DNA of 64,000 bases, from the NCBI RefSeq assembly GCF_027923555.1, contig NZ_AP025523.1, positions 992,001 through 1,056,000 on the forward strand, given 5' to 3'. The stretch's first letter is position 1. Each line of letters starts with the position of its first letter. This document shows positions 1-64,000 of the stretch, piece by piece. This stretch comes from Vulcanimicrobium alpinum. GTDB lineage: Bacteria > Vulcanimicrobiota > Vulcanimicrobiia > Vulcanimicrobiales > Vulcanimicrobiaceae. The notes beneath the pieces are model-generated. The model was given only the letters and a program-made list of their open reading frames with translations, searched no databases and had not been told where the DNA came from. The translations under genes were made by a program, and so were the position numbers.

Positions 1-2
1 AC

Positions 3-44
3 GCCTGGTCCGCGACGATCGACCCGTCCGTCCCCCGCTACTGA
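3..44 (+). CDS. C-terminal tail of a gene that begins before the window
   Basis: A reading frame open from the left edge ends at a TGA at 42-44 and reads AWSATIDPSVPRY. Only 13 codons are visible, so no function can be given. Its stop overlaps the stop of the convergent methyltransferase gene by a few bases, a common arrangement in this compact genome. It could be chance, since GC-rich DNA is mostly open in several frames. Confidence 0.3.
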   Translation, partial: AWSATIDPSVPRY

Positions 45-631
45 GCCGCGGCCGCGGGTGCGTTTTTTCGCGCGATGACGAACCAGTGCACGCGTCGTGC
101 GGGGTCGTCGTCGTCGTGCGCCCAGCGTCCGGCGATCTCGTTGACCGCGACTTCCTCGAGGCTTTCCACGGTGAAACCGAAGAGCGTTTCGATCACGCCG
201 TCGCGGTCGAGATAGACGTGCGGAATCCCCGCTTCGTCGCCGTCGCCCGGCGCGAAGCTGCGCTCGTCGAATGGGAGTCCGAGCCCGTAGCGGTCGTCGG
301 CGATCGATCCCAGGGTGAGAAACACCGCTGCGCCCGGACGCAGCACGCGCCGCAGCTCCGCAATCCCCGCCCGCAGCTTCGCGCTGGTGCCGTGCAGATA
401 TGCATGGGTCGAGATCGCCGCCGCATAGGCGTCGCGGGCGCCGGGAAGCTGGGTGTACGGCGTTTCGTCGGGGACGGAGACCACCTCGAGACCTGCGGCG
501 ACGAGGGCCCGCGTGTTGCGCCCCGAACCCGTGCCCACCTCGAGCACGGGCCCGTTGAGGGTATGCTCGCCGGCGTATGCGATCAAACGCCCGGCGAGTG
601 GGTGCGCCCCCTGAGTCGATGACGTTGACAT
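38..631 (-). CDS. SAM-dependent class I methyltransferase
   Basis: A 197-residue protein with the glycine-rich SAM-binding motif I (VLEVGTGSGRN, residues 29-39) and, further on, ELRRVLRPGA, typical of the post-motif region of small-molecule methyltransferases. This supports methyl transfer from S-adenosylmethionine; the acceptor cannot be read from the sequence. The fold looks complete for a Methyltransf_11-type enzyme, though the part between motif I and ELRRVL is short. The start codon (CAT on the plus strand, 629-631) overlaps the ATG of the divergent channel gene by two bases, so each promoter must lie inside the other gene. A more internal start is possible but would cut towards motif I. 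Confidence 0.75.
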   Translation of the reverse strand: MSTSSTQGAHPLAGRLIAYAGEHTLNGPVLEVGTGSGRNTRALVAAGLEVVSVPDETPYTQLPGARDAYAAAISTHAYLHGTSAKLRAGIAELRRVLRPGAAVFLTLGSIADDRYGLGLPFDERSFAPGDGDEAGIPHVYLDRDGVIETLFGFTVESLEEVAVNEIAGRWAHDDDDPARRVHWFVIARKNAPAAAAQ

Positions 632-2345
632 GAGTCCGATCCCTCTGATCCTGGTCGTGGGCGGCGATGCACTCGCCGTGCGCGTCTGCGAAGAGCTCTG
701 CGCTACGCAGGGACACCGGGTCGCGCTGATCTGGATGCAGGACCACGACCTCAGCGCGAAGCTCGAACGGCTCGGCTGCGACTACTTTTCCTACGATCCC
801 AACGACTACGATGCCCTCCGGATCGCCTGCGTCGGAGAAGCGGCGTCGATCATGACGCTCGCCGACGACGACCGGCTCAACCTGCAGGTCGCCCTCAAGG
901 CGCGCGACATCAACCCGTCGATCCGCCTGGTGCTGCGCCAGTTCAACCGCACGCTCGGGGCCAAGCTCGAACAGAATCTCCCGAACTGCTCGGTGATCTC
1001 GCCGGCTTCGCACTCCGCCGCGACCTTCGCGGCGACCGCGCTCGATCCGGCGTGCTTCTACGCCTTGCAGTTCCCCGATCGCGGCGGCGTCCACGCCGGC
1101 TTCACACAGCGGCGCGCGGGGCAGCTGGGCGTCGCGGGAATGTCGGTGCGCGACGCCCAGCAGAAGCTGCGCGCGCGGATCGTGGCACGCAACGGATCGC
1201 CGGACGTGAGCGCCGACGACGCGTTCGAGGAGGCCGACACGCTGGTGGTGTTCGCGCTCGTCGAACACCTCGAGGCAACGTCCGGAACGCGGCAGTACGT
1301 GCGCGTTGAACGGCGCAAGCGTCCGCTCACGCGGATGCGCGTCGCGTTCGTGAAGCGGATGCAGCGCCTGCAGAATCTCGATCCGATCGTCCTGCGCGTC
1401 GCCGCGGTGACGCTGACGATTTTCATGATCGCAACCGCGTATTTCACGATCGCGCTGCAGCGCGACCCGTTCACCGCCGCATATTTCGTCATCACCACGG
1501 CGACGACGACCGGCTACGGCGACATTACGCCGGTTGGACACGGCTGGCCAACCATGCTCTTCGCGATGATCGTCATGGTTACCGGCGTCGCCGCGTCCGG
1601 GATCTTCATCGCTTTCGTCACCTCCGCGCTCACCCGCGCGCAGTTCATCGCGATGCAGGGTCTGCGGCAGATTCGTACCCGCGGTCACGTGCTCATCTGC
1701 GGCTCGGGGAACGTCGGCACGCGCGTGATCGACACCCTCGGCGCGCTCGGGGAGCGGGTTGTCGTCATCGACCGGTCGCCCGATCCGGCGCTCGTGGAGT
1801 GGTCGCGCACGCGCCGCATCGAACTGCTCACCGGCGACGCGACCGACGATCGCGCGCTGGATCTTTGCAACATCGCCAACGCGCGCGCGGTTGTCGCCCT
1901 TACCGACAGCGACACCGCCAACCTCGAGGTCGCGCTCGGCGCGCGCGCGCGCAACCCGCTGATTCCGGTCGTCATGCGCGTGCAGGACGACGTGTTCGCG
2001 GGATCGATCGCTCGTCAATTCGAGGCGATCCGAACCTACTCGACGACGGCGCTCGCGGCGCCGGCGTTCGCAATGCTGTCGCGCTTTCCCGGGACGCGTG
2101 GACGAATCGCGTTTGGTGACGATACCTACAATGTCGGCGAGCGCCAGCAGGGAGAGATCCCGCAGCCACCTCCGGCAGACCACTGCATCCCGCTCGGCGT
2201 GTGGCGAGGTGGGGCGTTCTGCCACATCGACGCGTTCGACGAGATGGAACCGTACGACCGGCTCCTCTTCATCGTTCCTCTCTCCCAATTCAAAACGCCG
2301 CACGGCGCCCCGCACGAATCATCCGGGGAGCCGGTCGGCATCTAA
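630..2345 (+). CDS. Two-TM potassium channel flanked by two RCK/TrkA domains
   Basis: A 571-residue ion-channel protein. Residues 1 to about 230 form a Rossmann-like RCK/TrkA-N unit (LILVVGGDALA near the N-terminus). Residues about 250-335 hold two membrane helices around a pore loop with the K+ selectivity filter TTTGYGD (292-298). Residues from about 350 carry a second RCK domain (GHVLICGSGNVGTRV) that reaches into a C-terminal RCK_C-like segment. RCK domains bind nucleotides or Ca2+ and gate K+ flow. Most bacterial channels of this class have pore first, then one or two RCK domains; here one RCK precedes the pore. The stop TAA is part of the ribosome-binding site of the peroxiredoxin gene, so the two are probably co-transcribed. 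Confidence 0.88.
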   Translation: MSPIPLILVVGGDALAVRVCEELCATQGHRVALIWMQDHDLSAKLERLGCDYFSYDPNDYDALRIACVGEAASIMTLADDDRLNLQVALKARDINPSIRLVLRQFNRTLGAKLEQNLPNCSVISPASHSAATFAATALDPACFYALQFPDRGGVHAGFTQRRAGQLGVAGMSVRDAQQKLRARIVARNGSPDVSADDAFEEADTLVVFALVEHLEATSGTRQYVRVERRKRPLTRMRVAFVKRMQRLQNLDPIVLRVAAVTLTIFMIATAYFTIALQRDPFTAAYFVITTATTTGYGDITPVGHGWPTMLFAMIVMVTGVAASGIFIAFVTSALTRAQFIAMQGLRQIRTRGHVLICGSGNVGTRVIDTLGALGERVVVIDRSPDPALVEWSRTRRIELLTGDATDDRALDLCNIANARAVVALTDSDTANLEVALGARARNPLIPVVMRVQDDVFAGSIARQFEAIRTYSTTALAAPAFAMLSRFPGTRGRIAFGDDTYNVGERQQGEIPQPPPADHCIPLGVWRGGAFCHIDAFDEMEPYDRLLFIVPLSQFKTPHGAPHESSGEPVGI

Positions 2346-2356
2346 GGAGGCCTCCT

Positions 2357-2818
2357 TTGCTCGCTGCGGGCGCGAAACTCCCCGACGTTGGTGCGACGGA
2401 TCACAACGGAAACGCGGTGAACCTCCGCGATTTCGCGGGTCGTTCTCTGGTCGTGTACTTTTACCCGAAGGCCGACACGCCGGGCTGCACGGTCGAGACG
2501 CAGGCGTTCCGGGACGAGAAGGACGCGCTTGCCGCCGCCGGCGCCGCGGTCGTTGGCGTGAGCCGTGACACGGTCGAGTCGCAAAAGAAGTTTGCCGACA
2601 AGTTCAACGTGAACTTCCCGCTTCTCGCCGACACTTCGTCGGCAATCTGCGACGCGTTCGGCGTGATCGTCGAGAAAAATATGTACGGCAAGAAGAGTAT
2701 GGGCATTCAGCGGTCGACGTTTTTAGCGGGTCCGGACGGAACGATCGTCAAGGTGTGGCCGCGCGTTTCGGTGGAAGGCCATGCCGCCGCGGTGCTCGAG
2801 GCCGTCCGATCGCTCTAA
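2357..2818 (+). CDS. Peroxiredoxin, BCP/AhpC-TSA family, without the usual resolving cysteine
   Basis: A 153-residue thiol peroxidase that reduces peroxides through the cysteine of the DTPGCTVE motif (Cys44, with Thr41 and Pro37 upstream). A TTG start is chosen because a perfect AAGGAGG (2344-2350) lies 6 bases upstream and overlaps the stop of the channel gene, and because it gives the usual BCP N-terminus. In E. coli BCP a second cysteine five residues after the peroxidatic one resolves the disulfide; here that position is Gln49. Cys98 is the only other cysteine noticed. The protein may therefore work as a 1-Cys enzyme or use Cys98. The 3' end overlaps the next frame by about 60 bases if that gene starts at its first GTG. 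Confidence 0.87.
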   Translation: MLAAGAKLPDVGATDHNGNAVNLRDFAGRSLVVYFYPKADTPGCTVETQAFRDEKDALAAAGAAVVGVSRDTVESQKKFADKFNVNFPLLADTSSAICDAFGVIVEKNMYGKKSMGIQRSTFLAGPDGTIVKVWPRVSVEGHAAAVLEAVRSL

Positions 2819-3594
2819 TCGCTACCGCGCGGCTCGTCGTCGCCGGCTCGAGCTCGTCGATCCCGCGCCCCGATCGGGCGTGCAGTTCGTATTTGGTCGA
2901 CGACGGCGAGACGCCGGTCGTCTTCGACCTTGGGACCGGGGCGCTCGCGAACCTGCGCCGCCACGCCGACTACGACCGGCTGGCGGCGATCGTCATCAGT
3001 CACATGCACGCGGATCACTTCATCGATCTGATCCCGCTGCGGTACGCCCTGCGCTACGGCCCGCGCCGGCGCCGCGGAAAGCTGCCGCTCCATTTGCCGC
3101 CCGGCGGCCTCGCGATGCTGCGCCGTCTGGTGTCGGCCTTCGCGGACGAAGGCGGCGAGTTCCTGAGCGACGTCTACGACTTGCACGAGTACGATCCGTC
3201 GGTGCCGCTTGCGATCGACGGTGCGACGCTGCGCTTCGCGCACACCGAGCACTACATCCCCGCCTTCGCGGTGCGCTGGCAGCGCGGCGACGTCAGCGTG
3301 ACGTACTCGGCCGACACCGCACCCGACCCGCGGGTCGTCGCGCTCGCGCGCGGCAGCGACGTGTTCGTGTGCGAAGCGACCTTGCGCCACGGTGAGACGG
3401 AGCCGGGGATGCGCGGTCACTGTTCGGCAGCCGACGCCGCCCGGATGGCGCGCGACGGCGGCGTGCGCAGGCTCGTCCTCACGCATTACGGCGAGGAATC
3501 GACGGCGCGCGATCTCGACGACGCTGCGCGCGAGCACTTCCGCGGCGACGTCGTCGTCGCCGACGACCACCGCGCGTTCGAGCTGGGCTCGTAG
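2755..3594 (+). CDS. Metallo-beta-lactamase-fold hydrolase, RNase Z-like
   Basis: A protein of up to 279 residues with the zinc motif SHMHADHFIDL, a later ADTAPD metal-bridging aspartate and a C-terminal LTHYGEE, the layout of the RNase Z/arylsulfatase branch of the metallo-beta-lactamase superfamily. It probably hydrolyses a phosphodiester or ester with two zinc ions in the cytoplasm. The start is uncertain: the only GTG upstream of the conserved ARLVVAGSSSSIPRPDR segment is at 2755, inside the peroxiredoxin gene, and the following 25 residues look like read-through rather than protein. A rare start near 2809-2818, right at the upstream stop, is as likely. No motif specific for tRNA 3' processing was recognised. 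Confidence 0.8.
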   Translation: MAARFGGRPCRRGARGRPIALIATARLVVAGSSSSIPRPDRACSSYLVDDGETPVVFDLGTGALANLRRHADYDRLAAIVISHMHADHFIDLIPLRYALRYGPRRRRGKLPLHLPPGGLAMLRRLVSAFADEGGEFLSDVYDLHEYDPSVPLAIDGATLRFAHTEHYIPAFAVRWQRGDVSVTYSADTAPDPRVVALARGSDVFVCEATLRHGETEPGMRGHCSAADAARMARDGGVRRLVLTHYGEESTARDLDDAAREHFRGDVVVADDHRAFELGS

Positions 3595-3598
3595 CGGG

Positions 3599-4147
3599 TC
3601 AGTTCTCGGTCTTCGGCCCGGAACGCGGCAGCGAAAACTGAATCAGCGAACTGACCGGAGCGAGCCCGCGCGCGATCACCGCGTACGTCGTGACCTTCAA
3701 GTTCAGCTCTTCGAGACGCGCGCGCGCCGCCAGCAGTTCGCGGCCGCTCGTCACGACGTCTTCGAGCAGCAGGACGTGCTGGCCGGGCGTGAACGGACCT
3801 TCGACGTACTCTTCCGCGAAGGCGCCGTACTGTTTGGGCTGCTTACGCACGACAATCATCGGCAAGCCCGACATCTGCGAGACCGCTGTCGCGATGATCA
3901 CGCCGCCGAGCTCCGTCCCTCCGATGACGTCCGGCGCGGTCTCACTGATGACCGGCGAGAACAGACGCGCGATCCGACGCAGGATGTGCGGATCGCTGAA
4001 GAGCCGGAACTTGTCGATGTAATAGTCGGAGCGGGCACCGCCCGCCAGGAGATACTCCCCGCGCGTCAGCGCCTTCTCGACGATGATGTTCTTGAGCCAA
4101 CGCAGCTCCGGGATGCGGGCGATCGGGCTCAGCGGCTCGTCGAACAA
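3599..4147 (-). CDS. pyrE: Orotate phosphoribosyltransferase
   Basis: A 182-residue type I phosphoribosyltransferase. The PRPP-binding signature VLLLEDVVTSG lies at residues 125-135 and the flexible-loop motif RKQPKQYG at 101-108, which together are typical of PyrE (orotate + PRPP to OMP + PPi, pyrimidine synthesis). The start is a TTG three bases after the stop of the upstream peptide-binding protein, with GGGAG ahead of it. No other pyrimidine gene is nearby, so its position at the end of an unrelated minus-strand operon is unusual but not rare. It converges on the metallo-hydrolase gene with only four bases between stops. Confidence 0.88.
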   Translation of the reverse strand: MFDEPLSPIARIPELRWLKNIIVEKALTRGEYLLAGGARSDYYIDKFRLFSDPHILRRIARLFSPVISETAPDVIGGTELGGVIIATAVSQMSGLPMIVVRKQPKQYGAFAEEYVEGPFTPGQHVLLLEDVVTSGRELLAARARLEELNLKVTTYAVIARGLAPVSSLIQFSLPRSGPKTEN

Positions 4148-4150
4148 CGA

Positions 4151-5803
4151 CTAGATCTCCCACTCATAGGCGTTCCAGGACTCGTTGACCGGATTCGGCG
4201 CGAAGCCCTTGAAATCGGGGTTGATCCCGTGGGCCTGGCGCGGATACCACAGGAAAACGATCGGGAGGTCGCGCGCGAGCAGCTTCTGGATCCGGGCGTA
4301 GGCCGGCTTGCGGACCGCGCGGTCGTAGCTGCTCAGCGCGCGCTGCTGGGCGGCGTCCATCTCCGGATTGCAGTAGCGCGTGTAGTTGACCCCGTCGGGG
4401 TGCGAGGGGCGCGGAATCTGGTCGCACGTGAACTCGGAGTGGTCGTCGGGGTCCTGCCCGGCGATCCAGCCCGAGACGTTGAGGTCGTACTTGCCGGTGG
4501 TGAGGACGCCGCCTTGCCCGTAGGTCGCGAAGAGCAGGTTGGCGGGATAGGTCTTGATCTGCGCGTCGATCCCGACCGCCTTGAGCATCGACTGGATCTG
4601 CACCGCCGCCAAGCGCCGCGTCACGTTCTCGACGTTGTGGCTGAGCACGAAGGAGAGCGGCTGTCCGTTCTTGCGCATGATCCCGTCGGAACCCGGGGCG
4701 TAGCCTGCTTCCGCAAGCAGCTTGCGCGCCGTTGCGACGTTGTACGGATACTTCATCACGTCGTCGGTGTACGACCACTGGAATGGCGGCTGATCGGCCC
4801 ACGCGACGCGCGCCGATCCGCCCGTGTTCTTATCGACCAGCGACTGCTTGTCGATCGCATACGCGATCGCGCGGCGCACGCGCACGTCGTTGAGCCCCGG
4901 CCGCAGGGTGTTGATCAGCAATTGCAGCGTCTGCGGCTGATCGTTCAGCACGACCTTGACCTCGGGGATCGTCTTCAATTGCGTGTACGCTTGCGGCGAC
5001 GCTTCGAACATGTAGTCGACGTCGTGCGAACGAAGCGCGTTGATCGACGTGTTCTCGTCGGGGATTTCGCGTACGATGATGCTGCGGAGCTTCGGTTTGC
5101 CGCGGAAATAAGCGTCGTTGGCGACGAGCTCGATGTGATCGCCGCGCACCCAGCGCGCGACCTTGAACGGTCCGGTGCCGATCGGCTCGCTGTTGAACGG
5201 GACGCGGTTCAGATCGGGATACTTCGCGAGCAGGTGCTGCGGGATGATCGCGACCGGGCTGTCGCTCTCGCCGAACACGGTGTCGACGAACGGTGCGAAC
5301 TTGTGCTTGAGGTGGAACACGACCGTCGTGTCGTTGGGCGTGTCGACCGACTTCACGTCCTCGTACCCGACGCGCTCGTTCACGTTGTTCGCGTTGTTCA
5401 TCATCGCTTGCCACGTGAACTTGACGTCCTTGCTCGTGAACGGCGCGCCGTCATGCCACTTGACCCCCGAGTGCAGATGGTACGTGATCGTGAGGCCATC
5501 TTTGCTGATGCCGCCGTTCGCCGTCGTCGGCACCGCGGTCGCGAGGATCGGGACCGTGTTCTTGCCGGCCGCATCGACGCTGACCAGCGTGTCGAACGAG
5601 AGCCGGTTGAGAAACCCTTCGGTCGTGTTCGCGGAGAGGATCGGGTTGAGCGTGTTCGGTGCTCGCTGGATCGCGACGCGCAGCTCGCCGGGTACCGTCC
5701 CGCTTGCGCCGGTGGTCGCCGAGGTGCCGGACTGATCGCCGACTTTGGCGCACGCGCTGAGGGACAGCGCGCAGGCGAGCGCGCTGATCACGATGTGACG
5801 CAA
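4151..5803 (-). CDS. Peptide/nickel-type ABC transporter substrate-binding lipoprotein
   Basis: A 550-residue family 5 solute-binding protein. The TTG start has AGGAGG 7 bases upstream, and that site overlaps the stop of the PHP gene. A lipoprotein signal ends in LSAC (Cys18). The mature protein has the family hallmarks: an early NTLNPILSANTT segment, YHLHSGVKWHDGAPFTSKDVKFTW, and GTGPFKVARWVRGD in the lobe that closes on ligand. It should capture oligopeptides or similar ligands outside the cytoplasmic membrane for an ABC importer, but no permease or ATPase gene is adjacent. The four family members at 57-63.5 kb are more distant from it than three of them are from each other. Confidence 0.88.
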   Translation of the reverse strand: MRHIVISALACALSLSACAKVGDQSGTSATTGASGTVPGELRVAIQRAPNTLNPILSANTTEGFLNRLSFDTLVSVDAAGKNTVPILATAVPTTANGGISKDGLTITYHLHSGVKWHDGAPFTSKDVKFTWQAMMNNANNVNERVGYEDVKSVDTPNDTTVVFHLKHKFAPFVDTVFGESDSPVAIIPQHLLAKYPDLNRVPFNSEPIGTGPFKVARWVRGDHIELVANDAYFRGKPKLRSIIVREIPDENTSINALRSHDVDYMFEASPQAYTQLKTIPEVKVVLNDQPQTLQLLINTLRPGLNDVRVRRAIAYAIDKQSLVDKNTGGSARVAWADQPPFQWSYTDDVMKYPYNVATARKLLAEAGYAPGSDGIMRKNGQPLSFVLSHNVENVTRRLAAVQIQSMLKAVGIDAQIKTYPANLLFATYGQGGVLTTGKYDLNVSGWIAGQDPDDHSEFTCDQIPRPSHPDGVNYTRYCNPEMDAAQQRALSSYDRAVRKPAYARIQKLLARDLPIVFLWYPRQAHGINPDFKGFAPNPVNESWNAYEWEI

Positions 5804-5814
5804 ACGGGTTCCTC

Positions 5815-7620
5815 CTAGCGACGCCTGGTCGCCGTCTTCTTCGTGGGCTTCTTGGCCGCCGCAGGCTTGCGGGCCGGCGCGCTGCGCGCCGGCGCCGACT
5901 TTTTCGCAGCCGCCTTCTTCGCGGTGCTCGTTTCCTTGGCCGCAGGCCGCGCCGACGCCGCTTTCTTGTGCGGGGCGGCTTTCTTGGGCGCCACTTTCTT
6001 CGCGGGCACCGCCTTCTTGGCCGCGGCGCGAACGGGCTTCTTCTTGGCGGCCGCTTTCGTCGCGACGGCTTTCTTCGGGCTCAGCTTCACCGGCTTCGCC
6101 TTGGCGGCGGCTTTCGCGGGCGCAGCTTTTTTCGCGGGTGCGGCCTTCTTCGCGGCCGCCTTGGCGGGGGCCGGTTTGTGCGCTGCGGCCTTCGCCGGCG
6201 GCGCTTTCGCGGCGGCAGGCGTCGCGGCGGCAGGCTTCGCGGCCGCCTTTTTCGCCGGAGCCGCCTGTGCAGCCGGCGCTTTCGCCGCTGCGGCGGGGAC
6301 CTTCACGGCAGGTGCTTTGGGGGGCGCAGCCGCCTTCGCCGGGGTGGCCGCGCCGGGCCCTGGGGCCTCGGTCTTCGCCGGCGCCTGCCGCGGCTTGCGG
6401 GCGGCGGGCGGAGCCGGCGCCGGCGGCTCGGCGGCCGGTGCCGCGGGGGCGGCCGGAACGGGGGGAGCAGCGGGCTCGTCGACGGCCGCGATCGTGTGCG
6501 GCTCTGCGGGCTTCATCGCCGGGCGGGGCTTCCGGACCGGCTTCGGCGCCGGCTCCGCAACGCCGCCGTCCGCGTCGTCGGAGCGCACGGTGGGGACGCG
6601 CGGGCGCTCCGGCGCCTTCGCGGGGGCGGCGGGTTCCGGTTCGGGCTCGCGGACGACGCGCAGCGCGACGCGGCGCAACTGACCGCCGAGCGGGAACACC
6701 AGCTCGTTGATCTCCAGCTCGTCGAGGACGGCCAGGACGATGTCGAATGCGTTGCCTTGATCGCGCGGCGAGTGCGCGTCGGCGCCGACGGCGATTCCCA
6801 CGCCGCGTTCCTTCGCCTTGCGCAGGAAGCGCTTGTTGGCCTCGAGGTAGCGGCGCTTCTCCTCGTCGGAGTGGTCGCGATAGAGAAAGCGGGTGTTGAA
6901 CTCGACGGCCATGCCGCGCTCGCCGGCCGCCGCGAGGACGCGGTCCTCGTACTCGGAGAGCTTTTCGTCGCTGGGCCAGCGGCCGAAGACCGCGGGGACG
7001 AAGAAGTGCCCCACGATCTGTCCCGGGAGCCGTTCGATCGCGTCGACCAGGAGGTTGATATACGTCTCCCAGAGCGTCTCGGTCCCGACCGTCTCGCCGA
7101 TCTCGGCGAACTCCGGGTTGTCGAACGGCCATAGCCAGTTCTCGCCGTGCACCGGATGGGTGACCGGGATGAAGTGCACGGAGCGGATGATCCCGTCCGG
7201 CCGCATCGCGTCGACGATGTTCTGCGCGTCGGGACGCGAGCGCGGGTCGTTGTCGACCTCCGCGCCGATCGAGTAGCGCATCCCGCGCCGCAGGCCCTCG
7301 CTCACGACGGCCGCGTGAGCGACGTCGACGTTCGCCGTCTCAGCGGCGCCGTAGAGATCGCCCGCCTGTGCCAGCTTCAGCGCGCGCCGCACCAGATTCA
7401 CCGCCGCCGGATCCTCGAACGTCAGATAGTTCATGTGATCGGCGACCATGAGGAAGCGCGGATGCCCGCGCCGGCACGCATGGTAGAACCACAGGAACAG
7501 CATCCGTGCCGTCAGCGGGAGGGGACGCTCGTCGAGGTACGGCTTGTGCTCGCCCTTGGCGTGGCCGTGGACATCGGGGATGGCGAAGAGGCGCGGATCG
7601 CGCTCGGTGTTATCGTTCAA
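5815..7620 (-). CDS. PHP-domain phosphoesterase with a long histone-H1-like Lys/Ala/Pro tail
   Basis: A 601-residue two-part protein. Residues 1 to about 325 are a PHP domain with metal-ligand motifs DVHGH (16-20), ADH (60-62), GAEV (119-122), SVHF (147-150), GHF (204-206) and GADAH (279-283), as in histidinol phosphatase, PolC-type and nucleotide phosphoesterases. From about 325 to the end the sequence is proline/alanine-rich and then dense in AKKA and PAKKA blocks, ending KKTATRRR, very like eukaryotic histone H1 and bacterial HU/AlgP-type tails. The catalytic part probably hydrolyses a phosphoester using metal ions; the tail should bind DNA, RNA or polyphosphate. The start overlaps the end of the pyroglutamyl peptidase gene by 11 bases. 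The peptide-binding protein follows at once. Confidence 0.82.
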   Translation of the reverse strand: MNDNTERDPRLFAIPDVHGHAKGEHKPYLDERPLPLTARMLFLWFYHACRRGHPRFLMVADHMNYLTFEDPAAVNLVRRALKLAQAGDLYGAAETANVDVAHAAVVSEGLRRGMRYSIGAEVDNDPRSRPDAQNIVDAMRPDGIIRSVHFIPVTHPVHGENWLWPFDNPEFAEIGETVGTETLWETYINLLVDAIERLPGQIVGHFFVPAVFGRWPSDEKLSEYEDRVLAAAGERGMAVEFNTRFLYRDHSDEEKRRYLEANKRFLRKAKERGVGIAVGADAHSPRDQGNAFDIVLAVLDELEINELVFPLGGQLRRVALRVVREPEPEPAAPAKAPERPRVPTVRSDDADGGVAEPAPKPVRKPRPAMKPAEPHTIAAVDEPAAPPVPAAPAAPAAEPPAPAPPAARKPRQAPAKTEAPGPGAATPAKAAAPPKAPAVKVPAAAAKAPAAQAAPAKKAAAKPAAATPAAAKAPPAKAAAHKPAPAKAAAKKAAPAKKAAPAKAAAKAKPVKLSPKKAVATKAAAKKKPVRAAAKKAVPAKKVAPKKAAPHKKAASARPAAKETSTAKKAAAKKSAPARSAPARKPAAAKKPTKKTATRRR

Positions 7621-8311
7621 CTTCTCGTAGTCCGCGGGGGATCCACATCTGACCGGCTGCGCGCTGCTGCACCGTCGCCGGCAGGCTCTCGAGCCACCCG
7701 GCGACCGTCTCGATCAAGGTTTCGACACCTCTGCGCATTAGATCGAGCGCCATCGAGGGGGTGCGTTCGGCACCGAGTTCGGCCGCCTGCGCGGGGAGGG
7801 CGGGGAGGTGAAGAAACCCGGCCGGGATCGGGGGTGACGCGTTCGCGGTGATCGCGAGCGCTTCGTAGAGCCATTGGTTGCACAGGTACGTCCCGGCGGT
7901 GTTGGAGACGTAGCCGGGGATGCCGAGGGCGCGCCACGCGTCGACGATCTCGCCGAGCGGGAGCGTCGCGAGCCGCGCGTCGGGTCCGCCGCGCTGCACC
8001 GGATCGTTCTTGCGCATCGTCCCGACGGCGTCCGGGAGCTCGAAATCGAGGACGTTGAGCGCGGCGCGCTCGAGCGCGAGCGAGATGCGCCCGGGTGCGA
8101 AGCCCGTCCCGATCGCGAACTCGTACGGCTGCTGGCGCAATGCCGCCTCGAGATGATTCCGAAGCGTGCGGGTCTCGACGGGAAGTACGCGGACGTCGAC
8201 GACTCGACCGGCGATGACGCGGCCTTCCAGGCTGCGCACGAGGAGCTCGCTCGGATTCATGGGATGAGGACCGAACGGCGCAAAACCGGTCAGCAGAACG
8301 TGCCGCGACAC
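7610..8311 (-). CDS. pcp: Pyroglutamyl-peptidase I (peptidase C15)
   Basis: A 233-residue cysteine peptidase that removes N-terminal pyroglutamate from peptides. Starting at the GTG at 8311, the catalytic residues fall at Glu81 (LERAALN), Cys144 (SNTAGTYLCNQWLY) and His168 (GFLHLP), the same numbers as in well-studied bacterial Pcp enzymes, which supports this start. An upstream ATG at 8410 would add 33 arginine/alanine-rich residues that run into the terminator hairpin, so I reject it. The N-terminal LLTGFAPFG is typical. No clear ribosome-binding site was seen. The next gene (PHP) overlaps its end by 11 bases, so both are probably in one transcript that also makes the peptide-binding lipoprotein. 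Confidence 0.87.
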   Translation of the reverse strand: MSRHVLLTGFAPFGPHPMNPSELLVRSLEGRVIAGRVVDVRVLPVETRTLRNHLEAALRQQPYEFAIGTGFAPGRISLALERAALNVLDFELPDAVGTMRKNDPVQRGGPDARLATLPLGEIVDAWRALGIPGYVSNTAGTYLCNQWLYEALAITANASPPIPAGFLHLPALPAQAAELGAERTPSMALDLMRRGVETLIETVAGWLESLPATVQQRAAGQMWIPRGLREVER

Positions 8312-8377
8312 GAACCGCCGATTTTCGGCGAGTCGCCTGCGGAACCTGCGCGCGGCCGGCTGGTCTGCACGATCGGG

Positions 8378-8404
8378 AAAAAAAGCCGCCCTCGCGGGGG
8401 CGGC
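8378..8404 (-). terminator. Intrinsic terminator ending the ECF sigma/MGMT transcript
   Basis: Read on the minus strand, a 7-bp GC stem (8385-8391 paired with 8398-8404, six-base loop) is followed at once by seven T residues (8378-8384). This is a textbook factor-independent terminator. It lies between the sigma/methyltransferase pair and the pcp start at 8311. Confidence 0.8.
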
Positions 8405-8434
8405 GGACAAGGTTCTTGGTTCGCGGAGACCGGG

Positions 8435-8500
8435 CTAGGCCCGGAAACCTCCGATCATCGTGAGACATTGATTGGAACTGTCGCTAGTAACGATGACCAC
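8435..8500 (-). CDS. Possible very small peptide gene between the MGMT gene and its terminator
   Basis: On the minus strand an unusually strong AGAGGAGG site precedes a short frame beginning GTG at 8500 and ending TAG at 8435. It would give about 21 residues (VVIVTSDSSNQCLTMIGGFR plus Ala) and sits just before the terminator at 8378-8404. The weakness is that the Shine-Dalgarno bases overlap the GTG; good spacing would need a start at a GTC or ATC codon. It may be a real peptide, a leader, or part of an untranslated RNA. No known peptide family was recognised. Confidence 0.3.
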   Translation of the reverse strand: MVIVTSDSSNQCLTMIGGFRA

Positions 8501-8614
8501 CTCCTCTTGTCCGCCTGTTATCCTTCGTTGATCTGTAGTCTGAAGGGGCCGCGGACGTATCGTGGGGACCGTGTTCCCGCGCTTGGGCGAGACAATCCTG
8601 CCGGGTCGCGGCGT

Positions 8615-9349
8615 TCAGCGGCGGGCCGTGCGGTAGCCTTCGAGTTCGAGGATGCGCGCCTTCACGTCGACGCCGTACGCGTACTGATGCAGCGCGCCGT
8701 TCGAGTCGACGACCCGGTGGCACGGATAGAGCAGCGCAACCGGATTGCGCGCCATCGCGCGGCCGACGGCACGCGCGGCGTTGGGCTGGCCGATCGTCTC
8801 GGCGATCCAGCCGTAGGAACGCACTTCGCCGGGCGGGATCGTCGCGGCGGCGCGCAGCGCGGACTGTTCGAACGGCGTGAGATCGCTGATGTCGACCCGC
8901 GCCAGATCTGGCTTGTGCGTGCGGAAGAACGCGTTCACCGTGTCGGTGACCCACTGCGGCGCCTGCGAGGGGATCAGTCCTCGGCCGAGCCGGCGCTGGA
9001 GCTTGGTGAGCACCGCTTCATCGCCTTCACCGCGATCGAGCGCGACGGCGGTGATCCCGCTGTGACGGAACGCGACCCAAAGTTTGCCGACCGGGGAATC
9101 GATCGTCGCGACCGAGTCGGGGACGGTGATCTTCACCGTCGTCTGGATGTGCTCGAGGATCTTCGGAAAGAGGCTCTGCGGCGGTTCGACCGGCGGGAGA
9201 CACGTCAGGCAGTACGCGATCCCTTCGTTCTCACGGTAGATCTCCTGGCATTCCGGGCACGCGCGCAGATGCGCCAGCACGTGCTCGCGGCGCGGCTCCA
9301 CGCCATCGCGCATCTCGTCCCACAGACGTTCGACGTCGCAGCAGCGCAT
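8615..9349 (-). CDS. Anti-sigma-type zinc finger fused to O6-alkylguanine-DNA methyltransferase
   Basis: A 244-residue fusion. Residues 1 to about 60 resemble the anti-sigma zinc finger (ZAS/zf-HC2): MRCCDVERLWDEMRDG followed by the H-X3-C-X2-C motif His27, Cys31, Cys34. Residues about 75-244 are a methylated-DNA methyltransferase: a ribonuclease-like N-lobe, then ARAVGRAMARNP with the arginine finger, and the alkyl-acceptor motif PCHRV with Cys210. Such enzymes move alkyl groups from O6-guanine irreversibly to that cysteine. The start at 9349 has GAGGAG 9 bases upstream; a GTG at 9358 would overlap the sigma stop as GTGA. It directly follows an ECF sigma gene, the normal place for an anti-sigma factor. 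The loop after the active site (ALHQYAYGVDVK) departs from the usual Gly-Gly-Tyr pattern. Confidence 0.85.
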   Translation of the reverse strand: MRCCDVERLWDEMRDGVEPRREHVLAHLRACPECQEIYRENEGIAYCLTCLPPVEPPQSLFPKILEHIQTTVKITVPDSVATIDSPVGKLWVAFRHSGITAVALDRGEGDEAVLTKLQRRLGRGLIPSQAPQWVTDTVNAFFRTHKPDLARVDISDLTPFEQSALRAAATIPPGEVRSYGWIAETIGQPNAARAVGRAMARNPVALLYPCHRVVDSNGALHQYAYGVDVKARILELEGYRTARR

Positions 9350-9354
9350 AGGGG

Positions 9355-10002
9355 TCACTCCTCTTCCTCGGTGGCGGGATGGTCGCTCGGAACGATCCGT
9401 CCGACTTGGGGCCCCAGGATCCGGCGAAGGATGCGCACGGCGCGATGGACGTGCGATTTCACCGTGCCGATCGGCTGATTCAGAATCTCGGCGATCTCGG
9501 GGTGGCTCCGGCCCTCGATGAAACGGAGCGTTGCGGCGGCGCGCAGATGCATGGGCAGCTGCAGCAGCGCCTGCTCCACCAACACCATGTCGGCGGCGCG
9601 GTCGACGATCTGTTCGGGCTGGTCGGGGCCTTCTTGGGTTTCGTTGAGGAGTGCGTCCGGGTCGGCCAGCGCGTCGAGCGCCACGTTGGTCGGGCGTTTC
9701 GAACGGAGCCGGTTGCGCGTGACGTTGAGCGTGATCGTATAGAGCCAGGGCTGCAGGCGCAGCTCGGCCCGTTGCTGGGGATCCATCTTTGCGAGCGCCC
9801 GGTAGGCGCGCACGAAAGCGTCCTGAACGATCTCCTCGGCGTCCTCGCGATTCCCGGTCATGCGGAGCGCGAAGCCGTAGAGCCGACGCTGGTAGTCGTC
9901 GACGATCGACTCGAATGTTTCGGGTCCCGGAACGGACGGGGCCGCCGTCGCCGGTGCGGTCAAGCGGTAATGGTCTCCGATGATCGGTGCGAGCGCACTC
10001 AT
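9355..10002 (-). CDS. ECF (sigma-70 family) RNA polymerase sigma factor
   Basis: A 215-residue sigma factor. Region 2 starts near residue 30 (FESIVDDYQRRLYGFALRMT and DAEEIVQDAFVRAY), and region 4 near the end holds the -35-binding helix-turn-helix (SHPEIAEILNQPIGTVKSHV, then HRAVRILRR). Regions 1 and 3 are absent, as in ECF sigmas. The start at 10002 is preceded by AGGA; an upstream ATG at 10056 with GAGGGG ahead would add 18 residues and cannot be excluded. The acidic tail TEEEE ends a few bases before the zinc-finger/methyltransferase gene, so the two are translationally coupled. By analogy with other ECF/ZAS pairs that partner should hold this sigma inactive until a signal arrives. Confidence 0.9.
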   Translation of the reverse strand: MSALAPIIGDHYRLTAPATAAPSVPGPETFESIVDDYQRRLYGFALRMTGNREDAEEIVQDAFVRAYRALAKMDPQQRAELRLQPWLYTITLNVTRNRLRSKRPTNVALDALADPDALLNETQEGPDQPEQIVDRAADMVLVEQALLQLPMHLRAAATLRFIEGRSHPEIAEILNQPIGTVKSHVHRAVRILRRILGPQVGRIVPSDHPATEEEE

Positions 10003-10062
10003 CAGGGTCCTAGACCGGAGCCGCGGGAGTGCCGGTTGCGCCCTTTCCGTACCCATACACAG

Positions 10063-10077
10063 CGCCCCTCGGGGGCG
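10063..10077 (-). terminator. Weak hairpin downstream of the 10.1-10.85 kb gene
   Basis: A 6-bp GC stem (CGCCCC, 10063-10068, with GGGGCG, 10072-10077) and a TCG loop lies just past the stop at 10085. It has no T-run, so it may be a weak or factor-assisted terminator, or simply part of the leader of the sigma gene. The rest of the 82-bp gap (10003-10084) must hold the sigma promoter; no certain -35/-10 pair was recognised. Confidence 0.3.
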
Positions 10078-10084
10078 GCGTGCG

Positions 10085-10852
10085 TCACGTTCGCCGCGGC
10101 TGCGGCGTGCGCGCCTGCTGGGAGGGGATCGCGCGGATCGACCGCACGTACGTGATCGCGACCGGCGCGCGCCGGGAGACGTCGTCGATATTGCCGTCGA
10201 TCCCGAGTTTTGCGTCGAGCGCGACCAGCAGGGCGGTGTCGTACGAATAGTACGCCGTCCCGGTCATCGTGATCGTGCCGGCCAGCGCCATCGCGGGGCG
10301 ATCCGGGAGAGCGCCATGCAACGGCCCCCTTGCTTCAAACGCGATTCCCATCGATTTCACGCCGGAAACCGTGGCGTCAGCGAGCCGGCGCAGCGTCCCG
10401 CGCAGCGGCGCGCCGGTCATCGGCGACGGGAAATCGAACGGGACGGCGCGCTTGATTTTATGCAGATCGCGCATCGTCGGGCGGTCGAGCTGGACCGCGA
10501 ACGGCTGGTTGAGGACGGTTAAATAATCCGGATCGTGCGAGGAGCCGTCGCGCATCTCGCCCGAAGGGAGCAGCGTGGATGTGAACGTCGCGGTCTGGTG
10601 CAGCTTTGCGCCGTCACCATCGCGATCGTATTCCACGCGCGCGACGTACGTCGTTCCGGCCGACGTGCGCACGATCGAGAGCGTCTCGGTCCCTTGGTAG
10701 ACCGTCCGGCTGTGCACGTCTCCGTTGCCGACGCGGAACGTGTCGCTGCCGCTGACCGTATACGGCTCGTCCGCCATCGCGATTGCGCCGGTTGCAGCGG
10801 CGACTGCGAAGAATGCGAACGAGCCGGCGATCAGAGCGCGGCGGATGGTCAT
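10085..10852 (-). CDS. Secreted protein of unknown function
   Basis: A 255-residue protein with a clear signal peptide (MTIRRALIAGSFAFFAVAAA, cleavage near AMADEP). The mature part is rich in Thr, Ser and beta-type residues, for example ETLSIVRTSAGTTYVARVEYDRDG and LAGTITMTGTAYYSYD, and looks like a beta-rich exported domain without catalytic motifs. The start has GAGGA 6 bases upstream. It diverges from the GH125 mannosidase gene with only 43 bp between the start codons, so the two share a promoter region. I recognise no family. Confidence 0.7.
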   Translation of the reverse strand: MTIRRALIAGSFAFFAVAAATGAIAMADEPYTVSGSDTFRVGNGDVHSRTVYQGTETLSIVRTSAGTTYVARVEYDRDGDGAKLHQTATFTSTLLPSGEMRDGSSHDPDYLTVLNQPFAVQLDRPTMRDLHKIKRAVPFDFPSPMTGAPLRGTLRRLADATVSGVKSMGIAFEARGPLHGALPDRPAMALAGTITMTGTAYYSYDTALLVALDAKLGIDGNIDDVSRRAPVAITYVRSIRAIPSQQARTPQPRRT

Positions 10853-10895
10853 CGGGGTCCTCGGAGAAGTGGCGTGCGTTATACGTTCCCGTCTT

Positions 10896-12200
10896 ATGGT
10901 ACTACGGAAACGTGCCGATACGGATGATGGGTTGCTGATTCGAAACCTGGGCCGTTTCCTCGCACTCGTCATCGCGTTCGGCATCGCCGCCGCGGCGGTC
11001 CCGGTGCGCGCCGCCGAGGGGCTCACGATGAGCCCGGCCCTCAACGCGAAGCTCGACCGGCTATATCTGACCGCCTACGACGAGACGATTCAGCGGCACG
11101 CCCTGGCCCAGCGCGACGGAACGACCTACGTGTCGACCGGCGATATCGAGGCCGAATGGCTGCGCGACGCGAGCGCGACGGTGCGGCCGTACATCGGCCT
11201 CTCGCAGCATGACGGCGACGTCCAGTCGAAGCTGCGCGGTGTCGTCGCGCGCCAGGCTAAGTACATCCTCAAGGATCCCTACGCCAACGCGTTCTCGCGC
11301 AGCTACCGCGTGGTGGAGCGCAAGTTCGAAGTCGATTCGCTGCTCTATCCGATCTGGTTCGCGTACGACTACTACCGGCAAACCGGCGACCGGCGCATCT
11401 TCACCCCCGAGGTGCGCAAGGCGTTCAACCGCGTGCTTTCGACGATGCGCAGCGAGCAGCACCATCAGCAGCGCTCGCGCTACGTCCATCCGCAGCTCGC
11501 CAACGGCGGCCGCGGGAGCAGCGTCCGCTACACCGGGATGGTGTGGACCGGCTTCCGTCCCTCCGACGATCCCGTGCGCTATCACTACAACATCCCGGTC
11601 AACATGTTCGCAGCGGTCGTGATGAAAGACCTCACCACGATCGCTCGCGACGTCTGGCACGACGGGCGGATGGCCTCGAACGCCTGGGGCCTCTCGGTGC
11701 AGATCCAGCGCGGGATCGAGCAGTACGGAACGCTCCAGCTCAAGCCGTTCGGACGCATCTACGCCTATGAAGTCGATGGCCTCGGTCACGCTAACGTGAT
11801 GGACGACGCCAACATCCCCTCACTGCTCTCGATCCCGTACTTCGGATACCTGCCGAAAGACAACTCGCTCTATCTCGCCACGCGCCGGTTCGTGCTCTCG
11901 GATCGCAATCCGTATTTTTTTCGCGGGAAGTACGCGGAAGGCGTGGGCAGCCCGCACACGCCGCACGGCTACGTGTGGCCGCTCGCGCTGTGCGTGCAGG
12001 CGCTCACGTCGAGCGACGAACGTGAAGTGAGCCGGGTCTTCGGCTGGATCGCCGTGTCCGACATCGGCGACCACCGTCTGCACGAGTCGTTCAACGCGAA
12101 TTGGCCGGAGACGTACACCCGCGAAGACTTTGCGTGGCCCAACGCCCTCTACGCCGAACTCGTGCTCACGCGCCGCGGCGAACTCTACGCCGAACGCTGA
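10896..12200 (+). CDS. GH125 exo-alpha-1,6-mannosidase, exported
   Basis: A 434-residue glycoside hydrolase. The segment TGDIEAEWLRDASA (residues 81-94), the later GLGHANVMDDANIPSLLSIP, GSPHTPHGYVWPL and the terminal FNANWPETYTREDFAWPNAL match the family GH125 layout, whose characterised members remove alpha-1,6-linked mannose with inversion. An N-terminal hydrophobic stretch (FLALVIAFGIAAAAVPVRAA) shows export. From the ATG at 10896 the n-region is long; a TTG at 10932 would give a more ordinary signal peptide, so the start is uncertain by 12 codons. No other glycan gene is adjacent. It converges on the membrane protein gene at 12213. Confidence 0.85.
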   Translation: MVLRKRADTDDGLLIRNLGRFLALVIAFGIAAAAVPVRAAEGLTMSPALNAKLDRLYLTAYDETIQRHALAQRDGTTYVSTGDIEAEWLRDASATVRPYIGLSQHDGDVQSKLRGVVARQAKYILKDPYANAFSRSYRVVERKFEVDSLLYPIWFAYDYYRQTGDRRIFTPEVRKAFNRVLSTMRSEQHHQQRSRYVHPQLANGGRGSSVRYTGMVWTGFRPSDDPVRYHYNIPVNMFAAVVMKDLTTIARDVWHDGRMASNAWGLSVQIQRGIEQYGTLQLKPFGRIYAYEVDGLGHANVMDDANIPSLLSIPYFGYLPKDNSLYLATRRFVLSDRNPYFFRGKYAEGVGSPHTPHGYVWPLALCVQALTSSDEREVSRVFGWIAVSDIGDHRLHESFNANWPETYTREDFAWPNALYAELVLTRRGELYAER

Positions 12201-12212
12201 GCGCCGGCGCGC

Positions 12213-12998
12213 CTAGCGGCGCGGCGTGCCGAGCGAGCCGGAACGGCGCGCGAAGTCGAGCGCGAACACCGTCTGCAGCGCCGCGAGCGGCGCGACGAAG
12301 AGCGCGTCGAGCGGAGCCGCGGAGAGGAACGGAGCGCGCGCGACGTGGTGCGCGAGCAGCCACTGCAGCCACAGATGCTGCAGCAGGCCGGGGACGATCG
12401 TCGCGAACGAGACCAGCGCGAGCCGGCCGAGGTTGGCCCGGCGCGACGAGAACGAGAACGCGCGCGAGATCCCCGCGAACATCGCGCCGCCGCGCGGCTC
12501 GCCGCTGAGCGCCGCCATCGGCGCGGCGATCGCGAGCACGCCGAAGATCAACCACGCAACGGGGGCGGTGAAGAACGCGATCCATGGCGGTTCGGGCAGC
12601 GTCCCAAAGCCGTCGAATCCGTTCAAGAGCCACTGCATTAGGTAGGCGACCAACCCGACAAGGAAGACCGGGAGCCAGCGTTCGAGCGCGCCCGCCATCA
12701 GCACCGGCCAGGTGGGGCGTTCGCCCGCGAGCCGTGCGCCGATCCCCAGCGCCACCGCCGCAATGACGTACGCATCGAGCGCAGTCGAGAGGTAATCGAG
12801 GATCAGCAGCTTGATCTGACCTTGCGGCGACTCGAGCTTCGCCGACGGGATCGCGAACTCGACGATCGTCTCGATCGCAAACGCAGCGACCACGAGCAGG
12901 GCGTAAAGCCAGAAGCGCTCGACGTACGCGATGAAGGCGAGGTCGACCAGGCCGCCGACCGTTACCGGCAGTTTGGTGCGCTCGTCGGTTCCGTTCAC
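12213..12998 (-). CDS. Polytopic membrane protein of unknown function
   Basis: A 261-residue protein with about six hydrophobic helices (for example YALLVVAAFAIETIVEFAI, VIAAVALGIGARLA and APVAWLIFGVLAIAAPMAAL), basic loops and a short arginine-rich C-terminus. It is reminiscent of the DUF975/glycerophosphoryl-diester-phosphodiesterase membrane-domain type, but I cannot assign a family. The GTG start forms a GTGA overlap with the stop of the small upstream gene, so the two are co-translated. No enzymatic motif was seen. Confidence 0.7.
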   Translation of the reverse strand: MNGTDERTKLPVTVGGLVDLAFIAYVERFWLYALLVVAAFAIETIVEFAIPSAKLESPQGQIKLLILDYLSTALDAYVIAAVALGIGARLAGERPTWPVLMAGALERWLPVFLVGLVAYLMQWLLNGFDGFGTLPEPPWIAFFTAPVAWLIFGVLAIAAPMAALSGEPRGGAMFAGISRAFSFSSRRANLGRLALVSFATIVPGLLQHLWLQWLLAHHVARAPFLSAAPLDALFVAPLAALQTVFALDFARRSGSLGTPRR

Positions 12999-13315
12999 GC
13001 CGCGCGCAGCGCGCGGCGGAGGAAGAACCGCAGCGTCACCGTTCCCGAACACACGGCAACGTCGTGCGGATCGGTGTAGATGCGGCCGTCGATCTCGACG
13101 ACGTACTCGCCCCCGGCGAGACCGGCGAGCGTCGAGCGGATCACGCGTTCGCGCTTGTCCTGCGGTGCACGCGGACCGAGCGCTTCGATCACGGCGGCAG
13201 CCAGCAGATCGCCGACGCGCAACGGCGTCGCCAGCGCGAACGCGGCGGACGCGGTGCTGGTGACCGCAGAGACATCGATCGGGACGGCGACCCGGAGCAT
13301 ACCGGCGATGCTCAT
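12995..13315 (-). CDS. Small conserved-looking protein of unknown function
   Basis: About 106 residues, starting MSIAGMLRVAVPIDVSAV and containing VGDLLAAAVIEALGPRAP, GLAGGEYVVEIDGRIYTDPHDV and a basic tail. A second ATG at 13300 is possible. The composition is that of a soluble cytoplasmic protein with alternating beta-type segments. It overlaps the downstream membrane-protein gene by GTGA and faces the repeat-rich protein gene across a 51-bp gap that holds a perfect inverted repeat. No family was recognised. Confidence 0.6.
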   Translation of the reverse strand: MSIAGMLRVAVPIDVSAVTSTASAAFALATPLRVGDLLAAAVIEALGPRAPQDKRERVIRSTLAGLAGGEYVVEIDGRIYTDPHDVAVCSGTVTLRFFLRRALRAA

Positions 13316-13321
13316 TCCCGC

Positions 13322-13345
13322 AAGACCGGGGGGCCTCCCGGTCTT
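13322..13345. promoter_or_regulatory. Perfect 9-bp inverted repeat in a 51-bp divergent intergenic region
   Basis: AAGACCGGG (13322-13330) and CCCGGTCTT (13337-13345) are exact inverse complements around a 6-base centre. The element lies between the starts of two divergent genes (13315 and 13367), where a terminator would make no sense. An operator for both genes or a leader hairpin is the likelier reading. Confidence 0.45.
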
Positions 13346-13366
13346 CGCGCGGAAACTCGGCACGCA

Positions 13367-14224
13367 ATGCCGGAGCCGCCTCGCCGCCGCCGTCCCGATC
13401 CCGCACCGCGACGCCCTCCTCAAAGCTCGAGTCTGCTGCCGACGATTGCGCTGGGCGTCGGCGTCGTGGTCGCAGGACTCGGGATCGGCGCGTTCCTCTC
13501 CGCGCTTCAGCACCGTCAAAGCGAGACGTCGACGAGCACGACGACTGCGGGCCTCCCGGTGGTGACGCCGGTCGGCCGCGCGACGCGCGGCCCCGTCGCG
13601 GTGGCGACGATCGTCGCGCACGCGACGCCGACGCCGACGGCAACGCCGACGCCGCGTGAAACCGCGACGCCCCGCGCTGCCGCGACCGCGCGCGAAACGG
13701 CGACGCCGCGTGCAACCGCGACGCCGCACGAGACGCCGACGCCGCGCGAAACCGCCACGCCGCGCGAGACGGCGACCCCGCGCGAAACGCCGACGCCGCG
13801 GCCCGCGACGCCGCGTCCCCGCGAGACGCCGACGGCGACCGTCGTCACGCCCGCGCCGGCCGTGCGCCCGACCGTCGCGCCGACCGCGCTCGCGCGGGCG
13901 ACGCCGCCGGCGGTCACCGGCTTCAGCGGCGTCGCGCAGGGTGCGGTGCGGCGCTACATCGGGGCGCTGATCGCCGGCAACGAGAACGGCGCGTACGCCG
14001 CGCTCGGCGCGTCGCCCGGCGATGCCGGCGCGCAGCTTTCGGAAGAAGCGTTCGTCGACCGCAGCACGCACATCACGTCGATCCGCACGACCCGCGTCGA
14101 CGCGAGCGGCGCGACCGTCGAGGTCGAGATGAACTCCGCGCGCGGCGCCTACTACGGCACCTACCACGTCGTCAAAGGTCCCGGGGGACCGGTCATCGAT
14201 CAGCACGACTACATCAAAGTCTGA
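13367..14224 (+). CDS. Membrane-anchored protein with a Thr/Pro repeat stalk
   Basis: A 285-residue protein. An arginine/proline-rich cytoplasmic start is followed by one membrane helix (TIALGVGVVVAGLGIGAFL, about residues 26-44), then a low-complexity region of TPTPRET/ATPRET units to about residue 180. The last 100 residues form a folded domain (GAVRRYIGALIAGNENGAYA, then EEAFVDRSTHITSIRTT) that resembles a small NTF2/lumazine-like domain of the kind found at the C-terminus of exported or membrane-anchored proteins. The repeat section probably acts as a flexible stalk outside the membrane. The next gene, an acyl-CoA synthetase, follows after 19 bp. Confidence 0.7.
   Translation: MPEPPRRRRPDPAPRRPPQSSSLLPTIALGVGVVVAGLGIGAFLSALQHRQSETSTSTTTAGLPVVTPVGRATRGPVAVATIVAHATPTPTATPTPRETATPRAAATARETATPRATATPHETPTPRETATPRETATPRETPTPRPATPRPRETPTATVVTPAPAVRPTVAPTALARATPPAVTGFSGVAQGAVRRYIGALIAGNENGAYAALGASPGDAGAQLSEEAFVDRSTHITSIRTTRVDASGATVEVEMNSARGAYYGTYHVVKGPGGPVIDQHDYIKV
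13624..13845 (+). repeat. Degenerate tandem repeat coding for TPTPRET-type units
   Basis: Short units built on GCGACGCCGCGCGAAAC and variants recur through this stretch and encode the Thr/Pro/Arg/Glu stalk. Unit length varies between two and five codons, so this is an expandable coding repeat, not a CRISPR array. Confidence 0.7.
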
Positions 14225-14243
14225 ACCGATCAGGGAGGTCCGC

Positions 14244-16130
14244 GTGAGCACCACCGCATCGCACATCGAAGCGCTGCTGCAGACGGGCGAAGTCGTCGCC
14301 CCGCCGCCCGGCGTGCAGTCGTGGTTTCCGATCGCCGATCAAGATGCGTGGATCGCGCAGGCGCTGCGCGACCGCGACGGGTTCTGGCGCGAGCGCGCCG
14401 CCGGGATCGCCTGGGAGACGCCGCCGTCCGAGGTCTTTCGCGGCTCGATCGAAGACCCGCACTGGTTCGCCGACGGCCGGCTCAACGCGACCGTCTCGTG
14501 CCTCGACCGGCACGCTGCCGCGCATCCGGGCGCCGTCGCATACGACTATCTGTGCGAGAACGGCGCGACCGAGCAGGTCACGTACGCCGACCTGCACGCC
14601 CGCGTGAACCGGCTCGCGAACGCGCTGCGCGCCGACCGCGTCGCGGCGGGCGATCGCGTGATCGTCTACATGCCGCTGACGATCGAGGGGATCATGGCGA
14701 TGCTCGCGTGCGCGCGAATCGGCGCGATCCACTCCGTCGTCTACGCAGGCCTCGGCGCGACCGCGCTGCGCGACCGCATCGTCGATGCCGGCGCGAGCGT
14801 CGTCTTCGTCGGCGACGTGACGTACCGCCGCGGCAAGCCCGTCGACCTCAAGGGGATCGTCGACAAGGCGATCGACGGTCTCGAGCAGGTGCGGCGCGTC
14901 GTCGTCCACCGCCGGGAAGGCGCGCCGCTGCGCGACGCGCGCGAGGTCGATTGGGCGGCCTTCACCGCCGGGCAGAGCGCGGAGTGCGCGCCCGAGATCG
15001 TCAACGCGGAGCATCCGCTGTTCATCCTCTACACGAGCGGGACGACGGGGAAGCCGAAGGGCGTCGTGATGGCGCACGGCGGGTATCTCGTCGGCGCGTC
15101 GGCGATGCTGCGCGAGACGACCGGCATCACCCCCGACGACGCCTACTGGTGCACGAGCGACATCGGCTGGATCGTCGGCCACACGATGATGGTCTACGGT
15201 GCGCTCGCCAACCGCTACCGTATCATCCTGCGAGAAGGCTCGCCCGATTTTCCGGCCGCCGACGCGGTGTACGCGGCGATGGCGTCGTACCGGGTGACGC
15301 AGTTCTACACCGCGCCGACGCTCGCGCGGATGCTGCTGCGCCTCGGCGACGCGATGCTCGAGAAGCACGATCTTTTGTCGCTGAAGGCAATCTACTGCGC
15401 CGGCGAGCCGCTCAATCCCGAAGCCTGGCGGTTCCTGCACGAAAAGGTCGGGCGCGGACGCGTCGCGGTCTGCAATCAGTGGTGGCAGACGGAACTCGCG
15501 GCGCCGACCATCGGGTTTTTCCCGACCGCCGCGATCCATCCCGACCGCAGCGGCAAAGCGCTCGGGCCCATCGCGTTCTCGATCCGCGACGCGAACGGTG
15601 CGCCGCTGCCGGCGGATCAGGGCGGATTGCTCGTCGTCGAGACGCCGCTGCCGTATATGTTCGCGAGCGTATGGAACGATCCGGAGCGCTACGCGCAGTA
15701 CTTCCGCTGGGGCGTCTATGTCGCGGGCGACGTCGCGACGGTCGACGCGAACGGGTACGTCACCGTGCGCGGGCGCGCGGACGACGTGCTCAACGTCGCG
15801 GGGCACCGCATCGCGACCGCTGACGTGGAGAGCGCGCTGGTCTCGCATCCGGCATGCGGCGAAGCCGGCGTCTGCGGCGTCCCCGACGAACTCAAGGGCG
15901 AGGCGATCGTGGCTTACGTCGTCCTGCGCGCCGGCCGCGAACACTCCGAAGCGCTCGCGAACGAACTCATCGCGCACGTCCGCGCGGAACTCGGCCCCAT
16001 CGCCACCCCGTCATCAATCCGCTTCGCCGCCAAACTCCCGAAGACGCGCAGCGGAAAAATCATGCGCCGCCTGCTGAAAGCCCAGGAAACCGGCCAAGAA
16101 CTCGGCGACGTCACCACCCTGGAAGAATAA
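14244..16130 (+). CDS. Acetyl-/acyl-CoA synthetase (AMP-forming)
   Basis: A 628-residue enzyme of the ANL superfamily: carboxylate + ATP + CoA to acyl-CoA + AMP. The P-loop-like core YTSGTTGKPKGVV, the Acs-type TSDIGWIVGH, NQWWQTE (A5), VAGDVATVDANGY (A7), the hinge GRADDVLNVAGHRI (A8) and the C-terminal catalytic lysine in PKTRSGKIMRR (A10) are all present. Length and the SDIGW segment place it close to acetyl- and propionyl-CoA synthetases. The GTG start has AGGGAGG upstream. It precedes, on the opposite strand, a Liv importer and a 2-oxoacid dehydrogenase set, so it may activate the acid set free by that pathway. A REP-like repeat follows its stop. Confidence 0.9.
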   Translation: MSTTASHIEALLQTGEVVAPPPGVQSWFPIADQDAWIAQALRDRDGFWRERAAGIAWETPPSEVFRGSIEDPHWFADGRLNATVSCLDRHAAAHPGAVAYDYLCENGATEQVTYADLHARVNRLANALRADRVAAGDRVIVYMPLTIEGIMAMLACARIGAIHSVVYAGLGATALRDRIVDAGASVVFVGDVTYRRGKPVDLKGIVDKAIDGLEQVRRVVVHRREGAPLRDAREVDWAAFTAGQSAECAPEIVNAEHPLFILYTSGTTGKPKGVVMAHGGYLVGASAMLRETTGITPDDAYWCTSDIGWIVGHTMMVYGALANRYRIILREGSPDFPAADAVYAAMASYRVTQFYTAPTLARMLLRLGDAMLEKHDLLSLKAIYCAGEPLNPEAWRFLHEKVGRGRVAVCNQWWQTELAAPTIGFFPTAAIHPDRSGKALGPIAFSIRDANGAPLPADQGGLLVVETPLPYMFASVWNDPERYAQYFRWGVYVAGDVATVDANGYVTVRGRADDVLNVAGHRIATADVESALVSHPACGEAGVCGVPDELKGEAIVAYVVLRAGREHSEALANELIAHVRAELGPIATPSSIRFAAKLPKTRSGKIMRRLLKAQETGQELGDVTTLEE

Positions 16131-16136
16131 GGCTGC

Positions 16137-16210
16137 GTCACGCTGAGCTTGTCGAAGCGCAGCCGCTTTCATGCCCGATCAGAGCGACGCTTCGACAGGC
16201 TCAGCGTGAC
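16137..16210. repeat. Dispersed inverted repeat, copy 1
   Basis: Two 23-base arms, GTCACGCTGAGCTTGTCGAA+GCG (16137-16159) and its near inverse complement (16188-16210), enclose a 28-base spacer. It lies between the convergent stops of the acyl-CoA synthetase and livF genes. Similar elements occur at 27052-27125 and 43410-43513. They can fold as long hairpins and probably act as transcript ends or REP-type mobile relics. Confidence 0.8.
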
Positions 16211-16237
16211 AGGGCGACGAGGTCAGCGTAACGGTTT

Positions 16238-16972
16238 TTAGACGTGGAGGTAGCGGCGGCGGAGGTCTTCGTCGCCGCGGATTTGATCGGGCGTGCCTTC
16301 GAATTTCACTTCGCCCTGGTCGATGATGTAGCAGCGGTCGGCGACGGAGAGTGCGGAATAGAGGTTCTGCTCGACCAGAAGCGTCGTGATGCCGGAGGCT
16401 TTGATCTCGCGGATCACGTTCTCGACTTCGCGCACGATGAGCGGCGCGAGCCCTTCGGTCGGTTCGTCGAGGAGCAGCACCTTGACGTCTTGGAGCAGCG
16501 CGCGCGCGATCGCGAGCATCTGCTTCTCGCCGCCCGAGATCTCGTCGCCTTTGTGCGTGAGCCGTTCGCGCAGACGCGGAAACTTGTCGTAGACGTGGTC
16601 GAGCGTCCAGCCCGGCTTGCGCGTCGTCACCTGCGCGATCTTGAGATTCTCCGCCACGGTGAGGTTGGTGAAGATGCGCCGCTCTTCGGGGACCAGCGCG
16701 ATCCCGGCACGGGCGATCGTCATCATGTCGCGGCCGACCAGTTCGTCGCAGTCGAGGGTGACGCTGCCGGTGCGCGGTTTGACCCAGCCGACGATGCTCT
16801 TGAGCGTCGTGGTCTTGCCGACGCCGTTGCGGCCCAGCAGCGCGACGGTTTCGCCGGCACCGACGTGAAGCGAGACGTCGCGCAGCACGTGCGAGTCGCC
16901 GTAGTAGGTGTTGATCGCCTCGACCTTGAGACGGGTCGGAGCGGCGACGGCCGTCGCGGCGGGCGCGCTCAT
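16238..16972 (-). CDS. livF: Branched-chain amino-acid-type ABC transporter ATPase LivF
   Basis: A 244-residue ABC ATPase: Walker A GRNGVGKTT, Q-loop, signature ISGGEKQ, Walker B VLLLDEPTEGLAP, and switch histidine replaced by Gln in LLVEQNL, which is the normal LivF form. It drives import together with the LivH and LivMG proteins encoded upstream. Its ATG overlaps the livMG stop as ATGA. The gene order livK-livH-livMG-livF on the minus strand is a complete importer. Despite the family name, such systems also carry aromatic acids, urea or other small acids; the neighbouring catabolic genes suggest a keto acid or related carboxylate. Confidence 0.92.
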   Translation of the reverse strand: MSAPAATAVAAPTRLKVEAINTYYGDSHVLRDVSLHVGAGETVALLGRNGVGKTTTLKSIVGWVKPRTGSVTLDCDELVGRDMMTIARAGIALVPEERRIFTNLTVAENLKIAQVTTRKPGWTLDHVYDKFPRLRERLTHKGDEISGGEKQMLAIARALLQDVKVLLLDEPTEGLAPLIVREVENVIREIKASGITTLLVEQNLYSALSVADRCYIIDQGEVKFEGTPDQIRGDEDLRRRYLHV

Positions 16973-18882
16973 GAGTGGGCGAGCTCCGTTTCGGAGTGTC
17001 CGCCGAGGTACGCTTCCTGCACGCGCGGGTTGTCGCGAATCTCGGCCGGCGTCCCCGTCGCGAGGACCGTTCCCTGGTGCAGCACGGTGATCGAATCGGA
17101 GATCCCCATGACCATCTCCATGTCGTGCTCGATGACGAGCACCGTCATCTCGGTCGAGAGTTTGCGGATGAGCGCCTCGGTCTTCCGGGCTTCGTCCTTC
17201 GACATCCCCGCCACCGGCTCGTCGAGGAGCAGGATCTGCGGCTGCGTCGCAAGCGCGATCGCGATGTCGAGGCGTTTCTTGTCGCCGTGGGCGAGGTCGC
17301 CGGCGCGCAGATCGGCGACGCCGGCGAGCTCGAGCCGCAGCAGCGCGCGGTCGGCGATCGCGTCGACGTCGTCGAGCCGCGTCGAGCGGCGGAAGAGCTG
17401 CAGCGCGAACGGACCCTGCACGCGAGCGAGTGCGGCGAGCCGGCAATTCTGCCGCACCGTCTGATCCGGATAGATGCTCGCCGTCTGGAACGCCTTCGCG
17501 ATCCCGAGGTGCACGCGCCCGGTCCCGCTCACCCGGCTGACGTCGCGCCCTTTGTAGTTGATCGTCCCGGTCGTCGGCGCGATCGTCCCCGCCAGCATAT
17601 TGAAGAACGTCGTCTTTCCGGCGCCGTTCGGACCGATCACCGCGCGCAGTTCACCCGGATCGACGCGAAAATCGATGTCGCGGTTGGCAGCGAAATGCCC
17701 GAACAGTTTGCCGAGCTTGAACGTCTCGATGATGCTCATCGGACCGCCGCGCTTCCCTTCGATGCCCGGCTTGAGGATCGGATCGGGCTCTTCGAGCGAG
17801 AGGCGCAGCGAGCGTTTGAAGACGGCGCGCGGATCCTTCTCGCGCTGGCGCAGCACGGTCGCCAGCCCGCGCGGCAAGAAGACGATGACGCCGACGAAGA
17901 TCAGCCCTTCGATGAGCCGCCAGGCCGGAGTCTTCGCCGAGAGGACGTTCTCGAGGAACATGATGACGGCCGTCCCGGCGACCGGTCCGAAGATCGTCTG
18001 CACGCCGCCGACGATCGTGTAGATCACGAATGAGCCGCTGCGGTCGATGCCGACCGAGTCGACCGGGATGCTCCCGTCGAACAATCCGCGCAGCGCGCCG
18101 GCGAACCCGGTGAGCGCACCGGAGATCGCGAAGGCCGCGAGGCGGTACGCCGGCGCGTTGAAGCCGACCAGCGAGCTGCGCTGCTCGTTTTCGCGGATCG
18201 CGCCGAGCACTTCGCCGAACTGCGATCGCACGAGCATGCGGAAGAAGACGAGCACGACGAGCAGCGAGCAGCCCGCGAAGAGGTACCACACCCGCAGTTC
18301 ACCGAGATCGCCGAACGGGCCGAGATTGAACGTCGGCAGGTGCGCGGTGAGATCGATGTTCCAAGGGCCGATCGGGAGCAGCGCGTTCGGCAGCGACTGC
18401 AGCCCGTCGTCGCCGTTCGTCCAATCCTTGGCCTGTTCGATGATGAAGAAGACCATCTGCGCGAACGCGAGCGTCAGCAGCGCGAAATAGATGCCGTAGA
18501 GCCGCACGGTCACCGCGCCGACGAGGACCGCCAGGATCGCCGTTCCGAGCGTCGCCCCCAGCGCCGCGAGCCAAAGGTTCGGGTGCTGCGGCATCGTGCG
18601 CAGCAGCAGGATCGCCGCGATGTAGCCGCCGCCGCCGTAGAACATCGCGTGCCCGTACGACAGGCTTCCGGCGTAGCCGAGCAGGAGGTTGAAGCCGATC
18701 GACGCGATGCTGACGATCGCGATCTGCGTCGCGAGCGTCGAGTATCCGCCGAGCGGATGCAGGACGAACGGGAAGAGCGCGATCCCCAGCGCGCAGAGCA
18801 ACGCGAAGCGCACGTCGCGCGCGAACAGGCTCGTGCGCTCGCGCGCGGCGGGGGCGACCTCGGCGTCGGACGAGGCGGTCAC
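16969..18882 (-). CDS. Fused LivM permease-LivG ATPase
   Basis: One uninterrupted frame of 637 residues. Residues 1 to about 350 are a LivM permease with eight or more helices and the family motif IGFNLLLGYAGSLSYGHAMF. After a linker around LEEPDPILKPGIEGKRGGP comes a full LivG ATPase (Walker A GPNGAGKTT, signature LAHGDKKRLDIA, Walker B ILLLDEPVAGMS, switch His in VIEHDM). Its signature has AHGDKK in place of the usual SGGQ-like core, a normal LivG variant. An internal ATG at 17739 could allow separate LivG synthesis, but no stop divides the domains. The GTG start overlaps the livH stop (GTGA). Fused LivMG proteins are known in other bacteria. Confidence 0.88.
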   Translation of the reverse strand: MTASSDAEVAPAARERTSLFARDVRFALLCALGIALFPFVLHPLGGYSTLATQIAIVSIASIGFNLLLGYAGSLSYGHAMFYGGGGYIAAILLLRTMPQHPNLWLAALGATLGTAILAVLVGAVTVRLYGIYFALLTLAFAQMVFFIIEQAKDWTNGDDGLQSLPNALLPIGPWNIDLTAHLPTFNLGPFGDLGELRVWYLFAGCSLLVVLVFFRMLVRSQFGEVLGAIRENEQRSSLVGFNAPAYRLAAFAISGALTGFAGALRGLFDGSIPVDSVGIDRSGSFVIYTIVGGVQTIFGPVAGTAVIMFLENVLSAKTPAWRLIEGLIFVGVIVFLPRGLATVLRQREKDPRAVFKRSLRLSLEEPDPILKPGIEGKRGGPMSIIETFKLGKLFGHFAANRDIDFRVDPGELRAVIGPNGAGKTTFFNMLAGTIAPTTGTINYKGRDVSRVSGTGRVHLGIAKAFQTASIYPDQTVRQNCRLAALARVQGPFALQLFRRSTRLDDVDAIADRALLRLELAGVADLRAGDLAHGDKKRLDIAIALATQPQILLLDEPVAGMSKDEARKTEALIRKLSTEMTVLVIEHDMEMVMGISDSITVLHQGTVLATGTPAEIRDNPRVQEAYLGGHSETELAHS

Positions 18883-19748
18883 TGGCGGATGACCTCGCTC
18901 TTGCCCAGCAGCCCTTGCGGACGGAACAGCAGCACCAACGCCATGCACAGATAGATCACGACGTTGGACGCCGGAGCGTACGCGAGGTTGGTGAGGCTTT
19001 GCAGTTCGCCGATCAGCAGACCGCCCAAGACGGCGCCCCAGAAGCTCCCGAGGCCGCCGACGACCACGACGACGAACGAGGGGACGAGGAACGCAAACCC
19101 GGTCGCCGGATCGATGCTGTAGATCGGGGTCGCCGCGGCGCCGACGAGCCCGGCGATCGCGGCGCCCAGCGCAAACACGATCGTCGAGGCGCGCTGGATG
19201 TTGCCGCCCAGCAGCTGCACCATGATCCGGTCGCGGATTCCCGCGCGCACGATCAGCCCGTAGTTGGTCCGTTCGATGAACAGCCACACGAGCGCCAGCA
19301 TCACGATCACGCCGGCGGCGAAGAGCAGCCGGTACGCCGGATACGTGATCGGCCCGAGGGAGATCGACCCTTGCAGGGCCGCCGGCATCGCATACTGCTG
19401 CGTCGTCGCGCCGAAGATGAGGCGCAGCGTCTCTTCAACGACCAGCGCGATCCCGAACGTGACGAGCAATTGCGCCGTCGGTTCTTTCTCGTAGAAGAGG
19501 CGCAGCACGAGCCGGTCGAGCAGGACCGCGAAGATCGCGACGCTGACCGGCGCGGCGACGAACGCCCAGCCGACGCCGATGTGCTGGGCGACCACCAAGC
19601 CCACGTAGGCGCCGATCGCATAGAACGCGCCGTGCGCGAAATTCACCAGGCGCAGCGTCCCGAAGATGATCGTGAGCCCAACCGCGATCGCGACGTAGAT
19701 CAGGCCGAGTACGAGACCACCGAGCAGTGCTTGAAAGAATGCTTCCAC
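18879..19748 (-). CDS. livH: Branched-chain amino-acid-type ABC permease LivH
   Basis: A 289-residue inner-membrane permease with eight or so helices. GLIYVAIAVGLTIIFGTLRL followed by VNFAHGAFYAIGAY is the LivH signature, and VVVVGGLGSFWGAVLGGLLI is the second conserved loop region. The GTG start at 19748 has GAGGA 6 bases upstream. Partners are the LivMG fusion and LivF downstream and the binding protein upstream, 85 bp away; that gap shows no strong hairpin. Confidence 0.92.
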   Translation of the reverse strand: MEAFFQALLGGLVLGLIYVAIAVGLTIIFGTLRLVNFAHGAFYAIGAYVGLVVAQHIGVGWAFVAAPVSVAIFAVLLDRLVLRLFYEKEPTAQLLVTFGIALVVEETLRLIFGATTQQYAMPAALQGSISLGPITYPAYRLLFAAGVIVMLALVWLFIERTNYGLIVRAGIRDRIMVQLLGGNIQRASTIVFALGAAIAGLVGAAATPIYSIDPATGFAFLVPSFVVVVVGGLGSFWGAVLGGLLIGELQSLTNLAYAPASNVVIYLCMALVLLFRPQGLLGKSEVIRQ

Positions 19749-19833
19749 GTAGGTCCTCGAGCGGGCACGCCGGATAAGGAAACGGGCCAGCGCGCCCGAA
19801 GCGCTGGCCCGCAGGATTCGACCGTCGCGGGGG

Positions 19834-21081
19834 CTAGGCGGTTTCCATCTTGCACACGAGGCTCGACACCGGTGCGACGACGGACGGACCGTCGTGGACC
19901 TCGAGCACGCGGGCGAATTCAAAGCCGCCGGGACCGCGATCCTTCTCGGGGATCCCTTCGAGCACGAGGCACGAGTTCACGCCTTGGTGATCCTCTTTGC
20001 GATAGTATTCCTGTTCTTTGGTGAACTGGAATTTCGTGCCCTCGAGGGCGTTGATCACCTTCTCGGCGTCGATCGAGCCCGCTTTTTCGACCGCCATCTT
20101 GTAGATGTACATGTCGGCGTACGCGGTCTCGGCGCCGTTGGACGGCGGAAACCCGTACCGCTTCTGGAACGCGTCGACGAATTTCTTCGCGCCCGGATAC
20201 TTGGCGGCGTGGTACTTCCAATAGAACGGCGCCGTCGAGACGACGTTGTCGAAGTTGTCCTTCGTGCCTTTCGCCATGTATTCGTCGACGAGGGGGACGA
20301 GGATCTTCGTCGATTTGGTGAGACCGAACTGCGCGGCCTGGTTGATGCACAGCACCATGTCCGCGCCGAACTCGGTGATCACGAGGACGTCGGGTTTCGC
20401 CGCCTGCGCCTGCTGGAGCATCGGCGAGAAGTCCTTCGTTCCGGGAAACGGCGTGAGGACGTTCTTGATCGTCTTCGCCCCCTTCGGCTCGACGACCGCG
20501 GTGATGTTGTCGTAGACCGAGTGGCCCCACGCGTAGTCGGCGGTGATGTGGAACCACTTGCCGGTGCCGTACTTCGTGACGAGCGTCTTCGCCAGCGACT
20601 GCGCGCTCATGTACGCGTCGTTGTAGCGGCGGAAGGTGTGGCGGTGACAGTTCTGATTCGTCGTCTCGTCGCCGTGTGTGAGCGTCGCCATGAAGATGAC
20701 GCCCTTCTGCTGGCAGAGTCCCGAGACCGCGACCGCGGTACCGGTCGACGATCCGCCGGTGATCATGACGGCGCCGTCACGCTCGATCATGCGCTGGGCG
20801 TTCTCGGTCGCGACGCCGGCCTTCGTTTGATCGTCGCCCTCGGTCGGCTTGATCTTCATCCCCATGATGCCGCCCTTGGCGTTGATCTCGTCGATCGCGA
20901 GATGGTAGGCGCGCAGCTGATCGGTGCCTTGTTCGGCGTAGGGCCCCGATTGGGGAACGTTGAGCCCGACGACGATCTCTTTCGTCGGCGCGGCGATGAC
21001 GTACGGTCCTCCACCGAACGCGAGCGCGGCCGCGCCGGCCGAGCCGGCGACGAAACGACCACGCGAGAGAGCCTGCTTCAC
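19834..21081 (-). CDS. Liv-type ABC substrate-binding protein
   Basis: A 415-residue periplasmic binding protein of the Leu/Ile/Val type I fold: GLNVPQSGPYAEQGTDQLRA at the start of the mature chain, GAVMITGGSSTGTAVAVSG in the first lobe and the hinge region TSAD-like ITADYAWGHSVYD. The leader has SRGRFVAGSAGAAALAF, a twin-arginine-like motif with one Arg replaced, also seen in the TRAP binding protein at 26 kb. GTG start with AGGAG 7 bases upstream. It heads the liv operon and is transcribed divergently from the IclR regulator, so ligand uptake is probably under IclR control. Close relatives are often annotated as urea/short-chain amide or aromatic-acid binders; the true ligand is unknown. 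Confidence 0.88.
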   Translation of the reverse strand: MKQALSRGRFVAGSAGAAALAFGGGPYVIAAPTKEIVVGLNVPQSGPYAEQGTDQLRAYHLAIDEINAKGGIMGMKIKPTEGDDQTKAGVATENAQRMIERDGAVMITGGSSTGTAVAVSGLCQQKGVIFMATLTHGDETTNQNCHRHTFRRYNDAYMSAQSLAKTLVTKYGTGKWFHITADYAWGHSVYDNITAVVEPKGAKTIKNVLTPFPGTKDFSPMLQQAQAAKPDVLVITEFGADMVLCINQAAQFGLTKSTKILVPLVDEYMAKGTKDNFDNVVSTAPFYWKYHAAKYPGAKKFVDAFQKRYGFPPSNGAETAYADMYIYKMAVEKAGSIDAEKVINALEGTKFQFTKEQEYYRKEDHQGVNSCLVLEGIPEKDRGPGGFEFARVLEVHDGPSVVAPVSSLVCKMETA

Positions 21082-21217
21082 GGCGCAACTCCTAAGAGGC
21101 GGATTGGTGAGGGAGCGACTTAGGTCACTCTCAGGAAACGTTCCTGCGTCCGAACGCCCGTCTTGCGAAAACTCTTGACAGCGCGGTACGGGCGGGAGTA
21201 CGGTCGCAGGGGCCGTG

Positions 21218-21252
21218 TTCGAATATTTCGAACGAAATTTCATATACTGAAA
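21218..21252. promoter_or_regulatory. Cluster of AT-rich palindromes, probable IclR operator
   Basis: Between the divergent binding-protein and IclR genes lie TTCGAATATTTCGAA (21218-21232), GAAATTTC, and TTTCA-TATAC-TGAAA (21238-21252), the last running into the IclR start codon. AT-rich 15-bp inverted repeats of this kind are typical IclR-family binding sites. The 170-bp gap (21082-21251) also holds CTTGACAGCGCGG at 21174-21186, a candidate -35 box for the IclR-side promoter. Confidence 0.5.
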
Positions 21253-22028
21253 TGGCGGAGCTGCTCGGCACCGTCCGCAAAGCGTTGCGCGTCCTCGACT
21301 ACCTCGCCGAATGCGAGGAGCCGGTGCCGATCAAGCGCCTTGCCGGCGAACTCGGACTGAACATTTCCAGCGCCTATCATCTGATGAACACGCTCGTCAT
21401 CGACGGCTACGTCGATCGGGACGAGCGCACCGGCGCGTACGGTCTCGGCCCGAAAGTTGCGCGGCTCGGCGATGCGTATGCGCGCTCGTGGCCGGTCGAG
21501 CCGGCGCTGCGCGCGCTCGCGAGCGAACTCGGCGCCGCGACGCAAGAGAACGCGTACCTCGCGATGGTCAACGGCCGCGACGTGATCATCACCGACATCG
21601 TCGAGTCGCGCCAGCGGGTACGCGTGCACGCCCTCCATCGCGGCTACTCCGCCGATCTGCACGCCCGTGCGCTCGGCAAGGCGGTGCTCGCGTTTCTGCC
21701 GCCGGCCGCCGTGCGCGAACATTTCTCCGCGCATCCGCCGCGCCGCCTGACGCCGCGCACGCTGGTCACGATAACCGCGATCGAGACCGAACTCGAACGC
21801 GTGCGGCGCCGCGGTTACGGCGAAGACCTCGAAGAGTTCTGCGAGGGTGTGTGCTGTCTGGGCGCGCCGTTCTTCGCTCCGGACGGAGCGCCCGCGGGCT
21901 CGCTCTCCGTCTCCGTTCCGTCGTTCCGCTATCGACACGTCCGCACGTCGATGCGCGACGCGGTGCTGGCCGCAGCGCGCGCCGCGACCGCCGCGCTCGT
22001 CTCCGATCGGAGGTCCTCGCTTGGCTAA
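21252..22028 (+). CDS. IclR-family transcriptional regulator
   Basis: A 258-residue regulator: N-terminal winged helix-turn-helix (VRKALRVLDYLAE, then PIKRLAGELGLNISSAYHLM) and a C-terminal IclR ligand domain (GRDVIITDIVESRQRVRVHA, ALGKAVLAFLP, GEDLEEFCEGVCCLGAPFF). IclR proteins sense small organic acids and control divergent or downstream catabolic operons. Its gene overlaps the E1-alpha gene by eight bases and faces the liv operon, so it probably controls both. Palindromes at its own start suggest autoregulation. Confidence 0.92.
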   Translation: MAELLGTVRKALRVLDYLAECEEPVPIKRLAGELGLNISSAYHLMNTLVIDGYVDRDERTGAYGLGPKVARLGDAYARSWPVEPALRALASELGAATQENAYLAMVNGRDVIITDIVESRQRVRVHALHRGYSADLHARALGKAVLAFLPPAAVREHFSAHPPRRLTPRTLVTITAIETELERVRRRGYGEDLEEFCEGVCCLGAPFFAPDGAPAGSLSVSVPSFRYRHVRTSMRDAVLAAARAATAALVSDRRSSLG

Positions 22029-23103
22029 CATGCTTTCCGCGCCCGCGCGTACCGAGCTCGGCGTCGCGCTGCTGCGCACGATGATCCGCATCCGCGTCCT
22101 GGAGGAGGGGATCGAAAAGCATTTCCTCGCCGGCGACATCCCGGGCTTCGCGCACCTCTCGATCGGCCAGGAAGCCGTCGCCGCCGGCGTGTGCGCGAAC
22201 CTGCGCGCCGACGACGCGATCGCGTCGACGCATCGCGGTCACGGGCACACGCTCGCGAAGGGGACGTCGATGCGCGCGATGGTCGCCGAACTCTTCGCGC
22301 GCGCGACCGGCGTCTGCCGCGGCAAGGGCGGCTCGATGCACATCGCCGATTTCAGCGTCGGGATGCTCGGCGCGAACGGCGTCGTCGCCGGCGGCTTCGG
22401 CCTGGTAGCGGGCGCCGCGCTCTCGGCGGTGCAGCGGAAGACCGATCAGGTCGCGGTCTGCTTCTTCGGCGACGGCGCGACGAACCGCGGACCGTTCCAC
22501 GAGAACCTCAACCTGTGCGCGATCTGGAACCTGCCGGCGATCTTCGTGCTCGAGAACAACCGCTACGCGTCGACGACCTCGACCGCCGAGACGATGAAGA
22601 TCGCCGACGTATCGATCCGTGCCGCCGGATACGGTATCCCGGCGACGATCGTCGACGGGTTCGACGCGTTCGCCGTCTACGACGCGCTCGCGGCAGCGAC
22701 GGCGCGCGCGCGCTCCGGCGGCGGCCCGACGTTCGTGGAGTGCAAGACGTTCCGCGCGCGCGGCCACTACATCGGCGATCCCGAACGCTACCGGCGCAAG
22801 GGTGAGGCCGACGATGTGATGCAGTCCGACGACCCGATTGTGCGGATGCAGGCCGGGCTCGGGGACGCGCTCTCGCCCGACGCGTTCGAGCGGCTGTGGA
22901 ACGACGCGCGGGACGAGTTCGCCGACGCGGTCGCGTTCGCGCGCAACTCGCCGGCACCCGAACGCGACGAGGCGTTCTTCGGCGTCTTCTCCGGCGACCG
23001 CGATCCGGCCGATCCGGTCCACCGCATCGAAGCGCGCGAGCGCGACGCGCTCGTCCCGTTCGCGCCGCAGGTCGGCAGCGGCTCGCAGGGGAGCGGACAC
23101 TGA
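22021..23103 (+). CDS. Thiamine-dependent 2-oxoacid/acetoin dehydrogenase E1 alpha subunit
   Basis: A 360-residue E1-alpha subunit. The ThDP motif runs from GDGATNRG (150-157) to NN (179-180); FAHLSIGQEAVAAGV and THRGHGHTLAKG are typical of acetoin and pyruvate dehydrogenase alpha subunits. It decarboxylates a 2-oxoacid or cleaves acetoin together with the beta subunit and passes the acyl group to the lipoyl domain of E2. The TTG start has GGAGG 7 bases upstream and overlaps the IclR stop; an ATG at 22030 is the alternative. The next gene begins in the TGATG of its stop. Confidence 0.9.
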   Translation: MANMLSAPARTELGVALLRTMIRIRVLEEGIEKHFLAGDIPGFAHLSIGQEAVAAGVCANLRADDAIASTHRGHGHTLAKGTSMRAMVAELFARATGVCRGKGGSMHIADFSVGMLGANGVVAGGFGLVAGAALSAVQRKTDQVAVCFFGDGATNRGPFHENLNLCAIWNLPAIFVLENNRYASTTSTAETMKIADVSIRAAGYGIPATIVDGFDAFAVYDALAAATARARSGGGPTFVECKTFRARGHYIGDPERYRRKGEADDVMQSDDPIVRMQAGLGDALSPDAFERLWNDARDEFADAVAFARNSPAPERDEAFFGVFSGDRDPADPVHRIEARERDALVPFAPQVGSGSQGSGH

Positions 23104-24086
23104 TGGCGACGATGACGTTTTCCGAGGCGACGCTCGCCGCGATGCGCGAGGAGATGCGGCGCGATCCGACGGTCTTCCTGATGGGCGAGGACATCGCCAA
23201 GCAAGGGGGGATCTTCGGCCAGTTCAAAGGGCTGCCGCAGGAGTTCGGCTTCGATCGGGTCCGCGACACGCCGATCTCCGAAGCGGCGCTTGTCGGCGCG
23301 GGCGTCGGCGCGGCGCTCACCGGCTGCCGTCCCGTGGTCGACATGCACTTCGCCGACTTCATCACCTGCGCGATGGACGAAGTCGTCAATCAGGCCGCCA
23401 AACTGCGCTACATGTTCGGCGAACAGTGCCGCGTGCCGATGACGCTGCGCGCGCCGGACGGGATCACCAAGTCGGCCGGCTCGCAGCACTCGCAGGCGCT
23501 CGAAGGCTGGTTCGTGCATACGCCGGGGCTCGAAGTGGTGATCCCGGCCGACGCCGAGGATGCGAAAGGCCTGCTCAAAGCGGCGATCCGCAGCGACAAC
23601 CCGACGTTGTACTTCGAGCATAAAGCGCTCTTCCCGGTGAAGGGCGCCGTCCCCGACGACGACTTCGTCATCCCGCTGGGCAAGGCGAAGACGATGCGCG
23701 ACGGCCGCGACGTCGCGATCGTCACCTACGGGATCACCGTGGGGCGTGCGCTCGAAGCGGCGACGATGCTCGAAGCCGACGGGATCGATGCGACGGTGAT
23801 CAACCTGCGTACCGTGTGGCCGCTCGACTACGACGCGATCGCCGACGCCGCCGCGCGCACGCATCGCGTCGTCGTCGCACACGAGGCGGTGAAGATCGGC
23901 GGGGTGGGTGCCGAGATCGCCTCGTTCATCGGCGAGGCGTGCTTCGACGATCTCGACGGGCCGGTCGTGCGGCTCGGGGCCGCGCACGTCCCCGTCCCGT
24001 TCGCGCCGGTGCTGCAGGAGGCGGTGTATCCCAAAGCGCCGGCGATCGCCGACGCGGCGCGCCGTCTCGTGCGCCGCGAGCTGTAG
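23103..24086 (+). CDS. 2-oxoacid/acetoin dehydrogenase E1 beta subunit
   Basis: A 327-residue transketolase-like beta subunit: SEATLAAMREEMRRDPTVFL, GEDIAKQGGIFGQFKGLPQE, SEAALVGAGVGAALTGCRPV and the C-terminal half with VKIGGVGAEIASFIGEACFD. The DAEDAKGLLKAAIRSDNPTL segment is the conserved linker region. It forms the alpha2beta2 E1 with the preceding gene. The ATG shares one base with the alpha stop (TGATG), so the two subunits are made in equal amounts. The E2 gene follows after one base. Confidence 0.92.
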   Translation: MATMTFSEATLAAMREEMRRDPTVFLMGEDIAKQGGIFGQFKGLPQEFGFDRVRDTPISEAALVGAGVGAALTGCRPVVDMHFADFITCAMDEVVNQAAKLRYMFGEQCRVPMTLRAPDGITKSAGSQHSQALEGWFVHTPGLEVVIPADAEDAKGLLKAAIRSDNPTLYFEHKALFPVKGAVPDDDFVIPLGKAKTMRDGRDVAIVTYGITVGRALEAATMLEADGIDATVINLRTVWPLDYDAIADAAARTHRVVVAHEAVKIGGVGAEIASFIGEACFDDLDGPVVRLGAAHVPVPFAPVLQEAVYPKAPAIADAARRLVRREL

Positions 24087-24087
24087 C

Positions 24088-25254
24088 GTGCCCGCCGAAG
24101 TGGTGATGCCCAAACTCGGGCTGACGATGGAGAGCGGGACGATTGCGCGCTGGATCAAGACGCCCGGCGAGCACGTGCGCGCCGGCGAACCGCTGGTCGA
24201 AGTCTCGACCGACAAGATCTCCTACGAAGTCGAGTCGCCGGCGACGGGGACCGTCGTGCGCGCTCTCGGCAGCGACGGCGACGAGTTCGCGTGCGGCGAC
24301 GTCATTGGCTTGATCGCGGTCGCCGGCGAGTCGGAGACGCCCGAAGCCGCGGCCGCCGCCGCACCGCGCGAACGCGTCGTCGAAACGCCGCTGCCGGCGA
24401 CGTCGCCCGCTGCCGAGTCCGTTCATCACGCCGTCGACGGCGGCCGCACCATCGCATCGCCGGCTGCGCGCCGGCTCGCACGCGAACGCGGCGTCGCATT
24501 GCGCGAGGTCCGCGGGACGGGGCCGCGCGGCCGCATCACGATGGCGGACGTTGCGGAACGCGCAGAACGGCGACCGCCGCAGCCGGAGCGCGTCCCGTCC
24601 CGTAATGGTTTTCCGCCGCAGCTTCCGATCGAACGGCGCGCCATTTACCGCAAGATGACCGACGTCGCGTCGATCCCGCTCGCGCAGGTCGAGACGGTCG
24701 CCGTCGCCGACGCCGTCAAAGCCCTCATCGACGCGCGGCGCGATTTCCGCTGGACGGCGTTCGCGGTGTTCGCGATCGCGCGTCTGCTGCGCGAGCACGA
24801 CCGCCTGCGCATCGACGCGAGTACCGGCGCGCCGTTCGAGGCGCTCGACATCGGCGTCGCCGCCGACACGCCGCAGGGGCTCATCGTCCCCGTCGTCCGC
24901 GACGCCGGTTCGCGTTCGCTCGCCGAGATCGAGCACGAGATCCAGCGGCTCGCCACCGCCGCGCGCAGCGGGACGCTGCGTCCCGACGATCTTGGCGGCG
25001 CGTGCTTCTCGCTCTCCAACGTCGGGCCGCAAGGGATCGAACGTGTCGCGCCGCTTCCCGATCCGCCGCAGACGGCGATCCTCGGCATCGGCGCGGCGAC
25101 CCAGCGTCCTGCCGTCGTCGACGGCACGCTGCGCGCGGCGACGATGCTGACCTGCGTGCTCACCTTCGATCACCGTCACGTCGACGGCGCGCCGGCGGCG
25201 CGTTTTCTCGCCGACTTCGCGCGGGCGTGCGCCGCGCCGGGAGTGCTGCTGTAA
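24088..25254 (+). CDS. Dihydrolipoamide acyltransferase (E2) of a 2-oxoacid/acetoin dehydrogenase
   Basis: A 388-residue E2. Residues 1-75 are a lipoyl domain with the modified lysine in EVSTDKISYEVES (Lys43). An Ala/Pro linker leads to an E3-binding domain (ASPAARRLARERGVAL, about 119-155), and the last 200 residues are the CoA acyltransferase domain ending in the catalytic DHRHVDG. The GTG start follows the beta stop by one base. A complete complex also needs E3 (dihydrolipoamide dehydrogenase); none is encoded in the window, so it must be shared with another complex. The short catalytic domain matches acetoin-type E2 proteins. Confidence 0.9.
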   Translation: MPAEVVMPKLGLTMESGTIARWIKTPGEHVRAGEPLVEVSTDKISYEVESPATGTVVRALGSDGDEFACGDVIGLIAVAGESETPEAAAAAAPRERVVETPLPATSPAAESVHHAVDGGRTIASPAARRLARERGVALREVRGTGPRGRITMADVAERAERRPPQPERVPSRNGFPPQLPIERRAIYRKMTDVASIPLAQVETVAVADAVKALIDARRDFRWTAFAVFAIARLLREHDRLRIDASTGAPFEALDIGVAADTPQGLIVPVVRDAGSRSLAEIEHEIQRLATAARSGTLRPDDLGGACFSLSNVGPQGIERVAPLPDPPQTAILGIGAATQRPAVVDGTLRAATMLTCVLTFDHRHVDGAPAARFLADFARACAAPGVLL

Positions 25255-26000
25255 TGCAATGGTTCGGCGACCACGAGCCCACCGCGATCGTGACCGGCGG
25301 CGCGTCGGGGATCGGCAAAGCGACGTGCGAACTGCTGGCAAAGGACGGCTACCGCGTTGCGGTCGCCGATCGCGACCGGGCCGGCGCCGAGGCGGTTGCG
25401 CACGCGATCGACGGCTACGCGTTCGCCGTCGACGTCGCCGACGAAGCGTCGGTCATCGCGCTCTTCGAAGCGGCGGCGGCCGCGTTCGACGGCCGGCTCG
25501 ATGCGCTGGCGACGCCGGCCGGGATCGCCGAGACGACGCCGTTCCTCGAGCTCACGCCGGAGATCTTCCGCCGCGTCAACGAGATCAACGTGGTCGGCAC
25601 GTTCTTGTGCATCCGCGCAGCCGCGAAGCGGATGCGCGAAGGCGGCCGGATCTGCACCGTCGCCAGCGTCGCCGGGAAACGCGGCGGCGGTCTCTCGGGG
25701 ACGGGCGCCTACGCCGCGAGCAAAGGCGCGGTGCTTGCGCTCTCGCGCAGCGCCGCGCGCGCGCTCGCGCCGCAGGGGATCGCGGTGAATTGCGTCGCGC
25801 CCGGACCGACCCTTACGCCGATGCTCGATCGCCCGTTCAGCGATCCCAACCAGAAACAGCGCGTCGAGAGCATGACCCTGCTCGGACGCTCGGGAGATCC
25901 CCGCGAGATCGCCGAGGCGATCGCGTGGCTGCTCTCACCGCGATCGTCGTACGTCGTCGGGGAGACGGTGACGGTCGACGGCGGACTCATGCTGGACTAA
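25254..26000 (+). CDS. Short-chain dehydrogenase/reductase
   Basis: A 248-residue classical SDR: NAD(P)-binding TGGASGIGK (from residue 13), catalytic Ser in TVASVAGK, Tyr/Lys in GAYAASKGA and a normal C-terminal VVGETVTVDGG. The usual NNAG motif is replaced by ATPAGI, an unusual change in the segment that stabilises the central sheet. The acidic residue after beta-2 (AVADRDRAG) suggests NAD(H) preference. The ATG overlaps the E2 stop (TAATG), tying it to the dehydrogenase operon. It may oxidise a diol or hydroxy acid to the keto substrate of that complex. Confidence 0.88.
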   Translation: MQWFGDHEPTAIVTGGASGIGKATCELLAKDGYRVAVADRDRAGAEAVAHAIDGYAFAVDVADEASVIALFEAAAAAFDGRLDALATPAGIAETTPFLELTPEIFRRVNEINVVGTFLCIRAAAKRMREGGRICTVASVAGKRGGGLSGTGAYAASKGAVLALSRSAARALAPQGIAVNCVAPGPTLTPMLDRPFSDPNQKQRVESMTLLGRSGDPREIAEAIAWLLSPRSSYVVGETVTVDGGLMLD

Positions 26001-26017
26001 CCCACCGAGGAGGAGAT

Positions 26018-27052
26018 ATGACCGACCCGACCACGCGCCCCGGATCGATCTCGCGCGGCCGCTTCGCCGCCGGGACGGCCGCGGCGCTCGCCTCGATCGC
26101 GGTGATCAAGGCACCCGCGCGCGCCGCCCAGTTCGCGTATAAGTACGCCAGCAACGTCTCCATCGACCATCCGCTCAACGTGCGGATGAAAGAATGCTGG
26201 ACGGCCGTCAACCGCGAGACGAACGGCGCGCTCGAAGTCCAGATCTTTCCGAACAACCAGCTCGGCGGCGACACGCAGGCGCTGCAGCAGCTGCGTTCGG
26301 GCGCGCTGCAGTTCTTCACCCTCGACGGCGGAATTCTGCAGTCGGTCGTGCCGGTCGCGGCGATCCAAGCGGTGGGTTTCGCGTTCAGCGATTCGCGGCA
26401 GGCGTTCGGCGCGATGGACGGGGCGCTGGGCGACTACGTGCGCGACGCGATCCGCGCCGCCGGCCTCTACGTGCATCCCAAGATGTGGGAGAACGGGATG
26501 CGTCAGATCACGTCGTCGAGCAAGCCGATCCGCAACGCGGCCGATCTCGAAGGCTTCAAGATCCGCACGCCGCCCGGCGCGCTGTGGGTCGATCTCTTCA
26601 AGTCGCTCGGCGCCGCGCCGGCGCCACTCAACTTCAGCGAAGTCTACACCGCGCTGCAGACGCACGTCTTCGACGGTCAGGAGAATCCGTACGCGATCAT
26701 CGACGTCGGCCGGCTATACGAGGTGCAGAAGTATCTCAGCGTGACCAACCACATGTGGTCCGCCTTTCACTTCCTGGGCAACGCGGATGCCTGGAAGGCG
26801 CTTCCGCCCAACGTGCAGGCGTCGGTCGAACGCAACGTCGCCAAGTACGCGCTCCTCCAGCGCCGCGACACGCAGCTGCGCAACGAATCGCTGGCGGAGA
26901 AGCTCGTGCGTCGCGGGATGACGCTCAACCGCGCCGACACCAGCGGCTTCCGTACCAAACTCTCCAGTTCCGGATTCTACACGCGCTGGAAAGCCACGTT
27001 CGGCGAAAAAGCCTGGTCGCTGCTGGAGAAGACCTCCGGGAAGCTGGCATAG
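26018..27052 (+). CDS. TRAP transporter substrate-binding protein (DctP family), without membrane subunits
   Basis: A 344-residue extracytoplasmic binding protein. The leader contains SISRGRFAAGTAAALASIAV, like the Liv binding protein. The mature part has NRETNGALEVQIFPNNQLGG, ending with FKIRTPPGALWVDLFKSLGA, where the arginine normally binds the ligand carboxylate, and HVFDGQENPYAII. These are DctP hallmarks and point to a carboxylate ligand. The ATG has GAGGAGGAG upstream and follows the SDR after 17 bp. DctQ and DctM membrane genes are not in the window. A copy of the dispersed inverted repeat begins at its stop codon. Confidence 0.88.
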   Translation: MTDPTTRPGSISRGRFAAGTAAALASIAVIKAPARAAQFAYKYASNVSIDHPLNVRMKECWTAVNRETNGALEVQIFPNNQLGGDTQALQQLRSGALQFFTLDGGILQSVVPVAAIQAVGFAFSDSRQAFGAMDGALGDYVRDAIRAAGLYVHPKMWENGMRQITSSSKPIRNAADLEGFKIRTPPGALWVDLFKSLGAAPAPLNFSEVYTALQTHVFDGQENPYAIIDVGRLYEVQKYLSVTNHMWSAFHFLGNADAWKALPPNVQASVERNVAKYALLQRRDTQLRNESLAEKLVRRGMTLNRADTSGFRTKLSSSGFYTRWKATFGEKAWSLLEKTSGKLA

Positions 27053-27125
27053 TCACGCTGAGCCCGTCGAAGCGTCGCCTTCCCTCTGCACGAAGGAGGC
27101 GGCGCTTCGACAAGCTCAGCGCGAC
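27052..27125. repeat. Dispersed inverted repeat, copy 2
   Basis: Arms 27052-27074 and 27103-27125 (23 bases each) match copy 1 with two or three changes and enclose a 28-base spacer. The left arm starts in the last base of the DctP stop codon. The element separates the catabolic operon from the small convergent frame at 27135. Confidence 0.8.
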
Positions 27126-27134
27126 GAGGGCATC

Positions 27135-27299
27135 TCACGCCGCAGCTTGCGCTGCCGCGATGCGGGCGCCGAGTTCGTCGTTCGTGTACGCTTTTTCGCC
27201 GATGCCCCAGGAACCGTCGATCGCGTGCGTGATGTTCGCGAACGTCTTGTCCTTCGGCAGCGAGTTGAGCGAGCCGATGACGGCCGGCGTCACGAACAC
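27135..27299 (-). CDS. Short frame, possibly the remaining C-terminus of a lost gene
   Basis: A frame of about 54 residues (start GTG at 27299 or 27293) reading VTPAVIGSLNSLPKDKTFAN and ITHAIDGSWGIGEKAYTNDE, ending in an alanine tail. It looks like real protein, with varied residues unlike the arginine-rich shadows nearby, but has no good ribosome-binding site and no family I recognise. The frame stays open further upstream on the minus strand (RLSQAHLARHGLTGN), so it may be a decayed gene. The 27300-27419 gap shows nothing else. Confidence 0.3.
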   Translation of the reverse strand: MFVTPAVIGSLNSLPKDKTFANITHAIDGSWGIGEKAYTNDELGARIAAAQAAA

Positions 27300-27419
27300 G
27301 TTTCCGGTGAGGCCGTGGCGCGCGAGGTGTGCTTGAGAGAGCCGGGGCAGGATCTGCCTAGGGCGCGGACCGGTGCGGCCCCCGCCGCACCGAAGCGGTA
27401 CCGAAAAATCGCGCGCCGA

Positions 27420-27884
27420 ATGCGGCAGGTCGTGTTCCGCTTCCGCGTTCTCGCGCTCGCGCTGCTGGCGACCGGCTGCGTCTCGTCGGCCCCTCGCCTC
27501 TACCTTCCCTACGAACTCGAGGCGAACTGCGAGAGCAGATCGGTCAAGCAGACCGCGATCAACTCGATCGTCGCTTCCATCGACGACACGATCCGTCCCG
27601 GAACGTATCCCGGTGACGCCGTGATGCGTCCGATCGTGCATCGCGGCGGCGGCGTGATCGCACGGTGGCACGATCAGCCTCTGCGCGCGCCGGATACCGC
27701 CAAGGCCCTCGGCGTGAACGGCGACCTGATCTTGCGCCGCGCGGTGATTACGAACCAGATCAACGTCGCCCAGCACTGGCGTCCGGTGTGGCTGACGTTC
27801 GCGACGCCGCGCGGCGATGTGACCGTGCTCGAACGCGCCTACGACATCCAGGACGTCTGCATCGAAGGGACGCGCCAGGCGTAA
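27420..27884 (+). CDS. Small lipoprotein of unknown function
   Basis: A 154-residue protein with a lipoprotein signal (VLALALLATGC, Cys20). The mature part includes CESRSVKQTAINSIVASIDD, a histidine/glycine patch IVHRGGGVIARWHD and a second pair of cysteines far apart, one near the start of the mature chain and one near the end (DVCIEG), which may form a disulfide. It lies alone between convergent genes. No family was recognised. Confidence 0.6.
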   Translation: MRQVVFRFRVLALALLATGCVSSAPRLYLPYELEANCESRSVKQTAINSIVASIDDTIRPGTYPGDAVMRPIVHRGGGVIARWHDQPLRAPDTAKALGVNGDLILRRAVITNQINVAQHWRPVWLTFATPRGDVTVLERAYDIQDVCIEGTRQA

Positions 27885-27888
27885 CGGT

Positions 27889-28218
27889 TCAGCGTCGCGG
27901 GGTTCGCACCCAGCGGCGCAGATCGGCGCCGATCAGGGTTTCGATCAGCAGCGCCGCGATGAGCATCCCGGTCTCGATGAACGTGAACGCGCGCTGCGAG
28001 GGCATGCCGGGCCTTGCTATCACCCCGGCAGCGACGAGCAGGCCGGCGCCGGCGGCGAACCGCAGCAGACCGGTCAGCAAAAGGCGCGGCGTCCGCACGC
28101 CGCCGGCGACGTCGCGAAGCAGACGCAGCGGCGGCCGCGTGCCCACGTCCCAAACGATGAATGCGAGCGCGTTCAGCACGATGGACGCCGCGAAACGCGC
28201 CACGATCACCGGCGACAT
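27889..28218 (-). CDS. Small three-helix membrane protein
   Basis: A 109-residue protein with three hydrophobic stretches (ASIVLNALAFIVWDVG, LLRFAAGAGLLVAAGVIA and TGMLIAALLIETLIG) separated by arginine-rich loops. It resembles many unclassified small inner-membrane proteins. It ends four bases from the stop of the convergent lipoprotein gene and is divergent from the zinc-ribbon/TonB gene, with 147 bp between them in which no clear promoter was recognised. Confidence 0.5.
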   Translation of the reverse strand: MSPVIVARFAASIVLNALAFIVWDVGTRPPLRLLRDVAGGVRTPRLLLTGLLRFAAGAGLLVAAGVIARPGMPSQRAFTFIETGMLIAALLIETLIGADLRRWVRTPRR

Positions 28219-28365
28219 GTGCCCCTCATCCGTGCGGCCTCACGCGCGGGCCTGCTTCCGCAGCGCGCAACCGTGCCGCGCCCGGCCGCTCCATTCTCCC
28301 TCCCGCCTTGCCGAAACGGGAAAGAGAATGGTACGGCTCGTCCTCCTCCCCAATCCGATAGCCAT

Positions 28366-29655
28366 ATGCCGCCGGTGAACGAAGCCGCGCTGGGCCTTTG
28401 CCCGAATCCGCGTTGCGAGAACGGGCGCATCGGCACCGCGGTCGAGCGGTATCCCGGGCCGGGTGAATACTGCCCGCTCTGCGGCGATTATCTCCAGCCG
28501 GTCGAACGCGGTGCTGCGCCGCCCGCACCTGCGGCGGCGCCGCCGCAGCCACCGATCGTGGCGGCACATCCCGCGGTGATGCCGCCGCCGGCGGAGCCGC
28601 CACCGAGTGCCGTCGTGCCCGCCGCGGAGACCGTCGCACCCGCCGAGGCCGTCGCCCCCGCCGAGAAGGTCGCCGCGCCCGCCCAGGCCTCCGCGCTCAG
28701 GCCCGTCGCCGCCGCTGCCGCCGTCCCCAAGGAAGCGGTACCCCTCGATGCGCCACACGCGGGATCGTCACCGGCGCCGGCGACACCGCGTCCCCGCCCG
28801 CGGGGGCGCATGCTCGCGGGGATCGTCGGCGCCGGGGTGCTGGCGAGCGCCGTCGCCGCATTCGCGTTCCTCCATCCGACGGGGCGGCCTGCTCCGACGG
28901 GGCACGACGACGGGCAGCCGCCGACGTCGACGTCGTTTCGCGCGGCGGATCTCGACGCCGTCGCAACCGCACCGGCGACCGCCGGCCGGATCGTCAAGCC
29001 GAGAAAGGCGAAGTCGCGCGCGGCGGAGTCGACGCGCGTGAAGCCGTCGCCGCAAGCGCGGCGGTCGCCGCAGGCGACCCCGTCACCGCAGGCGTCGTCG
29101 TCGCCGCAGGCGTCGCTCTCACCGCAAGCGTCGGTGACTCCGGCCGCGGCGGCGAGCAAGCCGCCGAAGACCGCGGCATCACGATCGCTCGCGAGCCGCG
29201 CCGGCGCAAGCGTACAGCGACACGGTTCGCCGGCGAAGAACCCTGCGCACGACGCTACGACGGTCTCGACCGCGACGAGCATCCCCCCTGCGGTTGCGAG
29301 CGTTGCGAGTGCGTTACCCGCGAGCCAGGGGTCGCCCGCCGATGCGACGCCGACTCCGCGGTCCACGCCGTCGCCGCTCGCCTGCTCCCGTCCCGATCTG
29401 CCGCCGACCGTGCTGCGAGCCGCAACCCCGGAAACGGCGCCGATGGCGCAGCTTCAAGGGGTCGTCGGAACCGTGCGGGTTGTCGTGTCGCTGAACGCAC
29501 AAAGCCGCGTCGTCGCGGCCCGCGTCGAGAGCTCGCCGAGCGTCCTGCTCAACCGCTCCGCCCTCGCCGCGGCGCGCACGTCACAGTTCAAGACGCAGAT
29601 CAAGAACTGCGAACCTGTCGCCGCGGACTTCCTTTTCGACGTGACGTTTCAGTAG
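28366..29655 (+). CDS. Zinc-ribbon, transmembrane, TonB-C-terminal-like protein
   Basis: A 429-residue protein with four parts: an N-terminal zinc ribbon with CPNPRCENG and CPLCGD (cytoplasmic), a Pro/Ala-rich linker, one membrane helix (GIVGAGVLASAVAAFAFL, about residues 147-165), and outside it a low-complexity stretch of SPQA repeats followed by a C-terminal domain (VVGTVRVVVSLNAQSRVVAA, then LNRSALAAARTSQFKT) that fits the TonB C-terminal fold. TonB-type domains contact outer-membrane receptors. A zinc ribbon at the inner end is not part of normal TonB proteins. No ExbB/ExbD genes are nearby. Confidence 0.72.
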   Translation: MPPVNEAALGLCPNPRCENGRIGTAVERYPGPGEYCPLCGDYLQPVERGAAPPAPAAAPPQPPIVAAHPAVMPPPAEPPPSAVVPAAETVAPAEAVAPAEKVAAPAQASALRPVAAAAAVPKEAVPLDAPHAGSSPAPATPRPRPRGRMLAGIVGAGVLASAVAAFAFLHPTGRPAPTGHDDGQPPTSTSFRAADLDAVATAPATAGRIVKPRKAKSRAAESTRVKPSPQARRSPQATPSPQASSSPQASLSPQASVTPAAAASKPPKTAASRSLASRAGASVQRHGSPAKNPAHDATTVSTATSIPPAVASVASALPASQGSPADATPTPRSTPSPLACSRPDLPPTVLRAATPETAPMAQLQGVVGTVRVVVSLNAQSRVVAARVESSPSVLLNRSALAAARTSQFKTQIKNCEPVAADFLFDVTFQ

Positions 29656-29682
29656 CGCCGCACGAGCGCGATCTCGCGCCGG

Positions 29683-30075
29683 TCAGCGCGATTCGTCGGG
29701 CCAGGATGCGATCTCGCCGAGTGCAGCGCTCTTGAGAACTTTCAATCCGAGCATCGCGCATTTCATGCGGGTCGGTGATATGCCGATCCCGACGTTCTCG
29801 AGCACGGCGTCCTGCGGCAGTCGCGCGACGTCTTCGAGCGGCATCCCTTTGATGCTTTCGGTCAGCATCGACGCCGACGCCTGCGAGATCGCGCAGCCCT
29901 TCCCGCTGAATCGCACGTCGGCGACCTTCCCGTCGGCGACGAGCAGCTCCATGCGGATCGTATCGCCGCACAGCGGATTCAGATCCTCGGCCGACGCGTC
30001 GACTCGCTCCAGGTGCCCGAAATTCCGCGGATTGCGGTAGTGATCGAGAATGTACTCTTTGTAAAAATCGTCCAT
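29683..30075 (-). CDS. sufU: Fe-S cluster scaffold/sulfur-relay protein SufU
   Basis: A 130-residue NifU-N-type protein with the three conserved cysteines Cys36 (NPLCGD), Cys61 (GKGCAIS) and Cys106 (MKCAML) plus Asp38. In SufU these bind zinc and accept persulfide from SufS. The IscU-specific histidine next to the last cysteine is absent, which favours SufU. It starts three bases after the sufS stop at the end of sufCDS, matching the sulfur-transfer partnership. Confidence 0.9.
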   Translation of the reverse strand: MDDFYKEYILDHYRNPRNFGHLERVDASAEDLNPLCGDTIRMELLVADGKVADVRFSGKGCAISQASASMLTESIKGMPLEDVARLPQDAVLENVGIGISPTRMKCAMLGLKVLKSAALGEIASWPDESR

Positions 30076-30078
30076 ACG

Positions 30079-31326
30079 CTAACCGAGACCGAAGACGCCG
30101 GCGGCTTTGTCGAGCGCGCGTACCAGCGCGTCGACGTCGGCTTCGGTGGTGTAGAGATAGAACGAGGCGCGCGCGGTTGCGGGCCAGCCCATTTTCTCCA
30201 TCAGCGGCATCGTGCAGTGGTGGCCTGCGCGCACGCAGACGCCTTCGGTGTCGAGGATCGACGCGAGATCGTGCGCGTGGATGTCGCCGAAGTTGAACGA
30301 GATCACGCCGCCGCGCCGCGCTGCGTCGCGGGTTCCGTAGACGTGCAGGCCGCGCGCTTCGAGCCCGCGCAGCGCGTCGAGCGCATACGCGGTCAGCCGG
30401 ATCTCGTGCGCGCGAATCCACTCCATCCCGATCGCGCTCAAGTAGTCGACCGCGGCACCCAGGCCGATCGCGTCGGCGATATTGCTGGTCCCCGCTTCGA
30501 ACTTCCAGGGGAGTTCGTTGAACGACGTCGTCTCGTAGGAGACGCGTTTGATCATGTCGCCGCCGGTAAGGAACGGCGGCATCGCTTCGAGCAGCGCGCG
30601 CTTGCCGTAGAGAAACCCGATCCCGGTCGGTCCGCACATCTTGTGACCGCTCGCGGCGAGGAAGTCAACGTCGAGGGCCTGCACGTCGACGGGCATGTGC
30701 GGCACCGACTGGGCGGCATCCACCAGCACGACCGCGCCGTGCGCGTGCGCACGCGGGACGATGACGTCGAGCGGCGCGATCGAGCCGATCGTGTTCGAGA
30801 CGTGCGTGAGCGCGACGAGCTTCACGCCGTCGAGCAGCGTCTCGAGATCGTCGAGCACGAGCTCGCCGTCGGCGTCGGCCGGGATGTAGCGCAGCTGCGC
30901 GCCGGTCTTCGCCGCCAGGAGCTGCCACGGCACGAGGTTCGAATGGTGCTCCAGCTGGGTCGTGAGGATCGCGTCGCCCGGGCCGAGGTTGGCCAGGCCC
31001 CACGAGAACGAGACAAGGTTGATCGCCTCGGTCGTGTTGCGGGTCCAGATGATCTCGGCGGTGTCGGCCGCGTTGACGAAGCGCGCCACTTTGGCGCGCG
31101 CCGCCTCGAACGCGTCGGTCGCGCGCGCGGCGATCTCGTAGACGCCGCGGTGGATGTTGGCGTTGTAGTGCTCGTAGTAGTCGACCAGCGACGCGATCAC
31201 GGCGCGCGGCTTCTGCGACGACGCCGCCGAGTCGAGATAGACCAGGCGTTTCCCGCGGGAGTTCGTCGTCGCGAGGATCGGAAAGTCGGCGGCGATGCGC
31301 GCTTCTTTGGGGTCGGCGGCCAGCAT
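30079..31326 (-). CDS. sufS: Cysteine desulfurase SufS
   Basis: A 415-residue class II PLP-dependent desulfurase: PLP lysine in SGHKMCGPTG, TRNTTEAINLV, and the catalytic cysteine in RAGHHC, followed by the typical MPLMEKMG. It takes sulfur from cysteine and hands persulfide to SufU, encoded next. Its start overlaps the sufD stop (TGATG). Confidence 0.93.
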   Translation of the reverse strand: MLAADPKEARIAADFPILATTNSRGKRLVYLDSAASSQKPRAVIASLVDYYEHYNANIHRGVYEIAARATDAFEAARAKVARFVNAADTAEIIWTRNTTEAINLVSFSWGLANLGPGDAILTTQLEHHSNLVPWQLLAAKTGAQLRYIPADADGELVLDDLETLLDGVKLVALTHVSNTIGSIAPLDVIVPRAHAHGAVVLVDAAQSVPHMPVDVQALDVDFLAASGHKMCGPTGIGFLYGKRALLEAMPPFLTGGDMIKRVSYETTSFNELPWKFEAGTSNIADAIGLGAAVDYLSAIGMEWIRAHEIRLTAYALDALRGLEARGLHVYGTRDAARRGGVISFNFGDIHAHDLASILDTEGVCVRAGHHCTMPLMEKMGWPATARASFYLYTTEADVDALVRALDKAAGVFGLG

Positions 31327-32744
31327 CAGTCGAGCTCCGTCGCGTCGTCGATCTTGCCGTCGAGCGCGGAACGCACTTCGTCGCGCAGCGCTTCGCTCGG
31401 GAACCGGCCGATGACGGGTTCGAAGAATCCCAGCGTGATCATCCGCAGCGCCTCGGGCCGCGCGATCCCGCGGCTGGACGTATAGAACAGCGCGTCCTCA
31501 TCGAGCGAGCCGACGGTCGCGCCGTGGAACGCCTTGACGTCGTTCGCCGCGATCTCGAGCGCCGGGATCGAGTCGATGTGCGCGCGCTTCGAGAGCAGCA
31601 GCGCGTCGTCGCGCAGCGACGCGTCGGAGCCGTGGGCCTTCGGCCGGATGACGATGTTCCCGATATAGCGGCCTTGACCGCGATCGGTCGCGGCGCTGCG
31701 CACGACGGTGTCGGAGGTCGTGTTGCCGACGGCGTGGATCGTCGACGTCTGCAGGTCGACGTGCTGAAGGCGCGTGTTGAAGAAGAGCGCCGACGTATCG
31801 GCGTTCGCGCCCTCGGCGTCGAGCTGCGCGCCGAGGACGGTGCGCGCCAGGGTCGCGCCGAGTTCGGCGAGGTGCCAGCGGATCGCACCGTCACGCTCGC
31901 AGCGCGCGCTGCGCGTGAACGCGATCCGCGCCTGCTCGTCGAGCTGCTGGACGGTGACGTAGTCGAGCTGCGCGCGCTCGCCGACCTGCGCTTCGACGAT
32001 CCCGCAGACGAACGGCGCGCCGTCGCCGAGATGCCGCTCGATGACCGTCGCGCGTGCCCCGCGGCCGAGGACGACGACGATGTGCGGGAAGATCGCCTCG
32101 TCGCGCGCTTCGGAGTTCGCGAACACCAGTTGGATCGGCGCGTCGAGGACGACGCCGTCGGGGACATAGACGAACGCGCCGCAGTTCTGGAACGCCGCGG
32201 CGAGCGCCGCGAAGCGGTCGCCGCGCGGATCGACGATGCGATGGAGCACCGCTGCGAGCAGCTCGCCGTGCGAGGCGCGCGCGTCCGCGAGCGGCAGAAC
32301 GACGACGCGGCTGTCCGGAGCGTCGACGGGTGCGTCGAGGTAGACCGCGCCGAGATGGACGAGCCCGCCGGCGTTGGCGGTTTCGAGCGCCGGGCGGTCG
32401 ACGACGATTTCGAGCGACGCGTCGTCGCGTGCTACGGCGCGTTCCGCGCCGCGTACGGCGAGTGCGGCGAGCGGCGAGATCGTTTGCTCGCGGCGTCCGC
32501 TCGCCCACGTCAGATCGTCGAAGGCGAGCTTCGCGTAGTCGTGCTTCCAGCCGCGGCCGGGACGCATCCCGGGCACCGGCAGCTCTTCGTAACGCGCGAA
32601 CGCATCGCGCCGCGCCTGCGCGTCGACCGCACCGCCGCCGGCGGAGCCGAGCGCATCCAGGGCGTCGATCGCGGCGTCGAGCGTTGGCCGCGTCGGCGCG
32701 AACGGAATCGCCGCGAGCGTCTCGGCGGCGGCGGTGTTAGGCAC
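31326..32744 (-). CDS. sufD: Fe-S cluster assembly protein SufD
   Basis: A protein of about 472 residues of the SufB/SufD beta-helix family. The C-terminal FHGATVGSLDEDALFYTSSR matches SufD (GATVG) rather than SufB (EHEASV). An N-terminal variable part of 170 residues precedes the beta-helix. SufD forms the SufBC2D scaffold. The start is either the GTG at 32744, 8 bases inside sufC, or a GTG at 32765; neither has a strong ribosome site. No sufB gene lies in the window, so the partner must be encoded elsewhere or this protein works with SufC alone. Confidence 0.88.
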   Translation of the reverse strand: MPNTAAAETLAAIPFAPTRPTLDAAIDALDALGSAGGGAVDAQARRDAFARYEELPVPGMRPGRGWKHDYAKLAFDDLTWASGRREQTISPLAALAVRGAERAVARDDASLEIVVDRPALETANAGGLVHLGAVYLDAPVDAPDSRVVVLPLADARASHGELLAAVLHRIVDPRGDRFAALAAAFQNCGAFVYVPDGVVLDAPIQLVFANSEARDEAIFPHIVVVLGRGARATVIERHLGDGAPFVCGIVEAQVGERAQLDYVTVQQLDEQARIAFTRSARCERDGAIRWHLAELGATLARTVLGAQLDAEGANADTSALFFNTRLQHVDLQTSTIHAVGNTTSDTVVRSAATDRGQGRYIGNIVIRPKAHGSDASLRDDALLLSKRAHIDSIPALEIAANDVKAFHGATVGSLDEDALFYTSSRGIARPEALRMITLGFFEPVIGRFPSEALRDEVRSALDGKIDDATELD

Positions 32745-33513
32745 GAGCGGCGGCGGCCTCGTCACGGATTGTGTCGTAGCCTTCGCGCTCGATCCGTTCG
32801 GCGAGATCGGGGCCGCCCGTCTTGACGATCCGGCCGTCCATCATCACGTGGACGACGTCGGCCGGGAGATGGCGCAGAATGCGCGGGTAGTGGGTGATGA
32901 CGAGAAAGCCCATGTCGCGTCCGTCGTCGCTCTCGCGCAGCGCGGTCGCCGCGCGGCCCACCGACTGCAGGGCATCGACGTCGAGCCCGGAGTCGGTCTC
33001 GTCGAGGATCGCGTACTTCGGCGCGAGGATCGCCATCTGCAGCATCTCCAGGCGCTTCTTTTCGCCGCCGGAGAAGCCGTCGTTCACGTAGCGGCCGAGA
33101 AAGGCCGGATCCATGTCGAGGACGTCGAGCTTCTCGAAGACCAGCTGGCGGAACTTGGCGGGCGTCAGGTCGCCGGGGCGTACGGATTGGCGCGCCGTGC
33201 GCAGGAAGTTTGCCACCGAGACGCCCGGGATCGCCGCCGGGTACTGAAAGGAGAGGAAGAGCCCCGCCTTGGCCCGCTTGTCGGGCGCGAGCTCGAGCAT
33301 CTCCTCGCCGTCGAGCGTCACCGAGCCGCTCTCGACCTGGTAGCCCGGATGGCCGGCGATCGTGAACGCGAGCGTCGATTTGCCGCTGCCGTTCGGCCCC
33401 ATGAGCGCGTGCACGCGCCCCGGCTCGACGGTAAGATCGATCCCCTTGAGGATCTCGTTCCCTTGGACCGCGACCCGCAGGTCGCGCGTAATCAGACCGC
33501 GCGCGTTGGACAT
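32737..33513 (-). CDS. sufC: Fe-S assembly ATPase SufC
   Basis: A 258-residue ABC-type ATPase, cytosolic and soluble: Walker A GPNGSGKST, FLSFQYPAAIPGVSVANFL (the SufC Q-loop region), signature FSGGEKKRLEMLQ, Walker B AILDETDSGLD with the SufC-typical DETDSG, switch HYPRIL. It is the first gene of sufCDSU and diverges from the SufR-like regulator across 83 bp (33514-33596), which must contain both promoters. Confidence 0.94.
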   Translation of the reverse strand: MSNARGLITRDLRVAVQGNEILKGIDLTVEPGRVHALMGPNGSGKSTLAFTIAGHPGYQVESGSVTLDGEEMLELAPDKRAKAGLFLSFQYPAAIPGVSVANFLRTARQSVRPGDLTPAKFRQLVFEKLDVLDMDPAFLGRYVNDGFSGGEKKRLEMLQMAILAPKYAILDETDSGLDVDALQSVGRAATALRESDDGRDMGFLVITHYPRILRHLPADVVHVMMDGRIVKTGGPDLAERIEREGYDTIRDEAAAARA

Positions 33514-33596
33514 GCCAGGCTATCGTAGGCGGCCGGTGGAAGAAAGTCAAGGAAACTCTGGACTATCTGCGACTTCCGTGGTACGGTCCGGGGTGG

Positions 33597-34256
33597 ATGC
33601 ACGACCGGTTCTTCGAGTCGACGCGGGGGAGGATCGTCGGCGCGCTGCGCGAGCGGCACGCGGCGTCGGCGTTCGACCTCGCCGAGCTCTTCGGGCTCTC
33701 CCCCAATGCGATCAGGCAGCAGCTCGTCATTCTCGAGCGCGACGGCCTCATCGCGGGGCGCAGCGTGCGGCGCGGCAAGACCAAGCCGACTGTCGAGTAC
33801 TCGCTCACCCCCGAGGCGGACCGCTACTTCCCGCAGCGGTACGATAAGATGCTCAATGCCGTGCTGCGCGAGATCCGCGACGCCGGCGGCGACGATGCGG
33901 TGAAGGCGGTGTTCGAGCGAATCGGCCGGCGCTCGGCCGAGCGGATGAAGTCCGCCGTGATCGATTTGACGACCGAGAAGCGGATGGCGACGGTCGTCTC
34001 GGCGCTCAAAGCGTCGGGCGTCACCGCCGAGCTGCGCGCCGGCGAGGACGGGAAGCTGCTGCTGCACGAGCACGCCTGCCCCTACGCGGCGGTCGTCGCC
34101 GAGAATCCGGAAGCGTGCGGCGCGATCCACACCCTGCTCGAGCATGTGGTCCCGGGCCAATCTGCGCAAGTCGAAAGCCTTGCAACCGGCGGCACCGAAT
34201 GTCGATTCGAAATTAGCGTCGACCCCTCCGAGAAAGCGACCGTTACCGCGTCATGA
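33597..34256 (+). CDS. SufR-like winged-helix repressor with Fe-S cysteines
   Basis: A 219-residue ArsR/DeoR-type winged helix protein: helix-turn-helix AFDLAELFGLSPNAIRQQLV (residues 25-44) and a C-terminal domain with Cys161, Cys174 (spacing C-X12-C) and Cys202. This spacing is that of SufR, which binds a [4Fe-4S] cluster and represses suf genes when iron and sulfur suffice. It is transcribed away from sufCDSU and shares its start region with it, the normal place for SufR. The stop overlaps the NifU-like gene as ATGA. Confidence 0.85.
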   Translation: MHDRFFESTRGRIVGALRERHAASAFDLAELFGLSPNAIRQQLVILERDGLIAGRSVRRGKTKPTVEYSLTPEADRYFPQRYDKMLNAVLREIRDAGGDDAVKAVFERIGRRSAERMKSAVIDLTTEKRMATVVSALKASGVTAELRAGEDGKLLLHEHACPYAAVVAENPEACGAIHTLLEHVVPGQSAQVESLATGGTECRFEISVDPSEKATVTAS

Positions 34257-34780
34257 ATTTCGCCAAGTTCCAGCAGCTCGTCGAGCATCGCACCGGTTTC
34301 CGGACGATGGAGAGCCCGACCGCGACCGGCGAGTACTTCAGCGATTCGTGCGGCGACCTCTACACGTTCTTTCTGAAGGTCGGGCCGGGCGACGTGATCG
34401 AGGACGTCTCGTACTTCACCACCGGCTGCGGCTTCGGCACGGCGACGTGTTCGCTGCTGGTCGAACTCGTCCGCGGCAAGACGGTCGACGAAGCGCTCGC
34501 GATCAGCGACGCCGACATCGAAGCCGCGCTCGACGGCTACCCGGAGAAGAAGAGAGACTATCCCGAACGCTCGCGCCTCGCGCTGAAGGCGGCGATCGAG
34601 GATTATCGCAAGGGCCGCGCCGAGGGCCGCATCACCGATGCGATGCTCGAACAGGCGCGCGGAATCGCCGCCGCGGCGGCCGCCGCAAATCAGCCCGGTA
34701 CCGGTACGACGTCGCAGGACGAAAATGCCGCGCCGAAAGTGCTGAACGACGGCGGCACGCTGACGATCAAACTGCACTAG
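34253..34780 (+). CDS. Second NifU/IscU-type Fe-S scaffold-like protein
   Basis: A 175-residue protein. Residues 1-125 have the NifU-N pattern: SDSCGDLYTFFLKV, TTGCGFGTATCSLLVELVRG and alpha-helical parts after it. The third conserved position (usually Cys in a K-C motif) was not found; instead there is YPERSRLALKA. A Gly/Thr/Ala linker leads to a short terminal LNDGGTLTIKLH. It differs clearly from SufU at 29.7 kb. Coupled to the SufR-like gene by ATGA, it may carry the cluster that SufR senses or an alternative scaffold. Confidence 0.75.
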   Translation: MNFAKFQQLVEHRTGFRTMESPTATGEYFSDSCGDLYTFFLKVGPGDVIEDVSYFTTGCGFGTATCSLLVELVRGKTVDEALAISDADIEAALDGYPEKKRDYPERSRLALKAAIEDYRKGRAEGRITDAMLEQARGIAAAAAAANQPGTGTTSQDENAAPKVLNDGGTLTIKLH

Positions 34781-34782
34781 CG

Positions 34783-35103
34783 ATGCGCGCGCGCTCGGCG
34801 TTCGCGGCGATGCTCGGGGCGGTGCTGCTCGGCGCGGCGCCGGCGCCTTCGCCCCAAGCGAGCCCGTCACCGCGCATCACGATCACCTGCATCCGCACGC
34901 CGATGTGGGTATTCACACCCGGCAACGACCGCCCGAGCCGGACGCCCGAGCCCGAGGCAAAGCTCGGCGAGACGTTCGCGCTCGTCGGCGGCCCGCGCAG
35001 CACCCTCGATGGAACGCAGTTCTACGAAACCAACGTGACGATCGTCGAACCGGGCCTGCCCGGCCATTACTGGGTGCTGCGCACCTGCGCGAACCCGGTT
35101 TAG
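34783..35103 (+). CDS. Small exported protein of unknown function
   Basis: A 106-residue protein with a signal peptide (FAAMLGAVLLGAAPAPS). The mature part has two cysteines (ITCIRTP and LRTCANP), at opposite ends, and GHYWVLRTC near the terminus. It follows the NifU-like gene after two bases and so probably belongs to its transcript. It ends directly against the convergent yceI-like gene. No family was recognised. Confidence 0.5.
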   Translation: MRARSAFAAMLGAVLLGAAPAPSPQASPSPRITITCIRTPMWVFTPGNDRPSRTPEPEAKLGETFALVGGPRSTLDGTQFYETNVTIVEPGLPGHYWVLRTCANPV

Positions 35104-35688
35104 TCAGCGCGCGACGGCTTCGACGTTGAGGTTGATCGCGACGTCGTAGGCGGCGATCAACGCGCCGCCGGGGGTCGTCTTGCCCCAATTGAGTCCCCAG
35201 TCGCGGCGATCGACCGTCGTCGCCGCGACGTACCCGAGGTGGGCGCGATTGCGGCCGTCGGTCATCTTGCCGAGCATCTTGCCGCTGAGGGTGACCGGTT
35301 TCGTCACGCCGTGCATCGTGAGGTCGCCGGAGACGGTGAACGCTTGCGCCGTTCCTTCGATCTTCTTGGCGACGAACGTGATCGTCGGGTACCTCTCGAT
35401 CGCAAACCAGTCGTCGCCGCGCAGTTCTTTGTCGCGGTCGGCGCTATGCGTGTCGAGATCCTTCGCGCTCAGCGTCGCGCTGATCGCCGAGGGCAGATCG
35501 CCGGGTCCGATCTCCATCGTGCCGCTCGTCACCGGGATCTGTCCGCGGACCTGCGAGATCGCCAGGTGCACCACGGTGAATTCGGCTTGCGTGTGATTCG
35601 GGTCGAGCGTGTACTCGGCGGCGTAGGCGACGCACGGAGCACCGAGGGCCGCGACGACGGCCGCAGCAGCGAGGAAACGACGGATCAC
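35104..35688 (-). CDS. YceI-family periplasmic lipid-binding protein
   Basis: A 194-residue protein with a signal peptide (FLAAAAVVAALGAPCVAYAA) and the YceI lipocalin-like barrel: YTLDPNHTQAEFTVVHLAIS, the Asp/His-rich SAKDLDTHSADRDKELRGDDW, YPTITFVAKKIEG and DLTMHGVTKPVTL, all conserved in the family. YceI proteins bind isoprenoid or amide lipids in the periplasm. The GTG start has GGGAGG upstream. Divergent from the DUF885 gene by 74 bp. Confidence 0.9.
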   Translation of the reverse strand: MIRRFLAAAAVVAALGAPCVAYAAEYTLDPNHTQAEFTVVHLAISQVRGQIPVTSGTMEIGPGDLPSAISATLSAKDLDTHSADRDKELRGDDWFAIERYPTITFVAKKIEGTAQAFTVSGDLTMHGVTKPVTLSGKMLGKMTDGRNRAHLGYVAATTVDRRDWGLNWGKTTPGGALIAAYDVAINLNVEAVAR

Positions 35689-35762
35689 GGGACCTCCCAG
35701 GAGCGACTGCAGACCATCATCGCCGGAGGAGATGTGAGTTTTCTGAGGGAGGGAACGAGCGG

Positions 35763-37535
35763 GTGCGATGCTCCGTCTCGCGAACGCCGGGCGCGATGCT
35801 GAGATTCGTCCGCCTGATTGCCGCCGCAGCGTTCGCGCTGCTCGCCGGCGCACCGCCGGCTGCCTCCGCTGCTCCGTCCGCCGATGCAGCCTACGCGCGG
35901 CTTGCGGCGTCGTACTTCGCGGAATCGTTCCGCGCTTCACCGGCAAACGCGACGCAGACGGGGGTCCACGACTACGACGCGCTGCTCGATGCCGCCGACG
36001 CCGCCGCGTTCGCAGCGCAGCTGGCTCGCGACCATCGGTATCTCGACCGGCTCGCGGCGCTCGATCCGAACGCCATGTCGCCGCGCGGTGCGCTCGACCG
36101 GGCGATGCTCGAGAACGCGCTGCGCGACGACCTGCTGCTGAACGGATCGATGCAGGTGTGGAAGCGGCAGCCGGACGGCTACGTGCAGACCGCGAGCAGT
36201 GCCGTCTTTTCGCTCATTGCGCGCCGTTTCGCGCCCGCCGATGTGCGGCTGCGCGACGCCGCTGCACGCGAGGAGCAGATCCCGCGATTGTACTCGCAGG
36301 CGCGCGAAAATCTCACCGGCGTCGATGCGGACACGGCGCTGATCGGGTACGACGACGCGATCGGGTCGCTCGACCTCCTGCAGCACACCGTCCCGCAGGC
36401 GTTCGCCGGCGCGGGAGACCGTGCCGCGTGGGCGCGTTTGCGTCGCTCCACGTCGATCGCCGTCGCCGCGACGAAGGAGTTCGCCGCGTATCTGAAGCGG
36501 CGCTTCGTCGCACATCCGAGCGGCACGTACGCGATCGGCGCGGCGAACTATCGCGCGCGGCTGAAGTACGAAGAGGGGATCGACATCCCGCTCGATCGCT
36601 ACCTCGCGATCGGCGAGCGCGCGCTCGCGCAGACGCACGCGCAGATGGTCGCGACGGCGAAGCAGATCGATCCGCACGCGTCGACGCAGGCAGTGCTGGC
36701 ACGGCTCTACCGCGTCCACCCGCGCCCGGAGCGCTTGCTGGCCGCGGCGCAGGCTGATCTGGTGAAGCTGCGCGCGTTCATCGTCGCGCGCCGCATCATC
36801 GACCTGCCGCCCGACGCGAGCATCCGCGTGACCGAGACGCCCGCATTTCTGCGCGCAACGACGGTCGCGTCGATGGATCCGCCGGGACCGCTCGAACGTA
36901 CGGCCTCGCAAGCCTATTACAACGTCACGCCGCCCGATCCGCGCGACTCGCCGAGCGTTCAGGAGCAGTATCTCGGCGCGTTCAACGACTACGAGCGGCC
37001 CATCGTATCGGCGCACGAAGTGTACCCGGGCCACTACACCAACTTCACGATCGACAAGCATCTGCCGCTGACGCTGACCGAGAAGCTGCTGGGGGCGTCG
37101 TCGTTCGCCGAGGGATGGGCCCACTACGGCGAACAGATGATCGTCGACGAAGGGTGGGGCAACGGCGATCCGCGCGTCCGCTTGATGCAGCTGCGCGAGG
37201 CGATCTGGCGCAACGCGCGATTCGTCGCCGGCGTGAAGATGCACACGCAGGGGATGACCGTCCGGCAAGCGATCCGGCTGTTCGAGACACAGGCGTTTCT
37301 CGATCCCGCCAGCGCCCGCGGCGAAGCGCGCCGCGGCACCCAAGATCCGACGTACGGTTACTACACGCTGGGCAAAATGGAAATCCTCAAACTTCGCGCC
37401 GACTACAAGAAAAAAATGGGACGCGCGTTTACGCTCGCGCGCTTCCATCACGAGCTGCTGCAGTACGGCGATCCGCCGATCCCGCTGCTCCGTCCGCTGC
37501 TGCTCGGCGCTGCGGACGACGGATCGGCACTATAA
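35763..37535 (+). CDS. DUF885-family exported zinc peptidase-like protein
   Basis: A 590-residue protein with signal peptide (RLIAAAAFALLAGAPPAASA). HEVYPGH at residues 418-424 and EGWAHYGE at 450-457 form the zinc-binding H-E-X4-H plus downstream glutamate of the DUF885/carboxypeptidase-Taq-like family, thought to be metallopeptidases. The long helical N-terminal half (ATQTGVHDYDALLDAADAAAF and following) is usual. The GTG start at 35763 has GAGGGA upstream; an ATG at 35796 would keep the signal peptide and is an alternative. It is followed by a decayed regulator on the other strand. Confidence 0.85.
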   Translation: MRCSVSRTPGAMLRFVRLIAAAAFALLAGAPPAASAAPSADAAYARLAASYFAESFRASPANATQTGVHDYDALLDAADAAAFAAQLARDHRYLDRLAALDPNAMSPRGALDRAMLENALRDDLLLNGSMQVWKRQPDGYVQTASSAVFSLIARRFAPADVRLRDAAAREEQIPRLYSQARENLTGVDADTALIGYDDAIGSLDLLQHTVPQAFAGAGDRAAWARLRRSTSIAVAATKEFAAYLKRRFVAHPSGTYAIGAANYRARLKYEEGIDIPLDRYLAIGERALAQTHAQMVATAKQIDPHASTQAVLARLYRVHPRPERLLAAAQADLVKLRAFIVARRIIDLPPDASIRVTETPAFLRATTVASMDPPGPLERTASQAYYNVTPPDPRDSPSVQEQYLGAFNDYERPIVSAHEVYPGHYTNFTIDKHLPLTLTEKLLGASSFAEGWAHYGEQMIVDEGWGNGDPRVRLMQLREAIWRNARFVAGVKMHTQGMTVRQAIRLFETQAFLDPASARGEARRGTQDPTYGYYTLGKMEILKLRADYKKKMGRAFTLARFHHELLQYGDPPIPLLRPLLLGAADDGSAL

Positions 37536-37586
37536 GTGCTCGCTGCACGGCCTCGGCGATCGGCGAGAACCGTCTCTTCGCGGCCT

Positions 37587-38235
37587 TCATCGCCGGAGCA
37601 GCCCGCCGAACTGTTCGCGCGCGACCTCGTAACACTCGCACGACGCGTTTTCGAGCCCGTTCCGATCGAGAACGCTGATCGTTCCCAGAGCAGATCGAAT
37701 GACGCCGGCTTGCTGCAGGATTCCGACCGCAATCGTCACGCCCGAACGATTGGTGCCGAGCATTATCGCGAGATACTCGTGGGTCAGCGGATAACATCGG
37801 ACGCGACGCGATCGTGCGTCATCAAGAGCTACGGGCGCATCGCTCGTAAACTCCGTGCAGACGATTGCATGCCGCCAGCTGACCGAGCATGTTGACGTTT
37901 GCCTGAAGATAACGGTGCAGCAGCCGCCGAAACCCCTCGCTCGTCGCGCTCATCTCGCGAGATAATCGGGCGCTGACTCGCACCGCAGGGCTGCGGACCT
38001 GACCATAACAGTCGTTTGCGGTGCTCGAAGCGCCCAGGAGGAGCGGAAAGGCCGACCACCCCTTCGCGACCGATCGTGCCGACCTCGATTTGGTGGCAGT
38101 CTTTCATGCGGGTGACGACCGACAGACCGCACTCCAGCGGAAAGTACACGTCTTTGGGTCGGTCAAGACGCGCATTCGGGTAGGTCTTCGGCGCCTGCGC
38201 GAAATTCTCGAAACCGGAACCGATCGGCTCCGCTG
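37587..38235 (-). pseudogene. Decayed Crp/Fnr-family regulator
   Basis: Three reading frames on the minus strand carry consecutive parts of one Crp/Fnr protein. One frame gives VYFPLECGLSVVTRMKDCHQ and IEVGTIGREGVVGLSAP from the cyclic-nucleotide-type domain; after a frameshift near 38030 a second gives FRRLLHRYLQANVNMLGQ and CNRLHGVYERCA; and after stops near 37830 a third gives LTHEYLAIMLGTNRSGVTIA from the DNA-binding domain, ending at 37587. The N-terminal part before VYFP is missing or scrambled. At least two frameshifts and in-frame stops make it non-functional unless the assembly has errors. Simple gene calling would place several false small genes here. Confidence 0.8.
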
Positions 38236-38241
38236 ATGGGG

Positions 38242-38880
38242 CTACGGCGCGAGATAGGGATTGGTGCGGCGTTCGACCCCGATCGTCGTCGCCGGACCGT
38301 GACCCGGAACGACGACCGCATCGTCGGCGTGATCGAGCAGTTTGGTGCGGATCGAGCGCACGATGTCGGCGAGCGACGTTCCGCCGAGATCCCAGCGGCC
38401 GACGGCGCCGGCGAACAACGTGTCTCCGGTGAACAGCATCGTTCCGCCTGGTGCCTCCAGCGCGAACGACGTCGAGCCCGGCGTGTGGCCGGGGGTGTGC
38501 AGAACGCGCAGCGCGAGCGCGCCGGCACGCAGGACGTCGTCGTCGGCCAGGTCGCCGTCGAGCGCGACGATCTGCGACGGCGGCACCATCCCCAGCCATC
38601 GCGCCTGCGCGCCGAGCGTCGCGTAGAGCGGCAGATCGGCGGGATGCAGCAGCGCGTCCCCGCCGATCCGTTCGCGCAGCGGGCCGAGGGCGCCGATGTG
38701 GTCGATGTGCGCGTGCGTGTGCACGAGGTACCGCGGCCGCAGCCCGCGTTCGGCGAGGCGCGCGGCGATCTCGTCGACGTCGTCGCCGCCGTCGATGACG
38801 ATCGCGTCACCGCCGGCCGGGTCCCCGAGGATCGTACAGTTACAGGCCAGCATCCCGACCGCGAACGTCTCGACGATCAC
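38242..38880 (-). CDS. Metallo-beta-lactamase-fold hydrolase, glyoxalase II-like
   Basis: A 212-residue protein with THAHIDHIGA (zinc site), HTPGHTPGSTSF, FTGDTLFAGAVGRWDL and the terminal PGHGPATTIGVERRTNPYL, the pattern of glyoxalase II-like hydrolases of bacteria. It probably cleaves a thioester such as an acyl-thiol; the length is below that of true GloB, so the substrate is open. The GTG start overlaps the flavin reductase stop (GTGA), making it the last gene of a three-gene minus-strand operon. Confidence 0.85.
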   Translation of the reverse strand: MIVETFAVGMLACNCTILGDPAGGDAIVIDGGDDVDEIAARLAERGLRPRYLVHTHAHIDHIGALGPLRERIGGDALLHPADLPLYATLGAQARWLGMVPPSQIVALDGDLADDDVLRAGALALRVLHTPGHTPGSTSFALEAPGGTMLFTGDTLFAGAVGRWDLGGTSLADIVRSIRTKLLDHADDAVVVPGHGPATTIGVERRTNPYLAP

Positions 38881-39386
38881 GCACCGTCTCCATGCGGTTC
38901 GTCGGCGCGTCCGAGCGCGAAATCGCGATAGGTGCGATCGAAGTATCCGAGCGGCTCGCCCTCGCGGTGGCCGGCCTCGAGCACCTGCCCCAGGAAGATC
39001 GTGTGCGTCGACGCGGTGAGCTCTTCGGTCAGCGCGCAGTCGACGAACGCGAGCGTTCCGTCGAGAACCGGGGAACCGCTGGGGCCGATGCGGTACGCGA
39101 CGCCGTCGAAGCGCGAGCGCGGTTCGCCGCCCGCGAAGCGCTCGGCGAGCGCGCGCTGCTCGACCGCGAGGATGTTGACGCAGAACCGCTGCGACCGCGC
39201 GATCAGCGGGTGCGCCGTCGCCTCGCGGTTGACGCAGATCAGCACCGTCGGCGGCTCGGCCGAGACGCTGGCGAACGCGTTCACCGTGAAGCCGTGGATC
39301 CGCCCGTCGTGCGCGGTAGTGACGATCGCGACCCCGGTCGCAAACCGCCGCATCGCGGCGCGGAAGTCGTCAGTCGACGCGAGCAC
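38877..39386 (-). CDS. Flavin reductase-like FMN-binding protein
   Basis: A 169-residue flavin reductase domain protein: DDFRAAMRRFATGVAIVTTA, GFTVNAFASVSAEPPTVLIC (FMN site), FCVNILAVEQRALAERFAGG and FVDCALTEELTASTHTIFLG, all typical of the HpaC/FlaRed family that supplies reduced flavin or acts directly on substrates. The GTG start at 39386 lies 17 bases inside the O-methyltransferase gene. No monooxygenase partner is adjacent. Confidence 0.87.
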   Translation of the reverse strand: MLASTDDFRAAMRRFATGVAIVTTAHDGRIHGFTVNAFASVSAEPPTVLICVNREATAHPLIARSQRFCVNILAVEQRALAERFAGGEPRSRFDGVAYRIGPSGSPVLDGTLAFVDCALTEELTASTHTIFLGQVLEAGHREGEPLGYFDRTYRDFALGRADEPHGDGA

Positions 39387-40023
39387 CGATCCCGACCCCG
39401 TCACCGATCGGCACGATGGTGGCGTCCAGCGCGGGATGGTTGAGAAACACCTTGTTGAACGCGCGAATCGCCTTCGTATTGGCGTCGTCGGTCGATTTCG
39501 CCGGTTCGGCCGACTCACCGTGCCAAAGCAGGTTGTCGACGATGACGATCCCGGAACGCTTGAGCATCGGGACGACGGCCTCGAGATAGGCTTCGTACTC
39601 GGTCTTGAGCGCGTCGATGAAGACGATGTCGAGGTTGCGCTGCGGAAACCACTCCAGCACTTCGAGCGCCGAGTGGTTGATGATCTCGATCCGCTCGTCG
39701 ACGCCGGCGCGGCGGAAGTAGCTCTGCGCGATCGCGGTACGCTCCATGTCGGGGTCGATCGTCCAGATGCGGCCGGCGGGCGGGAGCGCGAGTGCCATCC
39801 AGAGCGTCGAATAGCCGTAGGCCGTTCCCAGTTCCAAGATGCGATTCGCCTGCTGCGCGTGGACGAGGACCGAAAGAAGCCGGCCGACGGTCCGGTCGAC
39901 GATCGGAATCTCTTCGCGGATGCCGTGCTGTTCCAGTTCCAGGAGCAGCGGCGACGGTTCCCGGTGCAGCCGCGTCAGGTAGGCAAGATCGCGCACGATG
40001 GGACGATGTTTGTCGCCCGTCAC
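39370..40023 (-). CDS. O-methyltransferase, family 3 (catechol-type)
   Basis: A 217-residue SAM enzyme: RILELGTAYGYSTLWMALAL (motif I), IWTIDPDMERTAIAQSYFRR, LDIVFIDALKTEYEAYLEAV (metal-binding aspartate) and GIVIVDNLLWHGE (second metal ligand pair Asp-Asn), the layout of metal-dependent class I O-methyltransferases such as YrrM. The GTG at 40023 gives the standard length; an ATG at 40089 would add 22 residues. It heads the operon with flavin reductase and metallo-hydrolase, which could hint at modification of hydroxylated aromatics, but the substrate is unknown. Confidence 0.87.
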   Translation of the reverse strand: MTGDKHRPIVRDLAYLTRLHREPSPLLLELEQHGIREEIPIVDRTVGRLLSVLVHAQQANRILELGTAYGYSTLWMALALPPAGRIWTIDPDMERTAIAQSYFRRAGVDERIEIINHSALEVLEWFPQRNLDIVFIDALKTEYEAYLEAVVPMLKRSGIVIVDNLLWHGESAEPAKSTDDANTKAIRAFNKVFLNHPALDATIVPIGDGVGIGARVD

Positions 40024-40145
40024 AAGCGGGAACCTGCTCGCGGTAGCGTCGGCGACCAGCCTCCGGACGGTTCGAAAGCACGGGGGCATTATCGGCGTCG
40101 TCGAAGCTCCGGGTCCAGACAAATCGACACCCTAGGAGGCTTCCG

Positions 40146-40772
40146 TTGGCAACGCTCGTCCAACAATCGTACACGCCGAAGAAGTTCGACCTCTCCGGAC
40201 TGCAGGGGATCTCGGACAACACCCTTCAGGTCCATTTCGGCCTGTATGAGGGCTACGTCAAAAACACGAACCTGCTCAACGAGCAGATCGCCGGCTTGAT
40301 CTCGCAAGGCCAGGCGGCCGGCGCGAATCCCGGCTTCGCAGAGCTCACCCGCCGGCTCGGTTTCGAGTACAACGGCATGGTGCTGCACGAGTACTACTTC
40401 GGCAACATGACCAAGAATGCGGGCGCGACGCCGCCGTCGGCGATCGCGGACGCCGTCGCCGGAACGTTTGGCGATTTCGAGACGTGGAAGAAAGACTTCT
40501 CCGCGGTCGGCGGGATGCGCGGCGTCGGTTGGGCGATCGCCTATTTCGACCCGCACGCGCAGCGCGTCTCGAATCATTGGATCACCCTGCACGAAGACGG
40601 CAACGTCGCGGGCTTTGTCCCGCTGCTGGTGATGGACGTGTGGGAACATGCGTTCCTGCTCGACTACAAGCCGGCGGAGCGGTCGAAGTACATCGAGGCG
40701 TTCTTCGCCAACGTCGACTGGAACGTCGTCGCGCAGCGCCTCGACGGCGCGAAGGCCGGACGCACCGTCTAG
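40146..40772 (+). CDS. Iron/manganese superoxide dismutase family protein
   Basis: A 208-residue SOD: metal ligands His30, His81, Asp164 and His168 (MDVWEHAFLLDY) and the conserved GWAIAYFD. It converts superoxide to peroxide and oxygen. There is no export signal. The motif GNMTKNAGATPPSAI differs from the usual ELxPxGGG segment, and FFxNLxPxG is replaced by YYFGNMTKN, so it is a divergent branch. TTG start with TAGGAGG upstream. The LON-domain gene follows after five bases. Confidence 0.88.
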   Translation: MATLVQQSYTPKKFDLSGLQGISDNTLQVHFGLYEGYVKNTNLLNEQIAGLISQGQAAGANPGFAELTRRLGFEYNGMVLHEYYFGNMTKNAGATPPSAIADAVAGTFGDFETWKKDFSAVGGMRGVGWAIAYFDPHAQRVSNHWITLHEDGNVAGFVPLLVMDVWEHAFLLDYKPAERSKYIEAFFANVDWNVVAQRLDGAKAGRTV

Positions 40773-40777
40773 ACGCG

Positions 40778-41503
40778 ATGGAAGAGACGGGCGAACTCCG
40801 GCTCTTCCCGCTCAACACCGTGCTCTTTCCGGGCGCGGTGCTGAACCTCCACGTCTTCGAAGAACGCTACCGCCGGATGATCGCCGAATGCCTCGACGCG
40901 AACGAGGCATTCGGCGTCGTCCTGATCCGCGAGGGCCAGGAAGCCGGCGATCCCGACGTCACGCCGCACGAGATCGGCACCACCGCGGAGATCTCCGAGG
41001 TGACGCCGCTTCCCGCGGGGCGCTACTACATCAGCACGACGGGGAAGCGCCGTTTCCGCATCGAGCGGATCGTACGCCGCGACCCGTATCTCGTCGCGCG
41101 CGTCGAGTATTTGAACGACGCCGACGTCGACGACGATGAGGAACGCGCCTGCGAACTGACGCACCGCGTGCTCGGCGAGTTCCGCGAGTACATGAAGCTG
41201 CTGGTCGCGTTCTCGGGCAACGCATCGGATCTCGACATCCCGCACGATCCCACCGACGCGAGCTACGTCGTCGGCGACGCGCTCCAAGTTGCCGACGCCC
41301 TCAAACAGCGGCTGCTCGAGCTGCGTACCGCCGAAGCCCGCCTCGCAGCCGAACTGAGCTTCCTGCGCAAACTGCTCCCGCAGTTGCGGTCGCTCCTCGA
41401 ACGCAAGAAGGCGCAAGACAGCATCATGCGCGACGACGCCCCCGGCGGCGAATTCCGCACCCACCAAGAAAAATATTTCGGCAAGCACTTCTCGATGAAC
41501 TGA
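40778..41503 (+). CDS. LON substrate-binding-domain protein (Lon N-terminal-like)
   Basis: A 241-residue protein consisting of the Lon N-terminal domain alone: LRLFPLNTVLFPGAVLNLHV, FEERYRRMIAECL, GTTAEISEVTPLPAGRYYIS, GKRRFRIERIVR and a helical C-terminal half. There is no ATPase or protease domain. Such proteins bind unfolded protein or act as adaptors. The position after superoxide dismutase suggests a stress-related transcript. Confidence 0.88.
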   Translation: MEETGELRLFPLNTVLFPGAVLNLHVFEERYRRMIAECLDANEAFGVVLIREGQEAGDPDVTPHEIGTTAEISEVTPLPAGRYYISTTGKRRFRIERIVRRDPYLVARVEYLNDADVDDDEERACELTHRVLGEFREYMKLLVAFSGNASDLDIPHDPTDASYVVGDALQVADALKQRLLELRTAEARLAAELSFLRKLLPQLRSLLERKKAQDSIMRDDAPGGEFRTHQEKYFGKHFSMN

Positions 41504-41508
41504 CCCCG

Positions 41509-42375
41509 TCAGGGTGACGGGACGGCGTGGATGCGTTCTGCGGCGAGGACGACGTTTCGCAGGAGCGCGACGTTGGTCACCGGGCCGACGCCGCCGGGGA
41601 CCGGCGTGATCTCGCCCGCGACGGCGGCGACCTCGTCGTATGCGACGTCGCCTACGAGCGCGCCGTCGACGAACGTCGTGCCGACGTCGATCACCGTCGC
41701 GCCGGGGGCGACCATCTCGGCGCGAATGAGCCCCGGGACGCCCGTCGCGACGATCAGCACCTCGGCATCGCGCGTATGCCGGGCGAGGTCGACCGTCTCT
41801 TTATGCGTGACCGTGACGGTCGCATCGCGCGCCATCAGCAGCAGCGAGACGGGAAGTCCGACGACGTTGGAGCGGCCGACCATGCAGCAGCGAACGCCGC
41901 GCAGGTCGCGACGGCGGCTGCGCTCGAGCAGCAGCAGAACGGCCGCCGGCGTCGCCGGGACGAACTCCGTGCCGCTCGCAAACGCGAGCCGGCCGAGGTT
42001 GACCGGGTTGGCGCCGTCGACGTCCTTGTGGGGCGGCATCGCCTCGGCGATCCGGCGGATCCCCAGGTGCGCAGGCAGCGGCTGTTGGAGGATCACGCCG
42101 TGAACGGTGTCGTCACCGCCCAGCGCCTGCAGCCGCGCGCGCACGCTCCCCTCGTCGGCGTCGGCGGGGAGCGCGTCGACGGTGACGTCGACTCCCACCT
42201 TCGCGCCGGCGCGTTCGATGCTTCGCACGTACGCGACGCTCGCCGCATCCTCGCCGACGATCGTCACCACCAGGCGCGGCGCGATCCCGCGTCCGCGCAG
42301 CCGCGCCCCGCGTGCGGCGACTTCGTCGCGAAGTTCGGCCGCGAGCGTGCGTCCGTCGAGGATCGTGGCGGGCAT
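41509..42375 (-). CDS. folD: Methylene-THF dehydrogenase/cyclohydrolase-like FolD with altered active site
   Basis: A 288-residue FolD: ILQQPLPAHLGIRRI, PHKDVDGANPVNLGRLA, VGRSNVVGLPVSLLLMARDA (NADP site), TPVPGGVGPVTNVALLRN. It should interconvert methylene-, methenyl- and 10-formyl-tetrahydrofolate. The Tyr-X3-Lys motif, however, reads YVRSI: Tyr49 is present but the lysine needed for the cyclohydrolase step in known FolD proteins is Ile53. Gln and Asp of the active site are kept. The protein may be dehydrogenase-only or use another base. It ends a few bases from the convergent LON-domain gene. Confidence 0.88.
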   Translation of the reverse strand: MPATILDGRTLAAELRDEVAARGARLRGRGIAPRLVVTIVGEDAASVAYVRSIERAGAKVGVDVTVDALPADADEGSVRARLQALGGDDTVHGVILQQPLPAHLGIRRIAEAMPPHKDVDGANPVNLGRLAFASGTEFVPATPAAVLLLLERSRRRDLRGVRCCMVGRSNVVGLPVSLLLMARDATVTVTHKETVDLARHTRDAEVLIVATGVPGLIRAEMVAPGATVIDVGTTFVDGALVGDVAYDEVAAVAGEITPVPGGVGPVTNVALLRNVVLAAERIHAVPSP

Positions 42376-42418
42376 CGCGCGAGCCGTTCGGTCGGATAGG
42401 AGACGAGCCCTGGAACGC

Positions 42419-42694
42419 GTGCGCTGGACCGTCGCGCTCGGTGCCGACTTCGACGAAGCCCGGTTCGATCGCGCGCTGGCCGGCTTCCAGCGGCTCTACA
42501 ACGTCGCGCCGCATCGCGTGCTGTGCGCGCCCGACGTGCTTGGGCGCTTCGCGGTCCTGATGGGACGCTCGCCCGACGACGCGCACCGGCATGCGATGCG
42601 CTACGGCGGCGTTCCGGTCAGCGCAGCGATCTTGGCGCCCGGCACGATCGTCTTCGAAGGCGAAGTCGACGAAGAACGCATGGGCGATTGGTAG
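42419..42694 (+). CDS. Small protein of unknown function
   Basis: About 91 residues starting at a GTG at 42419 (VRWTVALGADFDEARFDRAL), with LYNVAPHRVLCAPDVLGRFA and an acidic end EGEVDEERMGDW. A strong GGAG at about 42399 fits better with a CTG at 42410, which would add three residues. The gene is divergent from folD and its stop codon lies in the stem of a perfect hairpin. The sequence looks like a compact alpha/beta protein; no family recognised. Confidence 0.6.
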   Translation: MRWTVALGADFDEARFDRALAGFQRLYNVAPHRVLCAPDVLGRFAVLMGRSPDDAHRHAMRYGGVPVSAAILAPGTIVFEGEVDEERMGDW

Positions 42695-42724
42695 GCTTGA
42701 GCGCTCTGGACGAGCGCTCAAGCC
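42694..42724. terminator. Perfect 13-bp hairpin between convergent genes
   Basis: GGCTTGAGCGCTC (42694-42706) and its exact inverse complement (42712-42724) are separated by TGGAC. It starts at the last base of a stop codon and lies before the end of the convergent cyclophilin gene. There is no T-run on either side, so it probably works with Rho, as an RNA-end stabiliser, or as a bidirectional block. Confidence 0.6.
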
Positions 42725-42795
42725 CTCCCGCGCCTGCGGCGCGGTCCGAAGACGGAGTGGTTTGAAGTCTTGGCCGCGGGCGGTTCGGGCGCGAG

Positions 42796-43368
42796 TTAGA
42801 GGCGGTGGATTCTTTTGATTCTTATGGGGGGTGTGAGGGATTCGCCTTGGGCGGGGGCGTTGTGGATTTTGGTGATGATGGTGCGGCCGCGGAGGACTTT
42901 GCCGAAGGCGGCGTAGCCGGCGCCGTCGGAGAAGCGATCGCCGTCGAGCATGCGGTCGTCGGCGAGGTTGATGAAGAATTCGGTGGTGGCGGAGTTGGGG
43001 TCGGTTGTGCGGGCCATCGCGATCGTGCCGTCGGTGTTGTGCAGGCCGGTGCTGCGCGTGTTTTCGACGGGGATCGGGGCGAAGGGCGTTGCGCTCGGCT
43101 TGCGTTCGAGGCCGCCTTGGATGACTTGGATCGCCGGGACGGGCTGACCGAAGACCGGGCGTACGGTGCGGTAGAACGATGCGCCGTCGTAGGCGTGAGC
43201 GTCGACGTAGCGCAGGAAGTTTGCCGTCGTGCGCGGCGCGTGCGCGGCGTCGAGGCGGACGACGAACGTCCCGGCGCTGGTCTCGATCGCGACGTCGACC
43301 GCTTTTGCCGGCGCGGCGGCGAGCAGCGCGACGGCCGCGCAAAGGAGTCCGGTTCGGGCGAATCGCAT
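42796..43368 (-). CDS. Exported peptidyl-prolyl isomerase, cyclophilin type
   Basis: A 190-residue cyclophilin with signal peptide (GLLCAAVALLAAAPAKAVD). The active-site arginine/phenylalanine region reads YDGASFYRTV, and TDGTIAMARTTDPNSATTEF, FFINL and GYAAFGKVLRG are conserved. It folds proteins outside the cytoplasm. The usual Trp of cyclosporin-sensitive forms was not seen. The 3' end of the gene is less GC-biased than the rest. Confidence 0.92.
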   Translation of the reverse strand: MRFARTGLLCAAVALLAAAPAKAVDVAIETSAGTFVVRLDAAHAPRTTANFLRYVDAHAYDGASFYRTVRPVFGQPVPAIQVIQGGLERKPSATPFAPIPVENTRSTGLHNTDGTIAMARTTDPNSATTEFFINLADDRMLDGDRFSDGAGYAAFGKVLRGRTIITKIHNAPAQGESLTPPIRIKRIHRL

Positions 43369-43409
43369 CGCCGCGACGTTTTTGCCGCTCCGCCGGCGTT
43401 CCCCGCCCC

Positions 43410-43513
43410 GTCACCCTGAGCTTGTCGAAGGGCCGTTTCGATCGTCGTCGCCGGCGATGCGCATGCGCCTTCGCGGGCGATTTGCGGCTGCGCTTCGACG
43501 GGCTCAGCGTGAC
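43410..43513. repeat. Dispersed inverted repeat, copy 3
   Basis: Arms 43410-43432 and 43491-43513 match the other two copies, with a longer 58-base spacer. It lies in the gap between the cyclophilin start and the end of the alpha/beta hydrolase gene, both on the minus strand, so here it sits behind the hydrolase gene and ahead of the cyclophilin promoter. Confidence 0.78.
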
Positions 43514-43521
43514 GTGCGGCG

Positions 43522-44379
43522 TCAGTGCAGGAAGTCGCGCAGCGCGGCGCCGAGTTCGGGCGCGCGTTCGACCATCGCGAGATGGCCGGTGCGTTCGAGA
43601 AGGAGCGTGCGCGCGCGCGGGTACACGCGCACGACCTCGCGCAGTGCGGCCGGCGTGATGAAGCGATCGGTCGCGCCCCACGCGCAGAAGACCGGGCCCG
43701 AAAAACGCGCGAACTGCGCGTGCAGCAGACGCGCGCGCGCGAACGCGGAGAACGCGCCCGCGTAGACGCTGCCGAAGGCGCGCCGCACCGAGGGATCCTG
43801 CGAGAGGCGATAGGCTTCGTCGAGATGGTTCGCGTCCAGCGCGTCCGGATCGTCGACGCTGCGCAGCATCATGCGGTCGACGAACGCGCGCGACGGCCGG
43901 CGCGCGAAGAGCGGTCTCGCGATGCCGCCGGTCATCGCCAGCGCGTACGCGAGGTGCCGGGGTGTGCGTGCGAACCCCGCCGGCGCGATGAGGGCGAGGC
44001 GGGTGACCCGTTCCGCAAACGCGCCGGCGTAGTCGGCGGCGATCAACCCGCCCAGCGAATGCCCGGCGAGCGCGAAACGCTGCAGCCCCGCCGCTGCGGC
44101 GACGCCGTCAACGACGGCGCGAAAGAAGTCGAGATCGTACGCCGCTTCGGGCCGGGCGCTCGCACCGAACCCCGGCAGGTCGAACGCGAGGCAGCGCAGC
44201 GCCGGATCGAGCTCGGGGACGAGACGTCCCCACGCGCCCTCGCTCCAGTGGCCGAGGCCGTGGAGCAGCAGCAGCGTACGCGCGTCCGCGGCGCGGTTTC
44301 CCGCAACGAACGTCGCGATGCGCGTCCCGGCGGCCTGGACGTCGACGCGCTCCCATGCGGGCGGAGCGACTCGATTCAC
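43522..44379 (-). CDS. Alpha/beta-hydrolase
   Basis: A 285-residue hydrolase: oxyanion region LLLLHGLGHWSEGAWGRLVP, nucleophile elbow AGHSLGG, the acid in WGATDRFITPAAL and the histidine in TGHLAMVERAPEL complete a Ser-Asp-His triad. The cap between the elbow and the acid is helical, typical of esterase/haloperoxidase-like enzymes with small ester or acyl substrates. The GTG start lies 15 bases from the divergent thioredoxin gene start, so promoters overlap the coding regions. Confidence 0.88.
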   Translation of the reverse strand: MNRVAPPAWERVDVQAAGTRIATFVAGNRAADARTLLLLHGLGHWSEGAWGRLVPELDPALRCLAFDLPGFGASARPEAAYDLDFFRAVVDGVAAAAGLQRFALAGHSLGGLIAADYAGAFAERVTRLALIAPAGFARTPRHLAYALAMTGGIARPLFARRPSRAFVDRMMLRSVDDPDALDANHLDEAYRLSQDPSVRRAFGSVYAGAFSAFARARLLHAQFARFSGPVFCAWGATDRFITPAALREVVRVYPRARTLLLERTGHLAMVERAPELGAALRDFLH

Positions 44380-44394
44380 CGCGAAGCACCGGGC

Positions 44395-44916
44395 GTGGTC
44401 AGACCCCTCGTCATCGTTGCGCTGCTGCTCCTTGCGAGCGGGTGTTACAACGCGCCGGACCCCGGCAGCGGGCCGTCCGGCGGTGGTCCCGGTACGCTCG
44501 CCGGCGCGCCGGCACAATCCTTCGACGTCGTGCGCACCGACGGCCGCACCGACTCGCTGGCCGCGCATCGCGGCGAGGTGGTGCTGATGAACTTGTGGGC
44601 GACGTGGTGTCCGCCGTGCCGCGAAGAGATGCCGGCGCTCGAACAGTTTGCGCGCCGTTATGCCGGCCGCGTGACCGTGCTCAGCGTCGACCAAGGCGAA
44701 GCCGCCTCGGTCGCGGCGGCCTACGCCAAAGAACGCGGGGTGACGTTCCCCGTGCTCGTCGACGAGAAGCAGCGCTACGGCGGAACCTACGCCGCGATCG
44801 GACTGCCGACGACGGTGATCGTCGGGCGCGACGGGCACATCGTGCGCGGGATCGACGGCGCGATGACGTTCGATCAGATGCGCGCCGCCGTCGCGCCGGC
44901 GCTCGCCGCCAAGTGA
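44395..44916 (+). CDS. TlpA/ResA-like thioredoxin lipoprotein
   Basis: A 173-residue thiol-disulfide protein attached by a lipid: signal ASGC (Cys17) and the redox site WCPPC (71-75) in MNLWATWCPPCREEMPALEQ. cis-Pro in GLPTTVIVG. Proteins of this type reduce cytochrome c apoproteins or other exported thiols. The next gene overlaps its stop (GTGA) and codes for a membrane protein, a pairing that recalls cytochrome c maturation genes. Confidence 0.9.
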   Translation: MVRPLVIVALLLLASGCYNAPDPGSGPSGGGPGTLAGAPAQSFDVVRTDGRTDSLAAHRGEVVLMNLWATWCPPCREEMPALEQFARRYAGRVTVLSVDQGEAASVAAAYAKERGVTFPVLVDEKQRYGGTYAAIGLPTTVIVGRDGHIVRGIDGAMTFDQMRAAVAPALAAK

Positions 44917-45878
44917 GCTCGCGGCTCGCCGCGACCGGCGTCGCGCTCGCCGGGATCCTGCTCGTCGTTGCGCAGGACGCGCTGCCGCGCACGCCGCTCT
45001 ACCACACCTGGCAGTACGCGCTCGCGCTCGCGATCACCGTCGTCGTCGCGCTCGCGTACGCCGACGGCGCGCGCCGCGGCGCCGACGGAGCGGCCGGAAA
45101 ACGGCTGATCGTCGCGATGGCCGGCGCGCTGCTCGTCGAGTGCGCGGGACTCGCGTCGGGTCTGCTCGGTCCCGATACGGCGACGATCGTGGGGACGCCG
45201 GGAACCGTGACGCCGATCCCGGCGCTCGGTGCCGCGGCGTTCTTCGGCACCGTCGACGCCGCGTCGCTCGGCCGCGGCGAGATGCCCGCGGTCAGCCTGC
45301 GCCGCCGCAACGCGCCGCCGCTCGATGTTGCTCCCGGACGTCGCGCGCTCGCCGGTGAGTCGCTGCTCTATCTCGAACCGCGCCCGGCGGCGTTCATCGA
45401 CGCGAGCGACGGGGCCGGACGGCACCTGACGGTCACCCAGCCGACGAACGCGTCGTTTCTCTCGCCGGTCCTGCTGCTGCGCGAACGCCAGAAGATCGGC
45501 GAGACGTCCGTGCCGTTCGACACGTTTGCGACGCCGGCACTCCATCGCGTCTTTCGCGCGCTCTACTTCACGCCGCGCGATCTGGCCCGCTTCGCGCACC
45601 GCGTCGACGATCCGACGCGCCCCGCACTCGTGCTGAGCGCAGCCGACGATCGCGGCGCGCCGCTCGGGATCACGCTGGCCGCCTCGGGCAGCACCGTTAC
45701 GATCGCCGGCGTGCGGATTCGCGCAACGCTGGGCAGCTATCCGGCGCTCGCCGTCGCCGCCGCTCCCGCGACCTGGGCGCTCGTCGCGGGCTCGCTGCTT
45801 TTCCTCGCCGGGATCGTGTGGAGCGCGATCCCGGTCCGCCCGCCTGCGCTGCCGCAGCCGGAGCCTTACGCGATCTGA
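44913..45878 (+). CDS. Membrane protein coupled to the thioredoxin gene, function unknown
   Basis: A 321-residue protein with three helices at the N-terminus (TGVALAGILLVVAQ, YALALAITVVVALAYA, RLIVAMAGALLVECAGLASGL), a large extracytoplasmic middle part with RQKIGETSVPFDTFATPA, and one C-terminal helix (TWALVAGSLLFLAGIVW). The plan of a few helices, a large outside domain and a last helix recalls ResB-like proteins, but I saw no decisive motif. GTGA overlap with the TlpA-like gene implies joint function. Confidence 0.6.
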   Translation: MSSRLAATGVALAGILLVVAQDALPRTPLYHTWQYALALAITVVVALAYADGARRGADGAAGKRLIVAMAGALLVECAGLASGLLGPDTATIVGTPGTVTPIPALGAAAFFGTVDAASLGRGEMPAVSLRRRNAPPLDVAPGRRALAGESLLYLEPRPAAFIDASDGAGRHLTVTQPTNASFLSPVLLLRERQKIGETSVPFDTFATPALHRVFRALYFTPRDLARFAHRVDDPTRPALVLSAADDRGAPLGITLAASGSTVTIAGVRIRATLGSYPALAVAAAPATWALVAGSLLFLAGIVWSAIPVRPPALPQPEPYAI

Positions 45879-45924
45879 ACCGCCGGGGCGCGCGCAGAAC
45901 GGCGAGATATGCTACAGTCCGTCG

Positions 45925-46590
45925 GTGCGCCGTCTCCTTGCCGGTCTCGCTCTGGTCGTCTTCGCCGCTGCCGCGGCGAGCGCGCCGCTCCGCGCGCAGG
46001 ACCACGCCGGGCTCCTGATGGAAAAGCTCGCGGGCGCCGACCCAGGACTCGAATCCTATCGGGCGGACGTCGCGTTCGAGGTCGGCCTGCATTCGTTTCC
46101 GTACGTCCGCAAGACGCTGCACGGCAGCGCGTACTTCAAACGCCCGGCGAAGATGGAACTCGTCTTCTCCGACCTGCCGACGTTCGCGCGCGCGTTCCGC
46201 AACGTCTACGTAAGTCTGGGTACGCCGGCCAATTGGGAGAAGAAGTTCACCATCGGCGCCGGGGAGGAGAACGCCGGCGGCCGCACGGTGAGTTACCTCG
46301 TGCTGACGCCGCGCAGCGCCGACCGTCGCTTGCGCGAAGTCGATGTCTACGTGGACGACGCGGCCGCGCTCCCCGAGCGGATCGTCTGGCAGTACCGTGA
46401 CGGCCGGATCGACATGCATCAGCGCTTCGATCGGATCGGCGGACACGCGGTCGTCGTAGCGCAGGACGCCGACATCCGGCTCCCCGCCGTGCACGCCTAC
46501 GTCGCGGCGCGCGTCTCGAACTACGCGCTCAACGTCGACGTGAGCGATTCGGTGTTCACGCCGAAGACCGCGGCGACTGCGCGGCCGTGA
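45925..46590 (+). CDS. Exported LolA-like outer-membrane lipoprotein-sorting fold protein
   Basis: A 221-residue protein with signal peptide (AGLALVVFAAAAASAPLRA). The mature part, including LEKLAGADPGLESYRADVAF-type and HGSAYFKRPAKMELVFSDLP segments and the YVDDAAALPERIVWQYRDGR stretch, matches the open-barrel LolA/LolB/DUF4292-type fold used to carry lipids or lipoprotein tails. GTG start. It ends four bases from the convergent DUF4337 gene. Confidence 0.65.
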   Translation: MRRLLAGLALVVFAAAAASAPLRAQDHAGLLMEKLAGADPGLESYRADVAFEVGLHSFPYVRKTLHGSAYFKRPAKMELVFSDLPTFARAFRNVYVSLGTPANWEKKFTIGAGEENAGGRTVSYLVLTPRSADRRLREVDVYVDDAAALPERIVWQYRDGRIDMHQRFDRIGGHAVVVAQDADIRLPAVHAYVAARVSNYALNVDVSDSVFTPKTAATARP

Positions 46591-46594
46591 TCGC

Positions 46595-47146
46595 TCAGCG
46601 CGTCAGTCCGTAGAGAAAGATCGCCACGCCCGCGAACGACGCGATCGCGGCGGAGACCGGCAGCAGGCGCGAACCGACCAGCGCCGTGATCGAGACGAGG
46701 ACGATCGAGACCTCGAACAGCGTCGTGGCGATCTCGATCGTCTCGTGCTGCGCGAGGAGCCGTTCGGATCGCTCGTTCATTCGCGTCGCGTCTTCTTCAA
46801 AACGATGCGCTTTCTCGAGCAACGGCGGCCCTTTTGCGTTCTCGCGCGTCGCGTTCGCGCGCAGCTTGGCCGCGTCGCCGCCGGCATTGACGCCGGCGTC
46901 GAGCGCCGACTGCGCGACGTAGTACTTCAGCCGCCCGGCCTGATACTCGGCGTACGTGTCCGAGGCGTGCGTCGTCGCGACGATCGCGTCGTTCTTCGCG
47001 ATGATCGCGGCGGTGGCGCGGACGTTCGCGAGATACCCGCTGAACGCGGCCAGGACCGCGAGCGCGGCGGCGACGATCGGGACCCAGCGCGGCCCCTCGT
47101 GCGCCGACGCGTGCCGCTCGTGCGCGTCTTCGAAGGCTTTGCTCAT
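46595..47146 (-). CDS. DUF4337-like membrane protein
   Basis: A 183-residue protein: short acidic N-terminus, membrane helix VPIVAAALAVLAAFSGYLA, a helical outside segment with NDAIVATTHASDTYAEYQAG and two more helices (IALTTLFEVSIVLVSITALV-like and IASFAGVAIFLYGL). The helix-coiled segment-two helix plan and the NDAIVA.. .A.DTYAEYQ segment fit DUF4337. Function unknown. The ATG overlaps the nitrilase stop (ATGA). Confidence 0.7.
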   Translation of the reverse strand: MSKAFEDAHERHASAHEGPRWVPIVAAALAVLAAFSGYLANVRATAAIIAKNDAIVATTHASDTYAEYQAGRLKYYVAQSALDAGVNAGGDAAKLRANATRENAKGPPLLEKAHRFEEDATRMNERSERLLAQHETIEIATTLFEVSIVLVSITALVGSRLLPVSAAIASFAGVAIFLYGLTR

Positions 47147-48417
47147 CGCGCCGCAGCCGCGAGGCCGGCGGTGCGCTGCAGGCCTTCACGCACGTCCGTA
47201 CCCGGAGCGACGTTCCACGCCAGCGTGCGCCGGCGGTCGTAGGCGAACGCGGCGAGTTCGAAGCCGTCGAAGGTGCCGGCGACGACCGCCCCGTCGGGGT
47301 CGACGGCGAACGCGCGTTTCGCCGACGTGTCGAGCACGACGACGTACGCCCGCAGTTCCGCTGCGCGGGTGCGCGCGAAGCGCACGATCCAGCCGGCGTC
47401 GATCGACGCGTGCCAGACGAAGAGCGAGACGCCGTCGAGCCGAGGCCCGACGAGCGCGCGCGGATCGAGCACCGCTTCATCGTCGACAATCGCGACGTCG
47501 TCGCGCTCCGGCGCAGCGTGCGGATCGATCGTGAGATCGGCGTCGGCGACTCCGGCGAGATCATGCAGGGCCGGATCGACCGCGGCGGCGATCGCGATCC
47601 GCGCGACCTCCGGGAGCGGGGTGCCGCGACGGCGCGTCACTCCGGCGGGCGCCGCGTCGCGATGGACGGGCGACGGGCCGATCGCGATCGTCGCGCGCAC
47701 GATCTCCTGTTGGTCCTGGGAGGCGAGCGCGACGACGGTGCCGTCGGCCGCGACGATTTGACTCTTGCCGCAGTAGACCACGCTGCGCGCTTCGACGCCG
47801 ACTTTATTGGCGGCGACGAGCGGGACGCCGTTCTCGCGAGCACGGACGGGAATCATCAGATCGGCCTGGATGTTCTCGAGCGCCAGCGGATCGCGGCCGC
47901 TCGAGACCCACGCCGTCGGCACCACCAGTACCTCGGCGCCGCGATCGACCAGCGTGCTCGCGATCGTCGGGATCCGCCCGTCCGCGCAGATGAAGACGCC
48001 GAGCCGGCCGAGCGGCGTGTCGACCGGCGTCAGCGTGTCGCCCGCGGTGAACCAGCGGCGGTCGAAATGCCAGAGGAAACATTTGTCGGCGAAGCCGGTC
48101 ACGCCGTCCGCGGTGACGACGTACGCGCTGTTCGCGATGCCGCCGGCGACCGCGCGCGCCCCGCCGTACACGATCGTCGCGCCGCTGCGAGCTGCGATGC
48201 CGATCACGTCCTGCGCGGCAGCTTCCAAGAGACGCGGGTCGACCGCCTCGTTGCCGATAACGTACCCAGGAACTGTTCCTTCGGGGATCACGATCAGCCG
48301 GGCTCCCGATGCGGCTTCCTCGATCTGCGCGAGCAGTCTGGGCCACCGCTCGGAGAACGCGGCGCGATCGTGCGCACGCGTTTGCACGGCGGCCACGGGT
48401 GTCGGATGTGCACTCAC
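47143..48417 (-). CDS. Nitrilase-superfamily amidohydrolase with a second, degenerate half-domain
   Basis: A 424-residue protein. Residues 1 to about 255 are a full nitrilase fold with the Glu46-Lys112-Cys144 triad (IPEGTVPG, DKCFLWHFDR, FICADGRIP). The remaining 165 residues repeat the second half of the fold without catalytic residues: RTRAAELRAYVVVLD and FAVDPDGAVVAGTFDG parallel RARENGVPLVAANK and QIVAADGTVVALAS in the first domain. The active part should hydrolyse a C-N bond of an amide. GTG start at 48417, divergent from the exported protein by 48 bp. Confidence 0.85.
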   Translation of the reverse strand: MSAHPTPVAAVQTRAHDRAAFSERWPRLLAQIEEAASGARLIVIPEGTVPGYVIGNEAVDPRLLEAAAQDVIGIAARSGATIVYGGARAVAGGIANSAYVVTADGVTGFADKCFLWHFDRRWFTAGDTLTPVDTPLGRLGVFICADGRIPTIASTLVDRGAEVLVVPTAWVSSGRDPLALENIQADLMIPVRARENGVPLVAANKVGVEARSVVYCGKSQIVAADGTVVALASQDQQEIVRATIAIGPSPVHRDAAPAGVTRRRGTPLPEVARIAIAAAVDPALHDLAGVADADLTIDPHAAPERDDVAIVDDEAVLDPRALVGPRLDGVSLFVWHASIDAGWIVRFARTRAAELRAYVVVLDTSAKRAFAVDPDGAVVAGTFDGFELAAFAYDRRRTLAWNVAPGTDVREGLQRTAGLAAAAR

Positions 48418-48465
48418 GAAAGTTCTGCTCTCAACCAGGGGATTCGCTGCAATGAGGGACGCGAC

Positions 48466-49005
48466 GTGAAACGTCTGATTGCTTGTGTTTCGCTCGTTAC
48501 CGCCGCGACCACTGCGGCGACGGTGCTCGCTCCCGCGAAGCCCGCCGACGCGGCGGGGCACCACGGGAAACCCGTTGCCCAGGCAAAGTGCCGGGTCGCG
48601 CCGGCCGACGAGTATTTCGGGAAGCTCAAGATGAGCATCCTCGGCATCCGCAATACGATCAAAGATCAGGGCCTGAAGGTCGACTATCAGCCCGACAAGG
48701 CGGAGACGACGTTCAATGCGATCGCGCTGACCGAAGACGCGATCCACGACTGGGAGCACAAGTATCCGTGCGACTCGTGGCTCCCGGGAACCATCTACGC
48801 GCTCGAGCACTACTACGCCAAGATTCACACCTCGGACGGCGTCCGGCACGTGCACGCGACGTATGCGTGGCTGCGCCGCGACTTTCCGCGCGCGCGGATG
48901 ATGCAGGTAGCGATGCGTGAAAACAGCACCGCCTCGGCGATCCCGCCCGCGGGCGCCGCGGTGGTGACGACCGGCGGCGTACCGGCAGCGTCGCCGGCGC
49001 CGTAA
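48466..49005 (+). CDS. Exported protein of unknown function
   Basis: A 179-residue protein with signal peptide (LIACVSLVTAATTAATVLAP). The mature part is helical and contains PADEYFGKLKMSILGIRNTI, ALTEDAIHDWEHKYPCDSWL and ALEHYYAKIHTSDGVRHVHA, with two cysteines (KCRVA and PCDSW). The C-terminal 30 residues are Ala/Gly/Pro rich. The GTG start has GAGGGA upstream. A strong two-way terminator follows. No family recognised. Confidence 0.65.
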   Translation: MKRLIACVSLVTAATTAATVLAPAKPADAAGHHGKPVAQAKCRVAPADEYFGKLKMSILGIRNTIKDQGLKVDYQPDKAETTFNAIALTEDAIHDWEHKYPCDSWLPGTIYALEHYYAKIHTSDGVRHVHATYAWLRRDFPRARMMQVAMRENSTASAIPPAGAAVVTTGGVPAASPAP

Positions 49006-49030
49006 CGGCGATCGCCTCCGGCGTCGAAAA

Positions 49031-49067
49031 GGAAAGGCCCCCGGCGCAGCGCGCCGGGGGCCTTTCC
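49031..49067. terminator. Strong bidirectional terminator
   Basis: A perfect 17-bp stem (GGAAAGGCCCCCGGCGC, 49031-49047, with 49051-49067) and an AGC loop between convergent stops at 49005 and 49091. On the minus strand the hairpin is followed by TTTTCG (49025-49030), so it serves that direction best. It closes both units. Confidence 0.88.
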
Positions 49068-49090
49068 GCAGTTCGTGGGCGAGTGACCGC

Positions 49091-50488
49091 TTAGAACTTG
49101 ATCCCGAGTCCGACGTATCCGCCGGCATGCGACGCATCGGACGGCGAAAGGTTCTTGCCGCGGATGGTGTCGCCCAGGAATCCGGCGTCGAGGAAAAGCC
49201 CCGACGAACCGAGGTTCAAGGTGCCGCCGATCTGGTACTTGAGGAAGCGCTGCTGGAACTTGGCGGTGGTGCCGACGAGGTTCGCGGGAGCGCCGCTCGG
49301 GAAGGTGAAGTTGCCCGAGATGCTCGGGTAGTACCACACACTGCCGTAGATCGATAGCGTCTGGTCGAGATCCGGAAGCTTCTCGGCGCCGAAACCGAAG
49401 CCGTTCTGCTTGGGATACCCGTAGTTCTCCTCACGGTGGAGGTAGCCCACGCCGATGTAGATGCGCGGGTCCGCGACCTTGAGGGCGAAGCGACCGTCGA
49501 AGTCCGTGTCACGCGCGGTGAACGACGGCACGTTGGTCTGGCCGTAACCGCCGATGACGGTCACGCATCCGACACGACCCGAGGCTCCGCCGGGCGAGCA
49601 CGGAGCCGGTACGGTTCCGAGTTCGTTGGGCGAGAAGTCGTTGTTGTGCGGATAGCTGTACGAGCGGTAGTCGCCTTCGAGCATCCAGGGGAGGCCGAAC
49701 GCGGGGAACTCCACCGCGCCGCGGGCCGCATACGAGCCGCCCTTGCCGGTGTTGCCCGGCGAGAACTCGTTGTAGACCTTCGGCGAGAAGATGTAGTCAC
49801 CGACGATGAAGTGCTCGTACGGATTCTTGGCGACCGGGGTCGGGCTCGGCGACGGCGTGGGAGCCGGCGTCGGGGTCACGACCGGAGCGGGCGTCGGGGT
49901 GGGGCTCGGCGGCGGCGACGGCGGGACCTGCGGAACGTAGCGCACCACGACGATGCGGCGATCCGGGACCCACTGAACATACGCGCCCATGCCTTCGGAG
50001 ATCACGCGGACCGGTACGACGACCGAACCCTTGTAGATCTCGGGAGGCACGTCGAGCGGACGGCTCTCGCCGTTGATGACCACTTCCGGACGGCCGACGG
50101 TCACTTTGACGTCGGAGCCGGGCTTCGAAACGTCAACCGTCTTCGAGGCAGGGTCATAGGAGACCGTCGCGCCCATTTGCTCGAACATCGAGCGGAGCGG
50201 GATGAGGATGGTGTTGCCGCGCACCAACGCAGCGAGGACGCGGTTCGCCTTCAGGCGGTCCGGCTTCGAATAGACATGCCGGTCGTTGAAGAGGATCGGG
50301 ACCTCGCCGGAAGGCGGCGTGCCGAAGTCAGCGGGCGGCATCGAGCCGGTCATGGCTTGGGCGACCTGTGCAGGCGCGAAGGGTCCAATGTTGCCTTTCG
50401 CCTGTGCAGAGCCGGCGGCCGAGACCGACGTCGTACCGATTCCAACCGCGACCAGCGCGGCCAGGAGCCCGGTGCTCAGTCGTTTCAC
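49091..50488 (-). CDS. Envelope protein: copper-amine-oxidase-N-like stalk domain, Pro linker, C-terminal beta-barrel
   Basis: A 465-residue exported protein (signal GLLAALVAVGIGTTSVSAAG). Residues about 65-190 are a stalk domain of the copper amine oxidase N-terminal type (ILIPLRSMFEQMGATVSYDP, VVVPVRVISEGMGAYVQWVP). A linker of PTPTPAP/PSPTP units (about 192-222) leads to about 240 residues of alternating beta-strands ending GGYVGLGIKF, a terminal aromatic residue as in outer-membrane barrels. The stalk domain is usually found in Gram-positive or S-layer contexts, so the fusion to a barrel is unusual. It may tie the outer membrane to peptidoglycan or a surface layer. GTG start with AGGGAG 7 bases upstream; a structured leader lies ahead. 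Confidence 0.8.
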   Translation of the reverse strand: MKRLSTGLLAALVAVGIGTTSVSAAGSAQAKGNIGPFAPAQVAQAMTGSMPPADFGTPPSGEVPILFNDRHVYSKPDRLKANRVLAALVRGNTILIPLRSMFEQMGATVSYDPASKTVDVSKPGSDVKVTVGRPEVVINGESRPLDVPPEIYKGSVVVPVRVISEGMGAYVQWVPDRRIVVVRYVPQVPPSPPPSPTPTPAPVVTPTPAPTPSPSPTPVAKNPYEHFIVGDYIFSPKVYNEFSPGNTGKGGSYAARGAVEFPAFGLPWMLEGDYRSYSYPHNNDFSPNELGTVPAPCSPGGASGRVGCVTVIGGYGQTNVPSFTARDTDFDGRFALKVADPRIYIGVGYLHREENYGYPKQNGFGFGAEKLPDLDQTLSIYGSVWYYPSISGNFTFPSGAPANLVGTTAKFQQRFLKYQIGGTLNLGSSGLFLDAGFLGDTIRGKNLSPSDASHAGGYVGLGIKF

Positions 50489-50533
50489 GTAATACTCCCT
50501 AGCTAAGGTGTTGTGGTAGAGAAGGGCGTTGGC

Positions 50534-50596
50534 ACCGGCATAGCCGGTCCCTCACGAGGAGCATGCGAGGTTCACTCGCTTGCTCAGCCGTGAAGG
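50534..50596 (-). promoter_or_regulatory. Structured leader RNA candidate upstream of the stalk-barrel gene
   Basis: On the minus strand, stem CCTTCACG/CGTGAGGG (50589-50596 with 50549-50556) encloses an extended hairpin (GAGCA and GCGAG arms, 50559-50569 with 50575-50585, one mismatch, loop TGAAC), followed directly by ACCGGC-TAT-GCCGGT (50534-50548). It lies 46-108 bases before the GTG of the gene. The rest of the 238-bp gap (50489-50726) shows no coding. I matched it to no riboswitch family with confidence. Confidence 0.5.
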
Positions 50597-50726
50597 AACT
50601 ACCCATGCATCGGTGCTGCTAATCACGAGGACGGCCGCGAGGCCGCCATCTGGTCCCATTAACGCCGGTCGATTGCTCCGGGTTCCGTCCGGGCACCGAT
50701 CGGTCTTCGGGACCGTCAGCCTGTCG

Positions 50727-52217
50727 ATGCGCTTTACACGCGAAACGCACCCCTCCCCGCGCTTGCGGAGCGCCGACGTCGTTGTGATCGGCGCGGGTGT
50801 GTCCGGGCTCACGGCGGCCGCGCTGCTCGCCGCAGGCGGGGCGCGCGTCCAGGTGCTCGAGCGCCACACGGTCCCCGGCGGCTGCGCATCGTTCTATCAG
50901 CGCGGCGGCTACCGCTTCGACGTCGGCGCAACGCTGGTCGGCGGCTTCGGCCCGCGCGGGGTCCATCGGCTTTTGTTCGAGCGGCTGCGCGTTGCGCTCG
51001 AAGCGATCCCGGTCGAGCCGTCAATGATCGTCCACCTGCCCGACGGCGACGTGGTGCGCTGGGGCGACGAGCGCTGGAGGGGCGAGCGCATAGGGGCCTT
51101 CTCGACCGCAAGCGAGCCGTTCTGGAAGGTACAGGAGCGGATCGCCGACGCTGCCTGGTCCTTCTCAACCCGCTTCCCGGCCTTGCCGCAGGATGCCGTG
51201 TCGATCGGCGCGCTCGTCCGCGCCGCGAGCCCGGCGCTCGCTCCGGCCGCCGGGGCGCTCGGAAAGACGGTCGGCGACCTGATCCCGGCGGACGCGCCGC
51301 CCCGTCTGCGTACCTTCCTCGACGCGCAGCTGCTCATCACCGCGCAGGCCGACGCCGCGTCGACCGATCTGGCGTACGGGGCGACCGCGCTCGACATGGC
51401 GCGCGAGGGGACGTACCATCTCCCCGGCGGGATCGGCGACATCGCGACCGCGCTGGCCCGCGCCGTGCGGCGGTATGGCGGCGAGATCGCCTACGGCGTC
51501 GCCGCCGAGGCGGTCGCGACGGAACGGGGCCGCGTCACCGGCGTCCGGCTCGCCGACGGGTCGACGATCGCCGCGCCGCAGGTGGTCGCCGCTGTCCCGG
51601 TCTGGGATCTCGTGCGGCTCACCGGCGCGGCGGGCCGGCTCGCCGAGGAAGCCGCAGCCCTACCGCAGCGCTGGGGCGCGTTCACCGCGTACCTCGGCGT
51701 GCCCGCCGGAGTCGGTGACGGGGGCGCGCTCCACCATCAGGTGGTGCTCGATGCCGGCGCGCCACCGGGCGAGGGGAACACCGCCTTCGTCTCATTCAGT
51801 GCCGAGGGCGAACGGATGCGCTCGCGCGGCGGCGGCCGTGCATTGACGCTTTCGACCCATACCGACGTCGCCCGGTGGGAGCGTGCCGCGCGCGACGGGA
51901 CCGCCGGCGCCCTGACGCAGGCGTACGCGCAGCGTCTGCGCGCGGCGCTGGAGCGCGCGGTGCCGGGCGCGTGGGACGCTGCGACGGTGCGCGAGTTCGG
52001 CACACCGGCGACGTTCGCGCGGTATACCGGCCGTCATCGCGGCCTTGTCGGCGGGGTGCCGCAGACGCCTGCGTACGCCAATCTGCGCGCGCTCGGGCAC
52101 CGCACCGGCATCGTCGGATTGTTCCGCTGCGGCGACACCGTCTTTCCGGGCCAGAGCACCGTCGGCGCGAGCCTCAGCGGCGTCGCGGCGGCGCGGGCCG
52201 CCGGAGCGCGGATCTGA
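50727..52217 (+). CDS. Carotenoid-type FAD oxidoreductase (CrtI/CrtISO family)
   Basis: A 496-residue flavoprotein. The dinucleotide-binding motif VVVIGAGVSGLTAAALLAAG is near residue 17; then QVLERHTVPGGCASFYQRGG and YRFDVGATLVGGF, typical of phytoene desaturase and carotene isomerase relatives, and the C-terminal FAD contact GLFRCGDTVFPGQSTVGASL plus SGVAAA. It probably desaturates or isomerises a polyene or a related lipid. No other carotenoid gene is adjacent. The ATG at 50727 gives the expected N-terminus; no clear ribosome site. Confidence 0.88.
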   Translation: MRFTRETHPSPRLRSADVVVIGAGVSGLTAAALLAAGGARVQVLERHTVPGGCASFYQRGGYRFDVGATLVGGFGPRGVHRLLFERLRVALEAIPVEPSMIVHLPDGDVVRWGDERWRGERIGAFSTASEPFWKVQERIADAAWSFSTRFPALPQDAVSIGALVRAASPALAPAAGALGKTVGDLIPADAPPRLRTFLDAQLLITAQADAASTDLAYGATALDMAREGTYHLPGGIGDIATALARAVRRYGGEIAYGVAAEAVATERGRVTGVRLADGSTIAAPQVVAAVPVWDLVRLTGAAGRLAEEAAALPQRWGAFTAYLGVPAGVGDGGALHHQVVLDAGAPPGEGNTAFVSFSAEGERMRSRGGGRALTLSTHTDVARWERAARDGTAGALTQAYAQRLRAALERAVPGAWDAATVREFGTPATFARYTGRHRGLVGGVPQTPAYANLRALGHRTGIVGLFRCGDTVFPGQSTVGASLSGVAAARAAGARI

Positions 52218-52220
52218 ACG

Positions 52221-52616
52221 CTAGCCGAGCTTCTCTTCGAGCCGCTCGCGGAATTTCTCGCGGGTGGCGACGTAGCGCTCGTGCGTCCCTTCGGCGATCT
52301 TCTCGCGTTCGTCGAACGCGGTGAAGGCGTATTCGACCCGCCGTCCTTCGACTTTGAGCACCTCGACCTCGGTGCGGACGATCAGCCCGACGGGCGTCGC
52401 CGCCAAGTGGGTGAGGTCGACATGGGTCCCCAGCGTGATCTCGCCGTCGTCGAGCAGCGGCGCGACGCACTGCATCGCCGCCTCTTCAACGAGTTGCAGC
52501 AGCATCGGCGTGGAGAGCACGTCGACGCCGCGATTGCCGGCCTTTTCGGCCGTCATCCACTCCTCCACCCGCGTCTGGCTCTGATAGGTCCTCCCCACCT
52601 CGATCTTGCCGCGCAT
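52221..52616 (-). CDS. Hotdog-fold thioesterase, FlK-like
   Basis: A 131-residue thioesterase: RGVDVLSTPMLLQLVEEAAM, TLGTHVDLTHLAATPVGLIV and IAEGTHERYVATREKF follow the fluoroacetyl-CoA-thioesterase-like pattern (STP, GT-V-HLA-TP, GTHER). It hydrolyses acyl-CoA thioesters. ATG at 52616; a GTG-type start 8 codons upstream is possible. It converges on the CrtI-type gene by three bases. Confidence 0.87.
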   Translation of the reverse strand: MRGKIEVGRTYQSQTRVEEWMTAEKAGNRGVDVLSTPMLLQLVEEAAMQCVAPLLDDGEITLGTHVDLTHLAATPVGLIVRTEVEVLKVEGRRVEYAFTAFDEREKIAEGTHERYVATREKFRERLEEKLG

Positions 52617-52746
52617 CCCGGGCCACCTTACGACCGGCAACCGGACGAATCATTTTCACGTTCTCGCGGGTAATGTGCTCGGACGGCAGCGTCGCTGTGC
52701 GCGCTTCCGAGCCGTTTTCTCAGTTTCGATCGGTAAAAGGAGCACC

Positions 52747-54222
52747 ATGACAGGGAGTCAGCGCGCGTTGCTGGCCGCCGCGATCTCCGTGGTCGCCCTC
52801 GCCGCATGCGGCAAGGGCGGCGGCGCGGCGCGCAATCAGGGGCCGCCGCCGTTGGCGGTCGACATCGCCACGGCGCAGCGTCAGGACATCGCGACGTACG
52901 TGACGCTCGACGGTCAGATCGCGCCGGTGCAAGAGTCGACGCTGAGTTCGCCGCAGTCGGGCAACGTCGTCGCGGTATACGTGAACGAAGGCCAGCACGT
53001 CCGCGCCGGCGAGCCGATCGCGAAGCTTGACGATTCGACTCTGCGCGCCTCGCTCGCGCAGCAGCAGGCGATCGTGCAGCAGAACGCGGCGCAGCTGAGC
53101 TCGGCGAACCTCCAGGCTCCCGTCACCGCGGCGCAGGCGTCGAACACGGTCGTCACGGCGCAGCAGCAGTTCGCCGCCGCGCACAACAGCGTGCAGACCG
53201 CGCAGGCCGCGTATCAGAGCGCGAAGTCGACCTACGACGCCGACGCGCAGCTGCTCAAACAAGGCTACGTCGCGCAGACGCAGTACGATCAGGCGCGTTC
53301 GCAGTACGTCTCCGCTCTGCAGGCGCTCAACAACGCGCGCGAGAGCGAACGTCAGGCGCGGGTCGCGCTGCGCGCCGCGCAGCAGCAGGGCGGCAACGCC
53401 GTGCCGATCCAGCGCCAGCAGATCGAAGTGAACCGCGGCCAGCTCGCCGCGGCGCAGGCGCAGGTGCATCTGCTCGAAACGCAGATCGCGCAGACCTCGA
53501 TCACCGCGCCGTTCGACGGCTTCGTGACGCAGCGGCTGCTCGATCCGGGCGCGTTCGCGAGCCCCAACCAGCCGGTCGCGCGCGTCTCGCAGATCGCGAA
53601 CGTCTACATCAACGTCAACGTCCCCGACGACAACCTCGCGTACGTGCGTACCGGGACGCCGGTGACGTTCACGAGCTCGAGCATCCCCAACCGCACGTTC
53701 CGCGGCAGCGTGATGGACGTGAACGCGACGCCGACGCAGGGAACGCTCTCGTACCGCGCCCGCGTGCGGGTGCCGAATCCGGAGAGCCTGCTGCGCGGCG
53801 GGATGCTGGTGAGCGTCAACGTGCGCAAGGAATTCCATCCCGGCGCGATCGTCGTGCCGCGCACCGCGGTGTTCCAGACCGAGAACGGCGCCAACGTGTT
53901 CACCGTCGTCGAACCCGAGGCGCCTCCCGGCGGCGCGGGCGCCGGCGGTGCGCCGGGCGGCGCCGCCGGCGGCGGTGGCGGAGCGGTCGCCAAGGGGGGA
54001 CCGGCTGGTGCGGCCGCCGGAGGCCCGCCTCCGCCGAAGATCATGCAGGCGAAGCAGGTGCCGGTGCAGATCGGCCTGCAGACCGATACGCTCACCGAGG
54101 TGCGCGGCGCCGACGTGAAGCCGGGAACGACCGTGATCACCACGCGGCCCGACGCGCTGCAGGATAAGAGCGTCGTCGCGATCTCCGCCCCGCCCGGCGG
54201 CGGTCAGCGCAGGGGACAGTAG
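52747..54222 (+). CDS. RND-type efflux membrane-fusion (periplasmic adaptor) lipoprotein
   Basis: A 491-residue adaptor with lipobox LAAC (Cys21). YVTLDGQIAPVQESTLSSPQ and VVAVYVNEGQHVRAGEPIAK form the lipoyl half, followed by a long alpha-hairpin rich in AQQQ, the second lipoyl half ITAPFDGFVTQRLLDPGAFA, and beta-barrel domains. A Gly/Ala/Pro-rich insert of about 40 residues (from about 395) interrupts the C-terminal part. SD AAAGGAG. TolC follows directly. No RND or MacB-type pump gene is adjacent. Confidence 0.92.
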   Translation: MTGSQRALLAAAISVVALAACGKGGGAARNQGPPPLAVDIATAQRQDIATYVTLDGQIAPVQESTLSSPQSGNVVAVYVNEGQHVRAGEPIAKLDDSTLRASLAQQQAIVQQNAAQLSSANLQAPVTAAQASNTVVTAQQQFAAAHNSVQTAQAAYQSAKSTYDADAQLLKQGYVAQTQYDQARSQYVSALQALNNARESERQARVALRAAQQQGGNAVPIQRQQIEVNRGQLAAAQAQVHLLETQIAQTSITAPFDGFVTQRLLDPGAFASPNQPVARVSQIANVYINVNVPDDNLAYVRTGTPVTFTSSSIPNRTFRGSVMDVNATPTQGTLSYRARVRVPNPESLLRGGMLVSVNVRKEFHPGAIVVPRTAVFQTENGANVFTVVEPEAPPGGAGAGGAPGGAAGGGGGAVAKGGPAGAAAGGPPPPKIMQAKQVPVQIGLQTDTLTEVRGADVKPGTTVITTRPDALQDKSVVAISAPPGGGQRRGQ

Positions 54223-55863
54223 ATGATCGGTCGCCCGATCGCGCGCGCCTTCGCCGGCGTCGCGCTGACGACGCTCGTCCTCGCGCAGCAACCGGCGTTC
54301 GCGCAGTCGCCCGCCTCGCCCGCACCGTCGAGCACACCACGTCCTTTGGCGAGCCCGACACCGTCGTCGGCGGCGGGGACGCCGGCGCCGGGAGCCCCCG
54401 CAGGCACGGGCGCGAACCCCTCCGGCAGCCGGGCCGCGATCAACTCCACGCAGCTTCCCGATCTCGCGCCGGCCGGCGAGGCCTCCCCGCTCCCGTTCCC
54501 CGCGTACGGCACGCCGGCGCCGGTCTCGCCGGTGCGCACCGTCGCGGGCGTCCCGCAGACGGTGACGCTGCAGCAGGCGGTGCTGATCGCGTACGCGCGG
54601 TCACCGGTCCTCGCCGCGGCGCGCGCGCAGGTCGAGATCGCGACGGCTCCCGTCGGGCTCGCGCAGAGCGCGTTGTTTCCGTCGGTGAGCGGGACCGCGA
54701 GTACGACGCGCACGCACCGCCAGGCCGGGACGTCGTCCGGCACGGGCACGAGCGGCTTGGGGAGCGGCACGACCACCACCGGCAGCGGCAGCGGGCTCGC
54801 GCCTCAGAACGTCACCAGCAACGTGTTCAACGTGCAGCTTGCGCAGTTGATCTTCGACGGCGGCCGCGTCGCCGCGCAGATTCGTGCGGCACGCGCGACG
54901 CAGTCGGCGTCGATCGCGACGTATCAGCGTCAGCTGCAGACCGTCGCGTTCAACGTCGCGACCGCGTACTACAATACGCTCTCCGCGCAGCGCCAGACCC
55001 AGGTCTCGCTCGCGACGGTGCGCCTCGACCAGGTGCAGGAGAACCTCGTCGCGGCGCAGATCCGCGCCGGGACCGCGGCGAAAGCCGACCTCGCGACGGC
55101 GCAATTGCCGACGGCGCAGGCGCGCGTCGCGGTGATCCGCGCGCAGGCCAACGAGCGCGTGCAGTTGGCGACGTTCGCCAACACGCTCGGGCTTGACGCC
55201 GACATCGCCGTGCAGCCGAAAGACGACGTACCGTCGCTCAGTGCGACGTCGGGGACCCTGCAGGTCGCGCCGGCGTTCCCGACGCCGGCCTACGAACAGG
55301 CCGTCGCGCGCGCGCTCGCGCTGCGCCCCGACCTCGTCTCGGCGCAAGAGAACGTCGCGTCGCTGCGGGCCGGCCTGCGCGCGGCGAAGCTCGGCAATTT
55401 CCCCTCGATCAACGCGACGGGATCGTACGGCACCAGTTCGAGCGACGTCTCGGGCGGCAACTTCCGCAACAGCGGCTCGATCGGGGTCGCGCTCAGCGTG
55501 CCGATCTACGACCGCGGCGTCACCCGCGCGCAGACGGCGCAGGCGCAGGGCCAGCTCGACCAGGGCGTCGCGCTCCTCGCGCAGGCGCAGCAGGGGGTCG
55601 AACTCAACGTCCGTACCGCGCTCGTCAACCTGATCTCAGCCTACGCGGCGCTCGACCAAACCAACGCCGAGCTCGCGAAGGCGCAGGAAGTCCTGCGCTC
55701 GACCGAAGCGCAGTATCGCGCCGGCGTCACGACGCTCCCGCTGCTGCTCAACGCCCAAGTCGGGATCACCCAGGCGCTCACCGACGAGGTGACGGCCGTC
55801 TACACCGTGCGTCAGGCGGAACAGGCTGTGCTCTACGCGGAGGGCGCGAACGCCGCCGGGTGA
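54223..55863 (+). CDS. TolC-family outer-membrane efflux protein
   Basis: A 546-residue exported protein (signal ALTTLVLAQQPAFAQ). After a 100-residue Pro/Ser/Ala-rich section, two OEP repeats follow: TVTLQQAVLIAYARSPVLAA with DGGRVAAQIRAARATQSASI, and AYEQAVARALALRPDLVSAQ with YDRGVTRAQTAQAQGQLDQG. These build the alpha-barrel tunnel. The ATG directly follows the adaptor stop. Glycine/serine-rich SGTGTSGLGSGTTTTGSGSG is an unusual insertion in the first beta-region. Confidence 0.9.
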   Translation: MIGRPIARAFAGVALTTLVLAQQPAFAQSPASPAPSSTPRPLASPTPSSAAGTPAPGAPAGTGANPSGSRAAINSTQLPDLAPAGEASPLPFPAYGTPAPVSPVRTVAGVPQTVTLQQAVLIAYARSPVLAAARAQVEIATAPVGLAQSALFPSVSGTASTTRTHRQAGTSSGTGTSGLGSGTTTTGSGSGLAPQNVTSNVFNVQLAQLIFDGGRVAAQIRAARATQSASIATYQRQLQTVAFNVATAYYNTLSAQRQTQVSLATVRLDQVQENLVAAQIRAGTAAKADLATAQLPTAQARVAVIRAQANERVQLATFANTLGLDADIAVQPKDDVPSLSATSGTLQVAPAFPTPAYEQAVARALALRPDLVSAQENVASLRAGLRAAKLGNFPSINATGSYGTSSSDVSGGNFRNSGSIGVALSVPIYDRGVTRAQTAQAQGQLDQGVALLAQAQQGVELNVRTALVNLISAYAALDQTNAELAKAQEVLRSTEAQYRAGVTTLPLLLNAQVGITQALTDEVTAVYTVRQAEQAVLYAEGANAAG

Positions 55864-55872
55864 ACTCCCGGC
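55855..55872. promoter_or_regulatory. Short hairpin over the tolC stop, just before the next start
   Basis: GCCGGG (55855-55860) and CCCGGC (55867-55872) flank TGAACT, which contains the tolC-like stop codon. The stem ends three bases before the ATG at 55876 and would hide its ribosome-binding region in RNA. No T-run follows, so it is more likely a translation control or attenuation element than a terminator. Confidence 0.35.
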
Positions 55873-55875
55873 GAC

Positions 55876-57006
55876 ATGACTTCGACGGCTCCCGTCTGGA
55901 TCGACGATCCGACCAACGCGGCGATCCTCGCGATCAGCGAGGATCGCCTGCAGGGCTTTCAACTCGACCCGTTCGGTGAGATCGCCGAACGCAGCGGCAT
56001 CGACGTCGCGACGGTCCTCGAACGGATCGTCGCGATGCTGCGTTCGGGGACGATCCGGCGCGTGCGGCAGACGCTGATGGCGACGAACCTCGCCGACGGC
56101 TCGCTGTGCGCGTGGCAGGTGCCGCCCGAGAGACTCAACGATGCGTTCGAGTGGCTGTTTCGCGAAGATCCGTTCTCGGGCCACGTCGTGATCCGCACGA
56201 CCGACACCGCGACGGTCGGTTCGAACTACCGGCTGTGGACGACGCTGAAGGTGCCGCAGGGCTACGACATCGCCAAATACGCTGCGTTTCTCGCGCGCAA
56301 GATCGGCGCGGAAGCGTATCGATTGATGCCGGCCAAGTATCTCTTCGCGCTGGGCGTCGGACACGTGCGGCGCAAGGGGATGGAGCCAGGCGCGCGCGCC
56401 GACGTCCTCGCGGAGGTGAAGGACACACACATCGTCCAGCTCACCGATCTCGAATGGCGCGTGCTGACGGCGGCGAAGCGCGAGTTCGCGCCGGACGAGA
56501 TCGTGCGCGATCTGTGGCGCGCCCGCGCGGCGGAAGCCGGCGTCTCGCTCGACGAGTTCGAGCGGATCGCCAAGGAGTTGAACGCGCGCGGCGTGATCGG
56601 ACGCTTCTCGACGTTCCTCGAGCACGTGAAGCCGAACGAGGCCGCGGGCGGCGCGCGGGTGACGCGCTACAATGCGCTCTTCCACTGGAAGGTGCCGCAA
56701 GGACGCGAGATGGACGCGGGCCGCGAGGTCGGACGCCACTACATCATGACGCATGCGTACTGGCGCGACGGCGGCCCCGAGTTTAAGGGCGTGAACATCA
56801 TGGGCGTCGCGCACGGCACGGAAAAGGAGACCGTGCTAGCGCACAAGGCGGCGATCGACGAGCACTTGCGCGAAGCGGGGATCGGCTTCGACTACAGCAA
56901 CGTCTTTTGGGGCGGGCGCAGCGAGATCAAGCCCTCGGAGATCGCGCCGCAGGCGTTCGCCGATTTCTGCGCCGCGCAGGGGATCGATCCGGAGACGATG
57001 CGCTGA
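55876..57006 (+). CDS. Tandem AsnC/Lrp-type protein related to siroheme decarboxylase AhbA/AhbB
   Basis: A 376-residue protein with two AsnC-like units. The first begins with a helix-turn-helix-like LDPFGEIAERSGIDVATVLE, GTIRRVRQ, and a ligand-type domain with SNYRLWTTLKVPQGYD. The second begins TDLEWRVLTAAKREFAPDEI, with GVIGRFSTFL and RVTRYNALFHWKVPQGREMD. PF..IA, G.IRR and the NLW/RLWTT motif are shared with AhbA/AhbB and NirDLGH, which decarboxylate siroheme. It could be that enzyme pair fused, or a regulator of the same origin. The next gene starts in its stop (TGATG). Confidence 0.62.
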   Translation: MTSTAPVWIDDPTNAAILAISEDRLQGFQLDPFGEIAERSGIDVATVLERIVAMLRSGTIRRVRQTLMATNLADGSLCAWQVPPERLNDAFEWLFREDPFSGHVVIRTTDTATVGSNYRLWTTLKVPQGYDIAKYAAFLARKIGAEAYRLMPAKYLFALGVGHVRRKGMEPGARADVLAEVKDTHIVQLTDLEWRVLTAAKREFAPDEIVRDLWRARAAEAGVSLDEFERIAKELNARGVIGRFSTFLEHVKPNEAAGGARVTRYNALFHWKVPQGREMDAGREVGRHYIMTHAYWRDGGPEFKGVNIMGVAHGTEKETVLAHKAAIDEHLREAGIGFDYSNVFWGGRSEIKPSEIAPQAFADFCAAQGIDPETMR

Positions 57007-58661
57007 TGCGCCCGCGGCTTCTCGCAGCGGGAGCGTTGATCGGGCTCGCTCTTTCCGCATGCGGCGGCGGTGAGAGCGGGCCGGCGTCGGGCGACGGCGG
57101 GACGGGCGGATCGAACGACCGGCTCGTCGTCTCGAGCATCTCCGATCCGAAAGGGCTGAACCCGGCGTTCGCGACGGCCACGCCGACGCTCGAACTCTCG
57201 GCCCTGCTCTTCTCGTACGCGGTGCGGTACGACGACAAGGCGCGGGCCGTCCCCGACGCGGTCTCGGAGATCCCGTCGATCGCCAACGGCGACGTGACCG
57301 ACCGCGGGCTCACGATCAAGTACAAATTGCGTCACGGGATCAAGTGGCACGACGGGCAGGGCGACCTCACGTGCAACGACATGAAGTCGACGTGGAAGAT
57401 GATGGTGAACCCGAAGAACATCATCGACACGACGGTGGGCTGGAACTCGATCCGGGACATCGACTGCCGCGATCCCTACGTCGCGGTCGTCCACATGAAG
57501 ACGGTGTACGCGCCGTTCCTGCAGCAATTGTGGGGCGTCAACGGCAACTCGCCGATTCTCCCCGCGCACATCATCGACAAGTACAACGACGCGAACGGAA
57601 GCATGAATCAGGCGCCGTTCAACAGCGCGCCGGTCGGCAGCGGTCCGTACAAGTTCGTCTCGTGGCAGCGCGGCAGCCGGATCCGGCTCGAGGCGTTTCC
57701 GCAGTACTTCCTGGGCAAGCCGAAGATCCGCGAGATCGTCTACAAGATCGTCCCCGACGGCAACACGCTCACCACCCAGGTGCAGACGCACGAGGTGCAG
57801 ATCGCGTGGAACCTGCCGGCCGCGCAGTACGGGCAGCTGCAGAAGGTGAGCGGCGTGCGGACGATCGCGCCGGTCGTCTACGTCTTCGATCACTTCGATT
57901 TCAACCTCACCCGGCCGATCTTCGCCGACGTGCGCGTCCGCCGTGCGCTGACGCATGCGGTCGACCGGCGCTCCCTGCTCGAAAAGGTGCAGCACGGCCT
58001 GGGGGAACTCTCGCCGACGTTCATGGACCCGACGCTCTACAAAGACGCCTACGATCCGACCGTGATGCAGTATCCGTTCGATCCGTTGAAGGCGAAGGCG
58101 CTGCTCGACGAAGCCGGCTGGCGCACCGGCGCGGACGGCGTCCGCGCCAAAAACGGCCAGCGGTTCGCGTTCGAACTCTCGGCGACGGTCGAATCGAACA
58201 CCGCGAAGGCGATCCAGCAGCAAGTCATCTCCTATTGGAAAGCGATCGGCGCCGACGTCACGGTGAAGAACTACCCGACGACGCTCTACTTCGATCAGAC
58301 CTCGAAGGGAACGCTGGCCGGCGGGAAGTTCGACGTCGCGATCTACGCCTGGTCCGGCGCCGCCGACATCGACCAGAGCGCGATCTACTCCGCGCACTTC
58401 ATGCCGCCGCAGGGTCAGAACTATCCCCGCTGGCGCAATGCGCGCGCGACCGCCGCCATGGACGACGCAAACGCGACCGTCGATCAGGCGCGAAGGATCC
58501 GGGATTATAAGATCGTCCAGCAGGAGTTCGCGAAAGACGATCCGTCGATCATCCTGTGGTTCCGCCGGGACGTCACGTCGTACCCGGCGGCACTCAAGGG
58601 GTTCACCGCGACGCCGGTGATTACGATCCCGTTCTGGAATCCGTGGGCGTATCATTTCTAG
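57006..58661 (+). CDS. Peptide-type substrate-binding lipoprotein, first of four in tandem
   Basis: A 551-residue family 5 binding protein with lipobox LSAC (Cys19). Core motifs: LKYKLRHGIKWHDG-type segment near residue 110, PVGSGPYKFVSWQRGSRIRL, FADVRVRRALTHAVDRRSLL and the terminal TIPFWNPWAYHF. Compared with the three genes after it, it is lipid-anchored and clearly more divergent. TGATG coupling to the AsnC/AhbA-like gene. Confidence 0.9.
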   Translation: MRPRLLAAGALIGLALSACGGGESGPASGDGGTGGSNDRLVVSSISDPKGLNPAFATATPTLELSALLFSYAVRYDDKARAVPDAVSEIPSIANGDVTDRGLTIKYKLRHGIKWHDGQGDLTCNDMKSTWKMMVNPKNIIDTTVGWNSIRDIDCRDPYVAVVHMKTVYAPFLQQLWGVNGNSPILPAHIIDKYNDANGSMNQAPFNSAPVGSGPYKFVSWQRGSRIRLEAFPQYFLGKPKIREIVYKIVPDGNTLTTQVQTHEVQIAWNLPAAQYGQLQKVSGVRTIAPVVYVFDHFDFNLTRPIFADVRVRRALTHAVDRRSLLEKVQHGLGELSPTFMDPTLYKDAYDPTVMQYPFDPLKAKALLDEAGWRTGADGVRAKNGQRFAFELSATVESNTAKAIQQQVISYWKAIGADVTVKNYPTTLYFDQTSKGTLAGGKFDVAIYAWSGAADIDQSAIYSAHFMPPQGQNYPRWRNARATAAMDDANATVDQARRIRDYKIVQQEFAKDDPSIILWFRRDVTSYPAALKGFTATPVITIPFWNPWAYHF

Positions 58662-60276
58662 CCGCCGGCTGAGCGCCGCGCTGCTCGGCGCGGCGCTCGT
58701 CTCGCTCCCCGCCGCACCGGGCGCACAAGAACCCGCGCGCCATCCGTGGACCGTGCCGCACGTGCTGCGCTACGCGACCGGGGAAGACATCGTCGGGCTC
58801 AACCCGCACCTCAACCCGCAAGTCACCCTCGCGCTGATGAGTTCGCTGACGATGGCGTGGCTCGTCCGTTACGACGCACGCAACCGGCCCGTCCCCGAAC
58901 TCGCGACGGCGGTGCCGTCGCGCGCGAACGGCGGCGTCTCGGCCGACGGCACGACGATCACGTATCACCTGCGGCGCGACGCGAAGTGGTCCGACGGCGT
59001 CCCGTTTACCGCCGAGGACGTGCGCTTCTCGATCGACGTCGTGCGCAATCCCAAGAACAACGAGTCGACGCACGAAGGATTCGATCTGATCCGGTCCGTC
59101 GACACGCCGGACCCGTACACCGTCGTGCTGCACCTGACGCGGCCGCACTCCTCGTTCTACGTCACCTTCGGGTCGGCGTACGCCCAGCCGTGCATCCTCC
59201 CCAAGCATCTGCTCGGGTCGCTGGCGAGCATCAACGAGGCGCCGTACAACGCGCTCCCGGTCGGGATCGGTCCGTTCAAGTACGCATCGTGGCAGCGCGG
59301 CGACTCGGTCACGATGGTCCCCGATCCGCTCTACTTCGGTCGCAAGCCGAAGCTGCAGAAGGTCGTCTTCAAGATCATCCCCGACCGCAACACGACGCTT
59401 ACCCAGCTCACGACGCACGAGATCGACCTGTGGAACCTCACGCCGTCGGCGTTCTACGATCGCGTGCGCGTACTGCCGGCCGTGCGCGTCTCGCGGCAAG
59501 CGTCGTATCTCTACAACCACATCGACTTCAACCTGCAGCATCCGGCCCTCGCCGACCCGGCGGTGCGGCGTGCGCTGCGGCTCGCGATCGACCGGCGCAC
59601 GATCCTGGCGAAGATTCGCCACGGCGTCGGTATCCTGCAAGAGACCGTGCTTGCGCCCGGGCACCCGTTCCACATCGACGTGCCGCTGATCCCATACGAC
59701 GTCGCGGCCGCCAACGCGATGCTCGACGCGGCCGGCTGGGCACGCGGCGCCGACGGCGTGCGGACGAAACGCGGCGTACGCCTCGAGCTCGATTTCGCAA
59801 GCGGCTCGGGGCTGCCCGACACCGACGCGATCGTCGAACTGATCCGCGCCTCGTGGCAGCAGATCGGCGTCGCGATCGAACTGCGCCACTATCCGTCGCA
59901 GCTCTATTTCGCGCCGGCGAATGCCGGCGGGATCGTCTACGGCGGCAAGTACGACGTCGCGATCTTCGCGTGGCTCGTCAGCCCGAGCGGAAATCTCGAG
60001 AACCTCTTCGGCTGCGACCGCTTCCCGCCGAAGGGGGCGAACACGGTGCGCTACTGCAGCCCCGCCGTCGATCGCGCCTTCGCCGCGTTCGACCGCACCT
60101 ACGAACCGGCGGCGCAGCAGCAGGCCGCGCGCTTTTTTCAGGAGCAGCTGGTGCGCGACGTGCCGACCGTCGTAACCGACGCGCGCGAAGACCTGTTCTC
60201 GTACAACGACGACCTGCACGGCTTTCACCCCAACCAAGTCACGCCGTTCGACGATCTGGTCGACGCTGACATTTGA
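58654..60276 (+). CDS. Peptide-type substrate-binding protein, second of four, with a rare start codon
   Basis: About 540 residues. The homologous part begins upstream of the first GTG (58753): in this frame RRLSAALLGAALVSLPAAPG forms a signal peptide and AQEPARH matches AAEPARHN of the next two paralogs. No ATG, GTG or TTG precedes it in frame back to the stop; an ATT at 58654 or ATC at 58651 is the probable start, overlapping the upstream stop at 58659-58661. Core motifs: YHLRRDAKWSDGVPFTAEDV, PVGIGPFKYASWQRGDSVTM, ADPAVRRALRLAIDRRTI. No lipobox. Ligand unknown. Confidence 0.85.
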   Translation: MSSRRLSAALLGAALVSLPAAPGAQEPARHPWTVPHVLRYATGEDIVGLNPHLNPQVTLALMSSLTMAWLVRYDARNRPVPELATAVPSRANGGVSADGTTITYHLRRDAKWSDGVPFTAEDVRFSIDVVRNPKNNESTHEGFDLIRSVDTPDPYTVVLHLTRPHSSFYVTFGSAYAQPCILPKHLLGSLASINEAPYNALPVGIGPFKYASWQRGDSVTMVPDPLYFGRKPKLQKVVFKIIPDRNTTLTQLTTHEIDLWNLTPSAFYDRVRVLPAVRVSRQASYLYNHIDFNLQHPALADPAVRRALRLAIDRRTILAKIRHGVGILQETVLAPGHPFHIDVPLIPYDVAAANAMLDAAGWARGADGVRTKRGVRLELDFASGSGLPDTDAIVELIRASWQQIGVAIELRHYPSQLYFAPANAGGIVYGGKYDVAIFAWLVSPSGNLENLFGCDRFPPKGANTVRYCSPAVDRAFAAFDRTYEPAAQQQAARFFQEQLVRDVPTVVTDAREDLFSYNDDLHGFHPNQVTPFDDLVDADI

Positions 60277-60287
60277 GGAGGATCGCC

Positions 60288-61904
60288 ATGGTCACTCGCA
60301 GGCTCGTCTCCCTCGCGGCCGCGCTGGCCCTGCTCGCCGCGCCGCTCGGCGCCGCCGAACCGGCGCGTCACAATGCCTCGACGATCCCGCACACCCTGCG
60401 GATCGGCGACACACAGGACTTCGACAACCTCAACCCGTTCTTCGCCACCGCGCTCAGCCTCGGCAACCTCTCGCAGCTCACGATGGCGTACCTCGCGCGC
60501 TACGACCGCGCGAACCGGCCGACGCCGGAGCTCGCGACGGTGATTCCGACCAAGGCGAACGGCGGGATCAGCCGCGACGGCAAGACGATCACGTGGCATC
60601 TGCGCCGCGGCGTGAAGTGGTCGGACGGCGCGCCGTTCGACGCCGACGACGTGGTGTTCTCGACCGCCGCCGTCAAGAATCCGAAGAACAACGTCGTCGG
60701 CCGCAACGGCTGGGACCGCATCATGCGGGTCGACGAGCCCGACAAGTACACGGTGGTCTTTCACCTCGATCGCCCGTTCGCCGACTACCTTCCGACGTTT
60801 TTCGGCTCGGCCGGCGCGAACCCGTGCATCCTGCCCAAACATCTGCTCGGCGATCTCCCCGAGATCAACGACGCGCCGTACAACGCGAAGCCGGTCGGGA
60901 TCGGACCGTTCCGCTACGTCGAGTGGGCGCGCGGCGATCACGTGACGCTCGAGCGCAATCCGTACTACTGGCGCGGCCTGCCGAAACTCGAGAAGGTCGT
61001 GCTGAAGATCATCCCCGACCGCAACACGCTGCTGACGCAATTGCAGACGGGCGAAGTCGATCTGTGGGCGTACGTCCCGTCGGCATACGTGGAGCGGGTC
61101 ACCGCGTTGCCCGGGATCGCGTCGCAGCGGCATCCGAGCTTCCTGTTCAACCACATCGACTTCAACACGACGCATCCGGGCGTCAGCGATCCGGCGGTGC
61201 GCGCGGCGATCCGGCTGGCCACGGATCGTGCGCTCATGCTGCGCAAGCAGAATCACGGCGTCGGGATCCTGCAAGAGAGCGAGATCAGCCCGGTCAACCC
61301 GCTCTACACGCCGATCCCGCCCGTCCCGTACGACCCCGCGCGCGCAAACGCCCTGCTCGATCGCGCCGGCTGGAAGCGCGGGCCTGACGGCGTCCGGCAG
61401 AAGGACGGGAAACGCCTCGAGCTCGAGCTCGGAGCGTACACCGGCAGTCAGGACGTCGACTCGCGGATCGAACTGATGCGCTCGATGTGGCAGCCGCTGG
61501 GTGTAACGCTCGACGTGAAGCGCTACGCGATCGCGAAGTTCTTCCAGCTCACCGGCGGGATCATGTACGGCGGAAAATGGGACATCACGCTGTTCGCCTG
61601 GCAGCTCACGCCGACCGGTGACCTGAACAACACGAACAGCTGCGCGCTCATCCCGCCGAACGGGCAGAACGTGACGCGTCTGTGCGATCGGACGCTCGAG
61701 TCGCTGCTGGGTCGATTCAAGGAGACGTACGACGAGCCGGAGCGGCGCGTGCTGCTCGGCAAGATCACGCGGCGGATCAGCGAGCTGGTGCCGTTCTTCG
61801 TCCTGTGGGTTTCCGAGGACGTCTTCGCATACAACCGCGACCTGACGGGCTTTCATCCCAACAACACGACCGCGTTCGACGACGTCATGAACGTCGACAT
61901 CTGA
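60288..61904 (+). CDS. Peptide-type substrate-binding protein, third of four
   Basis: A 538-residue exported binding protein; ATG at 60288 with GAGGAGG upstream, signal peptide LVSLAAALALLAAPLGAAEP without lipobox. Core motifs: ITWHLRRGVKWSDGAPFDAD, PVGIGPFRYVEWARGDHVTL, DRNTLLTQLQTGEVDLWAYV. It is very close to the next protein over the full length, so this pair arose by recent duplication. Confidence 0.92.
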   Translation: MVTRRLVSLAAALALLAAPLGAAEPARHNASTIPHTLRIGDTQDFDNLNPFFATALSLGNLSQLTMAYLARYDRANRPTPELATVIPTKANGGISRDGKTITWHLRRGVKWSDGAPFDADDVVFSTAAVKNPKNNVVGRNGWDRIMRVDEPDKYTVVFHLDRPFADYLPTFFGSAGANPCILPKHLLGDLPEINDAPYNAKPVGIGPFRYVEWARGDHVTLERNPYYWRGLPKLEKVVLKIIPDRNTLLTQLQTGEVDLWAYVPSAYVERVTALPGIASQRHPSFLFNHIDFNTTHPGVSDPAVRAAIRLATDRALMLRKQNHGVGILQESEISPVNPLYTPIPPVPYDPARANALLDRAGWKRGPDGVRQKDGKRLELELGAYTGSQDVDSRIELMRSMWQPLGVTLDVKRYAIAKFFQLTGGIMYGGKWDITLFAWQLTPTGDLNNTNSCALIPPNGQNVTRLCDRTLESLLGRFKETYDEPERRVLLGKITRRISELVPFFVLWVSEDVFAYNRDLTGFHPNNTTAFDDVMNVDI

Positions 61905-61934
61905 ACGCGCACCCCATTCGAGGTATTCCTACCG

Positions 61935-63548
61935 GTGAAGAGATCGTTCGCTGCCGTCTTGACGGCCGTCGTGCTGCTTGCGACGCAGGCCGGCGCCGCC
62001 GAACCCGCGCGGCACAACTCCACGACCGTCCCGCACACGCTGCGCATCGGCGACACGCTCGACTTCGACAGCCTCAACCCTCACCTGGCGACCGCGCTCA
62101 CGCTCGGCTACCTCTCGCAGCTCACGATGGCGTACCTGGTGCGCTACGGGCACGACAACAAGCCGATCCCGGAGCTGGCGACGAGCGTCCCGACGCAGGC
62201 GAACGGCGGGATCAGCCGCGACGGCAAGACGATCACCTGGCACCTGCGGCGCGGGGTGAAGTGGTCGGACGGCGTGCCGTTCGACGCCGACGACGTTGTC
62301 TTCTCGACGAGCGTCGTGAACAATCCGGCCAACAACGAAGTCGGCCGCGACGGCTGGGATCAGATCGTGAAGGTCGACGAGCCCGATAAGTACACCGTCG
62401 TCTACCATCTGAATAGGCCCTACGCCAGCTATCTTCCGACGTTCTTCGGCTCCGCCGGAGCCAACCCGTGCATCCTGCCGAAGCACCTGCTGAGCAATCT
62501 TCCGAACATCAACACCGCGCCGTACAACAGCAAACCGGTCGGAATCGGACCGTTCCGCTATGCGGAGTGGGTGCGCGGCGATCACGTCACGCTCGAGCGG
62601 AACCCGTTCTACTGGCGCGGTCAGCCCAAGCTCGAGAAGGTGATCTTCAAGATCATCCCCGACCGCAACACGCTGCAGACGCAGCTGCAGACCGGCGAGG
62701 TCGACCTATGGGCATTCGTCCCGTCGGCGTACGTGGAGCGCGTCACGGCCTTCCCGAACGTCGCCCACACGCGCGCACCCGGCTTTCTCTACGTCCACGT
62801 CGACTTCAACACGTCGCACGCGGTGCTGAGAGATCTCGCGGTGCGCGAGGCGCTGAGGTACGCGACCGATCGCAAACTCCTGCGCGACAAGCAGAACCAC
62901 GGCGTCGGCATCCTCCAGGAGAGCCCGCTCACGCCGGTGAGCCCGCTCTACTCGCCGATCCCCGAAGTTCCGCACGACGTCGCCAAGGCGAACGCGCTGC
63001 TCGACCGCGCCGGCTGGAAACGCGGCCCGGACGGGATCCGCGCCAAAAACGGGACGCGGCTGGAACTCGACTACGGTTCGGTCGCCGGGAGTCAGGACAT
63101 CGATGCGCGGATCGAACTGCTGCGTTCGATGTGGTCTCAGATCGGCGTCGCGCTCAACGTGAAGCACTACGCATCGCCGCAATTCTTCCAGGTGACCGGC
63201 GGGATTCTCTACGGCGGAAAGTGGGACGTGACGTCGTTCTCGTGGCAAGTGACGCCCGACTCCGACCTCAATCCGCAGAACGCGTGCGGCACGATCCCGC
63301 CGAAGGGTCAGAACGTGACCCGGCTCTGCGATCGGCAGCTGGACGCATCGCTGACGGCGCTGAAGGAGACCTACGACGAGAAGCAGCGCAAGGCGCTCGT
63401 CGCCAGGATCACGCGACGCGTCAGCGAGCTCGTGCCGTACTTCGTGCTGTGGATCTTCGAAGACGTGCACGTCTTCAACCGCGATCTCGCCGGCTTCCAC
63501 CCCAACGCCACCACGCCGTTCGACGACTTCATGAACGTCGACATCTAG
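61935..63548 (+). CDS. Peptide-type substrate-binding protein, fourth of four
   Basis: A 537-residue exported binding protein, near-identical in layout to the third copy (GTG start; signal SFAAVLTAVVLLATQAGAAE; ITWHLRRGVKWSDGVPFDAD; PVGIGPFRYAEWVRGDHVTL). Differences cluster in the ligand-lobe segments (for example PNVAHTRAPGFLYVHVDFNT versus PGIASQRHPSFLFNHIDFNT), which suggests altered specificity. Its stop overlaps that of the convergent membrane-protein gene in CTAG at 63545-63548. Confidence 0.92.
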   Translation: MKRSFAAVLTAVVLLATQAGAAEPARHNSTTVPHTLRIGDTLDFDSLNPHLATALTLGYLSQLTMAYLVRYGHDNKPIPELATSVPTQANGGISRDGKTITWHLRRGVKWSDGVPFDADDVVFSTSVVNNPANNEVGRDGWDQIVKVDEPDKYTVVYHLNRPYASYLPTFFGSAGANPCILPKHLLSNLPNINTAPYNSKPVGIGPFRYAEWVRGDHVTLERNPFYWRGQPKLEKVIFKIIPDRNTLQTQLQTGEVDLWAFVPSAYVERVTAFPNVAHTRAPGFLYVHVDFNTSHAVLRDLAVREALRYATDRKLLRDKQNHGVGILQESPLTPVSPLYSPIPEVPHDVAKANALLDRAGWKRGPDGIRAKNGTRLELDYGSVAGSQDIDARIELLRSMWSQIGVALNVKHYASPQFFQVTGGILYGGKWDVTSFSWQVTPDSDLNPQNACGTIPPKGQNVTRLCDRQLDASLTALKETYDEKQRKALVARITRRVSELVPYFVLWIFEDVHVFNRDLAGFHPNATTPFDDFMNVDI

Positions 63549-64000
63549 GCGCCGCGGCGCGCGCGTCGGCTGCGCGCGTCTAGGACGATTGCGAGGCCGA
63601 GTACGATGCAGCCCGCCAGGGGCAGCGCACGCAGCGCTCCCCAGGCGGGCTGCGCGGTGTCGAGGCCGGCGGCGTGCTGCTCCGCTTCCCACACCGCGCT
63701 CGCGTCGGCGCCGGCCGGCGCGCGAAAGCCCGCGGGGAGCGCATCCGGCCACGTCGGCGCCGGCGCGGCGATCGCGAGCGGGAGCGCGGCGGCGAGCGCG
63801 ATCGCGAACGCCGCGAGCGGAGCGGCGTCCGCGCGCTCGCAGCGCGCGCCGATGCCGAGCGCCGCGAACGCGCACGCGACGGCGAGGCCTTGCGCGAAGA
63901 TCTGCAGGTGCGCGGGCTCGCGCTGCGCGAGCCCGAACCAGTCGACGACCACGAGAGCGGCGGCGATCCCCGCGAGCGCGCGGGCGCGGCCGGTGCTGCG
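63545..64000 (-). CDS. Membrane protein, partial; begins beyond the window
   Basis: The minus-strand frame is open from the stop at 63545-63547 to the window edge, so at least 151 residues, probably more; a GTG at 63952 is an internal candidate start. Hydrophobic helices include LAVACAFAALGIGA, AAFAIALAAALPLAIA and LAGCIVLGLAIVLDA, with an outside loop containing TWPDALPAGFRAPAGADASA. The alternation of helices and loop fits the C-terminus of a polytopic membrane protein such as a glycosyltransferase-like or YfhO-like family member, without a deciding motif. Confidence 0.55.
   Translation of the reverse strand, partial: RSTGRARALAGIAAALVVVDWFGLAQREPAHLQIFAQGLAVACAFAALGIGARCERADAAPLAAFAIALAAALPLAIAAPAPTWPDALPAGFRAPAGADASAVWEAEQHAAGLDTAQPAWGALRALPLAGCIVLGLAIVLDARSRRARRGA

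Follow-up and report, generated by a model that had tools for sequence, protein, structure and literature searches.

The soil bacterium Vulcanimicrobium alpinum carries a two-gene operon that pairs an ECF sigma factor with a single protein joining a zinc-binding anti-sigma domain to an O6-alkylguanine-DNA methyltransferase (Ogt). Both cysteine sites of this fusion, the zinc site and the alkyl-acceptor cysteine, are invariant among its orthologs, and the sigma factor has a conserved autopromoter and a recurring set of predicted targets. On balance we believe that the operon probably works as an autoregulated switch for alkylation or electrophile stress, in which the anti-sigma factor is also a repair enzyme. 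For this switch we infer sigma binding, the signal, the sensing cysteine, release and feedback. The operon lies on the reverse strand of the window, by which we mean the whole stretch of 64,000 nucleotides analysed here (G+C 68.40%), in a genome assembled as one contig of 3,508,363 bases.

The operon and its anti-sigma-methyltransferase fusion

The sigma gene (9355..10002, (-) strand) encodes a protein of 215 residues beginning MSALAPII, with regions 2 and 4 recognised by Pfam (Sigma70_r2, 4.3e-17; r4_2, 7.1e-14). We favoured the start at 10002, which had also been chosen in the initial annotation of this DNA, over the longer ORF start at 10056, because the MSALAP sequence is kept in relatives and the start codon lies 10 nt after a conserved promoter. 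The gene for the fusion (8615..9358, (-) strand) is directly downstream, its ORF overlapping that of the sigma factor by 4 nt, and encodes 247 residues from a GTG start codon. The initial annotation had counted from an internal ATG; the residues that it named as His27, Cys31, Cys34 and Cys210 are real, but from the GTG they become His30, Cys34, Cys37 and Cys213. A hairpin resembling an intrinsic terminator, with a T-run, follows the two genes (8385..8404, (-) strand), and in the interval up to a gene for pyroglutamyl peptidase (8385-8540, (-) strand) one can read a possible short leader ORF (VVIVTSDSSNQCLTMIGGFRA) with a strong terminator-like hairpin after it. A search of positions 7600-11100 against Rfam gave no match. 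Further along, positions 5815-7620 (-) encode a protein resembling PHP/histidinol phosphatases, whose long C-terminal tail is rich in Ala, Pro and Lys and similar to histone H1.

The fusion of a ZAS-type zinc finger to a methyltransferase after an ECF sigma factor, as first described from the sequence of this operon, was confirmed by 86 one-piece orthologs (27 in a first set and 59 in a second), found throughout the order. The fusion gene is directly adjoined by the sigma gene in 27/27 loci of the first set and 57/59 of the second, the remaining two being contig-edge cases. In two families of the order, practically all genomes of sufficient completeness carry the fusion together with its adjoining sigma factor; matches came from 94 genomes, and each of the nine listed family members lacking one is less than 90% complete. 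A frameshift joining two separate proteins had been named as one finding that would undo the idea, and none was found. That the fusion is an accident or an annotation artefact with no regulatory meaning has in our judgement a practically negligible chance: the zf-HC2 score of the single sequence is indeed under the Pfam cut-off, but the 86 orthologs, the invariant ligands and the adjacency to the sigma gene speak against this explanation, and their conservation already refutes an artefact.

The N-terminal domain (residues 4-78; 9125..9349, (-) strand) is supported by its ligands, profile matches and an AlphaFold2 model, its fourth helix spanning residues 63-74. Its zinc ligands are Cys6 (9341-9343), His30 (9269-9271), Cys34 (9257-9259) and Cys37 (9248-9250), all on the (-) strand and all invariant in 86/86 orthologs; the last three had been correctly recognised at the outset and Cys6 had been missed. 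For the single fusion sequence both zf-HC2 and Methyltransf_1N fall below the Pfam cut-offs, and zf-HC2 was matched in 12 of the 27 first-set orthologs, at best with 3.3e-5. Searched against all PDB chains, a profile of the anti-sigma domain (ASD) matched RsiW (5wuq, 9e-5) and RslA (3hug, 0.01), with no other credible match. When 199 genomes from a different phylum were searched blindly with this profile, the top 20 loci were zinc proteins, 15 of them encoded directly beside an ECF sigma factor; none of the 20 carries Ogt, so that no ZAS-Ogt fusion was found among them. AlphaFold2 predicted the expected four helices (pLDDT 79), and Foldseek gave a single, weak match for this model, to the anti-sigma factor RseA (E 6.6). 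The RsiW and RslA profile matches and the invariant zinc site bear out the anti-sigma assignment made in the initial annotation: judged by sequence, the domain is a genuine anti-sigma domain, which would bind the adjacent sigma factor. RsiW and RslA are domains of anti-sigma factors bound to the membrane, whereas no membrane segment is predicted for the fusion. A second cysteine pair, C50xxC53 (AYCLTCLP; 9194..9211, (-) strand), sits where ASD helix 3 ends; both residues are kept in 68/86 orthologs and they are mostly lost together. This pair could act as a redox switch.

The Ogt/MGMT domain (residues 84-243; 8630..9109, (-) strand) was matched by PF01035 (DNA_binding_1) with 6.5e-30, and its predicted model, with pLDDT above 90 across most of the domain, matched M. 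tuberculosis Ogt (3.8e-13) and the C-terminal domain of E. coli Ada (2.7e-11) in Foldseek. Two of the 86 orthologs are cut by contig ends before the acceptor cysteine, which leaves a denominator of 84. The acceptor Cys213 (8720-8722) is present in 84/84, and His214, Arg215, Val216, Asn205, Tyr182 and Glu240 are likewise invariant, with Arg196 kept in 83/84; these residues make up the PCHRV motif, the Asn hinge, the Arg finger and the Tyr and Glu positions. The domain thus looks complete with all catalytic residues kept, and is predicted to carry out alkyl transfer. The loop after the active site had been taken initially as a possible mark of sensing, an idea that we dropped. At the position of human Gly160 the fusion has Tyr in 82/84 orthologs, and an ordinary Ada encoded in this genome has an equally bulky Trp there (YRWG). 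Ada is an active repair enzyme, and the loop therefore does not speak against repair.

A wider family of ECF sigma factors paired with Ogt

The link between an ECF sigma factor and Ogt proved to extend far beyond this order. A search of a plasmid collection led to an Ogt of Nonomuraea, 38-42% identical to the fusions of this order, whose start is overlapped by an ECF sigma gene and which carries a C-terminal Ada_Zn domain (Pfam Ada_Zn_binding, 2.5e-10); the plasmid genes of Nonomuraea and Arthrobacter were called from ORFs. A scan of a genome collection gave at least 589 relatives. Among the best 80 of these, from other phyla, 77/80 have an ECF sigma factor immediately upstream, and an Ada-type zinc motif is likewise found in 77/80; they belong to Actinomycetota, Chloroflexota, Rubrobacter and others. 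These related pairs have no ZAS domain, keep Ogt and mostly carry an Ada-type zinc domain, which in Ada senses methyl phosphotriesters. The breadth of the pairing strengthens the idea that Ogt takes part in signalling. In several relatives, congeners among them, the ZAS-Ogt operon is accompanied by a second system, a paralogous ECF-Ogt-AdaZn operon (loci L267-L272, L280 and L281).

In a tree of sigma factors the ZAS-Ogt sigmas form one clade (support 100/100) nested within an ECF-Ogt clade (100/99), and the sigma factor studied here is separate from its genome's 12 further alignable ECF sigmas. The Ogt tree likewise places the ZAS-Ogts beside the AdaZn-Ogts, with weaker support for the join (87/58). 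The sigma factor is thus a member of a large ECF clade paired with Ogt and a C-terminal Ada-type zinc domain, a relationship newly found here, and the ZAS-Ogt pair shares ancestry with the ECF-Ogt-AdaZn pairs. In the N-termini of the AdaZn proteins, hhalign picked out a stretch similar to the fourth anti-sigma helix (probability 34%, P 4e-4, against 0.27 for the reversed control), which no more than suggests that this part of the domain was retained.

The initial annotation knew of no described example of such a system, a statement that needs qualifying. ECF122, an ECF group with conserved 6-O-methylguanine methyltransferase neighbours, is already catalogued, with its mechanism given as unknown (Casas-Pastor et al. 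2021 as cited in PMC8999054). The hallmark of the group, an ECF sigma factor with an adjacent 6-O-methylguanine-DNA methyltransferase, is present here as far as the group is characterised by its description in PMC8999054. Matched by that description, the ECF-Ogt-AdaZn pairs of Actinomycetota and Chloroflexota are probably ECF122, and the sigma factor studied here nests among these putative ECF122 pairs. ECF122 is listed there among sigma factors with no known anti-sigma; in the present system the partner differs in having a zinc anti-sigma domain at its N-terminus and in lacking the Ada zinc domain. Among the papers covered by the search, none combined an ECF sigma factor, Ogt and alkylation.

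Autopromoter and predicted targets

An ECF promoter motif upstream of 10002 had been proposed as a check on the system, and such a motif was found. The ECF-type autopromoter GCAACC-N16-CGGTC (10013..10039, (-) strand) ends 10 nt before the sigma start codon and is thus near-leaderless. Within the genus it reads GCAACC-N16-CGGTY, whereas other genera have GAAACC-N15/16, and about 8-15 nt separate its end from the start codon. The first set has it at 24/26 loci, where 0.13 would be expected from the remaining sequence of those loci, and the second set has it at 52/57. In the AdaZn family an autopromoter was found at 30/47 loci (0.39 expected), taking the form GCAACC-N16-TGTT, which in Nonomuraea and Actinomadura again leaves about 8-9 nt to the start. 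The ZAS and AdaZn forms have the near-leaderless consensus GMAACC-N16-YGKTY in common, which supports autoregulation by related sigma factors in both architectures.

Across 11 congeneric genomes the near-leaderless motif gave 88 sites and its reversed pattern 14; some double-counted sites and coding matches are included in each number. The motif precedes a gene for a DUF1858-domain protein in 10/10 genomes having that gene, with AGGTC as the -10 element in this genome; the protein is small and has a conserved HLGGCSHC motif (loci L150-L159). In six genomes it precedes clpB (loci L131, L135, L116, L406, L407 and L408), and a CIRCE-like operator (TTAGCACTC-N9-GAGTG) overlaps the ECF-like promoter there, which suggests that HrcA and the sigma factor may control clpB jointly. 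Other recurring positions are before genes for an MDR oxidoreductase (five genomes), a quinone oxidoreductase (four), HtrA (two) and a LysE exporter (two), and in three Nonomuraea the motif lies before an SDR oxidoreductase gene. The predicted regulon, with clpB, quinone and alcohol oxidoreductases, HtrA and the DUF1858 protein, looks like one for electrophile stress and proteostasis. The genome-wide promoter search proposed with the initial annotation yielded recurring targets within the genus, and these are not specific to alkyl-DNA repair.

Several candidate targets were rejected. An alkylation-repair regulon acting through tag has its match in this genome only, being absent from readable relatives bar one unrelated weak match (L087). 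A family-wide regulon with GAAACC was also dropped: beyond the genus the autopromoter alone is conspicuous, and hits are as numerous in families that lack the system. Matches at methionine aminopeptidase genes were discarded as lying inside coding sequence, and TsaD and others were single-genome matches only.

Proposed mechanism and alternatives

In the mechanism that we propose, the ECF sigma factor would transcribe its own operon from the near-leaderless promoter, and its co-translated partner, predicted to be at the same time a repair alkyltransferase, would hold it inactive through the N-terminal zinc domain. Alkylating or electrophilic chemicals would modify the partner, either because Cys213 takes an alkyl group from O6-alkylguanine or because the zinc thiolates react directly, or both, and the modified partner would release the sigma factor. 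Freed sigma factor would then make more of itself, more repair protein, and the electrophile and proteostasis genes (quinone/alcohol oxidoreductases, ClpB, HtrA and the DUF1858 protein). Once the damage is over, fresh unmodified partner would re-capture the sigma factor, so that the repair enzyme's own supply would report damage. The stricter version, an irreversible single-use sensor in which alkyl transfer to Cys213 releases the sigma factor and each repair event counts as one unit of signal, is tentative, and we hold it at somewhat under an even chance.

What the switch responds to, and through which cysteines, is where the alternatives lie. The zinc anti-sigma domains of RsrA, RshA and ChrR sense thiol-reactive stress, and there is an appreciable minority chance that here too the ZAS domain alone senses such stress, with Ogt fused to it for autoregulated induction and alkylation of Cys213 having no effect on the sigma factor. 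The predicted regulon resembles thiol and electrophile regulons in its oxidoreductases, ClpB and protease; since it has no conserved alkyl-DNA-repair genes, tag being a target in this genome only, electrophile or thiol stress may be the true signal. The extra cysteine pair C50/C53 points the same way, and according to PMC8999054 the ZAS domains of soluble anti-sigma factors usually answer oxidative stress. Against this, the ECF-Ogt pairing is wider than ZAS, which makes Ogt, not ZAS, the constant part. Across phyla the sigma factor, Ogt and the autopromoter stay constant and the zinc-thiolate module varies, with Ada_Zn at one end and ZAS at the other, and this speaks for Ogt taking part in signalling and for alkylation or electrophiles as the signal.

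The same constancy of Ogt as the partner of this sigma clade would fit the model of the initial annotation, in which the sigma factor is freed solely by Cys213 becoming alkylated or by damaged DNA capturing the Ogt domain. Human AGT is destabilised on methylation, and Cys213 and the catalytic residues are invariant in 84 orthologs; selection for repair explains that invariance equally, however, and the regulon is not repair-specific, and we give this model a slightly smaller minority chance than the thiol sensor. It is very unlikely that the alkylated fusion, instead of inhibiting the sigma factor, helps it at promoters as a co-activator. Ada turns activator once methylated (PMC4437013), and the related ECF122 is listed with no known anti-sigma in PMC8999054, but the fusion contains a genuine anti-sigma domain. 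We return to the autoregulated switch, with one or both cysteine sites as its sensor, as the reading on which the following comparison is based.

The switch would resemble SigR-RsrA, SigH-RshA and RpoE-ChrR in its ZAS site (C..HxxxCxxC), in co-transcription with an ECF sigma factor, in autoregulation, and in its stress, proteostasis and oxidoreductase targets. It differs in the C-terminal module, which is absent from RsrA and a cupin in ChrR, and is here a DNA-repair alkyltransferase. If the single-use sensor at Cys213 is real, then together with the ECF-Ogt-AdaZn pairs it would constitute a second widespread adaptive response to alkylation, acting by sigma release and not by an activator of the Ada type, through which the classical adaptive response runs. 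The implied anti-sigma-release logic, unrelated to Ada, would belong to an order whose phylum has been little studied, and Actinomycetota and Chloroflexota have related pairs. This logic would account for the function of ECF-methyltransferase pairs such as ECF122, and would tie the stoichiometry of DNA repair to gene control. As the source organism is in culture, the system is directly testable. Like the fusion, E. coli Ada has the Ogt fold and is a regulator with a suicidal methyl acceptor that raises its own synthesis; unlike the fusion, in which control would pass through the sigma factor, Ada is itself the DNA-binding activator. Ada regulators combine Ada_Zn, an AraC-type HTH and Ogt in one protein, and neither Ada_Zn nor HTH was found in the fusion. 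A classical Ada with all three parts is encoded in the same genome at position 3503410 (L001), so that repair by the Ogt domain of the fusion would be partly redundant.
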